Below are positions 1 through 40,754 of a stretch of 40,754 nucleotides of DNA, one piece after another. The notes below the pieces were generated by a model. It had not been told where the DNA came from, ran no database searches, and saw only the letters and a program-made list of their open reading frames with translations. This DNA comes from Oscillospiraceae bacterium (GTDB taxonomy: Bacteria > Bacillota > Clostridia > Oscillospirales > Ruminococcaceae): NCBI GenBank assembly GCA_014799325.1, contig JAAVIE010000007.1, positions 1 to 40,754 on the forward strand, given 5' to 3'. Each line of letters starts with the position of its first letter. Position 1 is the stretch's first letter. The position numbers were made by a program, and so were the translations under genes.

Positions 1-92
1 AGAACCATAAATCAGCAAAACTTCCCTAAGAGAACCATAAATCAGCACAACTTCCCTGAGAGAACCATAAATCAGCAAAACTTTCTTAGGAG
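1..92. repeat. Tandem 30-bp repeat, three copies (family A end module)
   Basis: Three consecutive 30-bp units begin with AGAACCATAAATCAGCA and differ at only a few positions; the third is slightly degenerate and runs into the leader of the first gene. The reverse complement (CTGATTTATGGTTCT, CTCAGGGAAGTTGTGCTG) matches the outer module of the family A elements at about 35.4 and 38.1 kb. This is therefore probably the end of another family A copy in the opposite orientation, cut by the window edge. Confidence 0.85.
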
Positions 93-118
93 CATAAAAC
101 AAAAGGAGCAATACAGAC

Positions 119-1072
119 ATGAGAATCACAGTAACCGACATAGACACAGTCACAAGAGGCGACCTTTCCTTTGATTTCTTAGAAAACCTGGGCGAGGTGG
201 AATATTACAGCGTCACTGCCGAAAATGAAGTCGCGGAAAGAATAAAAGATTCCGACATAGTTCTCTGCAACAAAACTCCCCTGAACCGAAACAACCTGAA
301 AGACGCAAAAAACCTGAAATATATAGGATTGTTTGCCACAGGCTACAACAATATCGACATAGAATACTGCCGCGAAAAAGGGATAACTGTCTGCAACGCC
401 CCCTCCTATTCCACCGATTCCGTGGCGCAGCTCACCTTTGCTCTGATCCTGGAGCTTACCAACCGAGTATGCGACTACCGTTCCTTGGTTGACAAGGGCG
501 ATTGGAAGAAAAGCCGTACCTTCAGCATGTTCCCCATTCCTCTTATGGAGCTTAAGGGGAAAACTTTGGGTATAATAGGCTTTGGAAGCATCGGGGCAAG
601 GACGGCGGAGATAGCTCTTGCTTTCGGTATGAAAGTGCTTGCCTTTAACCGCTCACCTAAGTCCTCCCAAGGAGTAGATTTTGTTGATTTAGACACCCTG
701 CTCTCACAAAGCGATATAGTTTCCCTCCACTGCCCCTTAAATCCCCAATCGGAAAAGCTCATCGACGAAAAGGCAATAAGCAAAATGAAACAGGGAGCCT
801 ATCTCATCAACACCGCAAGAGGACCTATCGTTGACGAAAACGCACTTGCAAAGGCGCTTAGGTCAGGCAGACTTGCAGGGGCAGGGGTTGACGTTCTCTG
901 CACTGAGCCTATGACCGAGGATTGCCCGCTGTATGGCATTCCGAGCTGCATAATCACTCCCCATATCGCCTGGGCAGGGCTTGAAACAAGGGAAAGGCTG
1001 CTGGGTATCGTCTTTGACAATATCAAGGCATTTTTAGAGGGAAAGACCATTAACAATGTTGCCAAACCTTGA
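119..1072 (+). CDS. D-2-hydroxyacid dehydrogenase (glycerate dehydrogenase / hydroxypyruvate reductase type)
   Basis: This cytosolic NAD(P)-dependent enzyme should interconvert a 2-oxoacid and a D-2-hydroxyacid; resemblance is closest to glycerate dehydrogenase/hydroxypyruvate reductase. The 317-aa length is normal. The Rossmann motif GFGSIG lies at residues 154-159. The catalytic triad is visible: Arg in NTARGP (about 234), Glu in CTEP (about 263) and His in TPHIAW (about 282). The start is supported by AAAAGGAG about 10 nt upstream. The next gene, an aldo/keto reductase, starts 54 nt downstream on the same strand with no obvious terminator between, so cotranscription is likely. Exact substrate is inferred, since the family is broad (glycerate, lactate, 2-hydroxyisocaproate). 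The gene is complete. Confidence 0.9.
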   Translation: MRITVTDIDTVTRGDLSFDFLENLGEVEYYSVTAENEVAERIKDSDIVLCNKTPLNRNNLKDAKNLKYIGLFATGYNNIDIEYCREKGITVCNAPSYSTDSVAQLTFALILELTNRVCDYRSLVDKGDWKKSRTFSMFPIPLMELKGKTLGIIGFGSIGARTAEIALAFGMKVLAFNRSPKSSQGVDFVDLDTLLSQSDIVSLHCPLNPQSEKLIDEKAISKMKQGAYLINTARGPIVDENALAKALRSGRLAGAGVDVLCTEPMTEDCPLYGIPSCIITPHIAWAGLETRERLLGIVFDNIKAFLEGKTINNVAKP

Positions 1073-1126
1073 CAATATTCCCACTCGCAACTATAATAGA
1101 GATAACAAATCAAAGGGAGGATCACC

Positions 1127-2272
1127 ATGCAATACCGCAGACTTGGAAAAACAAACTTAATGGTAAGCGAGATCGGCTTCGGAGGAGAGTGGCTGGAGCG
1201 TCACAACTATGAGGAGTGCAAGGCGGTCATTGACCGCGCCGACGAGCTTGGAATAAATATCCTGGACGTCTGGATGCCCGAGCCCAACGTCCGCTCCAAT
1301 ATCGGAAAAGCCCTTGCGGGCAGGCGTGACCGCTGGTTCATTCAGGGTCACATAGGTTCCACCTGGCAGAATGAGCAATACACCCGCACCCGCGACGTTG
1401 ACAAATGCCGCGAGGCATTTGAAGATCTGCTTACACGTTTGCAGACCGACTATATAGACCTGGGAATGATCCATTTTATAGACAAGGAAAGCGACTGGGA
1501 AGCTGCCATAAACGGTCCTTTTATGGAATACGTGCAGGAATTGAAGAAAAAGGGCACTATCCGCCATATCGGCATGAGCACTCACAACCCCGTTATGGCA
1601 AAGCGCGCAGTGGAAGCAGGCTTTGTGGAAATGATGCTTTTCAGCATAAATCCTGCATACGATATGCTCCCTCCCACAGACGACCTTGACACATATTTCG
1701 CAGAGGAATTAGGGGAAGGCGTTGGCGGTATCGAACCTACAAGAGCCGAGCTGTACAAGCTCTGCGAGCAGAATGACGTAGGACTTACAGTCATGAAAGG
1801 CTTTGCAGGAGGCAGGCTCTTTGACGCCAAGCGTTCGCCTTTCGGCGTGGCTCTGACCCCTGTGCAGTGCATACACTACTGCCTGACACGCCCTGCTGTG
1901 GCTTCCATAATGGTGGGCTATGATACACCCGACCATGTGGAGCAGGCAGCAGCTTACGAAACCGCAACGGCGGAGGAAAAGGATTATGCCGCAGTCCTTG
2001 CAAAGGCGCCCCGCAACACCTTCGGACAGGGGGAATGCACCTATTGCGGTCACTGCAAGCCTTGTCCTGCTGAGATAGATATTGCCATGGTAAATAAATA
2101 TTACGACCTGGCGACTATGCAGGAGGAAGTTCCTGCTTCTATAAAGGAGCATTATCTGGGGCTGGAGCATAATGCCAAGGATTGTATCGGCTGTAAAAGC
2201 TGCGAGAGCAGGTGTCCTTTCGGGGTGAAGATCGCGGAGAGAATGGTCAGGACAGCGGAGTTGTTTAAGTGA
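1127..2272 (+). CDS. Aldo/keto reductase with C-terminal double 4Fe-4S ferredoxin domain
   Basis: The N-terminal 280 residues form an aldo/keto reductase TIM barrel (MQYRRLGKTNLMVSEIGFGG opening). A ferredoxin-like tail carries two Cys clusters, CTYCGHCKPCP (about 304) and CIGCKSCESRCP (about 353). Proteins of this layout are soluble oxidoreductases, usually of unknown substrate, and the Fe-S tail suggests electron exchange with another protein. The start is set by AAAGGGAGG 6 nt before ATG. One feature is odd: the canonical D-Y-K-H tetrad looks incomplete. Where DxxxY is expected the sequence reads LDVWMPEPN, and the usual Lys segment reads FIQGHIG; the His in MIHFID is present. Either the enzyme uses a different mechanism or the positions are displaced. 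It probably shares a transcript with the dehydrogenase upstream. Confidence 0.88.
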   Translation: MQYRRLGKTNLMVSEIGFGGEWLERHNYEECKAVIDRADELGINILDVWMPEPNVRSNIGKALAGRRDRWFIQGHIGSTWQNEQYTRTRDVDKCREAFEDLLTRLQTDYIDLGMIHFIDKESDWEAAINGPFMEYVQELKKKGTIRHIGMSTHNPVMAKRAVEAGFVEMMLFSINPAYDMLPPTDDLDTYFAEELGEGVGGIEPTRAELYKLCEQNDVGLTVMKGFAGGRLFDAKRSPFGVALTPVQCIHYCLTRPAVASIMVGYDTPDHVEQAAAYETATAEEKDYAAVLAKAPRNTFGQGECTYCGHCKPCPAEIDIAMVNKYYDLATMQEEVPASIKEHYLGLEHNAKDCIGCKSCESRCPFGVKIAERMVRTAELFK

Positions 2273-2279
2273 ACAGCTG

Positions 2280-2308
2280 TTGACAAGCTTTAACTATAAT
2301 GATATAAT
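2280..2308 (+). promoter_or_regulatory. Sigma-A-type promoter for the FkbM gene
   Basis: TTGACA (2280-2285), a 17-bp spacer and TATAAT (2303-2308) match the consensus at every position. The promoter lies 7 bp after the stop of the preceding reductase. The ORF track starts the next protein at TTG inside this -35 box, so that start cannot be right. Confidence 0.85.
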
Positions 2309-2363
2309 AAAGCGATATTCTAATATCAAAGTTTATGATATGATAATTGAAAGAGGTATTCCC

Positions 2364-3590
2364 ATGCAGACAGACTTTTTACGTTTAGACCCGCAAAAAC
2401 GCGGGCTTGCGAAAAAAATATACAATGCCCTTAATGAATACGAAAAGGAATATGTTTCCCGTTCCGACAATTCAGACGAACCTATAGAGGGAAGTGAAAG
2501 AGAAAAAATAACAAGGCTGCTTGAAGAGCTTTCCGAAGTTTCTCTCGAACAGCAAATCGAAATAAGCGCTCTTTCTGACGGTGAATGGCTTTGTACATCT
2601 TACAGGATCCTTTCGGAAACTGCGGAACCCTTTGTTCCAAAAAATCAGTTTGACAACGAATTTTTCATGCTGATAGACATTTTGAGAAAAACAAGCTCAG
2701 AAGGTCTTTTTGAAGCGCTTAAACAATCAATGTTTGACTTAAAGAAGCGTTATGAGAGCAATTACACAGTGTTTGTGGAATATTTTGCAAAATTTCCGCT
2801 CTGGGGAACACTTGATCCCAAGCGTCAGGATTTCGACACCTTAAAACGCAGGGCTGCTGTGCTGAAGCATCACACTTACGATTTTGTATGGCTTTTCCGC
2901 AGACTGTCGGACTACCTTTCCAAACGCACTCTCTTTGCCATACTGCTGAATTGGGCTGTTATTGACATGGCAATGCTCGGAAAAGTAAAGTCGATCTTCC
3001 CCGATTACTTTGAGCCTGATATTTTCCCGGATAATAAGGACGATATTTTTGTAGATGTCGGAGCCTATATTGGAGATACTGTCTACAATTATGTCAGCAA
3101 TTACGGCTATGATTATAAAAAGATCTGCGCTTACGAGATTTCCCCAAAAAGCTGCGAACAGATGCGGAAAAATTTAGCCGGGCTGGAGAAGCTGCATGAT
3201 CTTGAAATACACTGCAAGGGCGCAGGAAGCGCGGCGGGAGAATTTTTCCTGAGTGAATCGGAGTTTGATCAAAGTGCAAATCAACTATCCCAAGCAGGAA
3301 AAAGCAGCGGACAGCGTGTTGAGGTAGCTGCTCTTGACGATGAGTTTCCCGACGGCTTTACATTTTTGAAAATGGATATTGAGGGCGCGGAATATGAAGC
3401 ACTGAAGGGCAGCCGCCGCAATATCTGCACACATCATCCAAAGCTTGCTATATGCACATACCACGGCTATGACGACATCTGGAGAATTCCTGCGCTTATA
3501 GACAGATACAATCCCGATTATAAATTCTATATGCGCTATAACGGGGGAAATCTTATCCCAACGGAATTTGTACTGCTGGCAAAGGATTGA
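2364..3590 (+). CDS. FkbM-family SAM-dependent methyltransferase
   Basis: A 408-aa protein whose C-terminal half is an FkbM-type methyltransferase. The SAM-binding glycine motif VDVGAYIGDT is at about 230-239, followed by an acidic ribose-binding strand (ICAYEISP) and the FkbM signature FLKMDIEGAEYEAL. The N-terminal 200 residues are helical and not assigned. FkbM proteins O-methylate sugars or polyketides, often in glycan or antibiotic pathways; the substrate here is unknown. I place the start at ATG 2364, preceded by AAAGAGG 7 nt upstream. The longer ORF begins inside a consensus promoter and lacks a ribosome site. The gene is monocistronic, with its own promoter upstream and a strong hairpin terminator after the stop. 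Confidence 0.85.
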   Translation: MQTDFLRLDPQKRGLAKKIYNALNEYEKEYVSRSDNSDEPIEGSEREKITRLLEELSEVSLEQQIEISALSDGEWLCTSYRILSETAEPFVPKNQFDNEFFMLIDILRKTSSEGLFEALKQSMFDLKKRYESNYTVFVEYFAKFPLWGTLDPKRQDFDTLKRRAAVLKHHTYDFVWLFRRLSDYLSKRTLFAILLNWAVIDMAMLGKVKSIFPDYFEPDIFPDNKDDIFVDVGAYIGDTVYNYVSNYGYDYKKICAYEISPKSCEQMRKNLAGLEKLHDLEIHCKGAGSAAGEFFLSESEFDQSANQLSQAGKSSGQRVEVAALDDEFPDGFTFLKMDIEGAEYEALKGSRRNICTHHPKLAICTYHGYDDIWRIPALIDRYNPDYKFYMRYNGGNLIPTEFVLLAKD

Positions 3591-3626
3591 CGCTTTATAA
3601 AGCTTTTCCAATACTAATAAAACTAA

Positions 3627-3681
3627 ATCCCTTTTTAAACCGCTCGCATTTCGGCAGTTTAAAAAGGGATCTTCATTTTTT
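3627..3681 (+). terminator. Rho-independent terminator after the FkbM gene
   Basis: A 14-bp stem, ATCCCTTTTTAAAC with GTTTAAAAAGGGAT, encloses a 16-nt loop and is followed by CTTCATTTTTTG. It lies 36 bp after the stop codon. Confidence 0.8.
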
Positions 3682-3755
3682 GAATGTCTTTTGATTTAAG
3701 CTGTTATGGAATTTGGGCCTTTTTAAATTATAGTATAGTTACATTAAAACACCGC

Positions 3756-3977
3756 TTATTTTTCATCAGCGTTCTTTTCAAGCAGAACAAAAGCCACAAA
3801 GCTCTCCTTGCGTGACGGCTCGTTACCGCTGTCAATTTCCACAGCATCGTGCGTAATATGCGCGGCTTTCCAGCCTTTGTCAAGCAGTTGGTTTATATGT
3901 GTAAAATATTTATTCTCATTGATACTTCCCTGCTCTGTGTAATCTCTGCTGTTGCTCAGATAAACTAACTTCTGCAT
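3756..3977 (-). CDS. Small hypothetical protein (DUF4177-like fold possible)
   Basis: A 73-aa soluble protein with no membrane segment. The pattern of a long-side strand, INQLLDKGWKAAHIT and a final hydrophobic strand FVAFVLLEKN resembles small DUF4177-type proteins, which have a LxxxGWxL core between beta-strands. I do not recognise a specific family and give no function. The start has AAAGGA about 12 nt upstream. It is a separate transcription unit; hairpins on its upstream side (4.0-4.14 kb) separate it from the reductase operon. Confidence 0.6.
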   Translation of the reverse strand: MQKLVYLSNSRDYTEQGSINENKYFTHINQLLDKGWKAAHITHDAVEIDSGNEPSRKESFVAFVLLEKNADEK

Positions 3978-4005
3978 TCGACTTTATTTCCTTTTTGTGT
4001 ATTTT

Positions 4006-4137
4006 AAAATTGCTCCACAGGTGACCGTGAAGCAATTTTGGTATGTGAGATCGTTACCAAAAAGATTTTTTAGAGAATAAGCATAAAAATACGCTCCCTA
4101 TATGTTGGGAACGTATTGAGTGCAGCGTCACGCTGCT
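4006..4137. repeat. Cluster of three hairpins with terminator character
   Basis: Three inverted repeats lie in a row: AAAATTGCT with AGCAATTTT (about 4006-4040), AATACGCTCCC with GGGAACGTATT (about 4087-4117), and GCAGCG with CGCTGC (about 4122-4136). The motif GTTACCAAAAAGATT between the first two recurs at about 11.9 kb beside another hairpin array. The cluster sits downstream of the minus-strand reductase operon (stop at 4197) and may terminate it. Confidence 0.6.
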
Positions 4138-4196
4138 GTTGAACGATTACAAAAAAGATTTTTCTTTTTAATGCAGAGTATTCCTCTGACGCAACT

Positions 4197-5048
4197 TCAA
4201 TCCTCCACTGTAAATGCTTTCAGCAGTGACTCGCCTATACCCGGCGCATCGGGATCATGTGAGGTCTTGCCTGTATCCAACCCACGAATGGAATTCATTT
4301 CCTCATCTGTCAAGGCAAAATCAAAGATATCTATATTGCTCTTTATTCGTTGGGGATCCGAGGATTTCGGAAGGGTGATGAAGCCCTCCTGCACCTCAAA
4401 ACGAAGGATAATCTGTCCCGCATCCCTGCCATATTTTTCTGCAAGCGATGTTATCACAGAATTACTCAGCAGCTCTGTATTTCCGTGCCCCAGCGGATAC
4501 CAACATTGTATTTTGACGTTGTTTTTGTTGAGTATTTTGCGCAGCTCTTTCTGTTGTGAAAAGGGATTGCACTCCACCTGATTGACAGAGGGAACAGTGG
4601 AAAACTGCGGTACAAACTTGTTCCATATTTTAGGAGTCATGTTGGAAACACCAATAGAACGCAGTTTGTTATCCGCCTTTGCCTCCTCCATCGCTTTCCA
4701 TGCACCGGGAACATCACCATAAGGCTGATGTATCAGATAGAGGTCAATATAATCCAGCCCCAGCTTACGCAGTGAACGGTCGATACCGATTTTTGCGCGT
4801 TCGTATCCGTAATGTGAAAGCCAAAGCTTGCTTGTAACGAATATCTCCTCTCTCGGAATACCGCTGTCACGGACCGCCTTGCCCACTTCCTCCTCGTTGA
4901 AGTAAGCTGTTGCCGTGTCGATATGGCGATAGCCTGCGTCAAGAGCGTCACGAACCGCCTTGTAAGTGCTGCCGTCCGCAGGTATCATAAATACCCCGAA
5001 ACCGATTGCGGGTATTTTTACACCGTCGTTTAAAGTGATCATTTTCAT
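4197..5048 (-). CDS. Aldo/keto reductase (second gene of tetR operon)
   Basis: A 283-aa NADPH-dependent aldo/keto reductase of the short single-domain type (2,5-diketogluconate reductase-like). The tetrad is complete: Asp in HIDTATAY, Tyr in ATAYFNEE, Lys in VTSKLW and His in LYLIHQP. The C-terminal IPKSSDPQRIKSNI-like segment (here LPKSSDPQRIKSN) is the NADP phosphate-binding stretch. The start is supported by AAAGGAG about 9 nt upstream. It follows another reductase of identical length after 14 nt, so the two are cotranscribed paralogues that probably arose by duplication. It likely reduces reactive aldehydes or ketones; substrate unknown. Confidence 0.88.
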   Translation of the reverse strand: MKMITLNDGVKIPAIGFGVFMIPADGSTYKAVRDALDAGYRHIDTATAYFNEEEVGKAVRDSGIPREEIFVTSKLWLSHYGYERAKIGIDRSLRKLGLDYIDLYLIHQPYGDVPGAWKAMEEAKADNKLRSIGVSNMTPKIWNKFVPQFSTVPSVNQVECNPFSQQKELRKILNKNNVKIQCWYPLGHGNTELLSNSVITSLAEKYGRDAGQIILRFEVQEGFITLPKSSDPQRIKSNIDIFDFALTDEEMNSIRGLDTGKTSHDPDAPGIGESLLKAFTVED

Positions 5049-5062
5049 TGTTATATTCTCCT

Positions 5063-5914
5063 TTATTCTCTGCCTTTTACGGTATTCAGAAACTCGGCAA
5101 TGTGCCAGTCATAGTGATCGATTATTTCTGTGTGATTTGTGTCCAGTGAACTGATCTTCTGCATTTCTTCATCTGTCAGAGTAAAATCGAATATACTGAT
5201 ATTCTCCTCTATACGCTCTTTGTGAACGGACTTCGGGATCACTGCTACACCTCGCTGAACATTCCAGCGAAGAATTACCTGCGCAGCGGTTTTATTGTGC
5301 GCCTTTGCAATGTCGGTCAGTATCTCGTTTGTGAAGATACCCCTGCCGCCCTCTGCAAAGGGTGCCCATGCCTCAACCGCAATATTGAAATGCTCAGCGC
5401 ATTCAAGATCGGTATTTCTTTGGAAGAACGGGTGGCATTCTATCTGGTTCACCATAGGCTTTATTTCAGCATTCATGCAAAGGTCGGTCAGTCTTTCGGG
5501 ATAAAAATTGGATACACCGATGGCACGAACCTTTCCTTCCCTGTAAAGTTCCTCCAACGCTTTCCATGCGCCGTAATAATCCGACAGTGACTGGTGCAGA
5601 AGTATCAAGTCCATGTACTCCATTCCCAGCCTTTTCAAGCCTGCTTCATAAGCCCTTTTGGTTTTTTCATATCCGAAATTGGATAGCCATATTTTTGATG
5701 TTATAAATACCTCGTCACGTTTAAGCCCGCTTTTCTGAATTGCCGACCCCACTGCCTCCTCATTCATATAGGTTTCTGCTGTGTCAATAAGCCTATAACC
5801 TGCACCAAGCGCATCAAGTACACTCTGTTCACACTGCTTATGATCCTCTACCTGATAGACACCGAATCCGACCATGGGCATTTTAATTCCGTTAGCCAAC
5901 ATCTTGAACTCCAT
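5063..5914 (-). CDS. Aldo/keto reductase (first reductase of tetR operon)
   Basis: A 283-aa reductase with the full D-Y-K-H set: LIDTAETYMNEE, ITSKIW and LILLHQS. The segment IPKSVHKERIEENI matches the NADP phosphate-binding region. It is clearly related to the downstream reductase (similar FDFTLTDEEM near the C terminus) but diverged, consistent with an old tandem duplication. ATG at 5914 has AGGAGG about 6 nt upstream, placed inside the end of the tetR gene, which stops 4 nt before. Tight packing with a TetR regulator suggests induction by a toxic or xenobiotic carbonyl compound, but this is inference. Confidence 0.88.
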   Translation of the reverse strand: MEFKMLANGIKMPMVGFGVYQVEDHKQCEQSVLDALGAGYRLIDTAETYMNEEAVGSAIQKSGLKRDEVFITSKIWLSNFGYEKTKRAYEAGLKRLGMEYMDLILLHQSLSDYYGAWKALEELYREGKVRAIGVSNFYPERLTDLCMNAEIKPMVNQIECHPFFQRNTDLECAEHFNIAVEAWAPFAEGGRGIFTNEILTDIAKAHNKTAAQVILRWNVQRGVAVIPKSVHKERIEENISIFDFTLTDEEMQKISSLDTNHTEIIDHYDWHIAEFLNTVKGRE

Positions 5915-5918
5915 AAAA

Positions 5919-6515
5919 TTACCTCCTGTATGAATTTATGATTTTTGCAAGACTATCTTTACAGAAGTCTTTTATTATCGCAGTATGTTCTATTTTTCCG
6001 TCCGACATACACCACAATGCAACAGCACCGTAATATAATGAAATTATCTGCATTGAAATTGAAGAAACAGGCATATTTGATTGCAGAATGCCGCTGTCAA
6101 TTGCCTTTTGCAAACAACGTTCAATAAAGCTCCTATCGTAGTTCAATTTGTCCATGCCAAGAGTATCACCCTCAAGGGGAGATGTGACGCTGCGATACCA
6201 TTGCTGTGCGATTTGCAGAGAATTTTCCTCAATAATTGAAGCCGAATCGTTGAGGAACTGCTCGATTTTTTCAGCAACATCCATTTCTTCATCGGAAGCT
6301 CTCTTTTGCGCCATATCCAGATTTTCATACGCAATGACAGAGATGATGTCCTCTCTGCGCTTAAAATAGGTGTAAAATGTTCCTTTCGCCACGCCTGCCG
6401 TCCGCGTGATGTCGTCTATGGACATTTCGTGATATGCTTTTGTTTCCGACAGCTTTTTTACTGCATAAATCAGTTTTTGCCTTGTTTCAAGTGCCGCTTC
6501 CTGCCGCTTTCCCAT
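5919..6515 (-). CDS. TetR/AcrR-family transcriptional regulator
   Basis: A 198-aa regulator. The N-terminal helix-turn-helix is plain (SIDDITRTAGVAKGTFYTYF, about 30-50) and the rest is an all-helical ligand-binding domain typical of TetR length. I moved the start from the ORF-track ATG at 6584 to the ATG at 6515. That ATG has a near-perfect AAAGGAGG 7 nt upstream, and the longer version would translate through the promoter. It is first in a three-gene operon with two aldo/keto reductases. A palindrome overlapping its promoter indicates autorepression relieved by an effector, possibly a substrate of the reductases. Confidence 0.88.
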   Translation of the reverse strand: MGKRQEAALETRQKLIYAVKKLSETKAYHEMSIDDITRTAGVAKGTFYTYFKRREDIISVIAYENLDMAQKRASDEEMDVAEKIEQFLNDSASIIEENSLQIAQQWYRSVTSPLEGDTLGMDKLNYDRSFIERCLQKAIDSGILQSNMPVSSISMQIISLYYGAVALWCMSDGKIEHTAIIKDFCKDSLAKIINSYRR

Positions 6516-6543
6516 GAGTTGCCTCCTTTCATTGACTGTATTC

Positions 6544-6571
6544 ATTATAACGCATTTTTGACTAAAGTCAA
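6544..6571 (-). promoter_or_regulatory. tetR operon promoter with overlapping palindromic operator
   Basis: On the minus strand TTGACT (6566-6571), a 16-bp spacer and TATAAT (6544-6549) form the promoter. The palindrome TTGACTAAAGTCAA (6558-6571) covers the -35 box and part of the spacer, and GTCAATGACTAAA continues it upstream. Its position fits binding by the TetR protein encoded just downstream. Confidence 0.75.
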
Positions 6572-6675
6572 TGACTAAATTCATTTTTCTATATTTTGCA
6601 CAATAAAAAAATGTTGAGCACTATTCACAATATACAAGGCAGGTCATACCTTTAACATCTAACATCATAATAAAA

Positions 6676-6704
6676 AAGCGGCAAGGATCTCATCCATGCC
6701 GCTT
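6676..6704 (-). terminator. Hairpin with minus-strand T tract
   Basis: A long stem, AAGCGGCA and GGAT paired with ATCC and TGCCGCTT, has only CTC at its tip and one A bulge on each side. Read on the minus strand it is followed by TTTTTTATTATG. No minus-strand gene lies directly before it, so it may be left over from a lost gene. Confidence 0.55.
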
Positions 6705-6753
6705 CAGCTTGTATAAAAAGCCTAAAAGTTTTCTTTTTCGGAATGAAAGGGGT

Positions 6754-6912
6754 CTTAGGGGAAAGCCGGCTGAAATGATAGCACAAGTCAAGACTAAAAT
6801 TAAAGCTGAGAAAGAACAGCTGAAAACGATGAACGAATCATTCACCCTTGAAACTCAATAACAAAATGTTATTGACTATGTCAAATATCGGGTGGCAGTA
6901 AACAAAGAATAG
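6754..6912 (+). pseudogene. Possible gene remnant with in-frame stop
   Basis: Between two hairpins a plus-strand frame reads GKPAEMIAQVKTKIKAEKEQ and continues to a TAA after about 33 codons. It then resumes with about 16 charged, protein-like codons (QNVIDYVKYRVAVNKE) to a TAG. The charged helical composition suggests a fragment of a once longer protein, perhaps a coiled-coil tail. No start with a clear ribosome site was seen. I do not recognise the parent gene and the call is weak. Confidence 0.25.
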
Positions 6913-6985
6913 AGTGAAGCTCCATTCCCAAAAACAGAAGTGGGGTTAAGCTTTAAAACTGTAGTTTTTACAGAATAGCATTTAC

Positions 6986-7020
6986 CATAAAAACAGGTAC
7001 CTCGTGTTTCACGAGGTACC
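6986..7020 (-). terminator. Terminator of the tannase-like gene
   Basis: A perfect 11-bp stem, GGTACCTCGTG with CACGAGGTACC and a TTT loop (6996-7020), is followed on the minus strand by CTGTTTTTATGG. It lies about 90 bp after the stop of the tannase-like gene. Confidence 0.75.
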
Positions 7021-7109
7021 ACATAGATGAGGATACAGATTAGTTTCCTGTCTCATGTTTTTTGTTCATTTCCATATAACATAATATGAATTTTGATGAC
7101 CCGTCATAT

Positions 7110-9476
7110 TCAGCTCTTGCTGTTGAACAAAGGCTCGAGGACATCTCCATACTTCTCAAAAATTTCAAGCAAGTAAATGTTCCAATGCCGCGCGTCCTTT
7201 TCCGAGTTTCCGAAAACGTAATCTTCCTGACCGTAATCTATAACGTCAAAACCGGGAGTTGCCTTGCTCACGCCCGCTGTTCTGTAAGCTGCCGCGTCCG
7301 CAAGGGTAAAGGAGATCGCGGTGATGTCATCGTAGTTCACCCAACTGCTGATATTGCTGCCTGTGGCAGATTCGGATGAGCCGTTTTCAGTCTGCTTTGT
7401 GGGCGCTTCCTTTTCGATCTTTACCGCTCCGTCGACATATTTTCCGTACATCGTATCGACATAAAGAGAGAGGGACTCGCCCAATACGTCGGAGGGAACA
7501 TGACCGCCGTCCCATTGCCATTCAATTACCGAATCAACGTTCGCGTTCAGCCACGCAATTTGCAGATTTAAAGACGAGAACATGGACATATCGCCTTCCG
7601 ACGCGCCCATAACTATCCTTGTCCATACGGGATCTTCAGTGCCGTCTGCGCCGATATAGTTCAACGGGTTATACAGCGAAACAATATTTTTTCCGTATTT
7701 ATCGCCGGAATAAATTTCGTCTATATCCGCTTTGTATGCCGCGGCCATATCGGAGTAGGATTCATAATTTGTCGAGTCGCCTTTTCCCGTTGCGGACTGC
7801 GTTGTACCTCCATCGGGTGTTCCGACGATCATTTCGTTCCCTTGTCCGCCGTTGGACGGTCTTTCTCCGGGCGCACCGCCGTCAGGTAGATCACCACCGG
7901 GCATATTACCGTCCGGTGCCATATCATCGGACATATTGCCATCGGGTGCCATTCCGCTGGGCATATTGCCGTCGGGAGGCGTACCTCCGGGCATATCTCC
8001 ATCAGTTGCCATACCTCCCGGCATATTGCCGCCGGGACCACCCATCATACCACCGCTGCTGCTCTTGGCATAACGTCCTTCTATAAACGCACGGGCTTTG
8101 TCCTCGCTTGTCATTGCCGCAACGGCGCTGTCGCTGTAAGCGTTTCCGTTTTCATCAAACCAAGTCCAACCGTCGGAATAATCAAGATTATCGAGATACC
8201 ATTGAAGATTTTCGGTAAATTCGGCAAGATACAGATCAAGATACGTTCCGTAATATCCGTTGTTGTCGGCGTGTGCTTCGGGATCGTATTCGATTTTCAG
8301 ATCAATGACATCATCGGTATCGCCGTCCTTGTTCAGGTCAAATCCGACTGCGCTCTCGGCTGCCGAAAGATTCTGTGCGTTTATATATTCCATATACGCT
8401 TCGGACAAATATTCCGCAAGCTGCGCCTGGAAAGTTGTTTTAAACGAATAGTCCGAATCCAGGTAATATTCAAATGCAAGAGCCATATCTGCCTCGTAAA
8501 GCGAGGTAATTGCGCTGTACGCAACGCACCCCCACAATCCATCGGATATCTCGTAATTCTCACCGTTAATATTAACGGAAGTGGAATAGCCGCCGTCCGA
8601 GTTTTGATATACGCCGACCGCTCCGGCTTCGATCTGATAATCATAAAAATCGGAGTTGTTTGACGTAGCGGCTAACATAGACGCATGAGCGCCGCCGCCC
8701 GATCCGCCTGTGGACACGAAACGGTCTGCACTGCCGGGCAGATTGCCAAGAAGAATATTGTATTTTACATAGCGGACAGCCGCTTTCTGGTCAACAAGGC
8801 AGGAAGGAGCGTCACCCGTATAACCGGTATTTCCGTTTTCATCAGTCACAATATCCTGTTTTCCGCGGTTTCCGCAGGAAACGTTGATATATCCGTCTGC
8901 CGCGTAAGATGCAGAGGCTGCGGAGTTGTTCTGCGAACCATATCCCGCCGCTCCCGTATTCACAATAACAGGTGCGGTCGAGGCAGAGTATATTTGTCCG
9001 TTGGTGCTTGTGATCGTTGCATCATAATCAATTACAAGCGAGCCTTTTACCGCATTTGAAACCGACTGCGCCGTAACATCGGCGTTACCGTCGCCGTCCG
9101 TATCGATCCCCGAAACATAAGCTCCGGGAACGCAAACCGATACGCCCTGTTGATCGGGCAGCTCGGGATAAGCGACCGCCGAAACTATCGATAACGTCCA
9201 CGCATCGGAGTCCTTGGAGTACGTCCATTCCTGCTCCTCATTGCAGGCGAGGTTTAACATCTGTTCAATATATTCCCTTTCGGGATCGACGTACGGTTCA
9301 ATATTTTCTCCTATATCGTTTGATACCTGTTCTGTACTGCTTATTGTCTGCCCGGTACTGCTGCCTGAGGGATCGTCCGATTGATCGGAGCTGTCCGCTC
9401 CATTGGAGCAAGCGCTTAACCCCAGCGCAAGCGTTAAGGAAAGAATTATTGCGGTTATTTGTTTATTTTTCTTCAT
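7110..9476 (-). CDS. Secreted tannase/feruloyl-esterase-like lipoprotein with low-complexity insert
   Basis: A 788-aa exported lipoprotein: signal peptide with lipobox LSAC (Cys 23) and a Ser/Asp/Gly-rich linker. An alpha/beta-hydrolase follows that resembles bacterial subtype B tannases. The nucleophile motif is GGSGGG (257-262). Late motifs TRIVMGASEGDMS and WQWDGGHVPSD supply the probable acid/His region (His in GGHVPSD). The predicted role is hydrolysis of plant phenolic esters at the cell surface. A Gly/Met/Pro/Asp-rich stretch (about 480-555; repeats such as PDGNMPGG) sits in the usual lid/insert region and lengthens the protein. The ATG at 9476 is chosen over 9512 because of AGGAGG 7 nt upstream. 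It follows a decayed two-component system by 70 bp on the same strand, so regulation by that system is likely or was so. Confidence 0.75.
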   Translation of the reverse strand: MKKNKQITAIILSLTLALGLSACSNGADSSDQSDDPSGSSTGQTISSTEQVSNDIGENIEPYVDPEREYIEQMLNLACNEEQEWTYSKDSDAWTLSIVSAVAYPELPDQQGVSVCVPGAYVSGIDTDGDGNADVTAQSVSNAVKGSLVIDYDATITSTNGQIYSASTAPVIVNTGAAGYGSQNNSAASASYAADGYINVSCGNRGKQDIVTDENGNTGYTGDAPSCLVDQKAAVRYVKYNILLGNLPGSADRFVSTGGSGGGAHASMLAATSNNSDFYDYQIEAGAVGVYQNSDGGYSTSVNINGENYEISDGLWGCVAYSAITSLYEADMALAFEYYLDSDYSFKTTFQAQLAEYLSEAYMEYINAQNLSAAESAVGFDLNKDGDTDDVIDLKIEYDPEAHADNNGYYGTYLDLYLAEFTENLQWYLDNLDYSDGWTWFDENGNAYSDSAVAAMTSEDKARAFIEGRYAKSSSGGMMGGPGGNMPGGMATDGDMPGGTPPDGNMPSGMAPDGNMSDDMAPDGNMPGGDLPDGGAPGERPSNGGQGNEMIVGTPDGGTTQSATGKGDSTNYESYSDMAAAYKADIDEIYSGDKYGKNIVSLYNPLNYIGADGTEDPVWTRIVMGASEGDMSMFSSLNLQIAWLNANVDSVIEWQWDGGHVPSDVLGESLSLYVDTMYGKYVDGAVKIEKEAPTKQTENGSSESATGSNISSWVNYDDITAISFTLADAAAYRTAGVSKATPGFDVIDYGQEDYVFGNSEKDARHWNIYLLEIFEKYGDVLEPLFNSKS

Positions 9477-9546
9477 AAAAGAGCCTCCTATCTTAATGAA
9501 ACCATTATACAACAGGAAGATTGAAGTTAAATTGAAAAATTATAAA

Positions 9547-10807
9547 TTATTTTTGCAGCGGTATTCTGACAACAAATTCCACCTTTCCGCCGCGGCACTG
9601 CACCTCGATCTTACCGCTATGAGCGTTAACTATCGCTTTAGCTATTGCAAGCCCAAGCCCGTAATGTTTGTCGTCTCCGTTTCTGACAGTATCTGCACGG
9701 TAAAAGCGTTCAAATATTTGACTGCGGATCTCTGTGGGTATCTCGTCGCCGTCATTGATGACGGACAAAACGGCGAAATTGCGTTCGGATCGCAGCGCAA
9801 GGGTTACTTCTTTCTCCGCACGGCAGTAACGAATGGCGTTATCGAGAAGAATGGAAACAAGCTGTTTCATTTGAGCGCTGCTTCCCGAAATATATAATCC
9901 TTCCGATATATCGCATTGCAGCGTAAGATTTTTTTCAAAAGCGATACTCTCAAACGGCAGCGCTTCGCCATACACCAAACGGCTGAGGTCTACACGCTCT
10001 GCCTGTATCGAAACATTTTCGGTACGTGCAAGCTCAAGCAATTGAGCGACCAGTATGCCCATTCTTTCATTTTCGTATTGAATATTGGAAAGCCATTGAT
10101 TTTCACCGATCTCTCTTAAAAGTATCTCGGCATTTGCGCTGACGATAGACACTGGCGTTTTCAGCTCGTGACCTGCGTCGGATATGAACTGCTTCTGCTT
10201 GCCGTAAACCTCCTCAAGCGGACGAACGATCTGCCGCGCAAGATATACTGCAATGACGAACAGAAAAACTATCGCAGTGCAGCCGAATATCAGCGTATAC
10301 TGAAATAATGTGGTCATACCGCTCCCTATAACGGTATTGTCCTTGAACGCTACAAGCGTGTAATCTCCCTTATCCTTGACAAGGTAGATAAGGCTGCCGC
10401 TTGTTCCGTAAGCTCTGCCGCTGTCCATAATTTTTTTGGAGAGTTGCGCAAGCTCTTCGTCCTCATAAACTGCTGCGTTATTATCCTCAGCGAGAACATC
10501 TCCCTGAGCCGAAAGAGCAACCGAATAAAATGTGGAAAGACGAAAAGCGGGAGTGTCATCAAGCTGCGGCTCATCTTCGGGCGGATCATTGGGCGCAGGG
10601 TGCGGAGTCGGTTTGGGCGAATCATCTTCACCCGGCTGCTTGTCCAATGAGTACAGTTCTGCGTACCTTTCGAGCATCTCACGGTTTGTCTGTGAAACCT
10701 CATAATAGCTTGAACCGTAGATCACACAGCATGCCCATAAACAGCAGCACTAATACAGCCATTATCGACGCAACGATTTTTCGCCCGGACTTTTTAAACA
10801 TTGTCAT
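9547..10807 (-). pseudogene. Sensor histidine kinase, frameshifted near the N terminus
   Basis: The long ORF (9547-10725) encodes an extracellular Pro/Asp-rich region and a membrane segment (FQYTLIFGCTAIVFLFVIAV). It continues with HisKA including the phospho-acceptor His in SDAGHELKTPVS and a C-terminal HATPase (LDNAIRYC, HYGLGLAIAKAIV). It lacks the usual first membrane helix. That helix is present just upstream in another frame: from ATG 10801/10807 the frame reads FKKSGRKIVASIMAVLVLLF and then stops. The join falls in a GT run (CTGTGTGATC, about 10723-10729); two extra bases would restore MLC-VIYGSS. As given, the gene is broken by a 2-nt loss or a sequencing error. Its start overlaps the regulator's predicted intact stop, which indicates translational coupling. 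Confidence 0.8.
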
Positions 10808-11475
10808 ACCTCAATTCATACCCGATACCGCGGACGGCTTTAATTTCCGTTCGGGAATTAACAAACAGCAGTTTTTTCTTGTAAACGACATATACACTTC
10901 CACGTTATTATATTCAGTGTCACTTTCAAAGCCCCATATCTTAACGGCAAGCTGCTCACGGGTGAGTATCTGCCCTTGATTAACAATAAGATATTCAAGT
11001 ATGCGGTATTCCTTTTCGCTCAGGCGAACGCTCTGATTATTTGCGGAACAGGTGAGCGTTGACGCTGCGATATCAAGAGATATGTCGCCAAATGATAATA
11101 TTCCGTCGGTGGAATTTGTGCTTCGTCTCACAAGCGCCCGAAGCCGTGCAAGCAGCTCCTTTGTCATAAACGGCTTGGTGAGATAATCGTCCGCGCCGCA
11201 GTCAAGACCGTTGACCTTATCGTCAAGTTCACTTTTGGCCGTCAACATAAGAATGGGTGTGCGGATTCCCTTTTGCCGCGCTCTTTTCGCGATCTCATAG
11301 CCGCTCATACCCGGCAGCATAACATCAAGTATAACTATATCATAGATATCGGTTTCGATATAATCCATTCCCGACAGCCCGTCGAAGCAGCGTCGACCTC
11401 ATATTTTTCAAGCCGCAGTATTTCTGTGAGAGCCTGCGCCATTCTTTTCTCGTCCTCTACGATCAGTAATTTCAT
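10794..11475 (-). pseudogene. OmpR/PhoB-family response regulator with two frameshifts
   Basis: Frame 1 from ATG 11475 (AGGGGG upstream) gives MKLLIVEDEKRMAQALTEIL and runs to VDAAS. Frame 2 (ORF 10811-11368) gives the receiver phospho-Asp (VILDVMLPGMSG), LTAKSELDD, the switch Lys in LTKPF and the winged-helix output domain ending WGFESDTEYNNVEVYMS. The first shift is near 11384 (one missing T would give AAFDGLSGMDY). The second is in a run of six A (10872-10877 on + as T6). One more A there restores RKKLLFVNS, then KAVRGIGYELR, ending at 10794 inside the kinase start. Both changes are single-base losses. Two lesions here plus one in the kinase argue for decay, although assembly error must be excluded. 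Confidence 0.85.
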
Positions 11476-11763
11476 TGCATACCGCCCCCTAATATCCGTA
11501 TTATTTTTGATTATAACATTAAAAAATTGATAAAAGATTGAACCTTGATTATATTTTATCATTTGATGTATAAAAAACAAGAGTTGCAGCAAGTTTATCA
11601 GACAGTGTTTGAACCGTCTCCGTGACCATGCCTTAACGATACGCTCCTAAGTTTACCGCTCGCTCCAAACAAAAGACCGCAGGCTGTTAAATTTGCGATT
11701 TGTAATTGTGCAAAAGAAAAGTCGCATTTCTTGTGTGACCCTAAATCGCGATCAGAAGCCTAT

Positions 11764-11897
11764 GATTTTCAGCAAAGCTGAAAATCTAAAAATAGAGGCA
11801 GAGTTTTGCTCTGCCCGATTTTTGTTTTTGGCGGCTTGCCGCCAAAAATGGCGACCAGATTGAAAAAACCTCCCGAATGGGAGGTTTTTTCAATCTG
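11764..11897. repeat. Array of four perfect hairpins
   Basis: Four separate perfect inverted repeats follow one another: GATTTTCAGC/GCTGAAAATC (11764-11786), GGCAGAG/CTCTGCC (11797-11815), TTTTTGGCGG/CCGCCAAAAA (11825-11848), and a 19-bp stem centred on CCTCCCGAATGGGAGG (11856-11897). The last has A6/T6 flanks and works as a bidirectional terminator for the minus-strand gene ending at 11940. The rest of the 11.5-11.76 kb gap holds nothing recognisable. Confidence 0.8.
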
Positions 11898-11939
11898 TGA
11901 TATTGTTACCAAAAAGATTTCTTAGTATTGGGAATTGTT

Positions 11940-12197
11940 TTAGACAATTTTTTCAAATACCATAGTAGCTTGAATGCGATCTCCGCCGAGCATACCCTTG
12001 CTACCTCCGTTGGATGTGGTTATAGTATGCAATCTGTATCCTTTGGATGCTTGATCGTTAATCACGGCTTCCAATTCGGTTAAATTTCCTGAACCTGTTC
12101 CCAAAAATTTCTCTTTAAGCGTTACCTGAAGAACAACATATTGCAGTGCTCTACCGGAAGCAGTGGAAAATGTTGATGAATCTGCATAATTGGGCAT
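11940..12197 (-). CDS. DUF4177-like small protein
   Basis: An 85-aa soluble protein. The core YVVLQVTLKEKF, then LEAVINDQASKGYRLHTITT and ATMVFEK, matches the DUF4177 pattern of a first strand, a helix with LN(D)xxxxGYxL and two strands. Function of the family is unknown. I start at ATG 12197, with AGGAGG 8 nt upstream, rather than 12248. It lies between the broken two-component system and the left end of the integrated element, and is flanked on both sides by terminator hairpins, so it is a single-gene unit. A second, weaker DUF4177-like protein occurs at 3.8 kb. Confidence 0.7.
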   Translation of the reverse strand: MPNYADSSTFSTASGRALQYVVLQVTLKEKFLGTGSGNLTELEAVINDQASKGYRLHTITTSNGGSKGMLGGDRIQATMVFEKIV

Positions 12198-12321
12198 AAT
12201 AAATAATCCTCCTGATATAATAAATTTTTTTATCATACAGCATGTCATCTGTATGATTTATGAATCGGAATACCGTTTTTAAAAGGTATTGATAATATAT
12301 TTTAAAAGTATTGATAATTTA

Positions 12322-12473
12322 AAAAAGTTCAGATAATAACCGAACTTTATTGAATACTGCACTGCGTTGTTGTGATTCATTTACAAAAGATTTTTTGAAT
12401 GAACCGTTAAAAATTATCACTATGCTGTGTAAATCCATTTAAAAATGCCCTTGGTAAAACCGAGGGCATTTTT
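12322..12473. terminator. Hairpins left of the integrated element, including a bidirectional terminator
   Basis: AAAGTTC/GAACTTT with TTATTG following (about 12325-12347) and a strong stem AAAAATGCCCT with GGGCATTTTT (12441-12473), whose A and T flanks allow termination in both directions. The second lies 7 bp before the left att site. Confidence 0.7.
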
Positions 12474-12480
12474 CAAATGA

Positions 12481-12502
12481 TGTGGTTGGGGCGGAAGGAT
12501 TT
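12481..12502. other. attL: displaced copy of the tRNA-Gln 3' end
   Basis: The 22 bases from TGTGGTTGGGGCGG to AAGGATTT are identical to 19835-19856, which is the 3' end (including CCA) and part of the T arm of the intact tRNA-Gln gene. The rest of the tRNA is absent here. It marks the left boundary of the integrated element. Confidence 0.9.
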
Positions 12503-12625
12503 AACAACGCTGTTTTCTGCCATTTTCTAACTTTTACAAAATGGTAATAAACGCCTTTATTAAGCCATTTTCTTTTATTTGATAGTTTCTCCCAAATCGC
12601 CAAAAATGAATAAATTTTAGTTTAA

Positions 12626-12643
12626 TCGGGGATTTTTCGGGGA
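12626..12643 (+). repeat. Left internal arm repeat
   Basis: TCGGGGATTTTTCGGGGA occurs here and, in the same orientation, at 19776-19793. It contains two TCGGGGA half units; a further single unit (TCGGGGAAA) is near 12702. Its place near both ends suggests an integrase arm-type binding site. Confidence 0.7.
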
Positions 12644-12742
12644 TTTAAATATACAGATTTTTGATGTTATAAAAGCATATCTTAAGCATTATTTTTTTGG
12701 ATCGGGGAAATGCTGTAACGCTTGCTTTGACTTTGGATATAT

Positions 12743-13039
12743 TTAGCTTGCTAATTGAAATTGTTTCAGCTTGCAAAGGCGGTTTTCAAGGTCTGTAATG
12801 TCAAGTCCCCAACTCTTATATGCGGCTCTTGTGTTTACATTTGCGCTGTTCAGACTTGGGATATTATCAGCTGCCATTTGTTCCCTTGCCCTATTTTTCA
12901 ACTGTGTGATCGTCTTTGAGGACAGATCGCCTTTCTTGCTCTTGAATAGGGTTCTAATATCCTGTGATGTCAACTCGATATTTTCATAGTATGTTTTTAT
13001 TGCTGTTTCTAAACTTGTTATTTGTGGTGTTTGTGCCAT
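12743..13039 (-). CDS. Hypothetical protein of the integrated element (98 aa)
   Basis: A small soluble, mostly helical protein with basic and polar residues. The segment ELTSQDIRTLFKSKKGDLSS, then QLKNRAREQM, has the spacing of a helix-turn-helix but I do not recognise the family. The ATG overlaps the stop of the preceding 59-aa gene by one base (TAATG), so the two are translationally coupled. Being next to attL, it could be an accessory or excision factor, but nothing beyond position supports that. Confidence 0.65.
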   Translation of the reverse strand: MAQTPQITSLETAIKTYYENIELTSQDIRTLFKSKKGDLSSKTITQLKNRAREQMAADNIPSLNSANVNTRAAYKSWGLDITDLENRLCKLKQFQLAS

Positions 13040-13218
13040 TACTTGTTAATTTCCTTTCTGATGTTATTTAGTATGCTTTTTACAATGTCAATAGCTCTTT
13101 CAGCTACTTCAAGTTGTATTTGTAAATTGTCTGGCTGCTCCTGTTCACCCTGTGAATTACATAGATCAGTGTAATTGTTGAGTGCATTTTCTTGGGTTTG
13201 CGTTTCGTTCATTGTCAT
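13039..13218 (-). CDS. Small hypothetical protein (59 aa), coupled to the 98-aa gene
   Basis: This gene is below the ORF-track cutoff. From ATG 13218 (AAAGGA 10 nt upstream) it reads MTMNETQTQENALNNYTDLC and ends LEVAERAIDIVKSILNNIRK-EINK, a likely amphipathic or coiled helix. Its TAA overlaps the ATG of the next gene (TAATG). The 192-bp repeat copy 1 lies directly upstream, so the promoter or leader of this operon is probably within or beside that repeat. Function unknown. Confidence 0.65.
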   Translation of the reverse strand: MTMNETQTQENALNNYTDLCNSQGEQEQPDNLQIQLEVAERAIDIVKSILNNIRKEINK

Positions 13219-13275
13219 TCATTTCATTCCTTTCATTCTGTTTTTTCCTGCTCTGGCTTTGCGTAATCCTTCCTC

Positions 13276-13467
13276 TTTCACTTATAGGGGAGGTGACAGG
13301 GTGGGTATAATGCTTTTATGTATGCGGTTTTGTGGTTTTCTCTATTTGCGGGTTGTCTGAATTTTTTACAAGTGAGTGTATTTTATATCTGTTGTTTTTC
13401 CTGCCTTTTCCTTTTGGTTATTTTGAAGCGGCAAGGGCGGTGGGATCGGTGAGAGCGTAGCCAAAAA
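13276..13467. repeat. 192-bp direct repeat, copy 1
   Basis: Identical by eye over 192 bp to 17035-17226. On the minus strand each copy starts just after a near-identical terminator hairpin and ends about 50-60 bp before a gene start, so the repeat behaves as a shared upstream region. On the plus strand it contains AGGGGAGGTGACAGG followed by GTG and 18 further codons (VGIMLLCMRFCGFLYLRVV), a possible short hydrophobic peptide. Confidence 0.9.
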
Positions 13468-13495
13468 GAAAAGAGAGCCGCTCTTTTGGCTCTCT
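13466..13495 (-). terminator. Terminator of the serine recombinase gene
   Basis: GAGAGCC (13473-13479) pairs with GGCTCTC (13488-13494). On the minus strand it is followed by TTTTCTTTTTGG. It lies 19 bp past the recombinase stop, and nearly the same hairpin occurs at 17381-17410. Confidence 0.8.
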
Positions 13496-13513
13496 CTTGG
13501 TATGCTTATGTGT

Positions 13514-14206
13514 TTATTCCGTTTCCCCTGCTTCCTCTGCTCTTATCTGTTTCTTGTATCTGAAATAGGTTCCACGGTCTACGCCTGCCAACTTGATACA
13601 TTCATTATCCGACAAACTGCCGCCAAATGTGTGACAGTGCTGTTTTATAACTTCTTTGGCTTTTATTGACTTTTGGGTTATAAGCTTTGCTCCTTTTGGC
13701 TGTCCTACTCTTTTCCCTGCCGCTTTTGCTTCTCTAAGTCCTTCGCTTGTGCGTTGCTTAAGGTCTTGCACTTCTTTTTCCGCTTGTTCAAAGGCTAATT
13801 GTATTTGCTTTGTTGCCAGCTTTTTCAAGTAGCTGTTTACGCCCTTAAGTATGTCGTCTATATCGTCTCCTGTAAGGGTTATACTATTGGATAGGGCGGC
13901 TTTGTAGGTTGCTGTATTTATAAAAGGCTCTTTCAGGAAAATAAGCTCTATTCCTTCATCATACAGTTTTAGGTATTCCCTTACTCCTTCGGCGGCGTTG
14001 CGGCTCATTCTGCTGACACTGTCAAATATAACCGTATCGCCTGTCTGTAGTTTCTTTAACAGCTTTTCCCACTGAGGGCGGCTTTGCTTTGTTCCTGTGT
14101 AGATTTCCTCAATAATTGCGGCGGCTGGGTATGCTTTAGAAATGTTTTCGATCTGTCTTGCAAGGTTTTGTTTTGGTGTGCTTATTCTGCAATATCCGTA
14201 TAACAT
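13514..14206 (-). CDS. Serine recombinase, resolvase/invertase type
   Basis: A 230-aa recombinase with the resolvase/invertase catalytic domain. YGYCRIST places the nucleophile at Ser 9; FDSVSRMSRN is the conserved arginine helix (the usual DRLSR) and LKQRTSEGLREAKAAGKRVG-QPKG the hinge and start of the DNA-binding part. The C-terminal helix-turn-helix (LSDNECIKLAGVDRGTYFRY) is of the Hin type. Short resolvases of this kind resolve multimers or invert DNA segments. Here the two identical 192-bp repeats are possible substrates, although they are in direct orientation, which would favour deletion rather than inversion. A consensus promoter with a palindrome is upstream; start supported by AAAAGGAG about 10 nt before ATG. 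Confidence 0.9.
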   Translation of the reverse strand: MLYGYCRISTPKQNLARQIENISKAYPAAAIIEEIYTGTKQSRPQWEKLLKKLQTGDTVIFDSVSRMSRNAAEGVREYLKLYDEGIELIFLKEPFINTATYKAALSNSITLTGDDIDDILKGVNSYLKKLATKQIQLAFEQAEKEVQDLKQRTSEGLREAKAAGKRVGQPKGAKLITQKSIKAKEVIKQHCHTFGGSLSDNECIKLAGVDRGTYFRYKKQIRAEEAGETE

Positions 14207-14235
14207 TTTATATACGCTCCTTTTAGTATGCTTTT

Positions 14236-14290
14236 TACCGTTCGGTAGTTTCCATACTTAAACTATATCACATTATAACGGATTTGTCAA
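14236..14290 (-). promoter_or_regulatory. Promoter and palindrome of the serine recombinase gene
   Basis: TTGACA (14285-14290), a 17-bp spacer and TATAGT (14262-14267) on the minus strand. TACCGTTCGGTA (14236-14247) lies just after the expected start point and could be an operator. GCATACT/AGTATGC motifs recur around it (about 14226, 14311 and 14335). Confidence 0.75.
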
Positions 14291-14383
14291 GAGGTTTTTT
14301 GTAATTTGCATACTTTTTTACAGTTGGTTAAATTGCATACTGCTTTTTAGCGGTGATTATAGCCAAAAAAGGAGGGCTTATTT

Positions 14384-14816
14384 TTAAAGGTTCAATATGC
14401 ACCTTTAAGAATTTGTAATTAAGGGGTGGGCGAAACGTCCAAAGGGGTCTCCTTTTAAGGGCTCCCTTTTCGTTCTTAAAGGTGAATTATCCACCTTTAA
14501 AGCCTGATACTGTTCGTTTGCCGCTTCGTAACATACAAGCGTGTAATTAAGCCACTTTACGAACGGTACAAAATGTTCCTTTCGTAATTTACCCACTCCC
14601 TAAATAGCAGAACAACAAGGCGGTAGGGGGGTATTTCCATTTTTATTTACCTTTTCAATTCTTCCCAAAAGGTGAGTTACTACACTTGTTTTTCAACTGC
14701 CTATTTTCAAATTTACCAAAAGCAGAGTGTAAAGGGAGCGGTAAAAAGCCGACCCCATCGTAAAATGCTACGGGGTCACTTTCGATTCTTAAAGGGAGTT
14801 TAACCCCCCTTAAGAA
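14384..14816. repeat. Palindrome cluster, candidate replication or transfer origin
   Basis: Four inverted repeats: TTAAAGGT/ACCTTTAA (14384-14408), TTAAAGGTG/CACCTTTAA (14476-14500), GACCCC/GGGGTC with CGTA/TACG inside (14751-14777), and TTCTTAA/TTAAGAA with GGG/CCC (14786-14816). The first, second and fourth share a TTAAAGG core, as iterons or operator sites would. The cluster lies between the recombinase and the ATPase gene. Confidence 0.6.
14405..14596 (-). CDS. Possible small protein (63 aa), low confidence
   Basis: GTG at 14596 opens a frame reading GKLRKEHFVPFVKWLNYTLV and then an amphipathic helix, YEAANEQYQALK. The ribosome site is poor (AGGGA directly before GTG), and the frame contains most of two of the palindromes described at this position. 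The N-terminal half looks protein-like; the rest is less so. It may instead be a noncoding, structured region. Confidence 0.3.
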   Translation of the reverse strand: MGKLRKEHFVPFVKWLNYTLVCYEAANEQYQALKVDNSPLRTKREPLKGDPFGRFAHPLITNS

Positions 14817-15734
14817 ATTCTATTTTACTATATACTCACTAACTCAGGGTCAAAATAACCTTGAGCTTCTCTCGGCTACCGTTTTGGTACCCTACATTAT
14901 TGACTGTTTTTGGTTAAAATGTATAAAAATAGCTATATAAACTATAAAATATTTGTCAATAATTTATTTTCTTTCCCTTAATAAAAAATATCCAGAAAAG
15001 CAACTTGAAATCAAGCGCCGCAGAAGTGCTTGTATAAAGGCTCTACGCTGTTTTATGTACTGCTTGCTTGTGTCTGCTTCAAGGTTTTATTCCTGATTAA
15101 AGTCCGAGTATAAAGGCATTTTAGCAGTATATATTTTTATAAGCAGTAATGTTAATGCTGGATAAGCTGTTTAATATCGATCTTTATTCAATTTTTATCC
15201 AAAAAAGAATATAGCAGTGGTTAAAACACGCTTAAACGGTTATATAAAGCCATTCTTATTAAATTTTTAGTCATAAAGCAGTAGCAATATATTATAGAGG
15301 ATATGACGGTTGATAAGGCACTTTATAGAGAGATAGAATTACATGATCCCGTTTTCGTTTAGCTGTTGTCTGCCTTATCGTGGCTCATATCGATTTAATA
15401 ATTCAGTCTTATATAAAAGACTGATTTGGTAAACATTTCCGTTAGTGCTTGTTATTTTTAGCTTGACTGATTGTAAAATAAATAACTGCTCCTACATTGT
15501 GTAGCGGTAATTACAGCGTATACCGATTTTTTTATTTTTTATTTTTCTTTTTTTGCTTGGTTTTCTGCCTTTGCCGCTACGTTTATATGGTGATAATTTG
15601 TAACAGGCTATTTCCATTTTTATTATATAAATACTATTTCTTTCTTTTAGAGAACGACCCAGCAAACGGCTCTATAAAAGGATTTATTTTGGAAGATGTG
15701 AAATTTTCGGACAGCGTTTTTCACATTTTCATTT
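14817..15734. other. AT-rich noncoding stretch of the element
   Basis: No ORF with a credible ribosome site was found on either strand. Visible structure is limited to a GATAAGGCA/TGCCTTATC pair about 50 bp apart (near 15314 and 15369) and a short hairpin CAGTCTT/AAAGACTG (about 15404-15423). AGCAGT is frequent from 15120 to 15290. With the palindrome cluster to its left, this is where an origin or transfer site would be looked for. Confidence 0.5.
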
Positions 15735-16982
15735 TTACCTTACTTCGTTGATCCAATTTAGCAATAAATTTCTCATTCGTTCTGACGGTAGATACAACTC
15801 TATTGGCTCTCCGTTTCTGATCTGACTTCTCCATATCCATTGTAAAAGTGCAGAGAGTGCAAAAAGATCCTCATCAAATTCAATTTGGTAATGATTTACA
15901 AAGTGCTTTATATCGGGTGAAATAAATTCATTGATAAGATATGCTAAATACTTCTTTTGGCTATAGTTATTTGTAGCTTTTGCGTTACAAGCAACATGGC
16001 AATTTGAATATAGTCTGCCTTTTATATATTTTCGGAATGGTTTAAAAACAGTATACATATTATCTGCTGATCTTGATTTGGTAACTGTTCTGAAATAGTT
16101 TTCAGTATTCTTTTTTATTTGTTCCAATAGTGAAAAGTTTTTTGCTTTTATCTGTCTTTCATACCAACTTTTTGACAAAGGATTGGATTTACCAACTTTA
16201 TTACCAATATCATTGAATTTTCCCTCATAAATATGTAATAGCTTAACTCTGTCTTTCCTCTTTCTAAGCTCTAACTCCCTGCTATGCGGTATGATCTCTT
16301 TTCCGTCCTTGTCAAGCATATATTTCTCATATTGGATAGAATGAATATCAAAATATGATTTTTGAATACTGCCATTCCAAAGGTAAGTTAAAATATAGCT
16401 ATCTTTGAAGCATTTGAAGAAATCAACGGGGAAGTTCCACATTAAAATTTTTGCTATATTGTCATCTTCATTTTTAAAGCCCATAAGTGACTTAAAACTG
16501 CATAGTTCTTTTATTTCCTTGAATGCTCCCTTGTAGTTGTTTTTTTCTTCATTCCATATCAAAAAGCCGTCATTATCAAGTGATACTAAATGTTCTCTAA
16601 ATATGATCTTGCGGTCATCATTACTTATTTTGTAGGGTGCTAATACCTCTAAGCATTCATCAATAATAAGTGTGTAGTCTCTGCTCCTGAGAAGCTCCAA
16701 TATAGTTAAGTCCATTTTTTGAATAAGAGCGTGTGTTGTAACAATATTATCGTTTTTCTCAATCAGGTTTATAAAGCTCTTTTTCTTTGTTCCCCATAGC
16801 TTGGGATCGAACATCTCTATTATAGTTTCCTTTTTATACCGTTCGCATTCAGGCAAAAACGGCACAACACATAAAAATTTCTTTTCAGGGTGTGAGTTGA
16901 TGTAGTTGATCGCCCATCTGCTTTTACCGCTCCCCATAATGTCGTCTACGATCTTGATTTTGTTTTCTTGTGTTAAATTCAT
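15735..16982 (-). CDS. SF2 helicase-like ATPase of the integrated element
   Basis: A 415-aa protein with helicase-type ATPase motifs: Walker A GSGKS (17-21, in DDIMGSGKSRWAI), motif Ia-like VVPFLPEC, a TTHALIQK segment, and Walker B LIIDECLEVL (DE at 108-109). A motif VI-like Q-x3-R-x3-R (LLQWIWRSQIRNGE, 381-389) stands near the C terminus. The middle, between B and VI, does not match anything I recognise. It probably acts on element DNA (replication initiation or unwinding). It starts at ATG 16982 with AAGGAAGG about 9 nt upstream. The 192-bp repeat copy 2 lies 52 bp upstream. Codon use is AT-rich, unlike flanking chromosomal genes. Confidence 0.7.
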   Translation of the reverse strand: MNLTQENKIKIVDDIMGSGKSRWAINYINSHPEKKFLCVVPFLPECERYKKETIIEMFDPKLWGTKKKSFINLIEKNDNIVTTHALIQKMDLTILELLRSRDYTLIIDECLEVLAPYKISNDDRKIIFREHLVSLDNDGFLIWNEEKNNYKGAFKEIKELCSFKSLMGFKNEDDNIAKILMWNFPVDFFKCFKDSYILTYLWNGSIQKSYFDIHSIQYEKYMLDKDGKEIIPHSRELELRKRKDRVKLLHIYEGKFNDIGNKVGKSNPLSKSWYERQIKAKNFSLLEQIKKNTENYFRTVTKSRSADNMYTVFKPFRKYIKGRLYSNCHVACNAKATNNYSQKKYLAYLINEFISPDIKHFVNHYQIEFDEDLFALSALLQWIWRSQIRNGEPIELYLPSERMRNLLLNWINEVR

Positions 16983-17034
16983 TTACTGTTACCTTCCTTA
17001 GTTAGATTAGAAAATAAAGCTGACTGACTTTATA

Positions 17035-17226
17035 TTTCACTTATAGGGGAGGTGACAGGGTGGGTATAATGCTTTTATGTATGCGGTTTTGTGGTTTTCT
17101 CTATTTGCGGGTTGTCTGAATTTTTTACAAGTGAGTGTATTTTATATCTGTTGTTTTTCCTGCCTTTTCCTTTTGGTTATTTTGAAGCGGCAAGGGCGGT
17201 GGGATCGGTGAGAGCGTAGCCAAAAA
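17035..17226. repeat. 192-bp direct repeat, copy 2
   Basis: Identical by eye to 13276-13467, with the same orientation and the same relation to a minus-strand gene start (the ATPase). About 150 bp of unrelated sequence separates it from the matching terminator hairpin at 17381-17410, whereas in copy 1 the hairpin is adjacent. Confidence 0.9.
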
Positions 17227-17231
17227 AGATT

Positions 17232-17318
17232 GATCTTAAATCGACATTATGTCGGATTAAGAAAAGGGGACTTCATTTTAAAGATCCCTTTTTGGGTTGG
17301 ACATTTTGTCTAATCCAA
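17232..17318. promoter_or_regulatory. Two related palindromes, candidate operators
   Basis: CTTAAATCGACATTATGTCG-GATTAAG (about 17233-17260) and GGTTGGACATTTTGTCTAAT-CC (about 17295-17317) share the core GACAnnnTGTC with flanking TAATCC. They lie upstream of the ATPase gene and repeat copy 2, only in this copy's context. A repressor acting on the ATPase transcript is a reasonable guess. Confidence 0.5.
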
Positions 17319-17380
17319 ACTAACATTGAGACAGTTTACAAGCTGTGGTTTAACTACAACCCGTAAATTGAAATAAATGA

Positions 17381-17410
17381 AAAAAAAGAGAGCCGCTCTA
17401 TTGGCTCTCT
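17381..17410 (-). terminator. Terminator of the 138-aa hypothetical gene
   Basis: GAGAGCC (17388-17394) pairs with GGCTCTC (17403-17409), and on the minus strand is followed by TTTTTTTT. It is nearly the same sequence as the terminator at 13466-13495. Confidence 0.8.
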
Positions 17411-17430
17411 TGGTTATGTATTTACTACAT

Positions 17431-17847
17431 TTAAATTTTTACCTGCTTCAGCATATATATTGTATTTCCATCTCCTCTTACTCCAATAGGCTTATCAAGA
17501 TCATCTACATAACAATACCCCTTTTTGTAGGCGTGTTTTTCCAAAAACCTTTCAAATTCTTCAAGCTGTTCATCGGACAAACCATAGAACATATCAACTT
17601 CTTCCTTTTGGGGGAATTCTACGCCCTCTCTATCCATTCTCTTTTTGTATGCCCTAAACTCGTTATCCGTCAATTTCCGAGGGCGGGGAAGTGTGATTGC
17701 TTTGGCTATTACACTACACTGTTCAAAAGTCAATTCGGGGAGCCTTGAAACAATCTTGCCTATTACTTTGGGAAGTGTCATTCTGTCAAACTCGCAGTTA
17801 TCCAGATATGAATTGATCTTTAATGCTTCATCAATAAATTTGCTCAT
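17431..17847 (-). CDS. Hypothetical protein of the integrated element (138 aa)
   Basis: A charged, soluble, largely helical protein (SKFIDEALKINSYLDNCEFD start; EQLEEFERFLEKHAYKKGYC near the C terminus). No motif recognised. The ORF track starts at 17886. I prefer ATG 17847 because AGAAAGAAGAAAAG lies just upstream, while the first ATG has no ribosome site and its upstream DNA carries a strong promoter on the opposite strand. It is followed by a good terminator, so it forms a single-gene unit. It sits between the toxin-like locus and the ATPase. Confidence 0.6.
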   Translation of the reverse strand: MSKFIDEALKINSYLDNCEFDRMTLPKVIGKIVSRLPELTFEQCSVIAKAITLPRPRKLTDNEFRAYKKRMDREGVEFPQKEEVDMFYGLSDEQLEEFERFLEKHAYKKGYCYVDDLDKPIGVRGDGNTIYMLKQVKI

Positions 17848-17873
17848 TGTCTTTTCTTCTTTCTGTATAATGG

Positions 17874-17902
17874 TTGATTTTTTCATTCGCTTGTGTTATA
17901 AT
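17874..17902 (+). promoter_or_regulatory. Plus-strand promoter of a putative antisense RNA
   Basis: TTGATT (17874-17879), a 17-bp spacer and a perfect TATAAT (17897-17902). No plus-strand coding sequence follows; the transcript would run toward the 3' end of the minus-strand 30-aa peptide gene at 17962-18054. Confidence 0.7.
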
Positions 17903-17908
17903 GTGTAT

Positions 17909-18010
17909 GTTGGAGTGACGGCGGCAACCGCCACCCCTCAACACATTGCAATCACAAGTTTTTACTTGCGCTTGCTGTTGTTTGCCGTTTTAAGGTTGTA
18001 AAGATTTGTG
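17909..18010 (+). ncRNA. Putative antisense antitoxin RNA (end uncertain)
   Basis: The expected start of transcription is about 17909, from the promoter at 17874-17902. The RNA would overlap the 3' UTR and the 3' half of the peptide ORF on the opposite strand, as in TxpA/RatA- or BsrG/SR4-type loci. A GGCGG/CCGCC hairpin lies near its 5' end (about 17921-17933). No convincing terminator was seen, so the right-hand limit is a guess. Confidence 0.45.
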
Positions 18011-18054
18011 GCTATACAGAACCCAAAAACGACTATGACTATAACAACAGCCAT
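17962..18054 (-). CDS. Toxin-like hydrophobic peptide (30 aa), type I TA candidate
   Basis: A peptide too short for the ORF track: MAVVIVIVVFGFCIATNLYN, then a polar, basic tail ending SKRK. One membrane helix plus a positively charged C terminus is the usual form of type I toxins and small membrane peptides. AAAGGAG lies 9 nt before the ATG. That SD is inside a 10-bp stem with one mismatch (AAATCCCCTT with AAGGAGATTT, 18060-18084), which would hold the mRNA closed. A consensus promoter (18113-18141) drives it, an antisense promoter faces its 3' end, and a divergent RHH gene shares the operator region. I found no match to a named toxin from memory. Confidence 0.6.
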   Translation of the reverse strand: MAVVIVIVVFGFCIATNLYNLKTANNSKRK

Positions 18055-18112
18055 TTTTTAAATCTCCTTTCCGTAAGGGGATTTATTTTTTGCGCTCCCT
18101 TACTGTGATCAT

Positions 18113-18141
18113 AGTATAACACTATTTACACAAATAGTAAA
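18113..18141 (-). promoter_or_regulatory. Promoter of the toxin-like peptide
   Basis: On the minus strand TTTACT (18136-18141), a 17-bp spacer and TATACT (18113-18118). Operator A (18121-18138) occupies almost the whole spacer, so a bound repressor would block polymerase. Confidence 0.7.
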
Positions 18142-18210
18142 TAGCTGAATACAAAAAATAAAACAATCTACTATTTACACAAATACATGTTTCTCTATTT
18201 GTGCAAATAG
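18121..18210. promoter_or_regulatory. Three copies of a palindromic operator between divergent genes
   Basis: ACTATTTACACAAATAGT (18121-18138), ACTATTTACACAAATA (18170-18185, one arm incomplete) and CTATTTGTGCAAATAG (18195-18210) share the consensus CTATTTRYRCAAATAG. Centres are about 49 and 24 bp apart. The first lies in the spacer of the toxin promoter and the third ends 4 bp before the -35 of the RHH gene promoter. The RHH protein is the obvious candidate ligand. Confidence 0.75.
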
Positions 18211-18214
18211 CAAA

Positions 18215-18243
18215 TTGCTAAATATGCTTTGATAGTTTATAAT
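18215..18243 (+). promoter_or_regulatory. Promoter of the RHH gene
   Basis: TTGCTA (18215-18220), a 17-bp spacer and TATAAT (18238-18243), 32 bp before the RHH start codon and directly next to operator C. Confidence 0.75.
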
Positions 18244-18274
18244 TACAATATAACCAACAAAGGGGGGTGACACT

Positions 18275-18478
18275 ATGGCAGTATCAAAAAAGCAACAGGC
18301 TTGTGTTAATCGCTACATTGCGGGCAAATATGATAGGATCAATCTAACCGTTAAAAAAGGCACCAAACAAGCCCTACAAGAAGCGGCAAAGGACAAAGGG
18401 GAAAGTATCAATGGGTATATAAAAAACGCTGTACAGGCTCAATATAAAGCCGATACAGGCAAGGGAATAGACTTATAG
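18275..18478 (+). CDS. Ribbon-helix-helix (Arc-like) DNA-binding protein
   Basis: A 67-aa protein with a typical RHH pattern: the beta strand DRINLTVKKG (basic/hydrophobic alternation), then helix 1 KQALQEAAKDKGES and helix 2 INGYIKNAVQAQYK. Such proteins bind palindromic or tandem operators as dimers and often act as antitoxin-type autoregulators or as controllers of integrases. ATG is preceded by AAAGGGGGGTGACACT. Palindromic operators lie upstream, between this gene and the divergent toxin-like peptide. The integrase gene follows after 116 bp with a hairpin between, so this protein may also control integration. Complete gene. Confidence 0.75.
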   Translation: MAVSKKQQACVNRYIAGKYDRINLTVKKGTKQALQEAAKDKGESINGYIKNAVQAQYKADTGKGIDL

Positions 18479-18507
18479 CACTCCTTTGGTAAAATTTCTC
18501 TTTTATC

Positions 18508-18553
18508 CAAATGTAAGGGGGGTGGGTTGATCCTGCCCCACTGTATTTGGTAT
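18508..18553 (+). terminator. Hairpin between the RHH and integrase genes (attenuator-like)
   Basis: CCAAAT pairs with ATTTGG, and within it GTGGG pairs with CCCAC (loop about 8 nt), with a GGGG-rich 5' arm. No T tract follows, so this may be an attenuator, an RNA-processing site or a protein site rather than a full terminator. Confidence 0.45.
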
Positions 18554-18594
18554 TATTACTTTAGCAATTCAGAATATAGATAAGGGGTGATACT

Positions 18595-19761
18595 GTGCCG
18601 ATAAACAAAATGACAGACAGCAAAGGTAAAGCAGTAAAGAACAAAGAGGGGTTACAAGGTTATAGGGTTAGGATCAATTACACTGACAGCAACGGAAAAG
18701 CAAGACAGGTGGAGCGGACAGCATACGGACTGGGAGAAGCGCAAACCCTTGAACAAAAGCTGATACAAGAATACAAGGACAAAAAACTGGTTGCCGCTTC
18801 AAAAATGACTATCAATGAATTATATACAGAGTATATGAAGTACCACGCCACCGAGACAAGAAAAAGCTCCGATATAAGCACGGCATCTAAGCTACAGAAA
18901 AGGGTGTTGCCTTATTTTGGAGAGTGTAGGCTTGACAAGCTGACACAAAAGGATCTTGCAGATTGGAAAATTGAGATCAGCAAACAAGATTTAGCATTAA
19001 GGACAAAACAAAATGGGTATATGGCTTTCCGAGCCTTGCTCAATTATGCGGTTAAAATGGAATATATACCCAAAAATCCTTTGACTGTCTTGGGCGGCTT
19101 TAAAGATGTTACAGGACTGAGTGAAAATTCCACCCCTGAAAAATTTCAATACTACACCGCTGAGCAATTCTTGAAATACATAGCCGCCGCAAAAGAAAAC
19201 TGTATCACTGTTACCGATTGGGGATATTATGTCTTTTTCAATATCCTGTTTTATTGCGGACTGCGCAAAGGTGAAGCCAACGCCCTTAAATGGTCTGATA
19301 TTAGGGGGAATATGATGTATATTCGCCGCAGCATTTTCCAAAAGGCAAAAGGGGAAGATGTTGAAACTGCCCCTAAAACTGCCAGCAGTAGCCGTGATAT
19401 TCAAATTCCCTTACCGTTAATGAAAATACTTGAAGAACACAAAGAACGGCAAAAGCAAGCCGCCGGGGAGCTATTCAGTGAAAATTTGAGGGTTTGCGGC
19501 TGTGAACGTCCATTGCGTGATACAAGTATAGAGAATAAAAACAAGGCTTTTTCCTCTGCAGCTGATCTGCCACACATACGCATACACGACTTTAGGCACT
19601 CCCACGCCTCTTTACTTGCCAACGAAGGGATAAACATTCAAGAGGTTGCAAGGCGGCTGGGTCACTCCAACGTAAAAATGACATTGAGTACATACTCCCA
19701 TTTATACCCAAGAGAGGAAGAACGGGCAATATCTGTATTGAACAAAATAGCGGAAAAATAG
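18595..19761 (+). CDS. int: Tyrosine recombinase / integrase of the element
   Basis: A 388-aa integrase with the layout of Tn916/phage-type enzymes: an N-terminal arm-binding domain (residues 1-65), a SAM-like core-binding domain (about 70-170) and a catalytic domain. Catalytic residues are visible: Arg 224 (CGLRKGEANAL), His 331 and Arg 334 (HDFRHSHAS), His 357 (RLGHSN) and nucleophile Tyr 367 (TLSTYSHLY). It starts at GTG 18595 with AAGGGG about 7 nt upstream. It sits directly inside the right end of the element beside the tRNA-Gln target, which identifies it as the enzyme that inserted the element. Confidence 0.95.
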   Translation: MPINKMTDSKGKAVKNKEGLQGYRVRINYTDSNGKARQVERTAYGLGEAQTLEQKLIQEYKDKKLVAASKMTINELYTEYMKYHATETRKSSDISTASKLQKRVLPYFGECRLDKLTQKDLADWKIEISKQDLALRTKQNGYMAFRALLNYAVKMEYIPKNPLTVLGGFKDVTGLSENSTPEKFQYYTAEQFLKYIAAAKENCITVTDWGYYVFFNILFYCGLRKGEANALKWSDIRGNMMYIRRSIFQKAKGEDVETAPKTASSSRDIQIPLPLMKILEEHKERQKQAAGELFSENLRVCGCERPLRDTSIENKNKAFSSAADLPHIRIHDFRHSHASLLANEGINIQEVARRLGHSNVKMTLSTYSHLYPREEERAISVLNKIAEK

Positions 19762-19775
19762 ATTTTGATGTTTTT

Positions 19776-19793
19776 TCGGGGATTTTTCGGGGA
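19776..19793 (+). repeat. Right internal arm repeat
   Basis: TCGGGGATTTTTCGGGGA, identical to 12626-12643 and in the same orientation. It lies 14 bp after the integrase stop and 41 bp before the right att copy. Confidence 0.7.
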
Positions 19794-19804
19794 AAGAAAA
19801 AAAT

Positions 19805-19829
19805 AAACCGCTTTGTTAAGCGGTTTTTT
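19805..19829 (+). terminator. Terminator of the integrase gene
   Basis: AAACCGCTT pairs with AAGCGGTTT around a TGTT loop and is followed by TTTT. It ends 5 bp before the att repeat. Confidence 0.85.
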
Positions 19830-19834
19830 TGATG

Positions 19835-19856
19835 TGTGGTTGGGGCGGAAGGATTT
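19835..19856. other. attR within the tRNA-Gln 3' end
   Basis: The 22-bp sequence is identical to 12481-12502. It includes the tRNA CCA end, the 3' acceptor strand and part of the T arm. The tRNA remains intact after insertion. Confidence 0.9.
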
Positions 19857-19912
19857 GAACCCTCGAAATGGTGGAGTCAGAGTCCACTGCCTTACCACTT
19901 GGCGACGCCCCA
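19837..19912 (-). tRNA. tRNA-Gln (CTG anticodon)
   Basis: The minus strand folds as a standard cloverleaf: acceptor TGGGGCG/CGCCCCA, D arm GCCAAGTGGTAAGGC, anticodon stem GTGGA/TCCAC with loop CTCTGAC (anticodon CTG, reading CAG), T loop TTCGAAT, discriminator A and an encoded CCA. It is the integration target of the neighbouring element. A TTGACA-17-TAAAAT promoter lies just upstream. Confidence 0.95.
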
Positions 19913-19928
19913 ATATTTCAGCGTTGTT

Positions 19929-19957
19929 ATTTTACCATAATTTTGAGAGTTTGTCAA
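19929..19957 (-). promoter_or_regulatory. tRNA-Gln promoter
   Basis: On the minus strand TTGACA (19952-19957), a 17-bp spacer and TAAAAT (19929-19934), ending 16 bp before the tRNA 5' end. Confidence 0.85.
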
Positions 19958-20011
19958 TACATTTTTTAAAAATTTTTAATTTTTTGTTTGAATGCTCTAA
20001 AATGATCCGAA

Positions 20012-20435
20012 AACTTGTGCCGGTTTGGTTCTTCAGAGAAGCCGTTCGAACAAGTGATTGCTTTTTGGGAGGTTGTGCGGTTGGTGACACGCTTTTCGTG
20101 AAGTTGGGCAGGCAGAGACCTGCTTTTAAGGAAAGTCGGCGGTAATTTGCTGATTTAAAAAGAATTTCAAAATTCTGAAAATGAAGGCTCCGATTGTCTG
20201 CTTTGGGCGTTGACGTCCTGTCAACGCTTTGGGCAGACAGCGCTTCATCCTTGAAGCGTGCCGCAAGCGGCATTCCGCTCCATTTTCAGAACCGGACAAA
20301 ATTTTCGGAGAAAATTTTGAGACTTCCGCGGGAAGTCATAGCCTTCTTTGAAATTCGTGCTGTCAAAGCAGTTGTGCGAGTGTCCGCCCGCTTAAAACCT
20401 GTGCTGTCAAAGTAATTGTGCAGAATCCCACACTA
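20012..20435 (+). repeat. Family A modular palindromic element, large copy
   Basis: The conserved left part (GGTTTGGTTCTTCAGAGAAG, then GGCGGTAATTTGCTGATTTA and GAATTTCAAAA at 20162) and right part (TTTGAAATTC at 20347, then CGTGCTGTCAAAGCAGTTGT) frame a cargo of nested hairpins. TTCTGAAAATG/CATTTTCAGAA encloses GTCTGC..GCGTTGAC/GTCAACGC..GCAGAC (20196-20238) and CGCTTCA/TTGAAGCG. Then follow AAAATTTTC/GAAAATTTT and GACTTCC/GGAAGTC. Other copies with different cargo are at 27.9, 31.9, 35.4 and 38.1 kb. Confidence 0.8.
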
Positions 20436-20437
20436 TA

Positions 20438-20556
20438 TTAACTTAAATTACCAAATTAAGTTAACCTTTCACCCCCAACCTTGTAGAGAATAACCAAAAT
20501 TCCAAAAAATATTCTCTGTTTTGATTATTGACATACAAATATAAAAATGATAAAAT
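20438..20556 (+). promoter_or_regulatory. Promoter region of the solute-binding protein gene
   Basis: TTGACA (20528-20533), a 17-bp spacer and TAAAAT (20551-20556). About 64 bp upstream an inverted repeat TTAACTTAA/TTAAGTTAA (20438-20464) may be a regulator site. The roughly 85-nt leader contains the hairpin AAAAGCTAT/ATAGCTTTT. Confidence 0.75.
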
Positions 20557-20647
20557 AAGGCTGAAAAGCTATCTAAAAAATAGCTTTTGACACATATCAG
20601 ATTTTCACCTTTTTCAGCAAAAGGGAAAAATAATACAGGAGGATAAT

Positions 20648-22120
20648 ATGAATAGAAAAATTAAAATCGCTACCGCCTCCGCTTTGAGTATGGCTATGAT
20701 TCTTTCCATAACCGCTTGCAGCGAGGAAGGCGACCCCGCCCTCACCACAAACGCCGATTACGGTCCTCTCACCGACTATGTCAGCACAGTTGTAGACGAC
20801 TATAAGGCAAGCCTTGCTGGCAGCTTCAACGCAGACATTGAGGTAAAGGACAAGATCAAGTACTTAGGCTGGTGGGATATCGACGAGACCCAAGGCGCTG
20901 CTGTTCTGTTCAAGCAGGTATACGGCGTTCCCGGCGAAGGCACAAATATTTTCGACTACACCAATGTCACCTACAATGACAGATACGCCAAGCTCACCGA
21001 ATTGGTAACATCGGGTCAGTCTCCCGACATCTTCCAGTTCGAGATCAGCAACTTCCCCTACACCGCGGCTAAGATGCTGTTCCAGCCCATTGACGATGTT
21101 ATAGATTTCAGCAATTCTATATGGGACAGGAACAGAGAAGCTATGGAGAAGTTCAAGTGGGATCAGAAGACCTACTGCGCTATCACCACAGTAAACCTTG
21201 ACGACCTTCTCTTCTACAGACGCTCCGTAGTAGCCGAGAACAACCTTACAGATCCTTACGATCTGTACAGGGCAGGCACATGGGATTGGAATTCCTTCCT
21301 TGATATGTGCGATAAGTTCAGCGATCCTGCCAACGGCAAATACTGCATCGACGGCTGGCGCGTTCCCGATAAGTTCGTAAGCTCCACAGGTAAGGCTCTT
21401 ATCGAGATCAACAGCGAAGGCAAGCTTCAGAACAACTTCTACGACGCAGACATTGAAAGATGCATGAGCACTGTTGTAGATACAATGTTCAAGGAGAACT
21501 ACCGTTATCCCCGTCACGAGCTGAACAACTGGAGCATCAATATTTCCGAATGGTGCAAGGGCAATATCCTGTTCTACTGCGACCTTTCCAACTCCATCAA
21601 GGATACCTCCAACATTCAGGCAGGCTTCAAGCGTGAAGGCTGGGAGGCCGGCGATGTATTCATGGTGCCCATTCCCAAGGATCCTAACTCCGACAAGTAC
21701 TATTCCGCTATGAAGAACGACTCCTGGATGCTCTGCGGCGGTGCCCAAAACACAGCAGGCTTTGCTGCTTGGACACTTTGCTGCATGGCTACCGCTTATG
21801 ATGATGAGCTGGCAAGAATCAGTGACGAAAAGATAATGGTCGACTACGATGGCTACACACAGGAGATCCTCGACTTTTTAAGAGAACTCCAGTTTGACAA
21901 TGTATTGACCCCCGTATTTGACTTCAAGGGCGGTATCGGTACAGATATCGTTACCGGCGTTACCGATGACCCCATCAACGCACTTACCAACCATCCTTAC
22001 CTTGACGGTCTCGGCGGAGGAGACGAACACGGCGAGTCTGCTACCTTCACTACTCTGAGAGAGCAGTATCTGGGCGTTGTTCAGAAGAGAATCGACGACC
22101 TCAACAACGGCAATATCTAA
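20648..22120 (+). CDS. Extracellular solute-binding lipoprotein of an ABC importer (sugar type)
   Basis: A 490-aa lipoprotein: a basic start, a hydrophobic stretch and lipobox SITAC, then a mature domain with features of family 1 sugar-binding proteins (YNDRYAKLTELVTSGQSPDI, then DIFQFEISNFPY; the late motif NDSWMLCGGAQNTAGFAAWT). It would sit on the outer face of the membrane and deliver a carbohydrate to an ABC transporter. No permease or ATPase gene is adjacent, so it must partner with components encoded elsewhere or be an orphan. AGGAGG is 5 nt before ATG. Codon use favours C/G-ending codons more than neighbouring genes do, which fits high expression. It has its own promoter and terminator. 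Confidence 0.85.
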   Translation: MNRKIKIATASALSMAMILSITACSEEGDPALTTNADYGPLTDYVSTVVDDYKASLAGSFNADIEVKDKIKYLGWWDIDETQGAAVLFKQVYGVPGEGTNIFDYTNVTYNDRYAKLTELVTSGQSPDIFQFEISNFPYTAAKMLFQPIDDVIDFSNSIWDRNREAMEKFKWDQKTYCAITTVNLDDLLFYRRSVVAENNLTDPYDLYRAGTWDWNSFLDMCDKFSDPANGKYCIDGWRVPDKFVSSTGKALIEINSEGKLQNNFYDADIERCMSTVVDTMFKENYRYPRHELNNWSINISEWCKGNILFYCDLSNSIKDTSNIQAGFKREGWEAGDVFMVPIPKDPNSDKYYSAMKNDSWMLCGGAQNTAGFAAWTLCCMATAYDDELARISDEKIMVDYDGYTQEILDFLRELQFDNVLTPVFDFKGGIGTDIVTGVTDDPINALTNHPYLDGLGGGDEHGESATFTTLREQYLGVVQKRIDDLNNGNI

Positions 22121-22203
22121 GTTATTGGTGTAATTGCGAAAAGCTTTTACAGATCGGTCAAAGCTGAAGTTCGGCTGACCGAAAGATAATTTAAAATAAT
22201 AAC

Positions 22204-22247
22204 AAGGCGTGTGATTTGCTGTGCAAACCGCGCGCCTTTTATTTTTA
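22204..22247 (+). terminator. Terminator of the solute-binding protein gene
   Basis: AAGGCGTGTG pairs with CGCGCGCCTT (with one mismatch or bulge) and is followed by TTATTTTTATG; 84 bp after the stop. Confidence 0.75.
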
Positions 22248-22307
22248 TGATATATATGATTTTTACAATATACCTTGATTTTTTTGTAAAATATGTTATG
22301 ATATATA

Positions 22308-22491
22308 ATACTAATACTCATTTTAAAAGAAGCTTGTCTACTTTTTAAATGCGCTGCTGCCATGCGGCAGTGCAGGAGGCAAAGCTCACTCAGGTATTGT
22401 AATGAACGTACATACCCCCTTGGCGGTTCTTTGGCAAAGCCGAGGGACTTTGACAGTAGATTTTATCTGCTGTCAAAATGGATATTAGTAT
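22308..22491 (+). repeat. Family B modular palindromic element B1
   Basis: Outer ends ATACTAAT (22308) and ATTAGTAT (22484-22491). Inside lie CTGCTGCCATGCGGCAG-like and TTGACAGTAGAT/ATCTGCTGTCAA hairpins. The same element occurs in reverse at 24992-25150, with parts of the interior altered. Confidence 0.8.
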
Positions 22492-22546
22492 AAAAAGCAA
22501 AAATGGCAAAAGCGATCAAAGGCAGCATTGTGGCTGAAAAATAATA

Positions 22547-22734
22547 ATACTAATTCTCGATCATACAATAGACTTTGTCTATTGTATGACGCCGCATTCA
22601 GGCAGATGTCAAAATCAAAGATCTTGACAGAATTAGTATTGAATGACTTTCCCGGCGGTTTCACTGCCAACGCCGTGCGCAGCGCGGTGAATCATACTGC
22701 AGACTATGTCTGCAGTATGATAAAGAAATAGTAT
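22547..22734 (-). repeat. Family B modular palindromic element B2
   Basis: Outer ends ATACTAATTCT (22547) and GAAATAGTAT (22725-22734). Contains ATCATACAATAGAC/GTCTATTGTATGA, GTCAAAATC/GATCTTGAC and TCATACTGCAGAC/GTCTGCAGTATGA. It is the reverse-oriented counterpart of the copies at 39072 and 40566. The last base is immediately followed by the AAGGAG of the next gene. Confidence 0.85.
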
Positions 22735-22751
22735 AAGGAGCAGTACAGATC

Positions 22752-24887
22752 ATGATCTTATCAATAGGAATGATAGTAAAAAATGAGGAAAAATATCTGG
22801 AGCAGTGCCTTTCCGCAATGAAGCCGCTGCTTGATAACGTTGACAGCGAGCTTATTATCGCCGACACAGGTTCCACCGATTGCACAGTGGAAATAGCAAA
22901 GAAGTTCACAGATAATGTTTATCATTTTGAATGGATCAATGATTTTTCGGCCGCAAGAAATTCCACCCTCCAAAAGGCAAAGGGAGAGTGGTATATGTTT
23001 ATTGACGCCGATGAGATATTGAAAAACTGCGATGATATTATCAGGTTCTTTAATTCCGGAGAATACAAGGATTACCTTTCCGCTGCCTATATTCAAAGAT
23101 CGTATCACAATATAAATAACGGAGAGATCGACTACAGCGATTTTGGCGATTTCCGTGTTCTGCGCCTTACAAAAAAACTCGATCATATCAAGTTTGAGAA
23201 TCCTATACACGAAGCTCTGACGCCCTATTACAGTCCGGTGAAATACCTCGATCTCATAGCTGACCACTATGGATATATGCTTTACAGAGACGGAAAAGTC
23301 ACCGAGGAGGGAATGGAAAAATTCAAGCGGAATATGGCTCCATTGCTTCAGATCGTAGAAAACCTCAAGCCGGGTGAAAGACCCGATATCTCCGTCTATA
23401 AAGAGATCTCAGACTGCTATTTGCTTTCTCAGGATTATGAAACTTCCTTAAAATATCTCGATATGGGATTGCAAACATTAGACAGAAATAAAATAGCGAT
23501 CACCACTTATTTTACAGAAAAAGCTCCCACCCTGCTCTATCTGAAAAGATATGAGGAAGTGATCGAGTGCTGCAGCGAGTATTTTAGCGAAAAAAATCCT
23601 GCCAGAAAAACGGCTCTCGCCTCTGACTGTACAATGTATTTCTACAGCGCGTCGGCATACTATTTTCTGAATCGTTATAAAGAGGCGGTTGACGATTTTG
23701 TCAAATTTTATGATGTGTATAAACTGTATTCCGAAAATAAACTCAACACAAATGATCTGCTTTATACTTCAGTTTCCTTTTCAGAGTTGAAGTTAAAAAC
23801 GGCTTTGGTTTTCTTTTTTGACAGCTGCGTCAAGGAGAAGCTGTTCGATATTGCAAAAAAATATGAGGATCCTATTCCCTATCTTAATTTTGAGGACGAT
23901 TGGGAGAATATCCTGCCATTCATAAAATTAAAAGCTGAAATTTTGAGGAACACAGACTATAACGGTCTTTTGCCCTTGTACAAGCGTCTTGGCGAAAACG
24001 GAAGAAAACAGCTTATCTGCGCACTTCGCTGGCACCTGTATGAAGCTGACGCAGAGAAACGGAAAACTATAACTGAAGCTCTCAGAATAATTTCCGATTC
24101 CGTATCTGATAAAGATAAAAAAACGGCAGAAGCAATAGCTATATGCAGCAATTATTTTATGCAGGGCAGCGTTGACGCCGCGGAAATAGAAAATTATCTG
24201 AAAAAATACGAAACTGCCTTTAATGCGGACATGCTTTGTATAATGCTTGACAAAAGCATTGATATTACCGCATTTGTGAACTCCTCGGACTTTATGGCAA
24301 ACGAATGCGCGTTTACCGTTTTTTCCATTTGCAGCAATGCAGCCGCCCTGCTTGAAAGCTACGATATAAAAGTAGTTTCGGCGGCAGGTCTGGAAAAGAC
24401 CGCGGAATTCTACAAATACTCCATGGCTCAGGAAATACGGCTCAATATAGCAGTTTCAGGACTTTTCGGCAAGTACGGTGGGATCGGCGCAAGGTGGCAG
24501 ACCGAGTTTGCCGAATTTGATGCAGAAAAGGCTCCCGCTGAGATCAAGCCGGCTGTTATGGCGTCTTATGTGGTTTCTGCCTTTGAAAAAGGAGACTATG
24601 ACCTTTGTCTGAAGGAATTACAGAAGCTTCTCTCCGTATTCCCCGAATTTTTGCCCATAGTGAATGCCTACAGAGCCGAAACGAAAAAAAGTGATAAACG
24701 CGCAAAAAGAGAAAACGCCCGCTCCGAATTTGAGCAGATGGCAATAGCGGTAAAGCAGAACATCCGCGAAATGATCGGGGCAGGCAATATTGCCGACGCG
24801 GAAAGCGTATTATCGGAGTATGAGCTTTTGTGCCCCGATGACAGCGAAATAGGCGTTATCAGGGCAGAGATCAATGCGTTAAAATAA
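22752..24887 (+). CDS. Family 2 glycosyltransferase with C-terminal TPR-like helical region
   Basis: A 711-aa cytosolic protein. Residues 1-220 are a GT-A glycosyltransferase: MILSIGMIVKNEEKYLEQCL start, IIADTGSTDCT and the DxD metal site FIDADE. The rest is helical with tetratricopeptide-like stretches (SDCYLLSQDYETSLKYLDMG; KRYEEVIECC; YYFLNRYKEAVDDF), common in proteins that glycosylate surface polymers or act with peptide-modifying systems. Sugar donor and acceptor are unknown. AAGGAG is 11 nt before ATG and directly abuts family B element B2, so the 5' leader should contain several hairpins. It is a single-gene unit ended by a strong terminator. Confidence 0.85.
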   Translation: MILSIGMIVKNEEKYLEQCLSAMKPLLDNVDSELIIADTGSTDCTVEIAKKFTDNVYHFEWINDFSAARNSTLQKAKGEWYMFIDADEILKNCDDIIRFFNSGEYKDYLSAAYIQRSYHNINNGEIDYSDFGDFRVLRLTKKLDHIKFENPIHEALTPYYSPVKYLDLIADHYGYMLYRDGKVTEEGMEKFKRNMAPLLQIVENLKPGERPDISVYKEISDCYLLSQDYETSLKYLDMGLQTLDRNKIAITTYFTEKAPTLLYLKRYEEVIECCSEYFSEKNPARKTALASDCTMYFYSASAYYFLNRYKEAVDDFVKFYDVYKLYSENKLNTNDLLYTSVSFSELKLKTALVFFFDSCVKEKLFDIAKKYEDPIPYLNFEDDWENILPFIKLKAEILRNTDYNGLLPLYKRLGENGRKQLICALRWHLYEADAEKRKTITEALRIISDSVSDKDKKTAEAIAICSNYFMQGSVDAAEIENYLKKYETAFNADMLCIMLDKSIDITAFVNSSDFMANECAFTVFSICSNAAALLESYDIKVVSAAGLEKTAEFYKYSMAQEIRLNIAVSGLFGKYGGIGARWQTEFAEFDAEKAPAEIKPAVMASYVVSAFEKGDYDLCLKELQKLLSVFPEFLPIVNAYRAETKKSDKRAKRENARSEFEQMAIAVKQNIREMIGAGNIADAESVLSEYELLCPDDSEIGVIRAEINALK

Positions 24888-24921
24888 CAAGACTGTAAAA
24901 AAACTCCTATTTTACAAAAAT

Positions 24922-24970
24922 ATATCCCGACAAAGCGGCATTTTCCGTTGCCTTGTCGGGATATTTTTTT
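24922..24970 (+). terminator. Terminator of the glycosyltransferase gene
   Basis: ATATCCCGACA pairs with TGTCGGGATAT around an inner GCGGCA region and is followed by TTTTTTTG. Confidence 0.9.
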
Positions 24971-24991
24971 GAATTTTTTACAGCCCCATTT

Positions 24992-25150
24992 ATACTAATG
25001 CCCATTTTGACAGCAGATAAAATCTACTGTCAAAATCCTTCGGCTTTGCCGGAAGAAACGCCGGCGGCAGGTATATATGTTCAATACAATCCCAAAGAGG
25101 GCTATGCTCTTAAAAAGCAGCTTGTCTGTTTTTTAAACGGGTATTAGTAT
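24992..25150 (-). repeat. Family B modular palindromic element B3
   Basis: ATACTAAT (24992) and ATTAGTAT (25143-25150) ends. It contains TTTTGACAGCAGAT/ATCTACTGTCAAAA and CGGCTTTGCCG-type short palindromes. Reverse complement aligns with B1, but the middle segment is different. Confidence 0.8.
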
Positions 25151-25193
25151 TATTGGGGCTGACTACCAAATCCGAACATTTTTTAAAATTTGC

Positions 25194-25898
25194 TCATTTA
25201 TTGTTCAATGATCGCCTAATCTCCCTATGCTCCGGCATGACCTTATCTATTACCGCATAAAATTTTGCCGAATGGTTTTGCTGCAAAAAATGCGCCAGCT
25301 CATGGCACACCACATACTCGATGCAAAGTGGCGCTTTTTCTGTCAGAGAGCAGTTCAGGGTTATCTTTTTCTTGGAGGGCGTACAGCTGCCCCAGCGTGT
25401 TTTCATGGCTTTCACCGTTATTGCGGGATAGGGTATGGTAAACCCCGCATTGACGAACCTTTGGTACGCCTTTTTAAGGTAGTCGGGAAAAAGCTCCCTC
25501 GCCCTTTCCTTTTGCCAGCGGAGAATTATTTCATCTGTAAGCCTTTCTTTTTCGGAAATGTCAGGAACGGCGGCGGAGGGCAGGTACACTGTCAAGATCT
25601 TTCCCGAAAGCCAAGCAAAGGCTCTTTCCCCCTCTATGACTTCCACATCTATGGCTTCTCCTAAATAATACCGCTTTGAGGGAGAACTTTGGCTCGACTG
25701 TATAAGCCTGCTCTGATGCTTTAAAACAAAGTCCATGTGATTTTTCACAAACTCATCTGCTTTTGCAAGAGTCGTGCTTTTTGGCACCGAAACATACACC
25801 GTACCGTCCGAGCGTATTCTCAGATTGAGATTTTTCACGGATTTCCGCTCCAACTCAAAGGTTACTGTTCCCTTTTCGGTAGTGACCGAGCGTATCAT
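25194..25898 (-). CDS. YgjP-like (DUF45/M48-type) metallopeptidase
   Basis: A 234-aa soluble protein of the YgjP/WLM-related metallopeptidase domain family. The zinc site is HELAH (199-203), with a third ligand likely in the following NHS (His 209). The upstream motif TRWGSCTPSKKKITLN, then LIEYVVCHE-type (here CIEYVVCHELAH), is characteristic of the family. The cellular substrate is unknown; members are often near restriction or housekeeping genes. ATG 25898 is preceded by AAGGAAGTG about 5-8 nt upstream. Family B element B4 lies about 40 bp upstream, close to the expected promoter. Confidence 0.85.
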   Translation of the reverse strand: MIRSVTTEKGTVTFELERKSVKNLNLRIRSDGTVYVSVPKSTTLAKADEFVKNHMDFVLKHQSRLIQSSQSSPSKRYYLGEAIDVEVIEGERAFAWLSGKILTVYLPSAAVPDISEKERLTDEIILRWQKERARELFPDYLKKAYQRFVNAGFTIPYPAITVKAMKTRWGSCTPSKKKITLNCSLTEKAPLCIEYVVCHELAHFLQQNHSAKFYAVIDKVMPEHREIRRSLNNK

Positions 25899-25940
25899 GG
25901 CATCACTTCCTTTCCGAACCTATTTCCGGCAATGATCCTG

Positions 25941-26053
25941 ATACTATTTCTAAATTAAAATGATCGTAAATTTTTGGAGGTTAATTTAGAAATAGTGCTT
26001 TGGGTGTAATTCTATCTTAAAAATATAAAACCTTTTTAAGATAGAATTAGTAT
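25941..26053. repeat. Family B modular palindromic element B4, different cargo
   Basis: Outer ends ATACTATTTC (25941-25950) and GAATTAGTAT (26044-26053) match B2/B5/B6. The interior is unrelated: CTATTTCTAAATTAA/TTAATTTAGAAATAG and ATTCTATCTTAAAAA/TTTTTAAGATAGAAT. This shows that the ends are kept while hairpins are exchanged. Confidence 0.8.
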
Positions 26054-26064
26054 GAAAACACAAT

Positions 26065-26115
26065 AAAAAAGCTCTAAGCTCGTTCCCCTATCGGGTCAAC
26101 AGACTTAGAGCTTTT
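26065..26115 (-). terminator. Terminator of the comFB-like gene
   Basis: AAAAAGCTCTAAG pairs with CTTAGAGCTTTT, and on the minus strand the stem is followed by TTTTTTATTG. It lies 44 bp past the stop at 26159. Confidence 0.8.
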
Positions 26116-26158
26116 AGGTAATACGAATGTTTCCGCTCAAAAAGCAGAGGTAATTTTT

Positions 26159-26506
26159 TTACTTTGAGGATTTGCCCTTTTGCTTGCTTTTCTCAAACTC
26201 TTCTTTTTCCTCTTCCTTAACAGCGTCTTTCTTGTCCTCGTCGCTGTGGCGGGGATGTTCGGAAACAAATTCAACAGCGCTGAGAACGGCAACGTTGATA
26301 TCAACTCCGTTCTGCTGCTCCTGCAAAGAATTGAGCTTGGAAAACAGCTTGCCCTTATCGGTGCTGACATACCTTGGAGGAAGCTTGTTGAGAGCCATTG
26401 CGCGGATATCGTCAAGGCATTTATCACAGTTGCAGCATTCCACGGTGGGAAGGATCTCCTCCATTTTCTGCTCCACAAAAACTTCCATTACATTTACAAT
26501 AGACAT
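26159..26506 (-). CDS. ComFB-like late competence / zinc-binding protein
   Basis: A 115-aa protein with the ComFB pattern: an N-terminal helix MSIVNVMEVFVEQKM, the Cys-rich center TVECCNCDKCLDDIRAMALN, then LPPRYVSTDKGK. The C terminus is a highly charged E/K tail. ComFB-type proteins occur in competence operons and also in cyclic-di-nucleotide signalling in other bacteria; the role in Clostridia is not settled. Start chosen at ATG 26506 with AAAGGGG about 7 nt upstream, rather than the longer 26569. It is a separate unit from rtcB (about 155 bp upstream gap without features). Confidence 0.8.
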   Translation of the reverse strand: MSIVNVMEVFVEQKMEEILPTVECCNCDKCLDDIRAMALNKLPPRYVSTDKGKLFSKLNSLQEQQNGVDINVAVLSAVEFVSEHPRHSDEDKKDAVKEEEKEEFEKSKQKGKSSK

Positions 26507-26724
26507 ATAAAAGCCCCTTTCGCTTTTTATGAGAAATTGCGAACAGCATGCGGCAAACGTTTCTCCCAAAAATCAGCCCGGCAATGCCGTTTATATTTAT
26601 GTAATAATTATACACATATTGCGGGAATTTGTCAAGGGCAGCCTTATGAATAATTCTTTTAGTATTTTGGGAATATTCACCAAATTACAGCCAAAATCGG
26701 TTTGCAGTCTTTCCTGCAAGCTGA

Positions 26725-27930
26725 TCATTCCTCTCCCGCCTTGAAATTGTAGATAGGCTTGATGACCTTCATTATTTCGGCGGTATCTCCGATATTATCC
26801 ACAATATCCGCCATTCCCTTGTACGCCATGGGGCATTCGTCAAGAGTGTCCTTGCCTACCGAGGTGGTGTAGATCCCCTCCATTTGCTTTCTGAATTCAT
26901 GGACGGTAAAGGACTGTTTTGCCGCGCCCCTGCTCATAAGGCGTCCCGCTCCGTGAGGAGCCGAGCAGTTCCAGTCGGCATTTCCCTTGCCCTTGCAGAT
27001 CAGTGAGCCGTCGCGCATATTTATGGGGATAAGGAGAGTTTCGCCCTCCTGCGCCGACACTGCCCCCTTGCGCAGGATCATTTTGTCGGTGTCTATGTAG
27101 TTGTGAATGGTGGTGAACTGTTCCTCCACGCTGATCTTCATGCCCTTGACGATCTCGTCGATCATTGCCTGACGGTTCAGCTCCGCAAACTGCTGAACTA
27201 TCTTCATATCGTGAATGTATCTGTCAAAAAGCTCTCCCTCTACATATGCAAGCTGTTTGGGGATAGGTGTGGTCTTGGTGTTTTTGAGAGTTTTTATGCT
27301 CTTTTCAATGGACTTTTCCTTTCCCTCAGCCTTTAAACGTGCGATAAGCTCCTCAATATCTTTTTTGGAAGCGCCGTTGAGCGCAAGGTAGCCCTCGTTC
27401 TGGTAATAGTTGGCTACCTCCAAGCCCAAATGGCGGCTTCCCGAATGGACGACTATGTAAATATTGCCCTCCTCGTCCTTGTCGGATTCGATAAAGTGAT
27501 TTCCGCCGCCCAGGGTGCCCATGCTTTTTTCAGCGCGGATAGGGTTTATCTCGCGGTAGCAGTAGAGATCCTCCAGGGGGAATTTATTGAAATAGCGGTG
27601 GGCTTTTTCGCGGATCTTAAAGCCTGAGGGGATCTTTTCGTAAATGAGCTTATCTAATTTCTGAAGCTCAATGTGCTTTTCTTTGATCCTTACCGTTTCC
27701 ATGCCGCAGCCTATATCCACTCCCACTAAATTGGGAACTATCTTGTCTTTGACGGTCATGGTGGTGCCTACGGTACAGCCTGCCCCGGCGTGAACATCGG
27801 GCATAAGGCGAATTGTGCTGTCCTTGACAAATTCCTGGTTCAGCAGCAGCATTACCTGCGAAATAGAAGCCTGGTCTACAACGTCGGTAAAGATCTTTGC
27901 GTTATTGTATTTTCCGTTTAGTTCTAACAT
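26725..27930 (-). CDS. rtcB: RtcB-family RNA ligase
   Basis: A 401-aa RNA 3'-phosphate (or 2',3'-cyclic phosphate) to 5'-OH ligase that uses GTP and Mn2+. Metal-binding and guanylylation motifs are present: PDVHAG (44-49), VGVDIGCGM (Cys 75), GGGNHF (141-146), HSGSRHLG, and SAPHGAGR with the His that becomes guanylylated (about 326). Length is normal for bacterial RtcB. No archease, RtcA or PrfH neighbour is present. I start at ATG 27930 with AGAAAGG upstream. The 5' leader directly contains a minimal family A hairpin (GAATTTCAAAA/TTTTTGAAATTC, 27949-27979), which may affect expression. Likely role: RNA repair or tRNA recovery. Confidence 0.93.
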   Translation of the reverse strand: MLELNGKYNNAKIFTDVVDQASISQVMLLLNQEFVKDSTIRLMPDVHAGAGCTVGTTMTVKDKIVPNLVGVDIGCGMETVRIKEKHIELQKLDKLIYEKIPSGFKIREKAHRYFNKFPLEDLYCYREINPIRAEKSMGTLGGGNHFIESDKDEEGNIYIVVHSGSRHLGLEVANYYQNEGYLALNGASKKDIEELIARLKAEGKEKSIEKSIKTLKNTKTTPIPKQLAYVEGELFDRYIHDMKIVQQFAELNRQAMIDEIVKGMKISVEEQFTTIHNYIDTDKMILRKGAVSAQEGETLLIPINMRDGSLICKGKGNADWNCSAPHGAGRLMSRGAAKQSFTVHEFRKQMEGIYTTSVGKDTLDECPMAYKGMADIVDNIGDTAEIMKVIKPIYNFKAGEE

Positions 27931-27948
27931 GGTTTGCCTTTCTAAAAT

Positions 27949-28086
27949 GAATTTCAAAACCGCAAACTTTTTGAAATTCGTGCTATCAGAGAAGTTGTGC
28001 GAATGGTAGCCCGCCTTTAAGGAAACAGATGGTAATCTTTCGCCGCTTTTAGATGGTGTTGTGCTGATTATACAGCTCTGTCAGAA
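27949..28086 (-). repeat. Family A element, minimal copy without cargo
   Basis: GAATTTCAAAA (27949-27959) and TTTTTGAAATTC (27968-27979) are separated by only 8 bp, where the other copies hold 100-180 bp of hairpins. The right module follows (GTGCTATCAGAGAAGTTGTG, then CCGCCTTTAAGGAAACAGAT). It sits in the probable 5' UTR of rtcB. Confidence 0.75.
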
Positions 28087-28182
28087 AGCTTCAACTAAAA
28101 GAGGCTTTTTGAATCCACACAATGATATTATAACAAAATTCCAAAATTTTCTCAATCATTTATCCGAAATAAAAGTCGATAG

Positions 28183-28211
28183 TTGAATTTATGTAATAAT
28201 TGTGCTATTCT
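28183..28211 (+). promoter_or_regulatory. Promoter of the acyltransferase gene
   Basis: TTGAAT (28183-28188), a 17-bp spacer and TATTCT (28206-28211), 31 bp before the start codon. Confidence 0.65.
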
Positions 28212-28242
28212 TATATACAAAGATACCCAAGGAGAAATTAAA

Positions 28243-29466
28243 ATGAAAGTCAACAAAACCCGCGATATGACCCCCTTTGATATGAAAAAAAGGCCCTGCC
28301 GTCAAAGCCCCCTGCTTATGCCAATAGTGTGGGGAGCCTCTTTTCTTCTGACACGTCCTTTTGGACTGAAAATAGACCGTTCGGGGATAAAAGGGCTTAA
28401 ACCGCCTTTTCTTGTGATCTCTACCCACCAGGGCTTTACCGATTACTATATTGCGCCGCTGTCGGTGTTTCCCTATAGGGCAAGCTATGTTTCGGACATG
28501 GAGGGGTTTGCGGCGTTCGGCGATACACTTTACAGGAAAATAGGCTGTATCGGGAAAAGGCGTTTTGTCACCGATATGACGGTGCTCAACAATATAAAAT
28601 ACGCCCTCCGCAAAAATAAGGACATCGTTTTTATCTTCCCCGAAGCAAGGCATTCCAATGTGGGCATTACCTCAATGCTGCCCGATAATATGGGGAGACT
28701 GGCGAAGTTCCTGAAAGTCCCTGTGGTAACGCTTACCGTTCACGGAAGCTATCTTATCTCGCCCTTCTGGGATGAGGAGCATACCAGGAAAGCCCCTGCA
28801 AGGGCGGAGATCAAGCTGCTTTATACCGCCGAAGAACTAAAAGAGATCCCTGAGGAGGAAATTCAGAAACGCCTTGAAAAAGAGCTTCAATATGACGAGT
28901 ACAAATGGCAGTATGACAACAAAATAAAAATAAGCTTCAAGAATCGCGCCGAGGGATTGAGCAATGCTCTGTATCACTGTATAAAATGCGGAAGCGAATT
29001 TACAATGAAAGGCAATGGCAGCACGATCTTCTGCGAAAAATGCGGCAAGAGCTGGGAAATGTCCGAGTACGGACAGCTTATAGATCAGAAAAACGGTGAA
29101 GCAATACATATCCCCCACTGGTACGAAATGCAGCGGGAACAGGTTCGGAAAGAGCTAATGGCTGACTATCGACAGGAGTTTTCGGTGACTGTTCAAGCAT
29201 TACCCAACGAAAAGGGCTTTGTGAATATGGGTGAAGGACGGCTCCGACACAGCAAAGAGGGCTTTACACTTGAATTTGGTGGAGAAAGGCTGTTTTTCCC
29301 CACAAGGACCTTGCCCTCTGTACAGACCGAGTACAATTACAAGGGGCATGGCAAGTGCATTGTGCTTTCAACGCGGGATTGCTGTTATTATGTTTATTGC
29401 AGGTCGACCTGCTTTAATCCCACAAAGCTGCAATTTGCAGCGGAGGAGCTTTATTTAGTGAGGTAA
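28243..29466 (+). CDS. 1-acyl-sn-glycerol-3-phosphate acyltransferase (PlsC-like) with zinc ribbon
   Basis: A 407-aa membrane-associated acyltransferase. The catalytic HX4D is HQGFTD (62-67), and the phosphate-binding FPEARHS motif (about 132-138) replaces the common FPEGTRS. A hydrophobic stretch near residues 24-38 may anchor it. The C-terminal third is unusual for PlsC: it holds a zinc-ribbon (CIKCG at 246, CEKCG at 264) and an added beta-rich tail to residue 407, whereas typical PlsC is 240-260 aa. It should make phosphatidic acid or a related lipid. I start at ATG 28243 with AAGGAG about 8 nt upstream. The glgP promoter begins directly after the stop. Confidence 0.82.
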   Translation: MKVNKTRDMTPFDMKKRPCRQSPLLMPIVWGASFLLTRPFGLKIDRSGIKGLKPPFLVISTHQGFTDYYIAPLSVFPYRASYVSDMEGFAAFGDTLYRKIGCIGKRRFVTDMTVLNNIKYALRKNKDIVFIFPEARHSNVGITSMLPDNMGRLAKFLKVPVVTLTVHGSYLISPFWDEEHTRKAPARAEIKLLYTAEELKEIPEEEIQKRLEKELQYDEYKWQYDNKIKISFKNRAEGLSNALYHCIKCGSEFTMKGNGSTIFCEKCGKSWEMSEYGQLIDQKNGEAIHIPHWYEMQREQVRKELMADYRQEFSVTVQALPNEKGFVNMGEGRLRHSKEGFTLEFGGERLFFPTRTLPSVQTEYNYKGHGKCIVLSTRDCCYYVYCRSTCFNPTKLQFAAEELYLVR

Positions 29467-29468
29467 AC

Positions 29469-29497
29469 TTGCATTTTACACGCAAATGTGATATTAT
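29469..29497 (+). promoter_or_regulatory. Promoter of the glycogen phosphorylase gene
   Basis: TTGCAT (29469-29474), a 17-bp spacer and TATTAT (29492-29497). It starts 2 bp after the acyltransferase stop. Confidence 0.6.
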
Positions 29498-29536
29498 AAT
29501 AAAGTATATATGATCACAGCAAAAAGGAGAAAGAAA

Positions 29537-31792
29537 ATGAATATATCGGAACTTCTACAGAACCATTACGGCAAACCCGTTTCCCAATGCACCAATGAGG
29601 AGATATACATAGCCCTCCTGAAGGAGACCCAAAAGCTTGCCGAAAACAAAAAGCGCCCCGAAGGCAAGAAAAAGCTGTACTACTTTTCCGCCGAGTTCCT
29701 TATCGGCAAGCTTTTATCCAACAATCTCATAAACTTAGGCGTTTACGCCGATGTAAAAAAACAGCTTGCGGAAAACGGAAAAAATATCTGCGACATAGAA
29801 GATATAGAAAACGAACCCTCTCTCGGCAACGGCGGCTTGGGCAGACTTGCGGCTTGCTTCCTTGATTCTATCGCTACCTTGGGTCTTAACGGCGACGGTG
29901 TTGGTATCAAGTACCACTACGGACTTTTCAAGCAAGTGTTTAAGAATAACAAGCAGACCGCCGTTCCCGACAAGTGGCTCACTGATGACAGCTGGCTTGT
30001 TAAGACTGAAAAAGTATATCCCGTTAAGTTCAGAGGGCTCACTGTGTACGCCCTGCTCTACGATCTGACTGTAACGGGCTACAATAACACCTCCAACACA
30101 CTCCACCTTTTCGACGCGCAGACCGTGAACGAAAGTATCGTTACATACGGCATTAACTTTGACAAGGACAGGATCGCAAAGAACCTTACGCTGTTCCTCT
30201 ACCCCGATGACAGCGACGACGCGGGCAGAAAGCTCCGTATCTATCAGCAGTATTTTATGGTAAGCGCAGGCGCCCAGATGCTCCTTGACGAGGCTGTGGA
30301 AAAGGGCTGCAGCCTGCACGATCTGCCCGACTATGCGGTGATCCAGATCAATGACACTCACCCCACCATGGTCATTCCCGAGCTTGTACGTTTGCTGACC
30401 GAGCGCGGAATCGAGCTTGATGAGGCTATCGAGATAGTTTCCAAGTGCTGCGCTTATACCAACCACACCATTTTGGCAGAAGCTCTTGAAAAATGGCCTT
30501 TGCACTATTTAAAGGAAGTTGTCCCCCAGCTTGTTCCCATTATCGAGATCATGGACAGCAAGATCAGAAGAAAGATCGACAACACGAGCCTTGCTATTAT
30601 CGACAGAAACGACACCGTCCACATGGCGCACCTTGACATACATTACAGCATGAGCGTAAACGGCGTTGCTGCGCTCCATACCGAGATATTGAAGAAAGAG
30701 GAGCTTAGAGGCTTTTACGAGCTGTACCCCGATAAATTCAATAATAAAACCAACGGTATCACCTTCCGCCGCTGGCTGCTGCACTGTAATCATCAGCTTA
30801 CCGACTATATCACCGCCCTTATCGGCGACAGCTTCAAGAAAGACGCAAAGGAACTGGAAAGACTGCTGCAATTCAGAAAGAACAGAGAAGTGCTTACCAA
30901 TCTTCTGCACATCAAGCAGGATAAGAAGAAAGAACTGTGCAGCCACTTAAAGGTGACACAAAACATTGATCTTGACCAGGCTTCGATCTTTGACATTCAG
31001 ATCAAGCGTCTGCACGAATACAAAAGACAGCAGCTCAACGCGCTGTACATTATACACAAGTATCTTGAAATAAAGAGGGGCAAAACTCCTGCTACCCCCA
31101 TTACCTGCATTTTCGGTGCAAAGGCGGCTCCCGCTTATATAATCGCCCAGGATATAATCCACCTTATTTTGTGCCTTAGTGAGATCATCAATAACGATCC
31201 TAAGGTAAGCCCTTACTTAAAGGTAGTTATGGTGGAAAACTATAATGTGACTTTGGCTGAAAAGCTGATCCCCGCCTGCGACATTTCCGAGCAGATTTCC
31301 CTTGCGTCAAAGGAAGCCAGCGGTACGGGAAATATGAAGTTTATGCTTAACGGCGCGGTAACTCTTGGTACCGAGGACGGCGCCAACGTTGAGATACACC
31401 AGCTTGTGGGCGACAACAACATTTACGTTTTCGGCGACAGCAGCGACGATGTTGTGGAGCGCTACAAGAACGCAAGCTACAAGGCGAGAGAGTATTACGA
31501 AAAGGACGAGGACATCAAGGAAGCCGTTGACTTTATCACAAGCGAGGAATTGCTTAGGGTTGGCGACAAGACTATGCTGGAGCGCCTTTCCAACGAGCTT
31601 ATTGGTAAGGACTGGTTTATGACTTTCCCCGATTTCAAGGACTATGTCAAGACCAAGGAAAAAGCCCTTGAAGATTACGAAAACCGCCTGGAATGGGCAG
31701 AAAAAATGCTCGTAAACATCGCAATGTCGGGCTTCTTCTCCTCCGACAGAACCATTGAGGAATACAATAGGGATATTTGGAAGTTGGGCTGA
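29537..31792 (+). CDS. glgP: Glycogen/starch/maltodextrin phosphorylase
   Basis: A 751-aa cytosolic GT35 enzyme that releases glucose-1-phosphate from alpha-1,4-glucans. Signatures are plain: [19 protein letters not shown] near the N terminus, the acidic loop region, and the PLP site [28 protein letters not shown], with the Schiff-base Lys in NMKF. It is about 60 residues shorter than E. coli GlgP, as in other Clostridia. Start chosen at ATG 29537 (AAAAGGAG 7 nt upstream), not the in-frame 29510. The last 42 bp of the gene belong to a 53-bp tandem duplication that extends past the stop. No other glycogen genes are adjacent. Confidence 0.95.
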
Positions 31793-31855
31793 TCTGAAAC
31801 AGAACTATTGAGGAATACAATAGGGATATTTGGAAGTTGGACTGATTTGAAACAG
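31750..31855 (+). repeat. 53-bp tandem duplication across the glgP stop codon
   Basis: Unit 1 (31750-31802) encodes the last codons [13 protein letters not shown] and the stop. Unit 2 (31803-31855) repeats it with only three substitutions. A third copy would start AACTGTCGAGG but diverges immediately. Confidence 0.85.
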
Positions 31856-31860
31856 AACTG

Positions 31861-31940
31861 TCGAGGGAAACAAGTGATGATTTTTCACCGCTTTTAGATG
31901 TGTTGTGCTGATTTTTACGGCTCTCACAAAAACCTTGACA
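31861..31940 (+). repeat. Family A element, right module only
   Basis: GGGAAACAAGTGATGATTTT, then CACCGCTTTTAGATGTGTTG, then the CTGATTTTTACGGCTCTCAC module and ACCTTGACATA, nearly identical to 38393-38468. The left module and any cargo are absent. Confidence 0.75.
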
Positions 31941-31941
31941 T

Positions 31942-31976
31942 AAAAAGAGGGGCTGTCTTTTTTACAGCCCCTTTTT
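31942..31976. terminator. Bidirectional terminator between glgP and the hybrid kinase
   Basis: GGGGCTGT pairs with ACAGCCCC and is flanked by AAAAAG and CTTTTT. Nearly the same hairpin follows the PIG-L gene and precedes the end of spmB. Confidence 0.8.
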
Positions 31977-32062
31977 ATTATTGTGTTGTTCGTCGACGGT
32001 TTACAAGTCTTTTTTATGTTATGCTATCACAAGCAGCTTTTATACGATCTCTGCAAGCCGTT

Positions 32063-35000
32063 TTACGCCAAAACCTCGTCCAAAGTCTTAAACAAAGTTT
32101 CTATATCCACAGGCTTCGCAATATGCCCGTTCATACCGCTCTTTAACGCCTCCTGCTTATCCTCCTCAAAGGCATTGGCAGACATAGCCAAAATCGGTAT
32201 CTGCGCCAGCTCCTTATTCTCCAGCTTCCGCATCTCCCTCGCCGCCGTATATCCGTCCATAACAGGCATCTGTATATCCATAAGTACTGCCTGATAATAT
32301 CCCGGCTCCGAATTTCTCAACATATCCAGCGCGATCTGACCGTTTTCAGCCACTTCAACAGTAAATCCGCCCTCGCCGAGAATAGCTACCGCTATCTCCT
32401 GGTTAAGCTCCACATCTTCTGCCAGCAACAGACGTCCTGCGCGGCACTGATGATCCATCTGGTTCTTAACAGGCTTTTTCTCTGTCACCACAGGAGTTAC
32501 AATAGAATGCAAAGTCTTACTCAACTCCGAGAAAAACAACGGCTTGCTGCAGAATGCGCTTGCTCCCGCGTCCTTTGCCTCCTGCTCGATATCCGACCAG
32601 TCATAGGCGGTAAGCACTATAATGGGAACCTCTTCGTTAAGCTCCTTTTTCACCCGCCTGATGACCTCAACGCCGTTCATATCGGGCAAAAGCCAGTCTA
32701 TAATGTAAACGTTGTAGCTGTCGCCTCTGGAAACTGCCTGCTTTGTACGCAGAACCGCTTCCTTACCCGACAATGTCCACTCTGCCCGCAGACCCAACTG
32801 CTGCAGCATAAGCGAAACGCTGTCGCATGTAGTAAAGTCGTCGTCAACTACAAGCGCTCGGCAGTTCTTAAGCTCGGGAATAGGCTCGGGCCTTTTCGCC
32901 CCCTCGTCTATGGCAAAGGGCAGGCAAACTGTGACCTCCGTACCCTCGCCCTGCTTGCTCTTGACGCTGATGTCACCGTTCATCATAGTGACTATATTCT
33001 TGGTAATAGCCATTCCCAGACCTGTACCCTGGATACGGCTTATGGTGGAGTTTCTCTCTCTTTCAAAGGGTTCAAAGATGTTGGCAACGAACTCCTCGCT
33101 CATGCCGATTCCTGTGTCCTTGATAACAAACTCGTAAATTGCCTTTCCCTTATCGGAGCATGGCTTTTCACTGACTCTTATGCTGACAACGCCTCCCGCG
33201 GGAGTGTACTTTACCGCATTGCTGAGCAGATTCAGCAGTATCTGGTTAAGTCTCAGCTTGTCGCAGATGACCTCCTCATCGGAGATACCCACAGTATCCA
33301 TAAACAGATCAAGCTGCTTTGAGTTGATGTCCGCCTGAATAATGTTCCTGAGCCCATGAAGCACTTCGGAAAGGCTGCATGCGTTTTCCTCCAGGTGCAT
33401 TTTTCCGCTTTCGATGCGGCTCATGTCAAGGACATCGTTTATAAGGCTCAGCAGGTGATTTCCCGAAGTCATTATTTTTTGGAGATAGTCCGCTACCTGC
33501 TCTTTTTTGTCAAGGTGGGTCATAGCCAAGGCGGTAAAGCCCACAATGGCGTTCATGGGAGTACGGATGTCGTGTGACATATTTGACAGGAACACACTCT
33601 TCGCCTTGTTTGCTCTGTTTGCCTGCATCAGGGCCTCTTCCAGGGTATTCTTCTGCTTTATCTCTGCATGGATCTCTTCATCTATACAGCGGAAGCCCAA
33701 CACAACGCCGCTTCCCCATTCGCCTGTACGAACGGCTTTCATCTGGAAATAACGAATTTCCCCTCCGCAAAGTGTACGGTAGTTTATAGTAGAGGAGCCT
33801 TTGCCTTCAAGAGAACGCCTCAGTCCTTCCACAGATGTGGCAGTCCTCATAAGCTCCCTGTCCTCGCTGTAAATGCAGGAGTCCACATATTGGTGCAATG
33901 CCGCTTCCACATTGATATTGTTTCCCGTAAAAAGGGTCTTGAGGACTTTCATCTCGCAGTCCTCAACTCTTATGGAGTAGCCGTCTCCTGTTTCAAGGTT
34001 GATACAGCAAACCAGGCTGTAATCCACAGTAAGCGCCTGTGTGAGGTTGGCGTGGTATTTCTTCAAAGCCTCACGCTCGTTGTTCTCCTGAATACGCTGT
34101 GAGGTGCAGTCCACCAGGAAACGCTGATAGACAAGCTCACCGTTTTCCTCCAACAGCTTGACAGTACCCATAATATGTATTATCTTGCCGTCGCTGTGCT
34201 GGATACAGTATTCGATATTGACGCTGTCACCGATATTCTTTAATGACTTGATCGCCTCTCTCAGCTTGGGCTTATCCTCCTCCATAACTGTGGGAGCGAT
34301 TATATCAAAACCGCCCTTTTCCAGTTCGCTTACAGTCCTGTAGCCCAGTATTTCCAGGGCGGCATGGTTGATGCTGATTATCCTTGAGCCGCTGACAGTC
34401 TGACAGATAACGCCGCAGTCTATGGTGGCGAACAGTGATTCAAGGGTCTTGTTTTTCTCGATTATTTCATTTTCGTAGCTGCGTTCCTTGGTTATATCTA
34501 TGGCAACTCCGACAGTACCCATAACTTCTCCGTCAAGGTCGTACAGCGGCGACTTATATGTGGTGAGCAGCTTTATTTCGTTTCCTGACAAAACCGTCTC
34601 CTCTGAGGTACAAGTCGCTCCGCCCTCCATAACCAGTCTGTCGGATTCGGCGCAGACCTCTATGGCTTTTGTGTCACTTGGATCAACGTTCCAGATATAG
34701 GCGTGATCTCTGCCCTCCACCTGTTCCTTTGTCTTGCCAACGGTTTTACAAAAGCTGTCATTTACCTTTTCGTGAATGCCGTCCTTGGTCTTGTACCACA
34801 CAAGGTTGGGAATACTGTTGATAGTGGATTCAAGAAAATACTTGGTCTCCCAGTAATCTTTATCGGCTTTCTGACACTTCTGCCATTTTGTCAGGCGGAA
34901 TTTCAACTCTTTATCGGTAAGAGGCAGTATCCACAGGTCGTCATCGGGGCTGAGAAGCTCCGCCGCGTTCTCGGAAAGATCCTTTTCCGCAAGCGCAACA

Positions 35001-35221
35001 ACAGAAGCCGTTTCTTTTTTGCTTGCAAGAACGGTTTTCAGATCCTCGATATCCTTTAAAAACAGAAAAATCACATCTGCCTTTTCCGTCAAAGCCTTTT
35101 CGGGAGCAGCCGATCCGGAGAAATCATGGGTAAAATTCTCCGGCGGGGTCATTGCCTTTATGACCTCGGAAGATCCCTTATGGTCGCCTATAATATACAA
35201 GTTAAGATGACAGCGGTACAT
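32063..35221 (-). CDS. PAS-containing hybrid sensor histidine kinase/response regulator
   Basis: A 1052-aa soluble multidomain kinase. After an N-terminal region resembling a degenerate receiver (to about 120) come two to three PAS domains (NLVWYKTKDGIHEKVNDSFC; IISINHAALEILGYRTVSEL; a third around 385-510). HisKA has the phospho-His in SNMSHDIRTPMNAIVGFTAL; HATPase has NLLSNAVKYTPAGG and GTGLGMAITK. Two receivers end the chain, each with phospho-Asp (YIIDWLLPDMNG; VLMDIQMPVMDG). There is no transmembrane segment, so it senses an internal signal, and no output DNA-binding domain. Its target must be a separate protein or a phosphotransfer. Start: ATG 35221 with GAGGAA upstream and a consensus promoter. 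Confidence 0.92.
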   Translation of the reverse strand: MYRCHLNLYIIGDHKGSSEVIKAMTPPENFTHDFSGSAAPEKALTEKADVIFLFLKDIEDLKTVLASKKETASVVALAEKDLSENAAELLSPDDDLWILPLTDKELKFRLTKWQKCQKADKDYWETKYFLESTINSIPNLVWYKTKDGIHEKVNDSFCKTVGKTKEQVEGRDHAYIWNVDPSDTKAIEVCAESDRLVMEGGATCTSEETVLSGNEIKLLTTYKSPLYDLDGEVMGTVGVAIDITKERSYENEIIEKNKTLESLFATIDCGVICQTVSGSRIISINHAALEILGYRTVSELEKGGFDIIAPTVMEEDKPKLREAIKSLKNIGDSVNIEYCIQHSDGKIIHIMGTVKLLEENGELVYQRFLVDCTSQRIQENNEREALKKYHANLTQALTVDYSLVCCINLETGDGYSIRVEDCEMKVLKTLFTGNNINVEAALHQYVDSCIYSEDRELMRTATSVEGLRRSLEGKGSSTINYRTLCGGEIRYFQMKAVRTGEWGSGVVLGFRCIDEEIHAEIKQKNTLEEALMQANRANKAKSVFLSNMSHDIRTPMNAIVGFTALAMTHLDKKEQVADYLQKIMTSGNHLLSLINDVLDMSRIESGKMHLEENACSLSEVLHGLRNIIQADINSKQLDLFMDTVGISDEEVICDKLRLNQILLNLLSNAVKYTPAGGVVSIRVSEKPCSDKGKAIYEFVIKDTGIGMSEEFVANIFEPFERERNSTISRIQGTGLGMAITKNIVTMMNGDISVKSKQGEGTEVTVCLPFAIDEGAKRPEPIPELKNCRALVVDDDFTTCDSVSLMLQQLGLRAEWTLSGKEAVLRTKQAVSRGDSYNVYIIDWLLPDMNGVEVIRRVKKELNEEVPIIVLTAYDWSDIEQEAKDAGASAFCSKPLFFSELSKTLHSIVTPVVTEKKPVKNQMDHQCRAGRLLLAEDVELNQEIAVAILGEGGFTVEVAENGQIALDMLRNSEPGYYQAVLMDIQMPVMDGYTAAREMRKLENKELAQIPILAMSANAFEEDKQEALKSGMNGHIAKPVDIETLFKTLDEVLA

Positions 35222-35265
35222 AAATTTTTCATTCCTCGCTATATAGTTTTGCTTATATACTATAT

Positions 35266-35294
35266 ATTATAACATCCGAATAAGCTATTGTCAA
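35266..35294 (-). promoter_or_regulatory. Promoter of the hybrid kinase gene
   Basis: On the minus strand TTGACA (35289-35294), a 17-bp spacer and TATAAT (35266-35271): full consensus, 45 bp before the start codon. Confidence 0.85.
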
Positions 35295-35367
35295 CTTTGT
35301 TGTGAAGATTTGATATTGGGTGCGGGATTTTTGGTTATTTTGATGAGCGCGGTTAGAAAGTTGGTGC

Positions 35368-35640
35368 CGGCTTATGGTTCTCTCAGGGAAGTTGGCGGTA
35401 ATTTACTTATTTAAAAAAGAATTTCAAAACCGCCAAGATTTAAATTTGCTTGAAAAACTGGGCAAATTTAAATCTTGTCTATCTAACTGAGTTCGGCTTT
35501 TTTGCTTGAAAAGTTGGGCAAAAAATCCGAACTCAGTTGATTTTTGAAATTCGTGCTATCAGGAAAGTTGTGAGAGTGGAAACCCGTCTTTAAGGAAACA
35601 GGTGATAATTTTTCACTGCTTTTGAACTCCTGCTGGAGCC
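35368..35640 (+). repeat. Family A modular element with two core-bearing hairpins
   Basis: Left module GGTTCTCTCAGGGAAGTTGG, then GAATTTCAAAA (about 35419), and right module TTTTTGAAATTC (about 35541), then GTGCTATCAGGAAAGTTGTG. The cargo is two hairpins, CAAGATTTAAATTTGC/GCAAATTTAAATCTTG (35434-35477) and AACTGAGTTCGG/CCGAACTCAGTT (35485-35538). Both carry the same centre, TTTGCTTGAAAA-nn-TGGGCAAA. Confidence 0.85.
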
Positions 35641-36430
35641 TTTCTGTTTCTTTTAGTTGATGATTGATTCATTTTTTCAAAATAAAACGTCTCCAGCCGC
35701 AAAAAAATATGCGAAATTTGTCGAAATTTAAAAAATAAGGTCATTGGATTTTTTATTTTTAATGCTGTGGTAAAATTTTTTGCAAATGAAAAAATTCAAT
35801 CATTGAGTTTTCCGATTTGTTCCCAAACAGCTTTTTATATTGTTTGATGCCTAAATTCAACACCTTTTCTTTCAAAAAATCCCATGAAAGGATTTACAAT
35901 TTTTTAAATCCCGCGAAAAAATTTTATTTTTGCAGCAGCTTGTACAAATTGTAGGTGATTTTTCGCTGTGCTTTTTACGGTTTTCTACTATATTTTTTCA
36001 AAATATTTCAAGCGATCCGATTTTTCGATAATTTCTTTCACCATAATTTTCACAAAGCTGACATTTTCAATCAATTTCTGCCTGCTTTTGACGGAAATTT
36101 GGCATTTTTCTGCTCCAGGTCTCCCCGTCCCCCCTTAAAAAATACTGCAAGCTTAATTACAGATAGGAAAAATCTGCTGAACCCATTATTTGCTGTTTTT
36201 GCAGATCCGCTTATAATAAGCTTTTACAAGATTATTGTTCTCACTCCATTTTTTCGGGGCTGTTTTTTACCGCTGAAAATCCAACAATCGGAATTTTCAC
36301 AAAACGAAATCTAACAGTGAGATTTAAAAATCAAAAATACGATTGCAGCATTTTTATATTTTGATGTATTCTTTTTCCTGCGCCTTTCAATTTGCCCTTT
36401 TCACCCAACCCTTTAACTTATTCTTACCTA
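35641..36430. other. AT-rich intergenic DNA without a recognised gene
   Basis: I see no ORF with a ribosome site and no RNA gene here. The 119-aa plus ORF (35955-36314) is Phe-rich and looks like a chance frame. AAAAAATAAGGTCATTGGAT at about 35729 resembles the family D ends near 39.3 and 39.66 kb. Runs of A and T and short palindromes are frequent. Confidence 0.6.
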
Positions 36431-36433
36431 ATC

Positions 36434-36462
36434 TTGACTTTTCACCCAAAAATTGTTAAAAT
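36434..36462 (+). promoter_or_regulatory. Promoter of the PIG-L gene
   Basis: TTGACT (36434-36439), a 17-bp spacer and TAAAAT (36457-36462). Confidence 0.75.
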
Positions 36463-36539
36463 TTATATACACCTATCAAAAGGTGATTAAAGCCATTAAA
36501 GAAAAATGATATAAACCGAAAGGAACTGAAATTTACAAA

Positions 36540-38051
36540 ATGAAAACCAAGAAAGCTATTTTATCCTGTTTTATGAGCCTTTCTCTGCTGTTGCCCGCCA
36601 ACATCTGCTCTGATGTATATGCTGTTGGGGAAAACGATATTGCAGCAAGAGAAGCAGCAGGAAACGAAACACAGGAAGAAGCTCAGGACGGAACGCAGGG
36701 AGAAGCTCAAACCGCCCAGCCTATCGGATACACAGTAGAGGGCTTGGACGATTACAGTGCCTCTTGTATCACAGACGGAGAATACTCCACCTCTCTCAAT
36801 GAGGAACAATACGACTTCACAGTCATCGGCGAAAAGAATTTCAAGTATGTTTATGTTGTCTGGAACGCTCCTCCCGACGAGTATGCCCTGGAACACGGCA
36901 CAAGCACGGTAAAAGCCAATGACGGTGTTATACATAAGCTGATAGAGTTTGATTTCCCTGTAAAAAGCTTTAACTTCAAAAGTGAAACAGGAGGCGTCCT
37001 CACCGACATTTACCTTTTTGACAATGACAATTTCCCCGAGAATGTACAGACCTGGGATCCGCCCTGCGAACAGGCTGATATTGTGATCCTCTCCACTCAC
37101 GCTGACGACGAGTATCTCATGTTCGGCGGCACTATCCCCTATTACGCTAAGGAATTGGGTCTTAAGGTGCAGATACTTTACACCACCACCCACTTCCACC
37201 AGCAGCCAAGACCCCATGAGCTTTTGGACGCTCTCTGGCACGCAGGAGTGAGGAACTACCCCGTTTTCGGAGTAGTTGCCGATACCTGGCTCATCACCTC
37301 CATTGAGGAAGCGCAGCAGCACTTTGACTTCGATACTGTAAGAGAGTGGCTGGTGGAGCAGATAAGGCGTTTTAAGCCCTCGGTGCTTGTTACCCACGAT
37401 ATAAACGGCGAGTACGGTCACGGCGCCCACATGATGTCTGCGCAGCTCACCATGGACGCGGTGGAGCTTACGGCAGATCCCAGCCAATTCCCCGAATCTG
37501 CCCAAAAGTACGGCGTGTGGGACGTTCCCAAGACCTACCTCCATTTCTGGGAGGAAAACGCCATCGAGTTTGACTGGGAGATCCCCTTACAGAGCTTTGG
37601 GGGAATCACCGCCAAGGAAGCCGCACAGGAATGCTTTGAGATACACAAGTCACAGACCATATACCCCGAGCTGTATGTGGGCTACCAAAAATACTACGAC
37701 TGCCGTCAGTTCGGCTTGTACCGCACCTTGGTAGGGGTAGACGATAAAGCGGACTTTATGGATCACATCATGCCGCTGGCGGAGCAGACTACAGTTCCCG
37801 AAACGGAACCCGAGACAGAACCGGAGACCGAGCCTGAAACTGAGCCTGTTACCGAAGCGCCCGAAACTTCGGAAGATGCAGCAGACACTGTCAGCGAGGA
37901 GACTGCGGCAAGTACGGCGGCAGATACCGAAAATGCAGGCAGCGTCAGCCCCATTGGAATTATTTTCATTGCTGTTGGAGCCATAATACTTGTTGGAGTA
38001 GCTATAATGGTTTACGGCAAGCTGAATAGCGGGAAAAATAAGAAGAAGTGA
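36540..38051 (+). CDS. Membrane-anchored PIG-L/LmbE-family deacetylase
   Basis: A 503-aa exported protein: signal peptide (AILSCFMSLSLLLPANIC), an N-terminal beta-rich domain (about 60-170), then a PIG-L zinc deacetylase with STHADDE (His 187, Asp 189/190) and the third ligand region GHGAH (near 300). A linker of repeated ETEP units (about 418-445) and a Thr/Ser/Ala-rich stretch lead to a final membrane helix (SPIGIIFIAVGAIILVGVAI) and a basic tail. It should deacetylate an N-acetyl sugar at the cell surface; most PIG-L enzymes are cytosolic, so an anchored exported form is less common. AAAGGAAC lies about 10 nt before ATG. Confidence 0.88.
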   Translation: MKTKKAILSCFMSLSLLLPANICSDVYAVGENDIAAREAAGNETQEEAQDGTQGEAQTAQPIGYTVEGLDDYSASCITDGEYSTSLNEEQYDFTVIGEKNFKYVYVVWNAPPDEYALEHGTSTVKANDGVIHKLIEFDFPVKSFNFKSETGGVLTDIYLFDNDNFPENVQTWDPPCEQADIVILSTHADDEYLMFGGTIPYYAKELGLKVQILYTTTHFHQQPRPHELLDALWHAGVRNYPVFGVVADTWLITSIEEAQQHFDFDTVREWLVEQIRRFKPSVLVTHDINGEYGHGAHMMSAQLTMDAVELTADPSQFPESAQKYGVWDVPKTYLHFWEENAIEFDWEIPLQSFGGITAKEAAQECFEIHKSQTIYPELYVGYQKYYDCRQFGLYRTLVGVDDKADFMDHIMPLAEQTTVPETEPETEPETEPETEPVTEAPETSEDAADTVSEETAASTAADTENAGSVSPIGIIFIAVGAIILVGVAIMVYGKLNSGKNKKK

Positions 38052-38071
38052 TTTATTGAAATAATGTAAAA

Positions 38072-38101
38072 CGGGGGCTGTAAAAAACAGCTCCTTTTTT
38101 A
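38072..38101 (+). terminator. Terminator of the PIG-L gene
   Basis: GGGGGCTGT pairs with ACAGCTCC around AAAAA and is followed by TTTTTT; 21 bp after the stop. Confidence 0.85.
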
Positions 38102-38103
38102 TG

Positions 38104-38470
38104 CTCCTAAGAAGCTTGGTGCTGATTTAGGTTCTCTCAGGAAAGTTGTGCTGATTTGGTTCTCTCAGGAAAGCTGGCGGTAATTTACTGATTTAAAAAA
38201 AATTTCAAAATTCCGAAAATGAAGCTCAATGGCACAAGCGCCAAGAGCTTCATTTTCGGAACCAGACAAAATTTTCGTTGAAAATTTTGTCCTTTTTGAA
38301 ATTCGTGCTATCAGGAAAGTGGTGAGAGTGGTGACCCGCATTATTAAACTTGTGCTATCAGGGCAGTTGTGAGAGTGGAAACCCGCTTTTAAGGAAACAA
38401 GTGATATTTTTTCACCGCTTTTAGAGGTGTTGTGCTGATTTTTACGGCTCTCCCAAGAACCTTGACATAA
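38104..38470 (+). repeat. Family A modular element with two-hairpin cargo and duplicated end modules
   Basis: The left module is duplicated (GTGCTGATTTAGGTTCTCTC, then GTGCTGATTTGGTTCTCTCA), followed by AATTTCAAAA. The cargo is TTCCGAAAATGAAGCTC/GAGCTTCATTTTCGGAA (about 38212-38261) and GACAAAATTTTC/GAAAATTTTGTC (about 38266-38292). The right module GAAATTCGTGCTATCAGGAAAG is partly duplicated as well and runs to CCTTGACATA. Confidence 0.85.
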
Positions 38471-38471
38471 A

Positions 38472-38502
38472 ATAGGGGCTGCCTTTTTTACAGCTCCTTT
38501 TT
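38472..38502 (-). terminator. Hairpin at the end of spmB
   Basis: AGGGGCTG pairs with CAGCTCCT; the sequence matches the terminators at 31.95 and 38.08 kb. Its T tract on the plus strand is TTTTTA, so orientation is ambiguous; it may be part of the repeated module. Confidence 0.5.
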
Positions 38503-39028
38503 ATGCTCCCAAAAACAACCTAACCGCCCACCCGCTCAGAAACCACCCGCAAAGATCCCCCACCAGCGCCGCAGCAAGGGCGTATCTCGTTTTCTTCACC
38601 TTGGTGGCAGCAAAATAGACCGCAAGGGTGTAAAAAGTTGTCTCGCTGCTGCCTAACATTACCGAAGCCACTCTCCCTGCAAAGCTGTCAGCCCCCTCGC
38701 TGCCTAAAATGCTCTCAAAAATAGCAGTTGCTCCGCTTCCCGAAAAAGGGCGTAATATGGCGAGGGGGGTACATTCCCGCGGAAAGCCGAAAAAGTCAGT
38801 CACAGGGGCAAGAAGCTCCGAGATAAGCTCCACCCCGCCGCAGTTTCGGAACATTCCCACGCTCACCACCAAAGCCATAAGGGAGGGAAAAATATCCTTG
38901 ACGGTGTGTAAACCCTCCTCCGCTCCCTTTATGAATTCCGAAAAAATGTCGGTTTTTTTGAAAAACGCGTACAGACACACCAGACCGAAAATTATGGGAA
39001 TGGCATAGTCGCCGATGTTGAGGTTCAA
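38501..39028 (-). CDS. spmB: Spore maturation protein B
   Basis: A 175-aa integral membrane protein of the SpmB/nucleoside-recognition (gate) domain family, with normal length. Hydrophobic segments include IPIIFGLVCLYAFF and FPSLMALVVSVGMF. The conserved region FRNCGGVELISELLAP, then RPFSGSGATAIFESIL and VMLGSSETTFYTLAVYF, is diagnostic. In endospore formers SpmA and SpmB together are needed for spore core dehydration and heat resistance. The ribosome site is an AGGTGATAG-type sequence before the ATG at 39028. spmA lies upstream in the same direction but 645 bp away, separated by a family B element and another inverted-repeat element. Confidence 0.92.
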   Translation of the reverse strand: MNLNIGDYAIPIIFGLVCLYAFFKKTDIFSEFIKGAEEGLHTVKDIFPSLMALVVSVGMFRNCGGVELISELLAPVTDFFGFPRECTPLAILRPFSGSGATAIFESILGSEGADSFAGRVASVMLGSSETTFYTLAVYFAATKVKKTRYALAAALVGDLCGWFLSGWAVRLFLGA

Positions 39029-39071
39029 ATTCTATCACCTGTTTTTGTTAAATTTTGTTCCAAGATCTGTT

Positions 39072-39261
39072 ATACTATTTCTTTATCATACTGCAGACTA
39101 TATCTACAATATGATTCTTTGTGCTATGCACGGCGTTGACGGTGAAACCGCCAAGAAAGTTAGTTCAATACTGATTCTGTCAAAACCTTTGATTTTGACA
39201 GCCGTCCGGAGGGCGGCATCATACAATATACTTTGTCTATTGTTTGATCAAGAATCAGTAT
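39072..39261 (+). repeat. Family B modular palindromic element B5 between spmA and spmB
   Basis: ATACTATTTC (39072) and GAATCAGTAT (39252-39261) ends. Contains TCATACTGCAGAC/(T)ATCTACAATATGA, GTCAAAACC/GATTTTGAC and TCATACAATATAC/GTCTATTGTTTGA. Several stem positions have lost pairing, so this copy looks older than B2 or B6. Confidence 0.85.
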
Positions 39262-39329
39262 TAAAATTCTTGCAAAAATTGTTAAATCTTATCATCTGAT
39301 TTTTACTTTTTCTCTTAGCTCCCTCACCT

Positions 39330-39690
39330 CAAAAAATAAGGTGAGTTAATTTTTTAGCAGCTTTTATGACTGCTGTTCAGTCAGTTTTAACGAGCCGCCG
39401 CTTCATTGTCATGGACATGGACGTTATAAAAAAATCATAAGACTTTATTTTTTAAAGCGAATAATTGCAGAATATTAAAAATAATTTGACTTGATTATTA
39501 TTACTAAACCCTTTTATAATAAGGGTTTTTAAAAATCAGTATTTTTAGGCACTTCTCAAAAAAATAATGTCAAATGATTTTTTAGCCGTTTTTTCGGACT
39601 GCACGACCGAACTGACAAAAAACGGAAAAATATGTCCCACAATGACATGAATTATTAAAAAAATAAGGTCACCTTATTTTTTAGCCTTTT
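39330..39690. repeat. Inverted-repeat element D between spmA and spmB
   Basis: AAAAAATAAGGTGA near 39335 and its inverse TCACCTTATTTTTT near 39668 form imperfect ends about 350 bp apart. Between them are CATTGTCATGGACATG against TGTCCCACAATGACATG, ACCCTT/AAGGGT and CCGTTTTTT/AAAAAACGG. No coding sequence was found. The right end overlaps the stop of spmA. Confidence 0.55.
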
Positions 39691-40342
39691 TGTATATCTT
39701 CCCCAAAACCTTTGCCGCTGTTAGGGTAAGCAGTAAATTCACCACCGACACAACCCAGACAGCAGGCAGAATTTCCATAGGCGCGGAGGAGCCGTGCTGT
39801 AATCTTAAAGCTGCCGCTGTGGTGGGGATAAGCTGAAGGCTGGCGGTATTCAGTATGGTGAAAAGGATCATGTTGTCGGTGGCAGTATCTTTGGGGAAAG
39901 GTATGTCTTTTTTCATACAACTACTGCTGACTGTGCCGCTCATCTTTTCACTCCTCTTTTCAAAGGTATCGTCGTGTTCCTCTTTTTCCAGCTCTTTCAT
40001 TGCTGCTATTCCAAAAGGGGTAGAAGCGTTACCCAGCCCCAGCAGATTTGCGGTAACATTTAAAATTATGTACTGCATGGCCTTTCCCTTTCGGTCGATC
40101 CCCTTGAAAAGCTTTGAAAGCAGGGGACTGAGAATTTTCGCAATGATTTCGGTAAGCCCCGAGGTCTGCGCCACCCGCATTATCCCGCTCCAAAGGCAGA
40201 TAACGCCGCACAATGTTATGGCAAGCGCCACCGCGTCGCCGCAGGAAGTGATTATTCCGTTGCTGACTGCCGCCGCATCGCCCCGTACAAAGCCAATGAC
40301 GACCGATAATATTATCAAGCCGCCGAAAATATAATTCATCAT
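39674..40342 (-). CDS. spmA: Spore maturation protein A
   Basis: A 222-aa membrane protein of the SpmA family (nucleoside-recognition/gate domain). Typical segments are VALAITLCGVICLWSGIMRV, ILSPLLSKLFKGIDRKGKAM and the conserved YIILNVTANLLGLGNASTPF-GIAAM. Length is slightly above the usual 195-200 aa because of a charged middle stretch (EKEEHDDTFEKRSEKMSG). ATG 40342 is immediately followed by a second ATG; GGGGGTGAG lies about 6 nt upstream. The C-terminal codons overlap the end of inverted-repeat element D. It should act with SpmB, encoded downstream after an unusual gap. Element C occupies the upstream region where a promoter is expected. Confidence 0.92.
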   Translation of the reverse strand: MMNYIFGGLIILSVVIGFVRGDAAAVSNGIITSCGDAVALAITLCGVICLWSGIMRVAQTSGLTEIIAKILSPLLSKLFKGIDRKGKAMQYIILNVTANLLGLGNASTPFGIAAMKELEKEEHDDTFEKRSEKMSGTVSSSCMKKDIPFPKDTATDNMILFTILNTASLQLIPTTAAALRLQHGSSAPMEILPAVWVVSVVNLLLTLTAAKVLGKIYKKAKK

Positions 40343-40367
40343 AATCTCACCCCCATTTTGGCTTTAA

Positions 40368-40540
40368 GAACTTGTTCCAATAGGAGCGGTGTGCGGATTT
40401 TCGAGTGAAATTTTTCGCAATCAAGGAAGAAATACTTAATGTATTTCAGCGACTTTTTCAAAGTCGCATAAGCTTCTTCTGACGAAGAGTGCGGAAAATT
40501 TCGCCGAAAAGATGTGCGCCGATCCTATTGGAACATGTTC
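40368..40540. repeat. Family C modular palindromic element
   Basis: Long imperfect outer repeats begin GAACTTGTTCCAATAGGA (40368) and end TCCTATTGGAACATGTTC (40540), with pairing continuing inward through the TTTTCGCA/TGCGGAAAA region. The interior holds GAAATAC/GTATTTC (40429-40447), GCGACTTT/AAAGTCGC (40449-40467) and a CTTCTTC/GAAGAG hairpin. It lies directly upstream of spmA. Confidence 0.8.
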
Positions 40541-40565
40541 TATTTATCAAAAATAACATCATCTT

Positions 40566-40754
40566 ATACTATTTCCTTATCATACTGTAGACTACGTCTA
40601 CAGTATGATTCGCCGTGCTATGCATGGCGTTGGCAGTGAAACCGCCAAGAAAGTTAGTTCAATACTAATTCTGTCAAAATCTTTGATTTTGACAGCCGCC
40701 TGAATGGCGGCATCATACAATAGACTTTGCCTATTGTATGATCAAGAATTAGTA
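40566..40754 (+). repeat. Family B modular palindromic element B6 (cut by window end)
   Basis: ATACTATTTC (40566) start, AGAATTAGTA at the window edge. Stems are intact: ATCATACTGTAGAC/GTCTACAGTATGAT, GTCAAAATC/GATTTTGAC, GCCGCC/GGCGGC and ATCATACAATAG/CTATTGTATGAT. It is very similar to B5 and to the reverse of B2. Confidence 0.85.

Follow-up and report, generated by a model that had tools for sequence, protein, structure and literature searches.

We analysed the repeat B4 in a 40,754-bp stretch of DNA (hereafter, the window) from an Oscillospiraceae bacterium and found that it belongs to a dispersed family of its own, whose copies insert with a 3-bp target duplication and whose hairpin arms change together. 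B4 is real and goes beyond chance. It is best explained as a non-autonomous miniature transposon of the MITE type, moved in trans via its short ends and inserted at TNA, a reading to which we assign a probability of roughly 0.8. In kind, B4 is an ordinary mobile element (a MITE), with an unusual history of fixed shape and changing sequence. B4 and its neighbouring gene are arranged as follows:

25197 to 25898, negative strand: YgjP-like metallopeptidase domain gene flanking B4 (Pfam PF01863, E = 2e-47)
25939 to 25941, positive strand: left copy of the target duplication, 3 bp, TGA in the sequence
25942 to 26052, positive strand: B4 proper, 111 bp, TACTA...TAGTA, too short for a transposase gene
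25943 to 25996, positive strand: hairpin 1 of the predicted fold, arms 25943-25958 (ACTATTTCTAAATTAA) and 25981-25996 (TTAATTTAGAAATAGT)
25997 to 26007, positive strand: linker between the hairpins, GCTTTGGGTGT, nearly invariant across subfamilies with completely different stems
26008 to 26048, positive strand: hairpin 2 of the predicted fold, arms 26008-26023 (AATTCTATCTTAAAAA) and 26033-26048 (TTTTTAAGATAGAATT)
26053 to 26055, positive strand: right copy of the target duplication, 3 bp, TGA in the sequence

The end sequences were located exactly at 25941-25950 (ATACTATTTC) and 26044-26053 (GAATTAGTAT), and the terminal inverted repeats, TACTATTTC and the reverse complement of GAATTAGTA, i.e., TACTAATTC, differed by one mismatch. 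Folded as single-stranded DNA, B4 reached -22.8 kcal/mol as compared with a mean of -5.8 for shuffled sequences (z = -8.6), and none of 200 shuffles matched it. The paired ends and the two hairpins that the first-pass annotation had reported are present, and each hairpin has 16-bp arms. The stems are not internal, as they had been called: each one reaches an end of the element, and ACTATTTC.. and ..GAATT are stem arms. The covariance model R1 searched against the window recovered B4 at 25939-26055 over the full model length (100 bits, E = 5e-18) and gave no other strong match there, the runner-up being the reverse strand of B4 itself. The start of the YgjP-like gene lies 43 bp away from B4.

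The ends of B4 are common to the B1/B3 and the B2/B5/B6 repeats of this genome, all of them flanked by a TNA repeat:

22306 to 22496, negative strand: B1, a member of the B3 family in inverted orientation; a relative in genome G001 hosts a nested insertion
22548 to 22733, negative strand: B2, family B; ends as in B4, a pair of three-hairpin domains, TTCAATACTAATTC linker, TTA flanks
24993 to 25149, positive strand: B3, a third family; TACTAAT ends that close a single domain, TTA flanks
39073 to 39260, positive strand: B5, family B; right end GAATCAGTA
40567 to 40754, positive strand: B6, family B; truncated where the window ends

The ends of B4 had been described as those of B2, B5 and B6; they do recur in these repeats, with the right end of B5 (GAATCAGTAT) one base off and that of B6 lost at the window edge. 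Genome-wide, ATACTATTTC alone was not enriched (43 matches vs 61 for the reversed pattern), and ATACTAATTC was strongly so (45 vs 1 for the reversed control). About 0.1 exact end pairs are expected by chance, a rough estimate from the match counts. The first-pass annotation had noted that ends lying unpaired throughout the genome would point to a chance match; of the ATACTATTTC loci examined, 13 had a right end at no more than 400 bp. The signal lies in the paired ends, and B4 therefore stands.

Side-by-side comparison of copies showed the plan of the B4 family to be TNA/TACTA-hairpin 1-TAGT-GCTTWGGGTG-TAAT-hairpin 2-ATTAGTA/TNA, with the terminal ends kept in every subfamily. The genome of origin contained three full copies and one partial copy; a search with B4 found the near-full copies C24 and C126, 90-91% identical to B4, and the partial copy C136. 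The covariance model detected the family in nine of 71 genomes of the genus and in none of the other 62, with four matches in the genome of origin and at least 49 in each of G001, G016 and G033. When 84,980 species were scanned for exact matches to the linker region, 51 stretches were obtained, of which nearly all lay in metagenome-assembled genomes labelled by their depositors as Oscillospiraceae, Ruminiclostridium, Clostridia, Bacillota or Bacteroides sp.; the few remaining matches fit the calculated chance expectation. The two-hairpin shape was not found in viral contigs, where the core had four matches. In the part of the G033 genome inspected, 50 of 51 copies were intergenic. Two G033 copies (L296 at C5:16480-16742 and L292 at C4:20734-21016) had an inverted-repeat element, GGGAACC...GGTTCC, nested within them with a TTAG duplication, as made by IS5-group elements. 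G033 also carried solo hairpins of ~51 bp with matching TNA flanks (C5:75701, C8:36582, C10:56345, C23:7773 and others), possibly mobile in their own right or left behind by deletion from the two-hairpin element. We did not retain them as a separate mobile unit, as deletion between short direct repeats accounts for them equally well. Clustering of the hairpin modules hints at mixing of hairpin 1 and hairpin 2 types, but was too rough to carry weight.

Evidence of insertion came from the flanks and from empty sites. Of 36 copies bounded by TNA at either end, 34 had the same middle base left and right (17 expected), and in a larger set the TNA flanks matched in 85 of 92 (51 expected), a figure reached by none of 20000 permutations. 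Because the agreement was direct and not complementary, it reflects duplication of the target rather than an extended inverted repeat. When the flanks of copies were joined and compared with all the DNA analysed, two exact empty sites appeared: in G033, a 95-bp copy interrupts a reading frame that is intact in G016 (TAA duplicated; join TTTAAAATCAC), and in G001 a copy sits within a B1/B3-like repeat, an intact copy of which was 97% identical. The spacer beside the YgjP-like gene lacked B4 in the seven relatives read, all with the gene order kept; none gave an exact empty site for B4 itself, their spacers being too diverged for the junction to be read. The B4 family is short, devoid of a transposase gene, bounded by terminal inverted repeats, dispersed in multiple copies, and provided with target duplications and empty sites, all of which are features of MITEs.

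A transposase supplied in trans would recognise the ends TACTAWT..., cut, and insert the element at TNA with duplication of 3 bp. The hairpins would be palindromes bearing one outer end apiece, and insertion would use the outermost ends only. As the searches gave no transposase with matching ends, we infer that a DDE enzyme acts in trans, its type being deduced from the fixed 3-bp length of the duplication; that B4, family B and B1/B3 share their ends suggests a single kind of transposase for all of them. Searches with PF01609, PF13340 and PF01797 revealed no transposase gene with TACTA ends. Larger elements with the B4 ends were absent from 1.58 Mb of G033 (the genomes are incomplete) and, at exact ends, from the genome of origin; a scan of G033 for elements of 0.3-3.5 kb with these ends turned up only separate MITEs in combination. 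The IS1031 group of the IS5 family has a 3-bp TNA target, and its duplication would fit the B4 family. However, derivation of the MITE from IS5/IS1031 is not supported: the IS5-type gene (PF13340) was not found in five of eight carriers (G000, G008, G016, G050 and G056), and the IS5-type genes of G033 and G001 were without TACTA ends. In G001, fragments of IS5-type genes (L247 in C31 and L251 in C87) adjoin GGCATTGTTTGAAAA ends that abut the MITE ends TACTA/TATTA, as if this insertion sequence preferred MITE ends as targets.

The two hairpins kept their pairing while their sequence changed. In alignment A1 (24 sequences), 96.8% of the cells were paired, a percentage biased upwards by a structure drawn on B4, vs 75.7% in shuffled and 31-52% with sliding partners. 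Twenty-four of the 32 base pairs had changed on both sides (11 of 16 in hairpin 1 and 13 of 16 in hairpin 2), with compensation counts far from both controls; two-sided changes were many and one-sided ones few. Between subfamilies, the linker was kept while both arms of the hairpins changed together. The linker GCTTWGGGTG would be retained as new subfamilies arise, and stem sequences would drift between lineages because little beyond the ends and the linker is fixed. That the arms stay complementary would mean that the palindrome matters, that a correction acts at the DNA level (e.g., replication template switching), or both. Inner arms were as conserved as outer ones, in a loose set whose truncated copies inflate the outer-arm values, and this equality counts against plain recognition of the outer ends, which does not predict it. 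Single changes in the stems produced G-T and A-C mismatches in a ratio of 46:50 (21:14 in an earlier set), with no preferred strand, when both were counted symmetrically; an extension that accepted G-T, but not A-C, as paired had given a biased 63:17. Since both mismatches are about equally frequent, the constraint or correction acts on DNA, which argues against selection on RNA.

The palindromes could also persist with no selection at all, template switching homogenising the arms after insertion in an architecture inherited from a single ancestor, and we regard this as a tentative but real possibility. Template switching between inverted repeats is described in PMC8604942 as homogenising arms and inverting the spacer, and the excess of two-sided over one-sided changes agrees with it. 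Perfect hairpins of family B (B2, B5 and B6; G000, G044 and G050) presented 3-base loops in both orientations (TTT/AAA, TAT/ATA, GAA/TTC), a sign that loops were inverted by template switching or when hairpins were resolved. However, none of 29 copies of B4-type hairpins showed loop inversion, and unrepaired single changes accumulate in the stems of resident copies. The proposal concerns stem evolution only and is compatible with B4 being a MITE. It is unlikely, in our judgement, that the recognition unit consists of the shape of a hairpin together with five to seven bases at the end, in which case one enzyme duplicating TNA would move elements of one, two or many hairpins whose stems are unrelated, and the hairpin, not its sequence, would be selected at the DNA level.

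The strong covariation, the fixed two-hairpin shape, the conserved single-stranded linker and the very stable fold of B4 would all suit a dispersed structured RNA, such as an mRNA element for regulation or stability, with hairpins conserved for RNA function. We nevertheless consider this improbable. A functional RNA should tolerate G-U and not A-C, whereas the two were equally frequent in both sets of stem changes; copies in the part of G033 inspected were balanced in their orientation relative to genes (13 vs 10); and the linker was not conserved within subfamilies, diverging as fast as the loops, and the stems less, in three of them in G033. Moreover, no Rfam family reached its gathering score in the window, where searches at gathering and E-value thresholds gave just chance miRNA-like matches, far under the cut-offs. 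The family also warns that strong covariation can arise in palindromes of mobile DNA that have no role as RNA, a pitfall for RNA searches based on covariation, and the G-T vs A-C count offers a simple guard against false RNA calls. With ends, linker and pairing staying across subfamilies as the stem sequence is replaced, the family is a natural experiment on what a transposase needs, and an example of how mobile DNA can retain shape as its sequence changes.

The first-pass annotation had taken B4 for a copy of family B with conserved ends and replaced cargo. The ends are indeed kept and the interiors differ, but the term cargo does not apply since the hairpins contain the ends, and B4 belongs to a separate family, with at least three full copies here, its own linker GCTTWGGGTG, and a presence in 9/71 genomes of the genus. 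These repeats are better viewed as several MITE families with common transposition ends, in each of which the hairpins turn over from species to species. Family B (B2, B5, B6) consists of two three-hairpin domains joined via the TTCAATACTAATTC linker and flanked by TTA; it was present in 6/71 genomes, and there too the stems are replaced between species. At six loci in other species (L363, L364, L365, L369, L373 and L378) its ends and the linker TTCAATACT[AG]AT were kept, the stems were largely replaced, and every flank read was TTA. A family B copy whose interior had been exchanged by recombination would agree with the common ends and with the modular behaviour of halves and hairpins, but it is disfavoured and we give it little credence: the B4 interior and linker recur together in G001, G008, G016 and G033, which have no family B match, and the B4 interior is therefore not a recent replacement within family B. 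The most doubtful proposal is that the hairpins are moved by a REP/RAYT- or IS200/IS605-like system, in which an HUH/Y1 transposase works on hairpins of single-stranded DNA; single or paired hairpin units, including the solo ones, and a strand-neutral, DNA-level structure would suit it, but such systems are not known to make a 3-bp duplication, which is present here, and the Y1 domain PF01797 was not found in five of the nine carriers (G001, G016, G035, G050 and G056), two of which hold at least 49 copies each.

As a MITE, B4 can be compared with known small repeats. The BOX elements of pneumococcus are, like the B4 family, modular hairpin repeats, but their boxA, boxB and boxC modules are related in sequence. 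RUP, Correia/NEMIS and other bacterial MITEs (PMC2229807, PMC10969869) are likewise ~100 bp, AT-rich, intergenic and dispersed, with terminal inverted repeats, target duplication and a stem-loop; the B4 family differs from these in its 3-bp TNA duplication (vs TA), its two side-by-side hairpins with a conserved linker, the replacement of stems between subfamilies, and a partner insertion sequence that was not found. In the CIR elements of Caulobacter and Brucella, as in B4, the 5' and 3' sections each form a long stem-loop on their own, but CIR elements are described as being without terminal inverted repeats or clear target duplication (PMC2229807). BrickBuilt of Porphyromonas is an IS5-type MITE (PMC4596501).

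Two other features were observed in the window. A separate repeat, TTTTTGAAATTCGTGCTATCAG..., lies between genes at 20344-20394, 27967-28017, 35540-35590 and 38292-38389. A phage-type integrase gene (18595-19761) adjoins a tRNA on the negative strand (19840-19912), and the pair is possibly the remnant of an integrated element.
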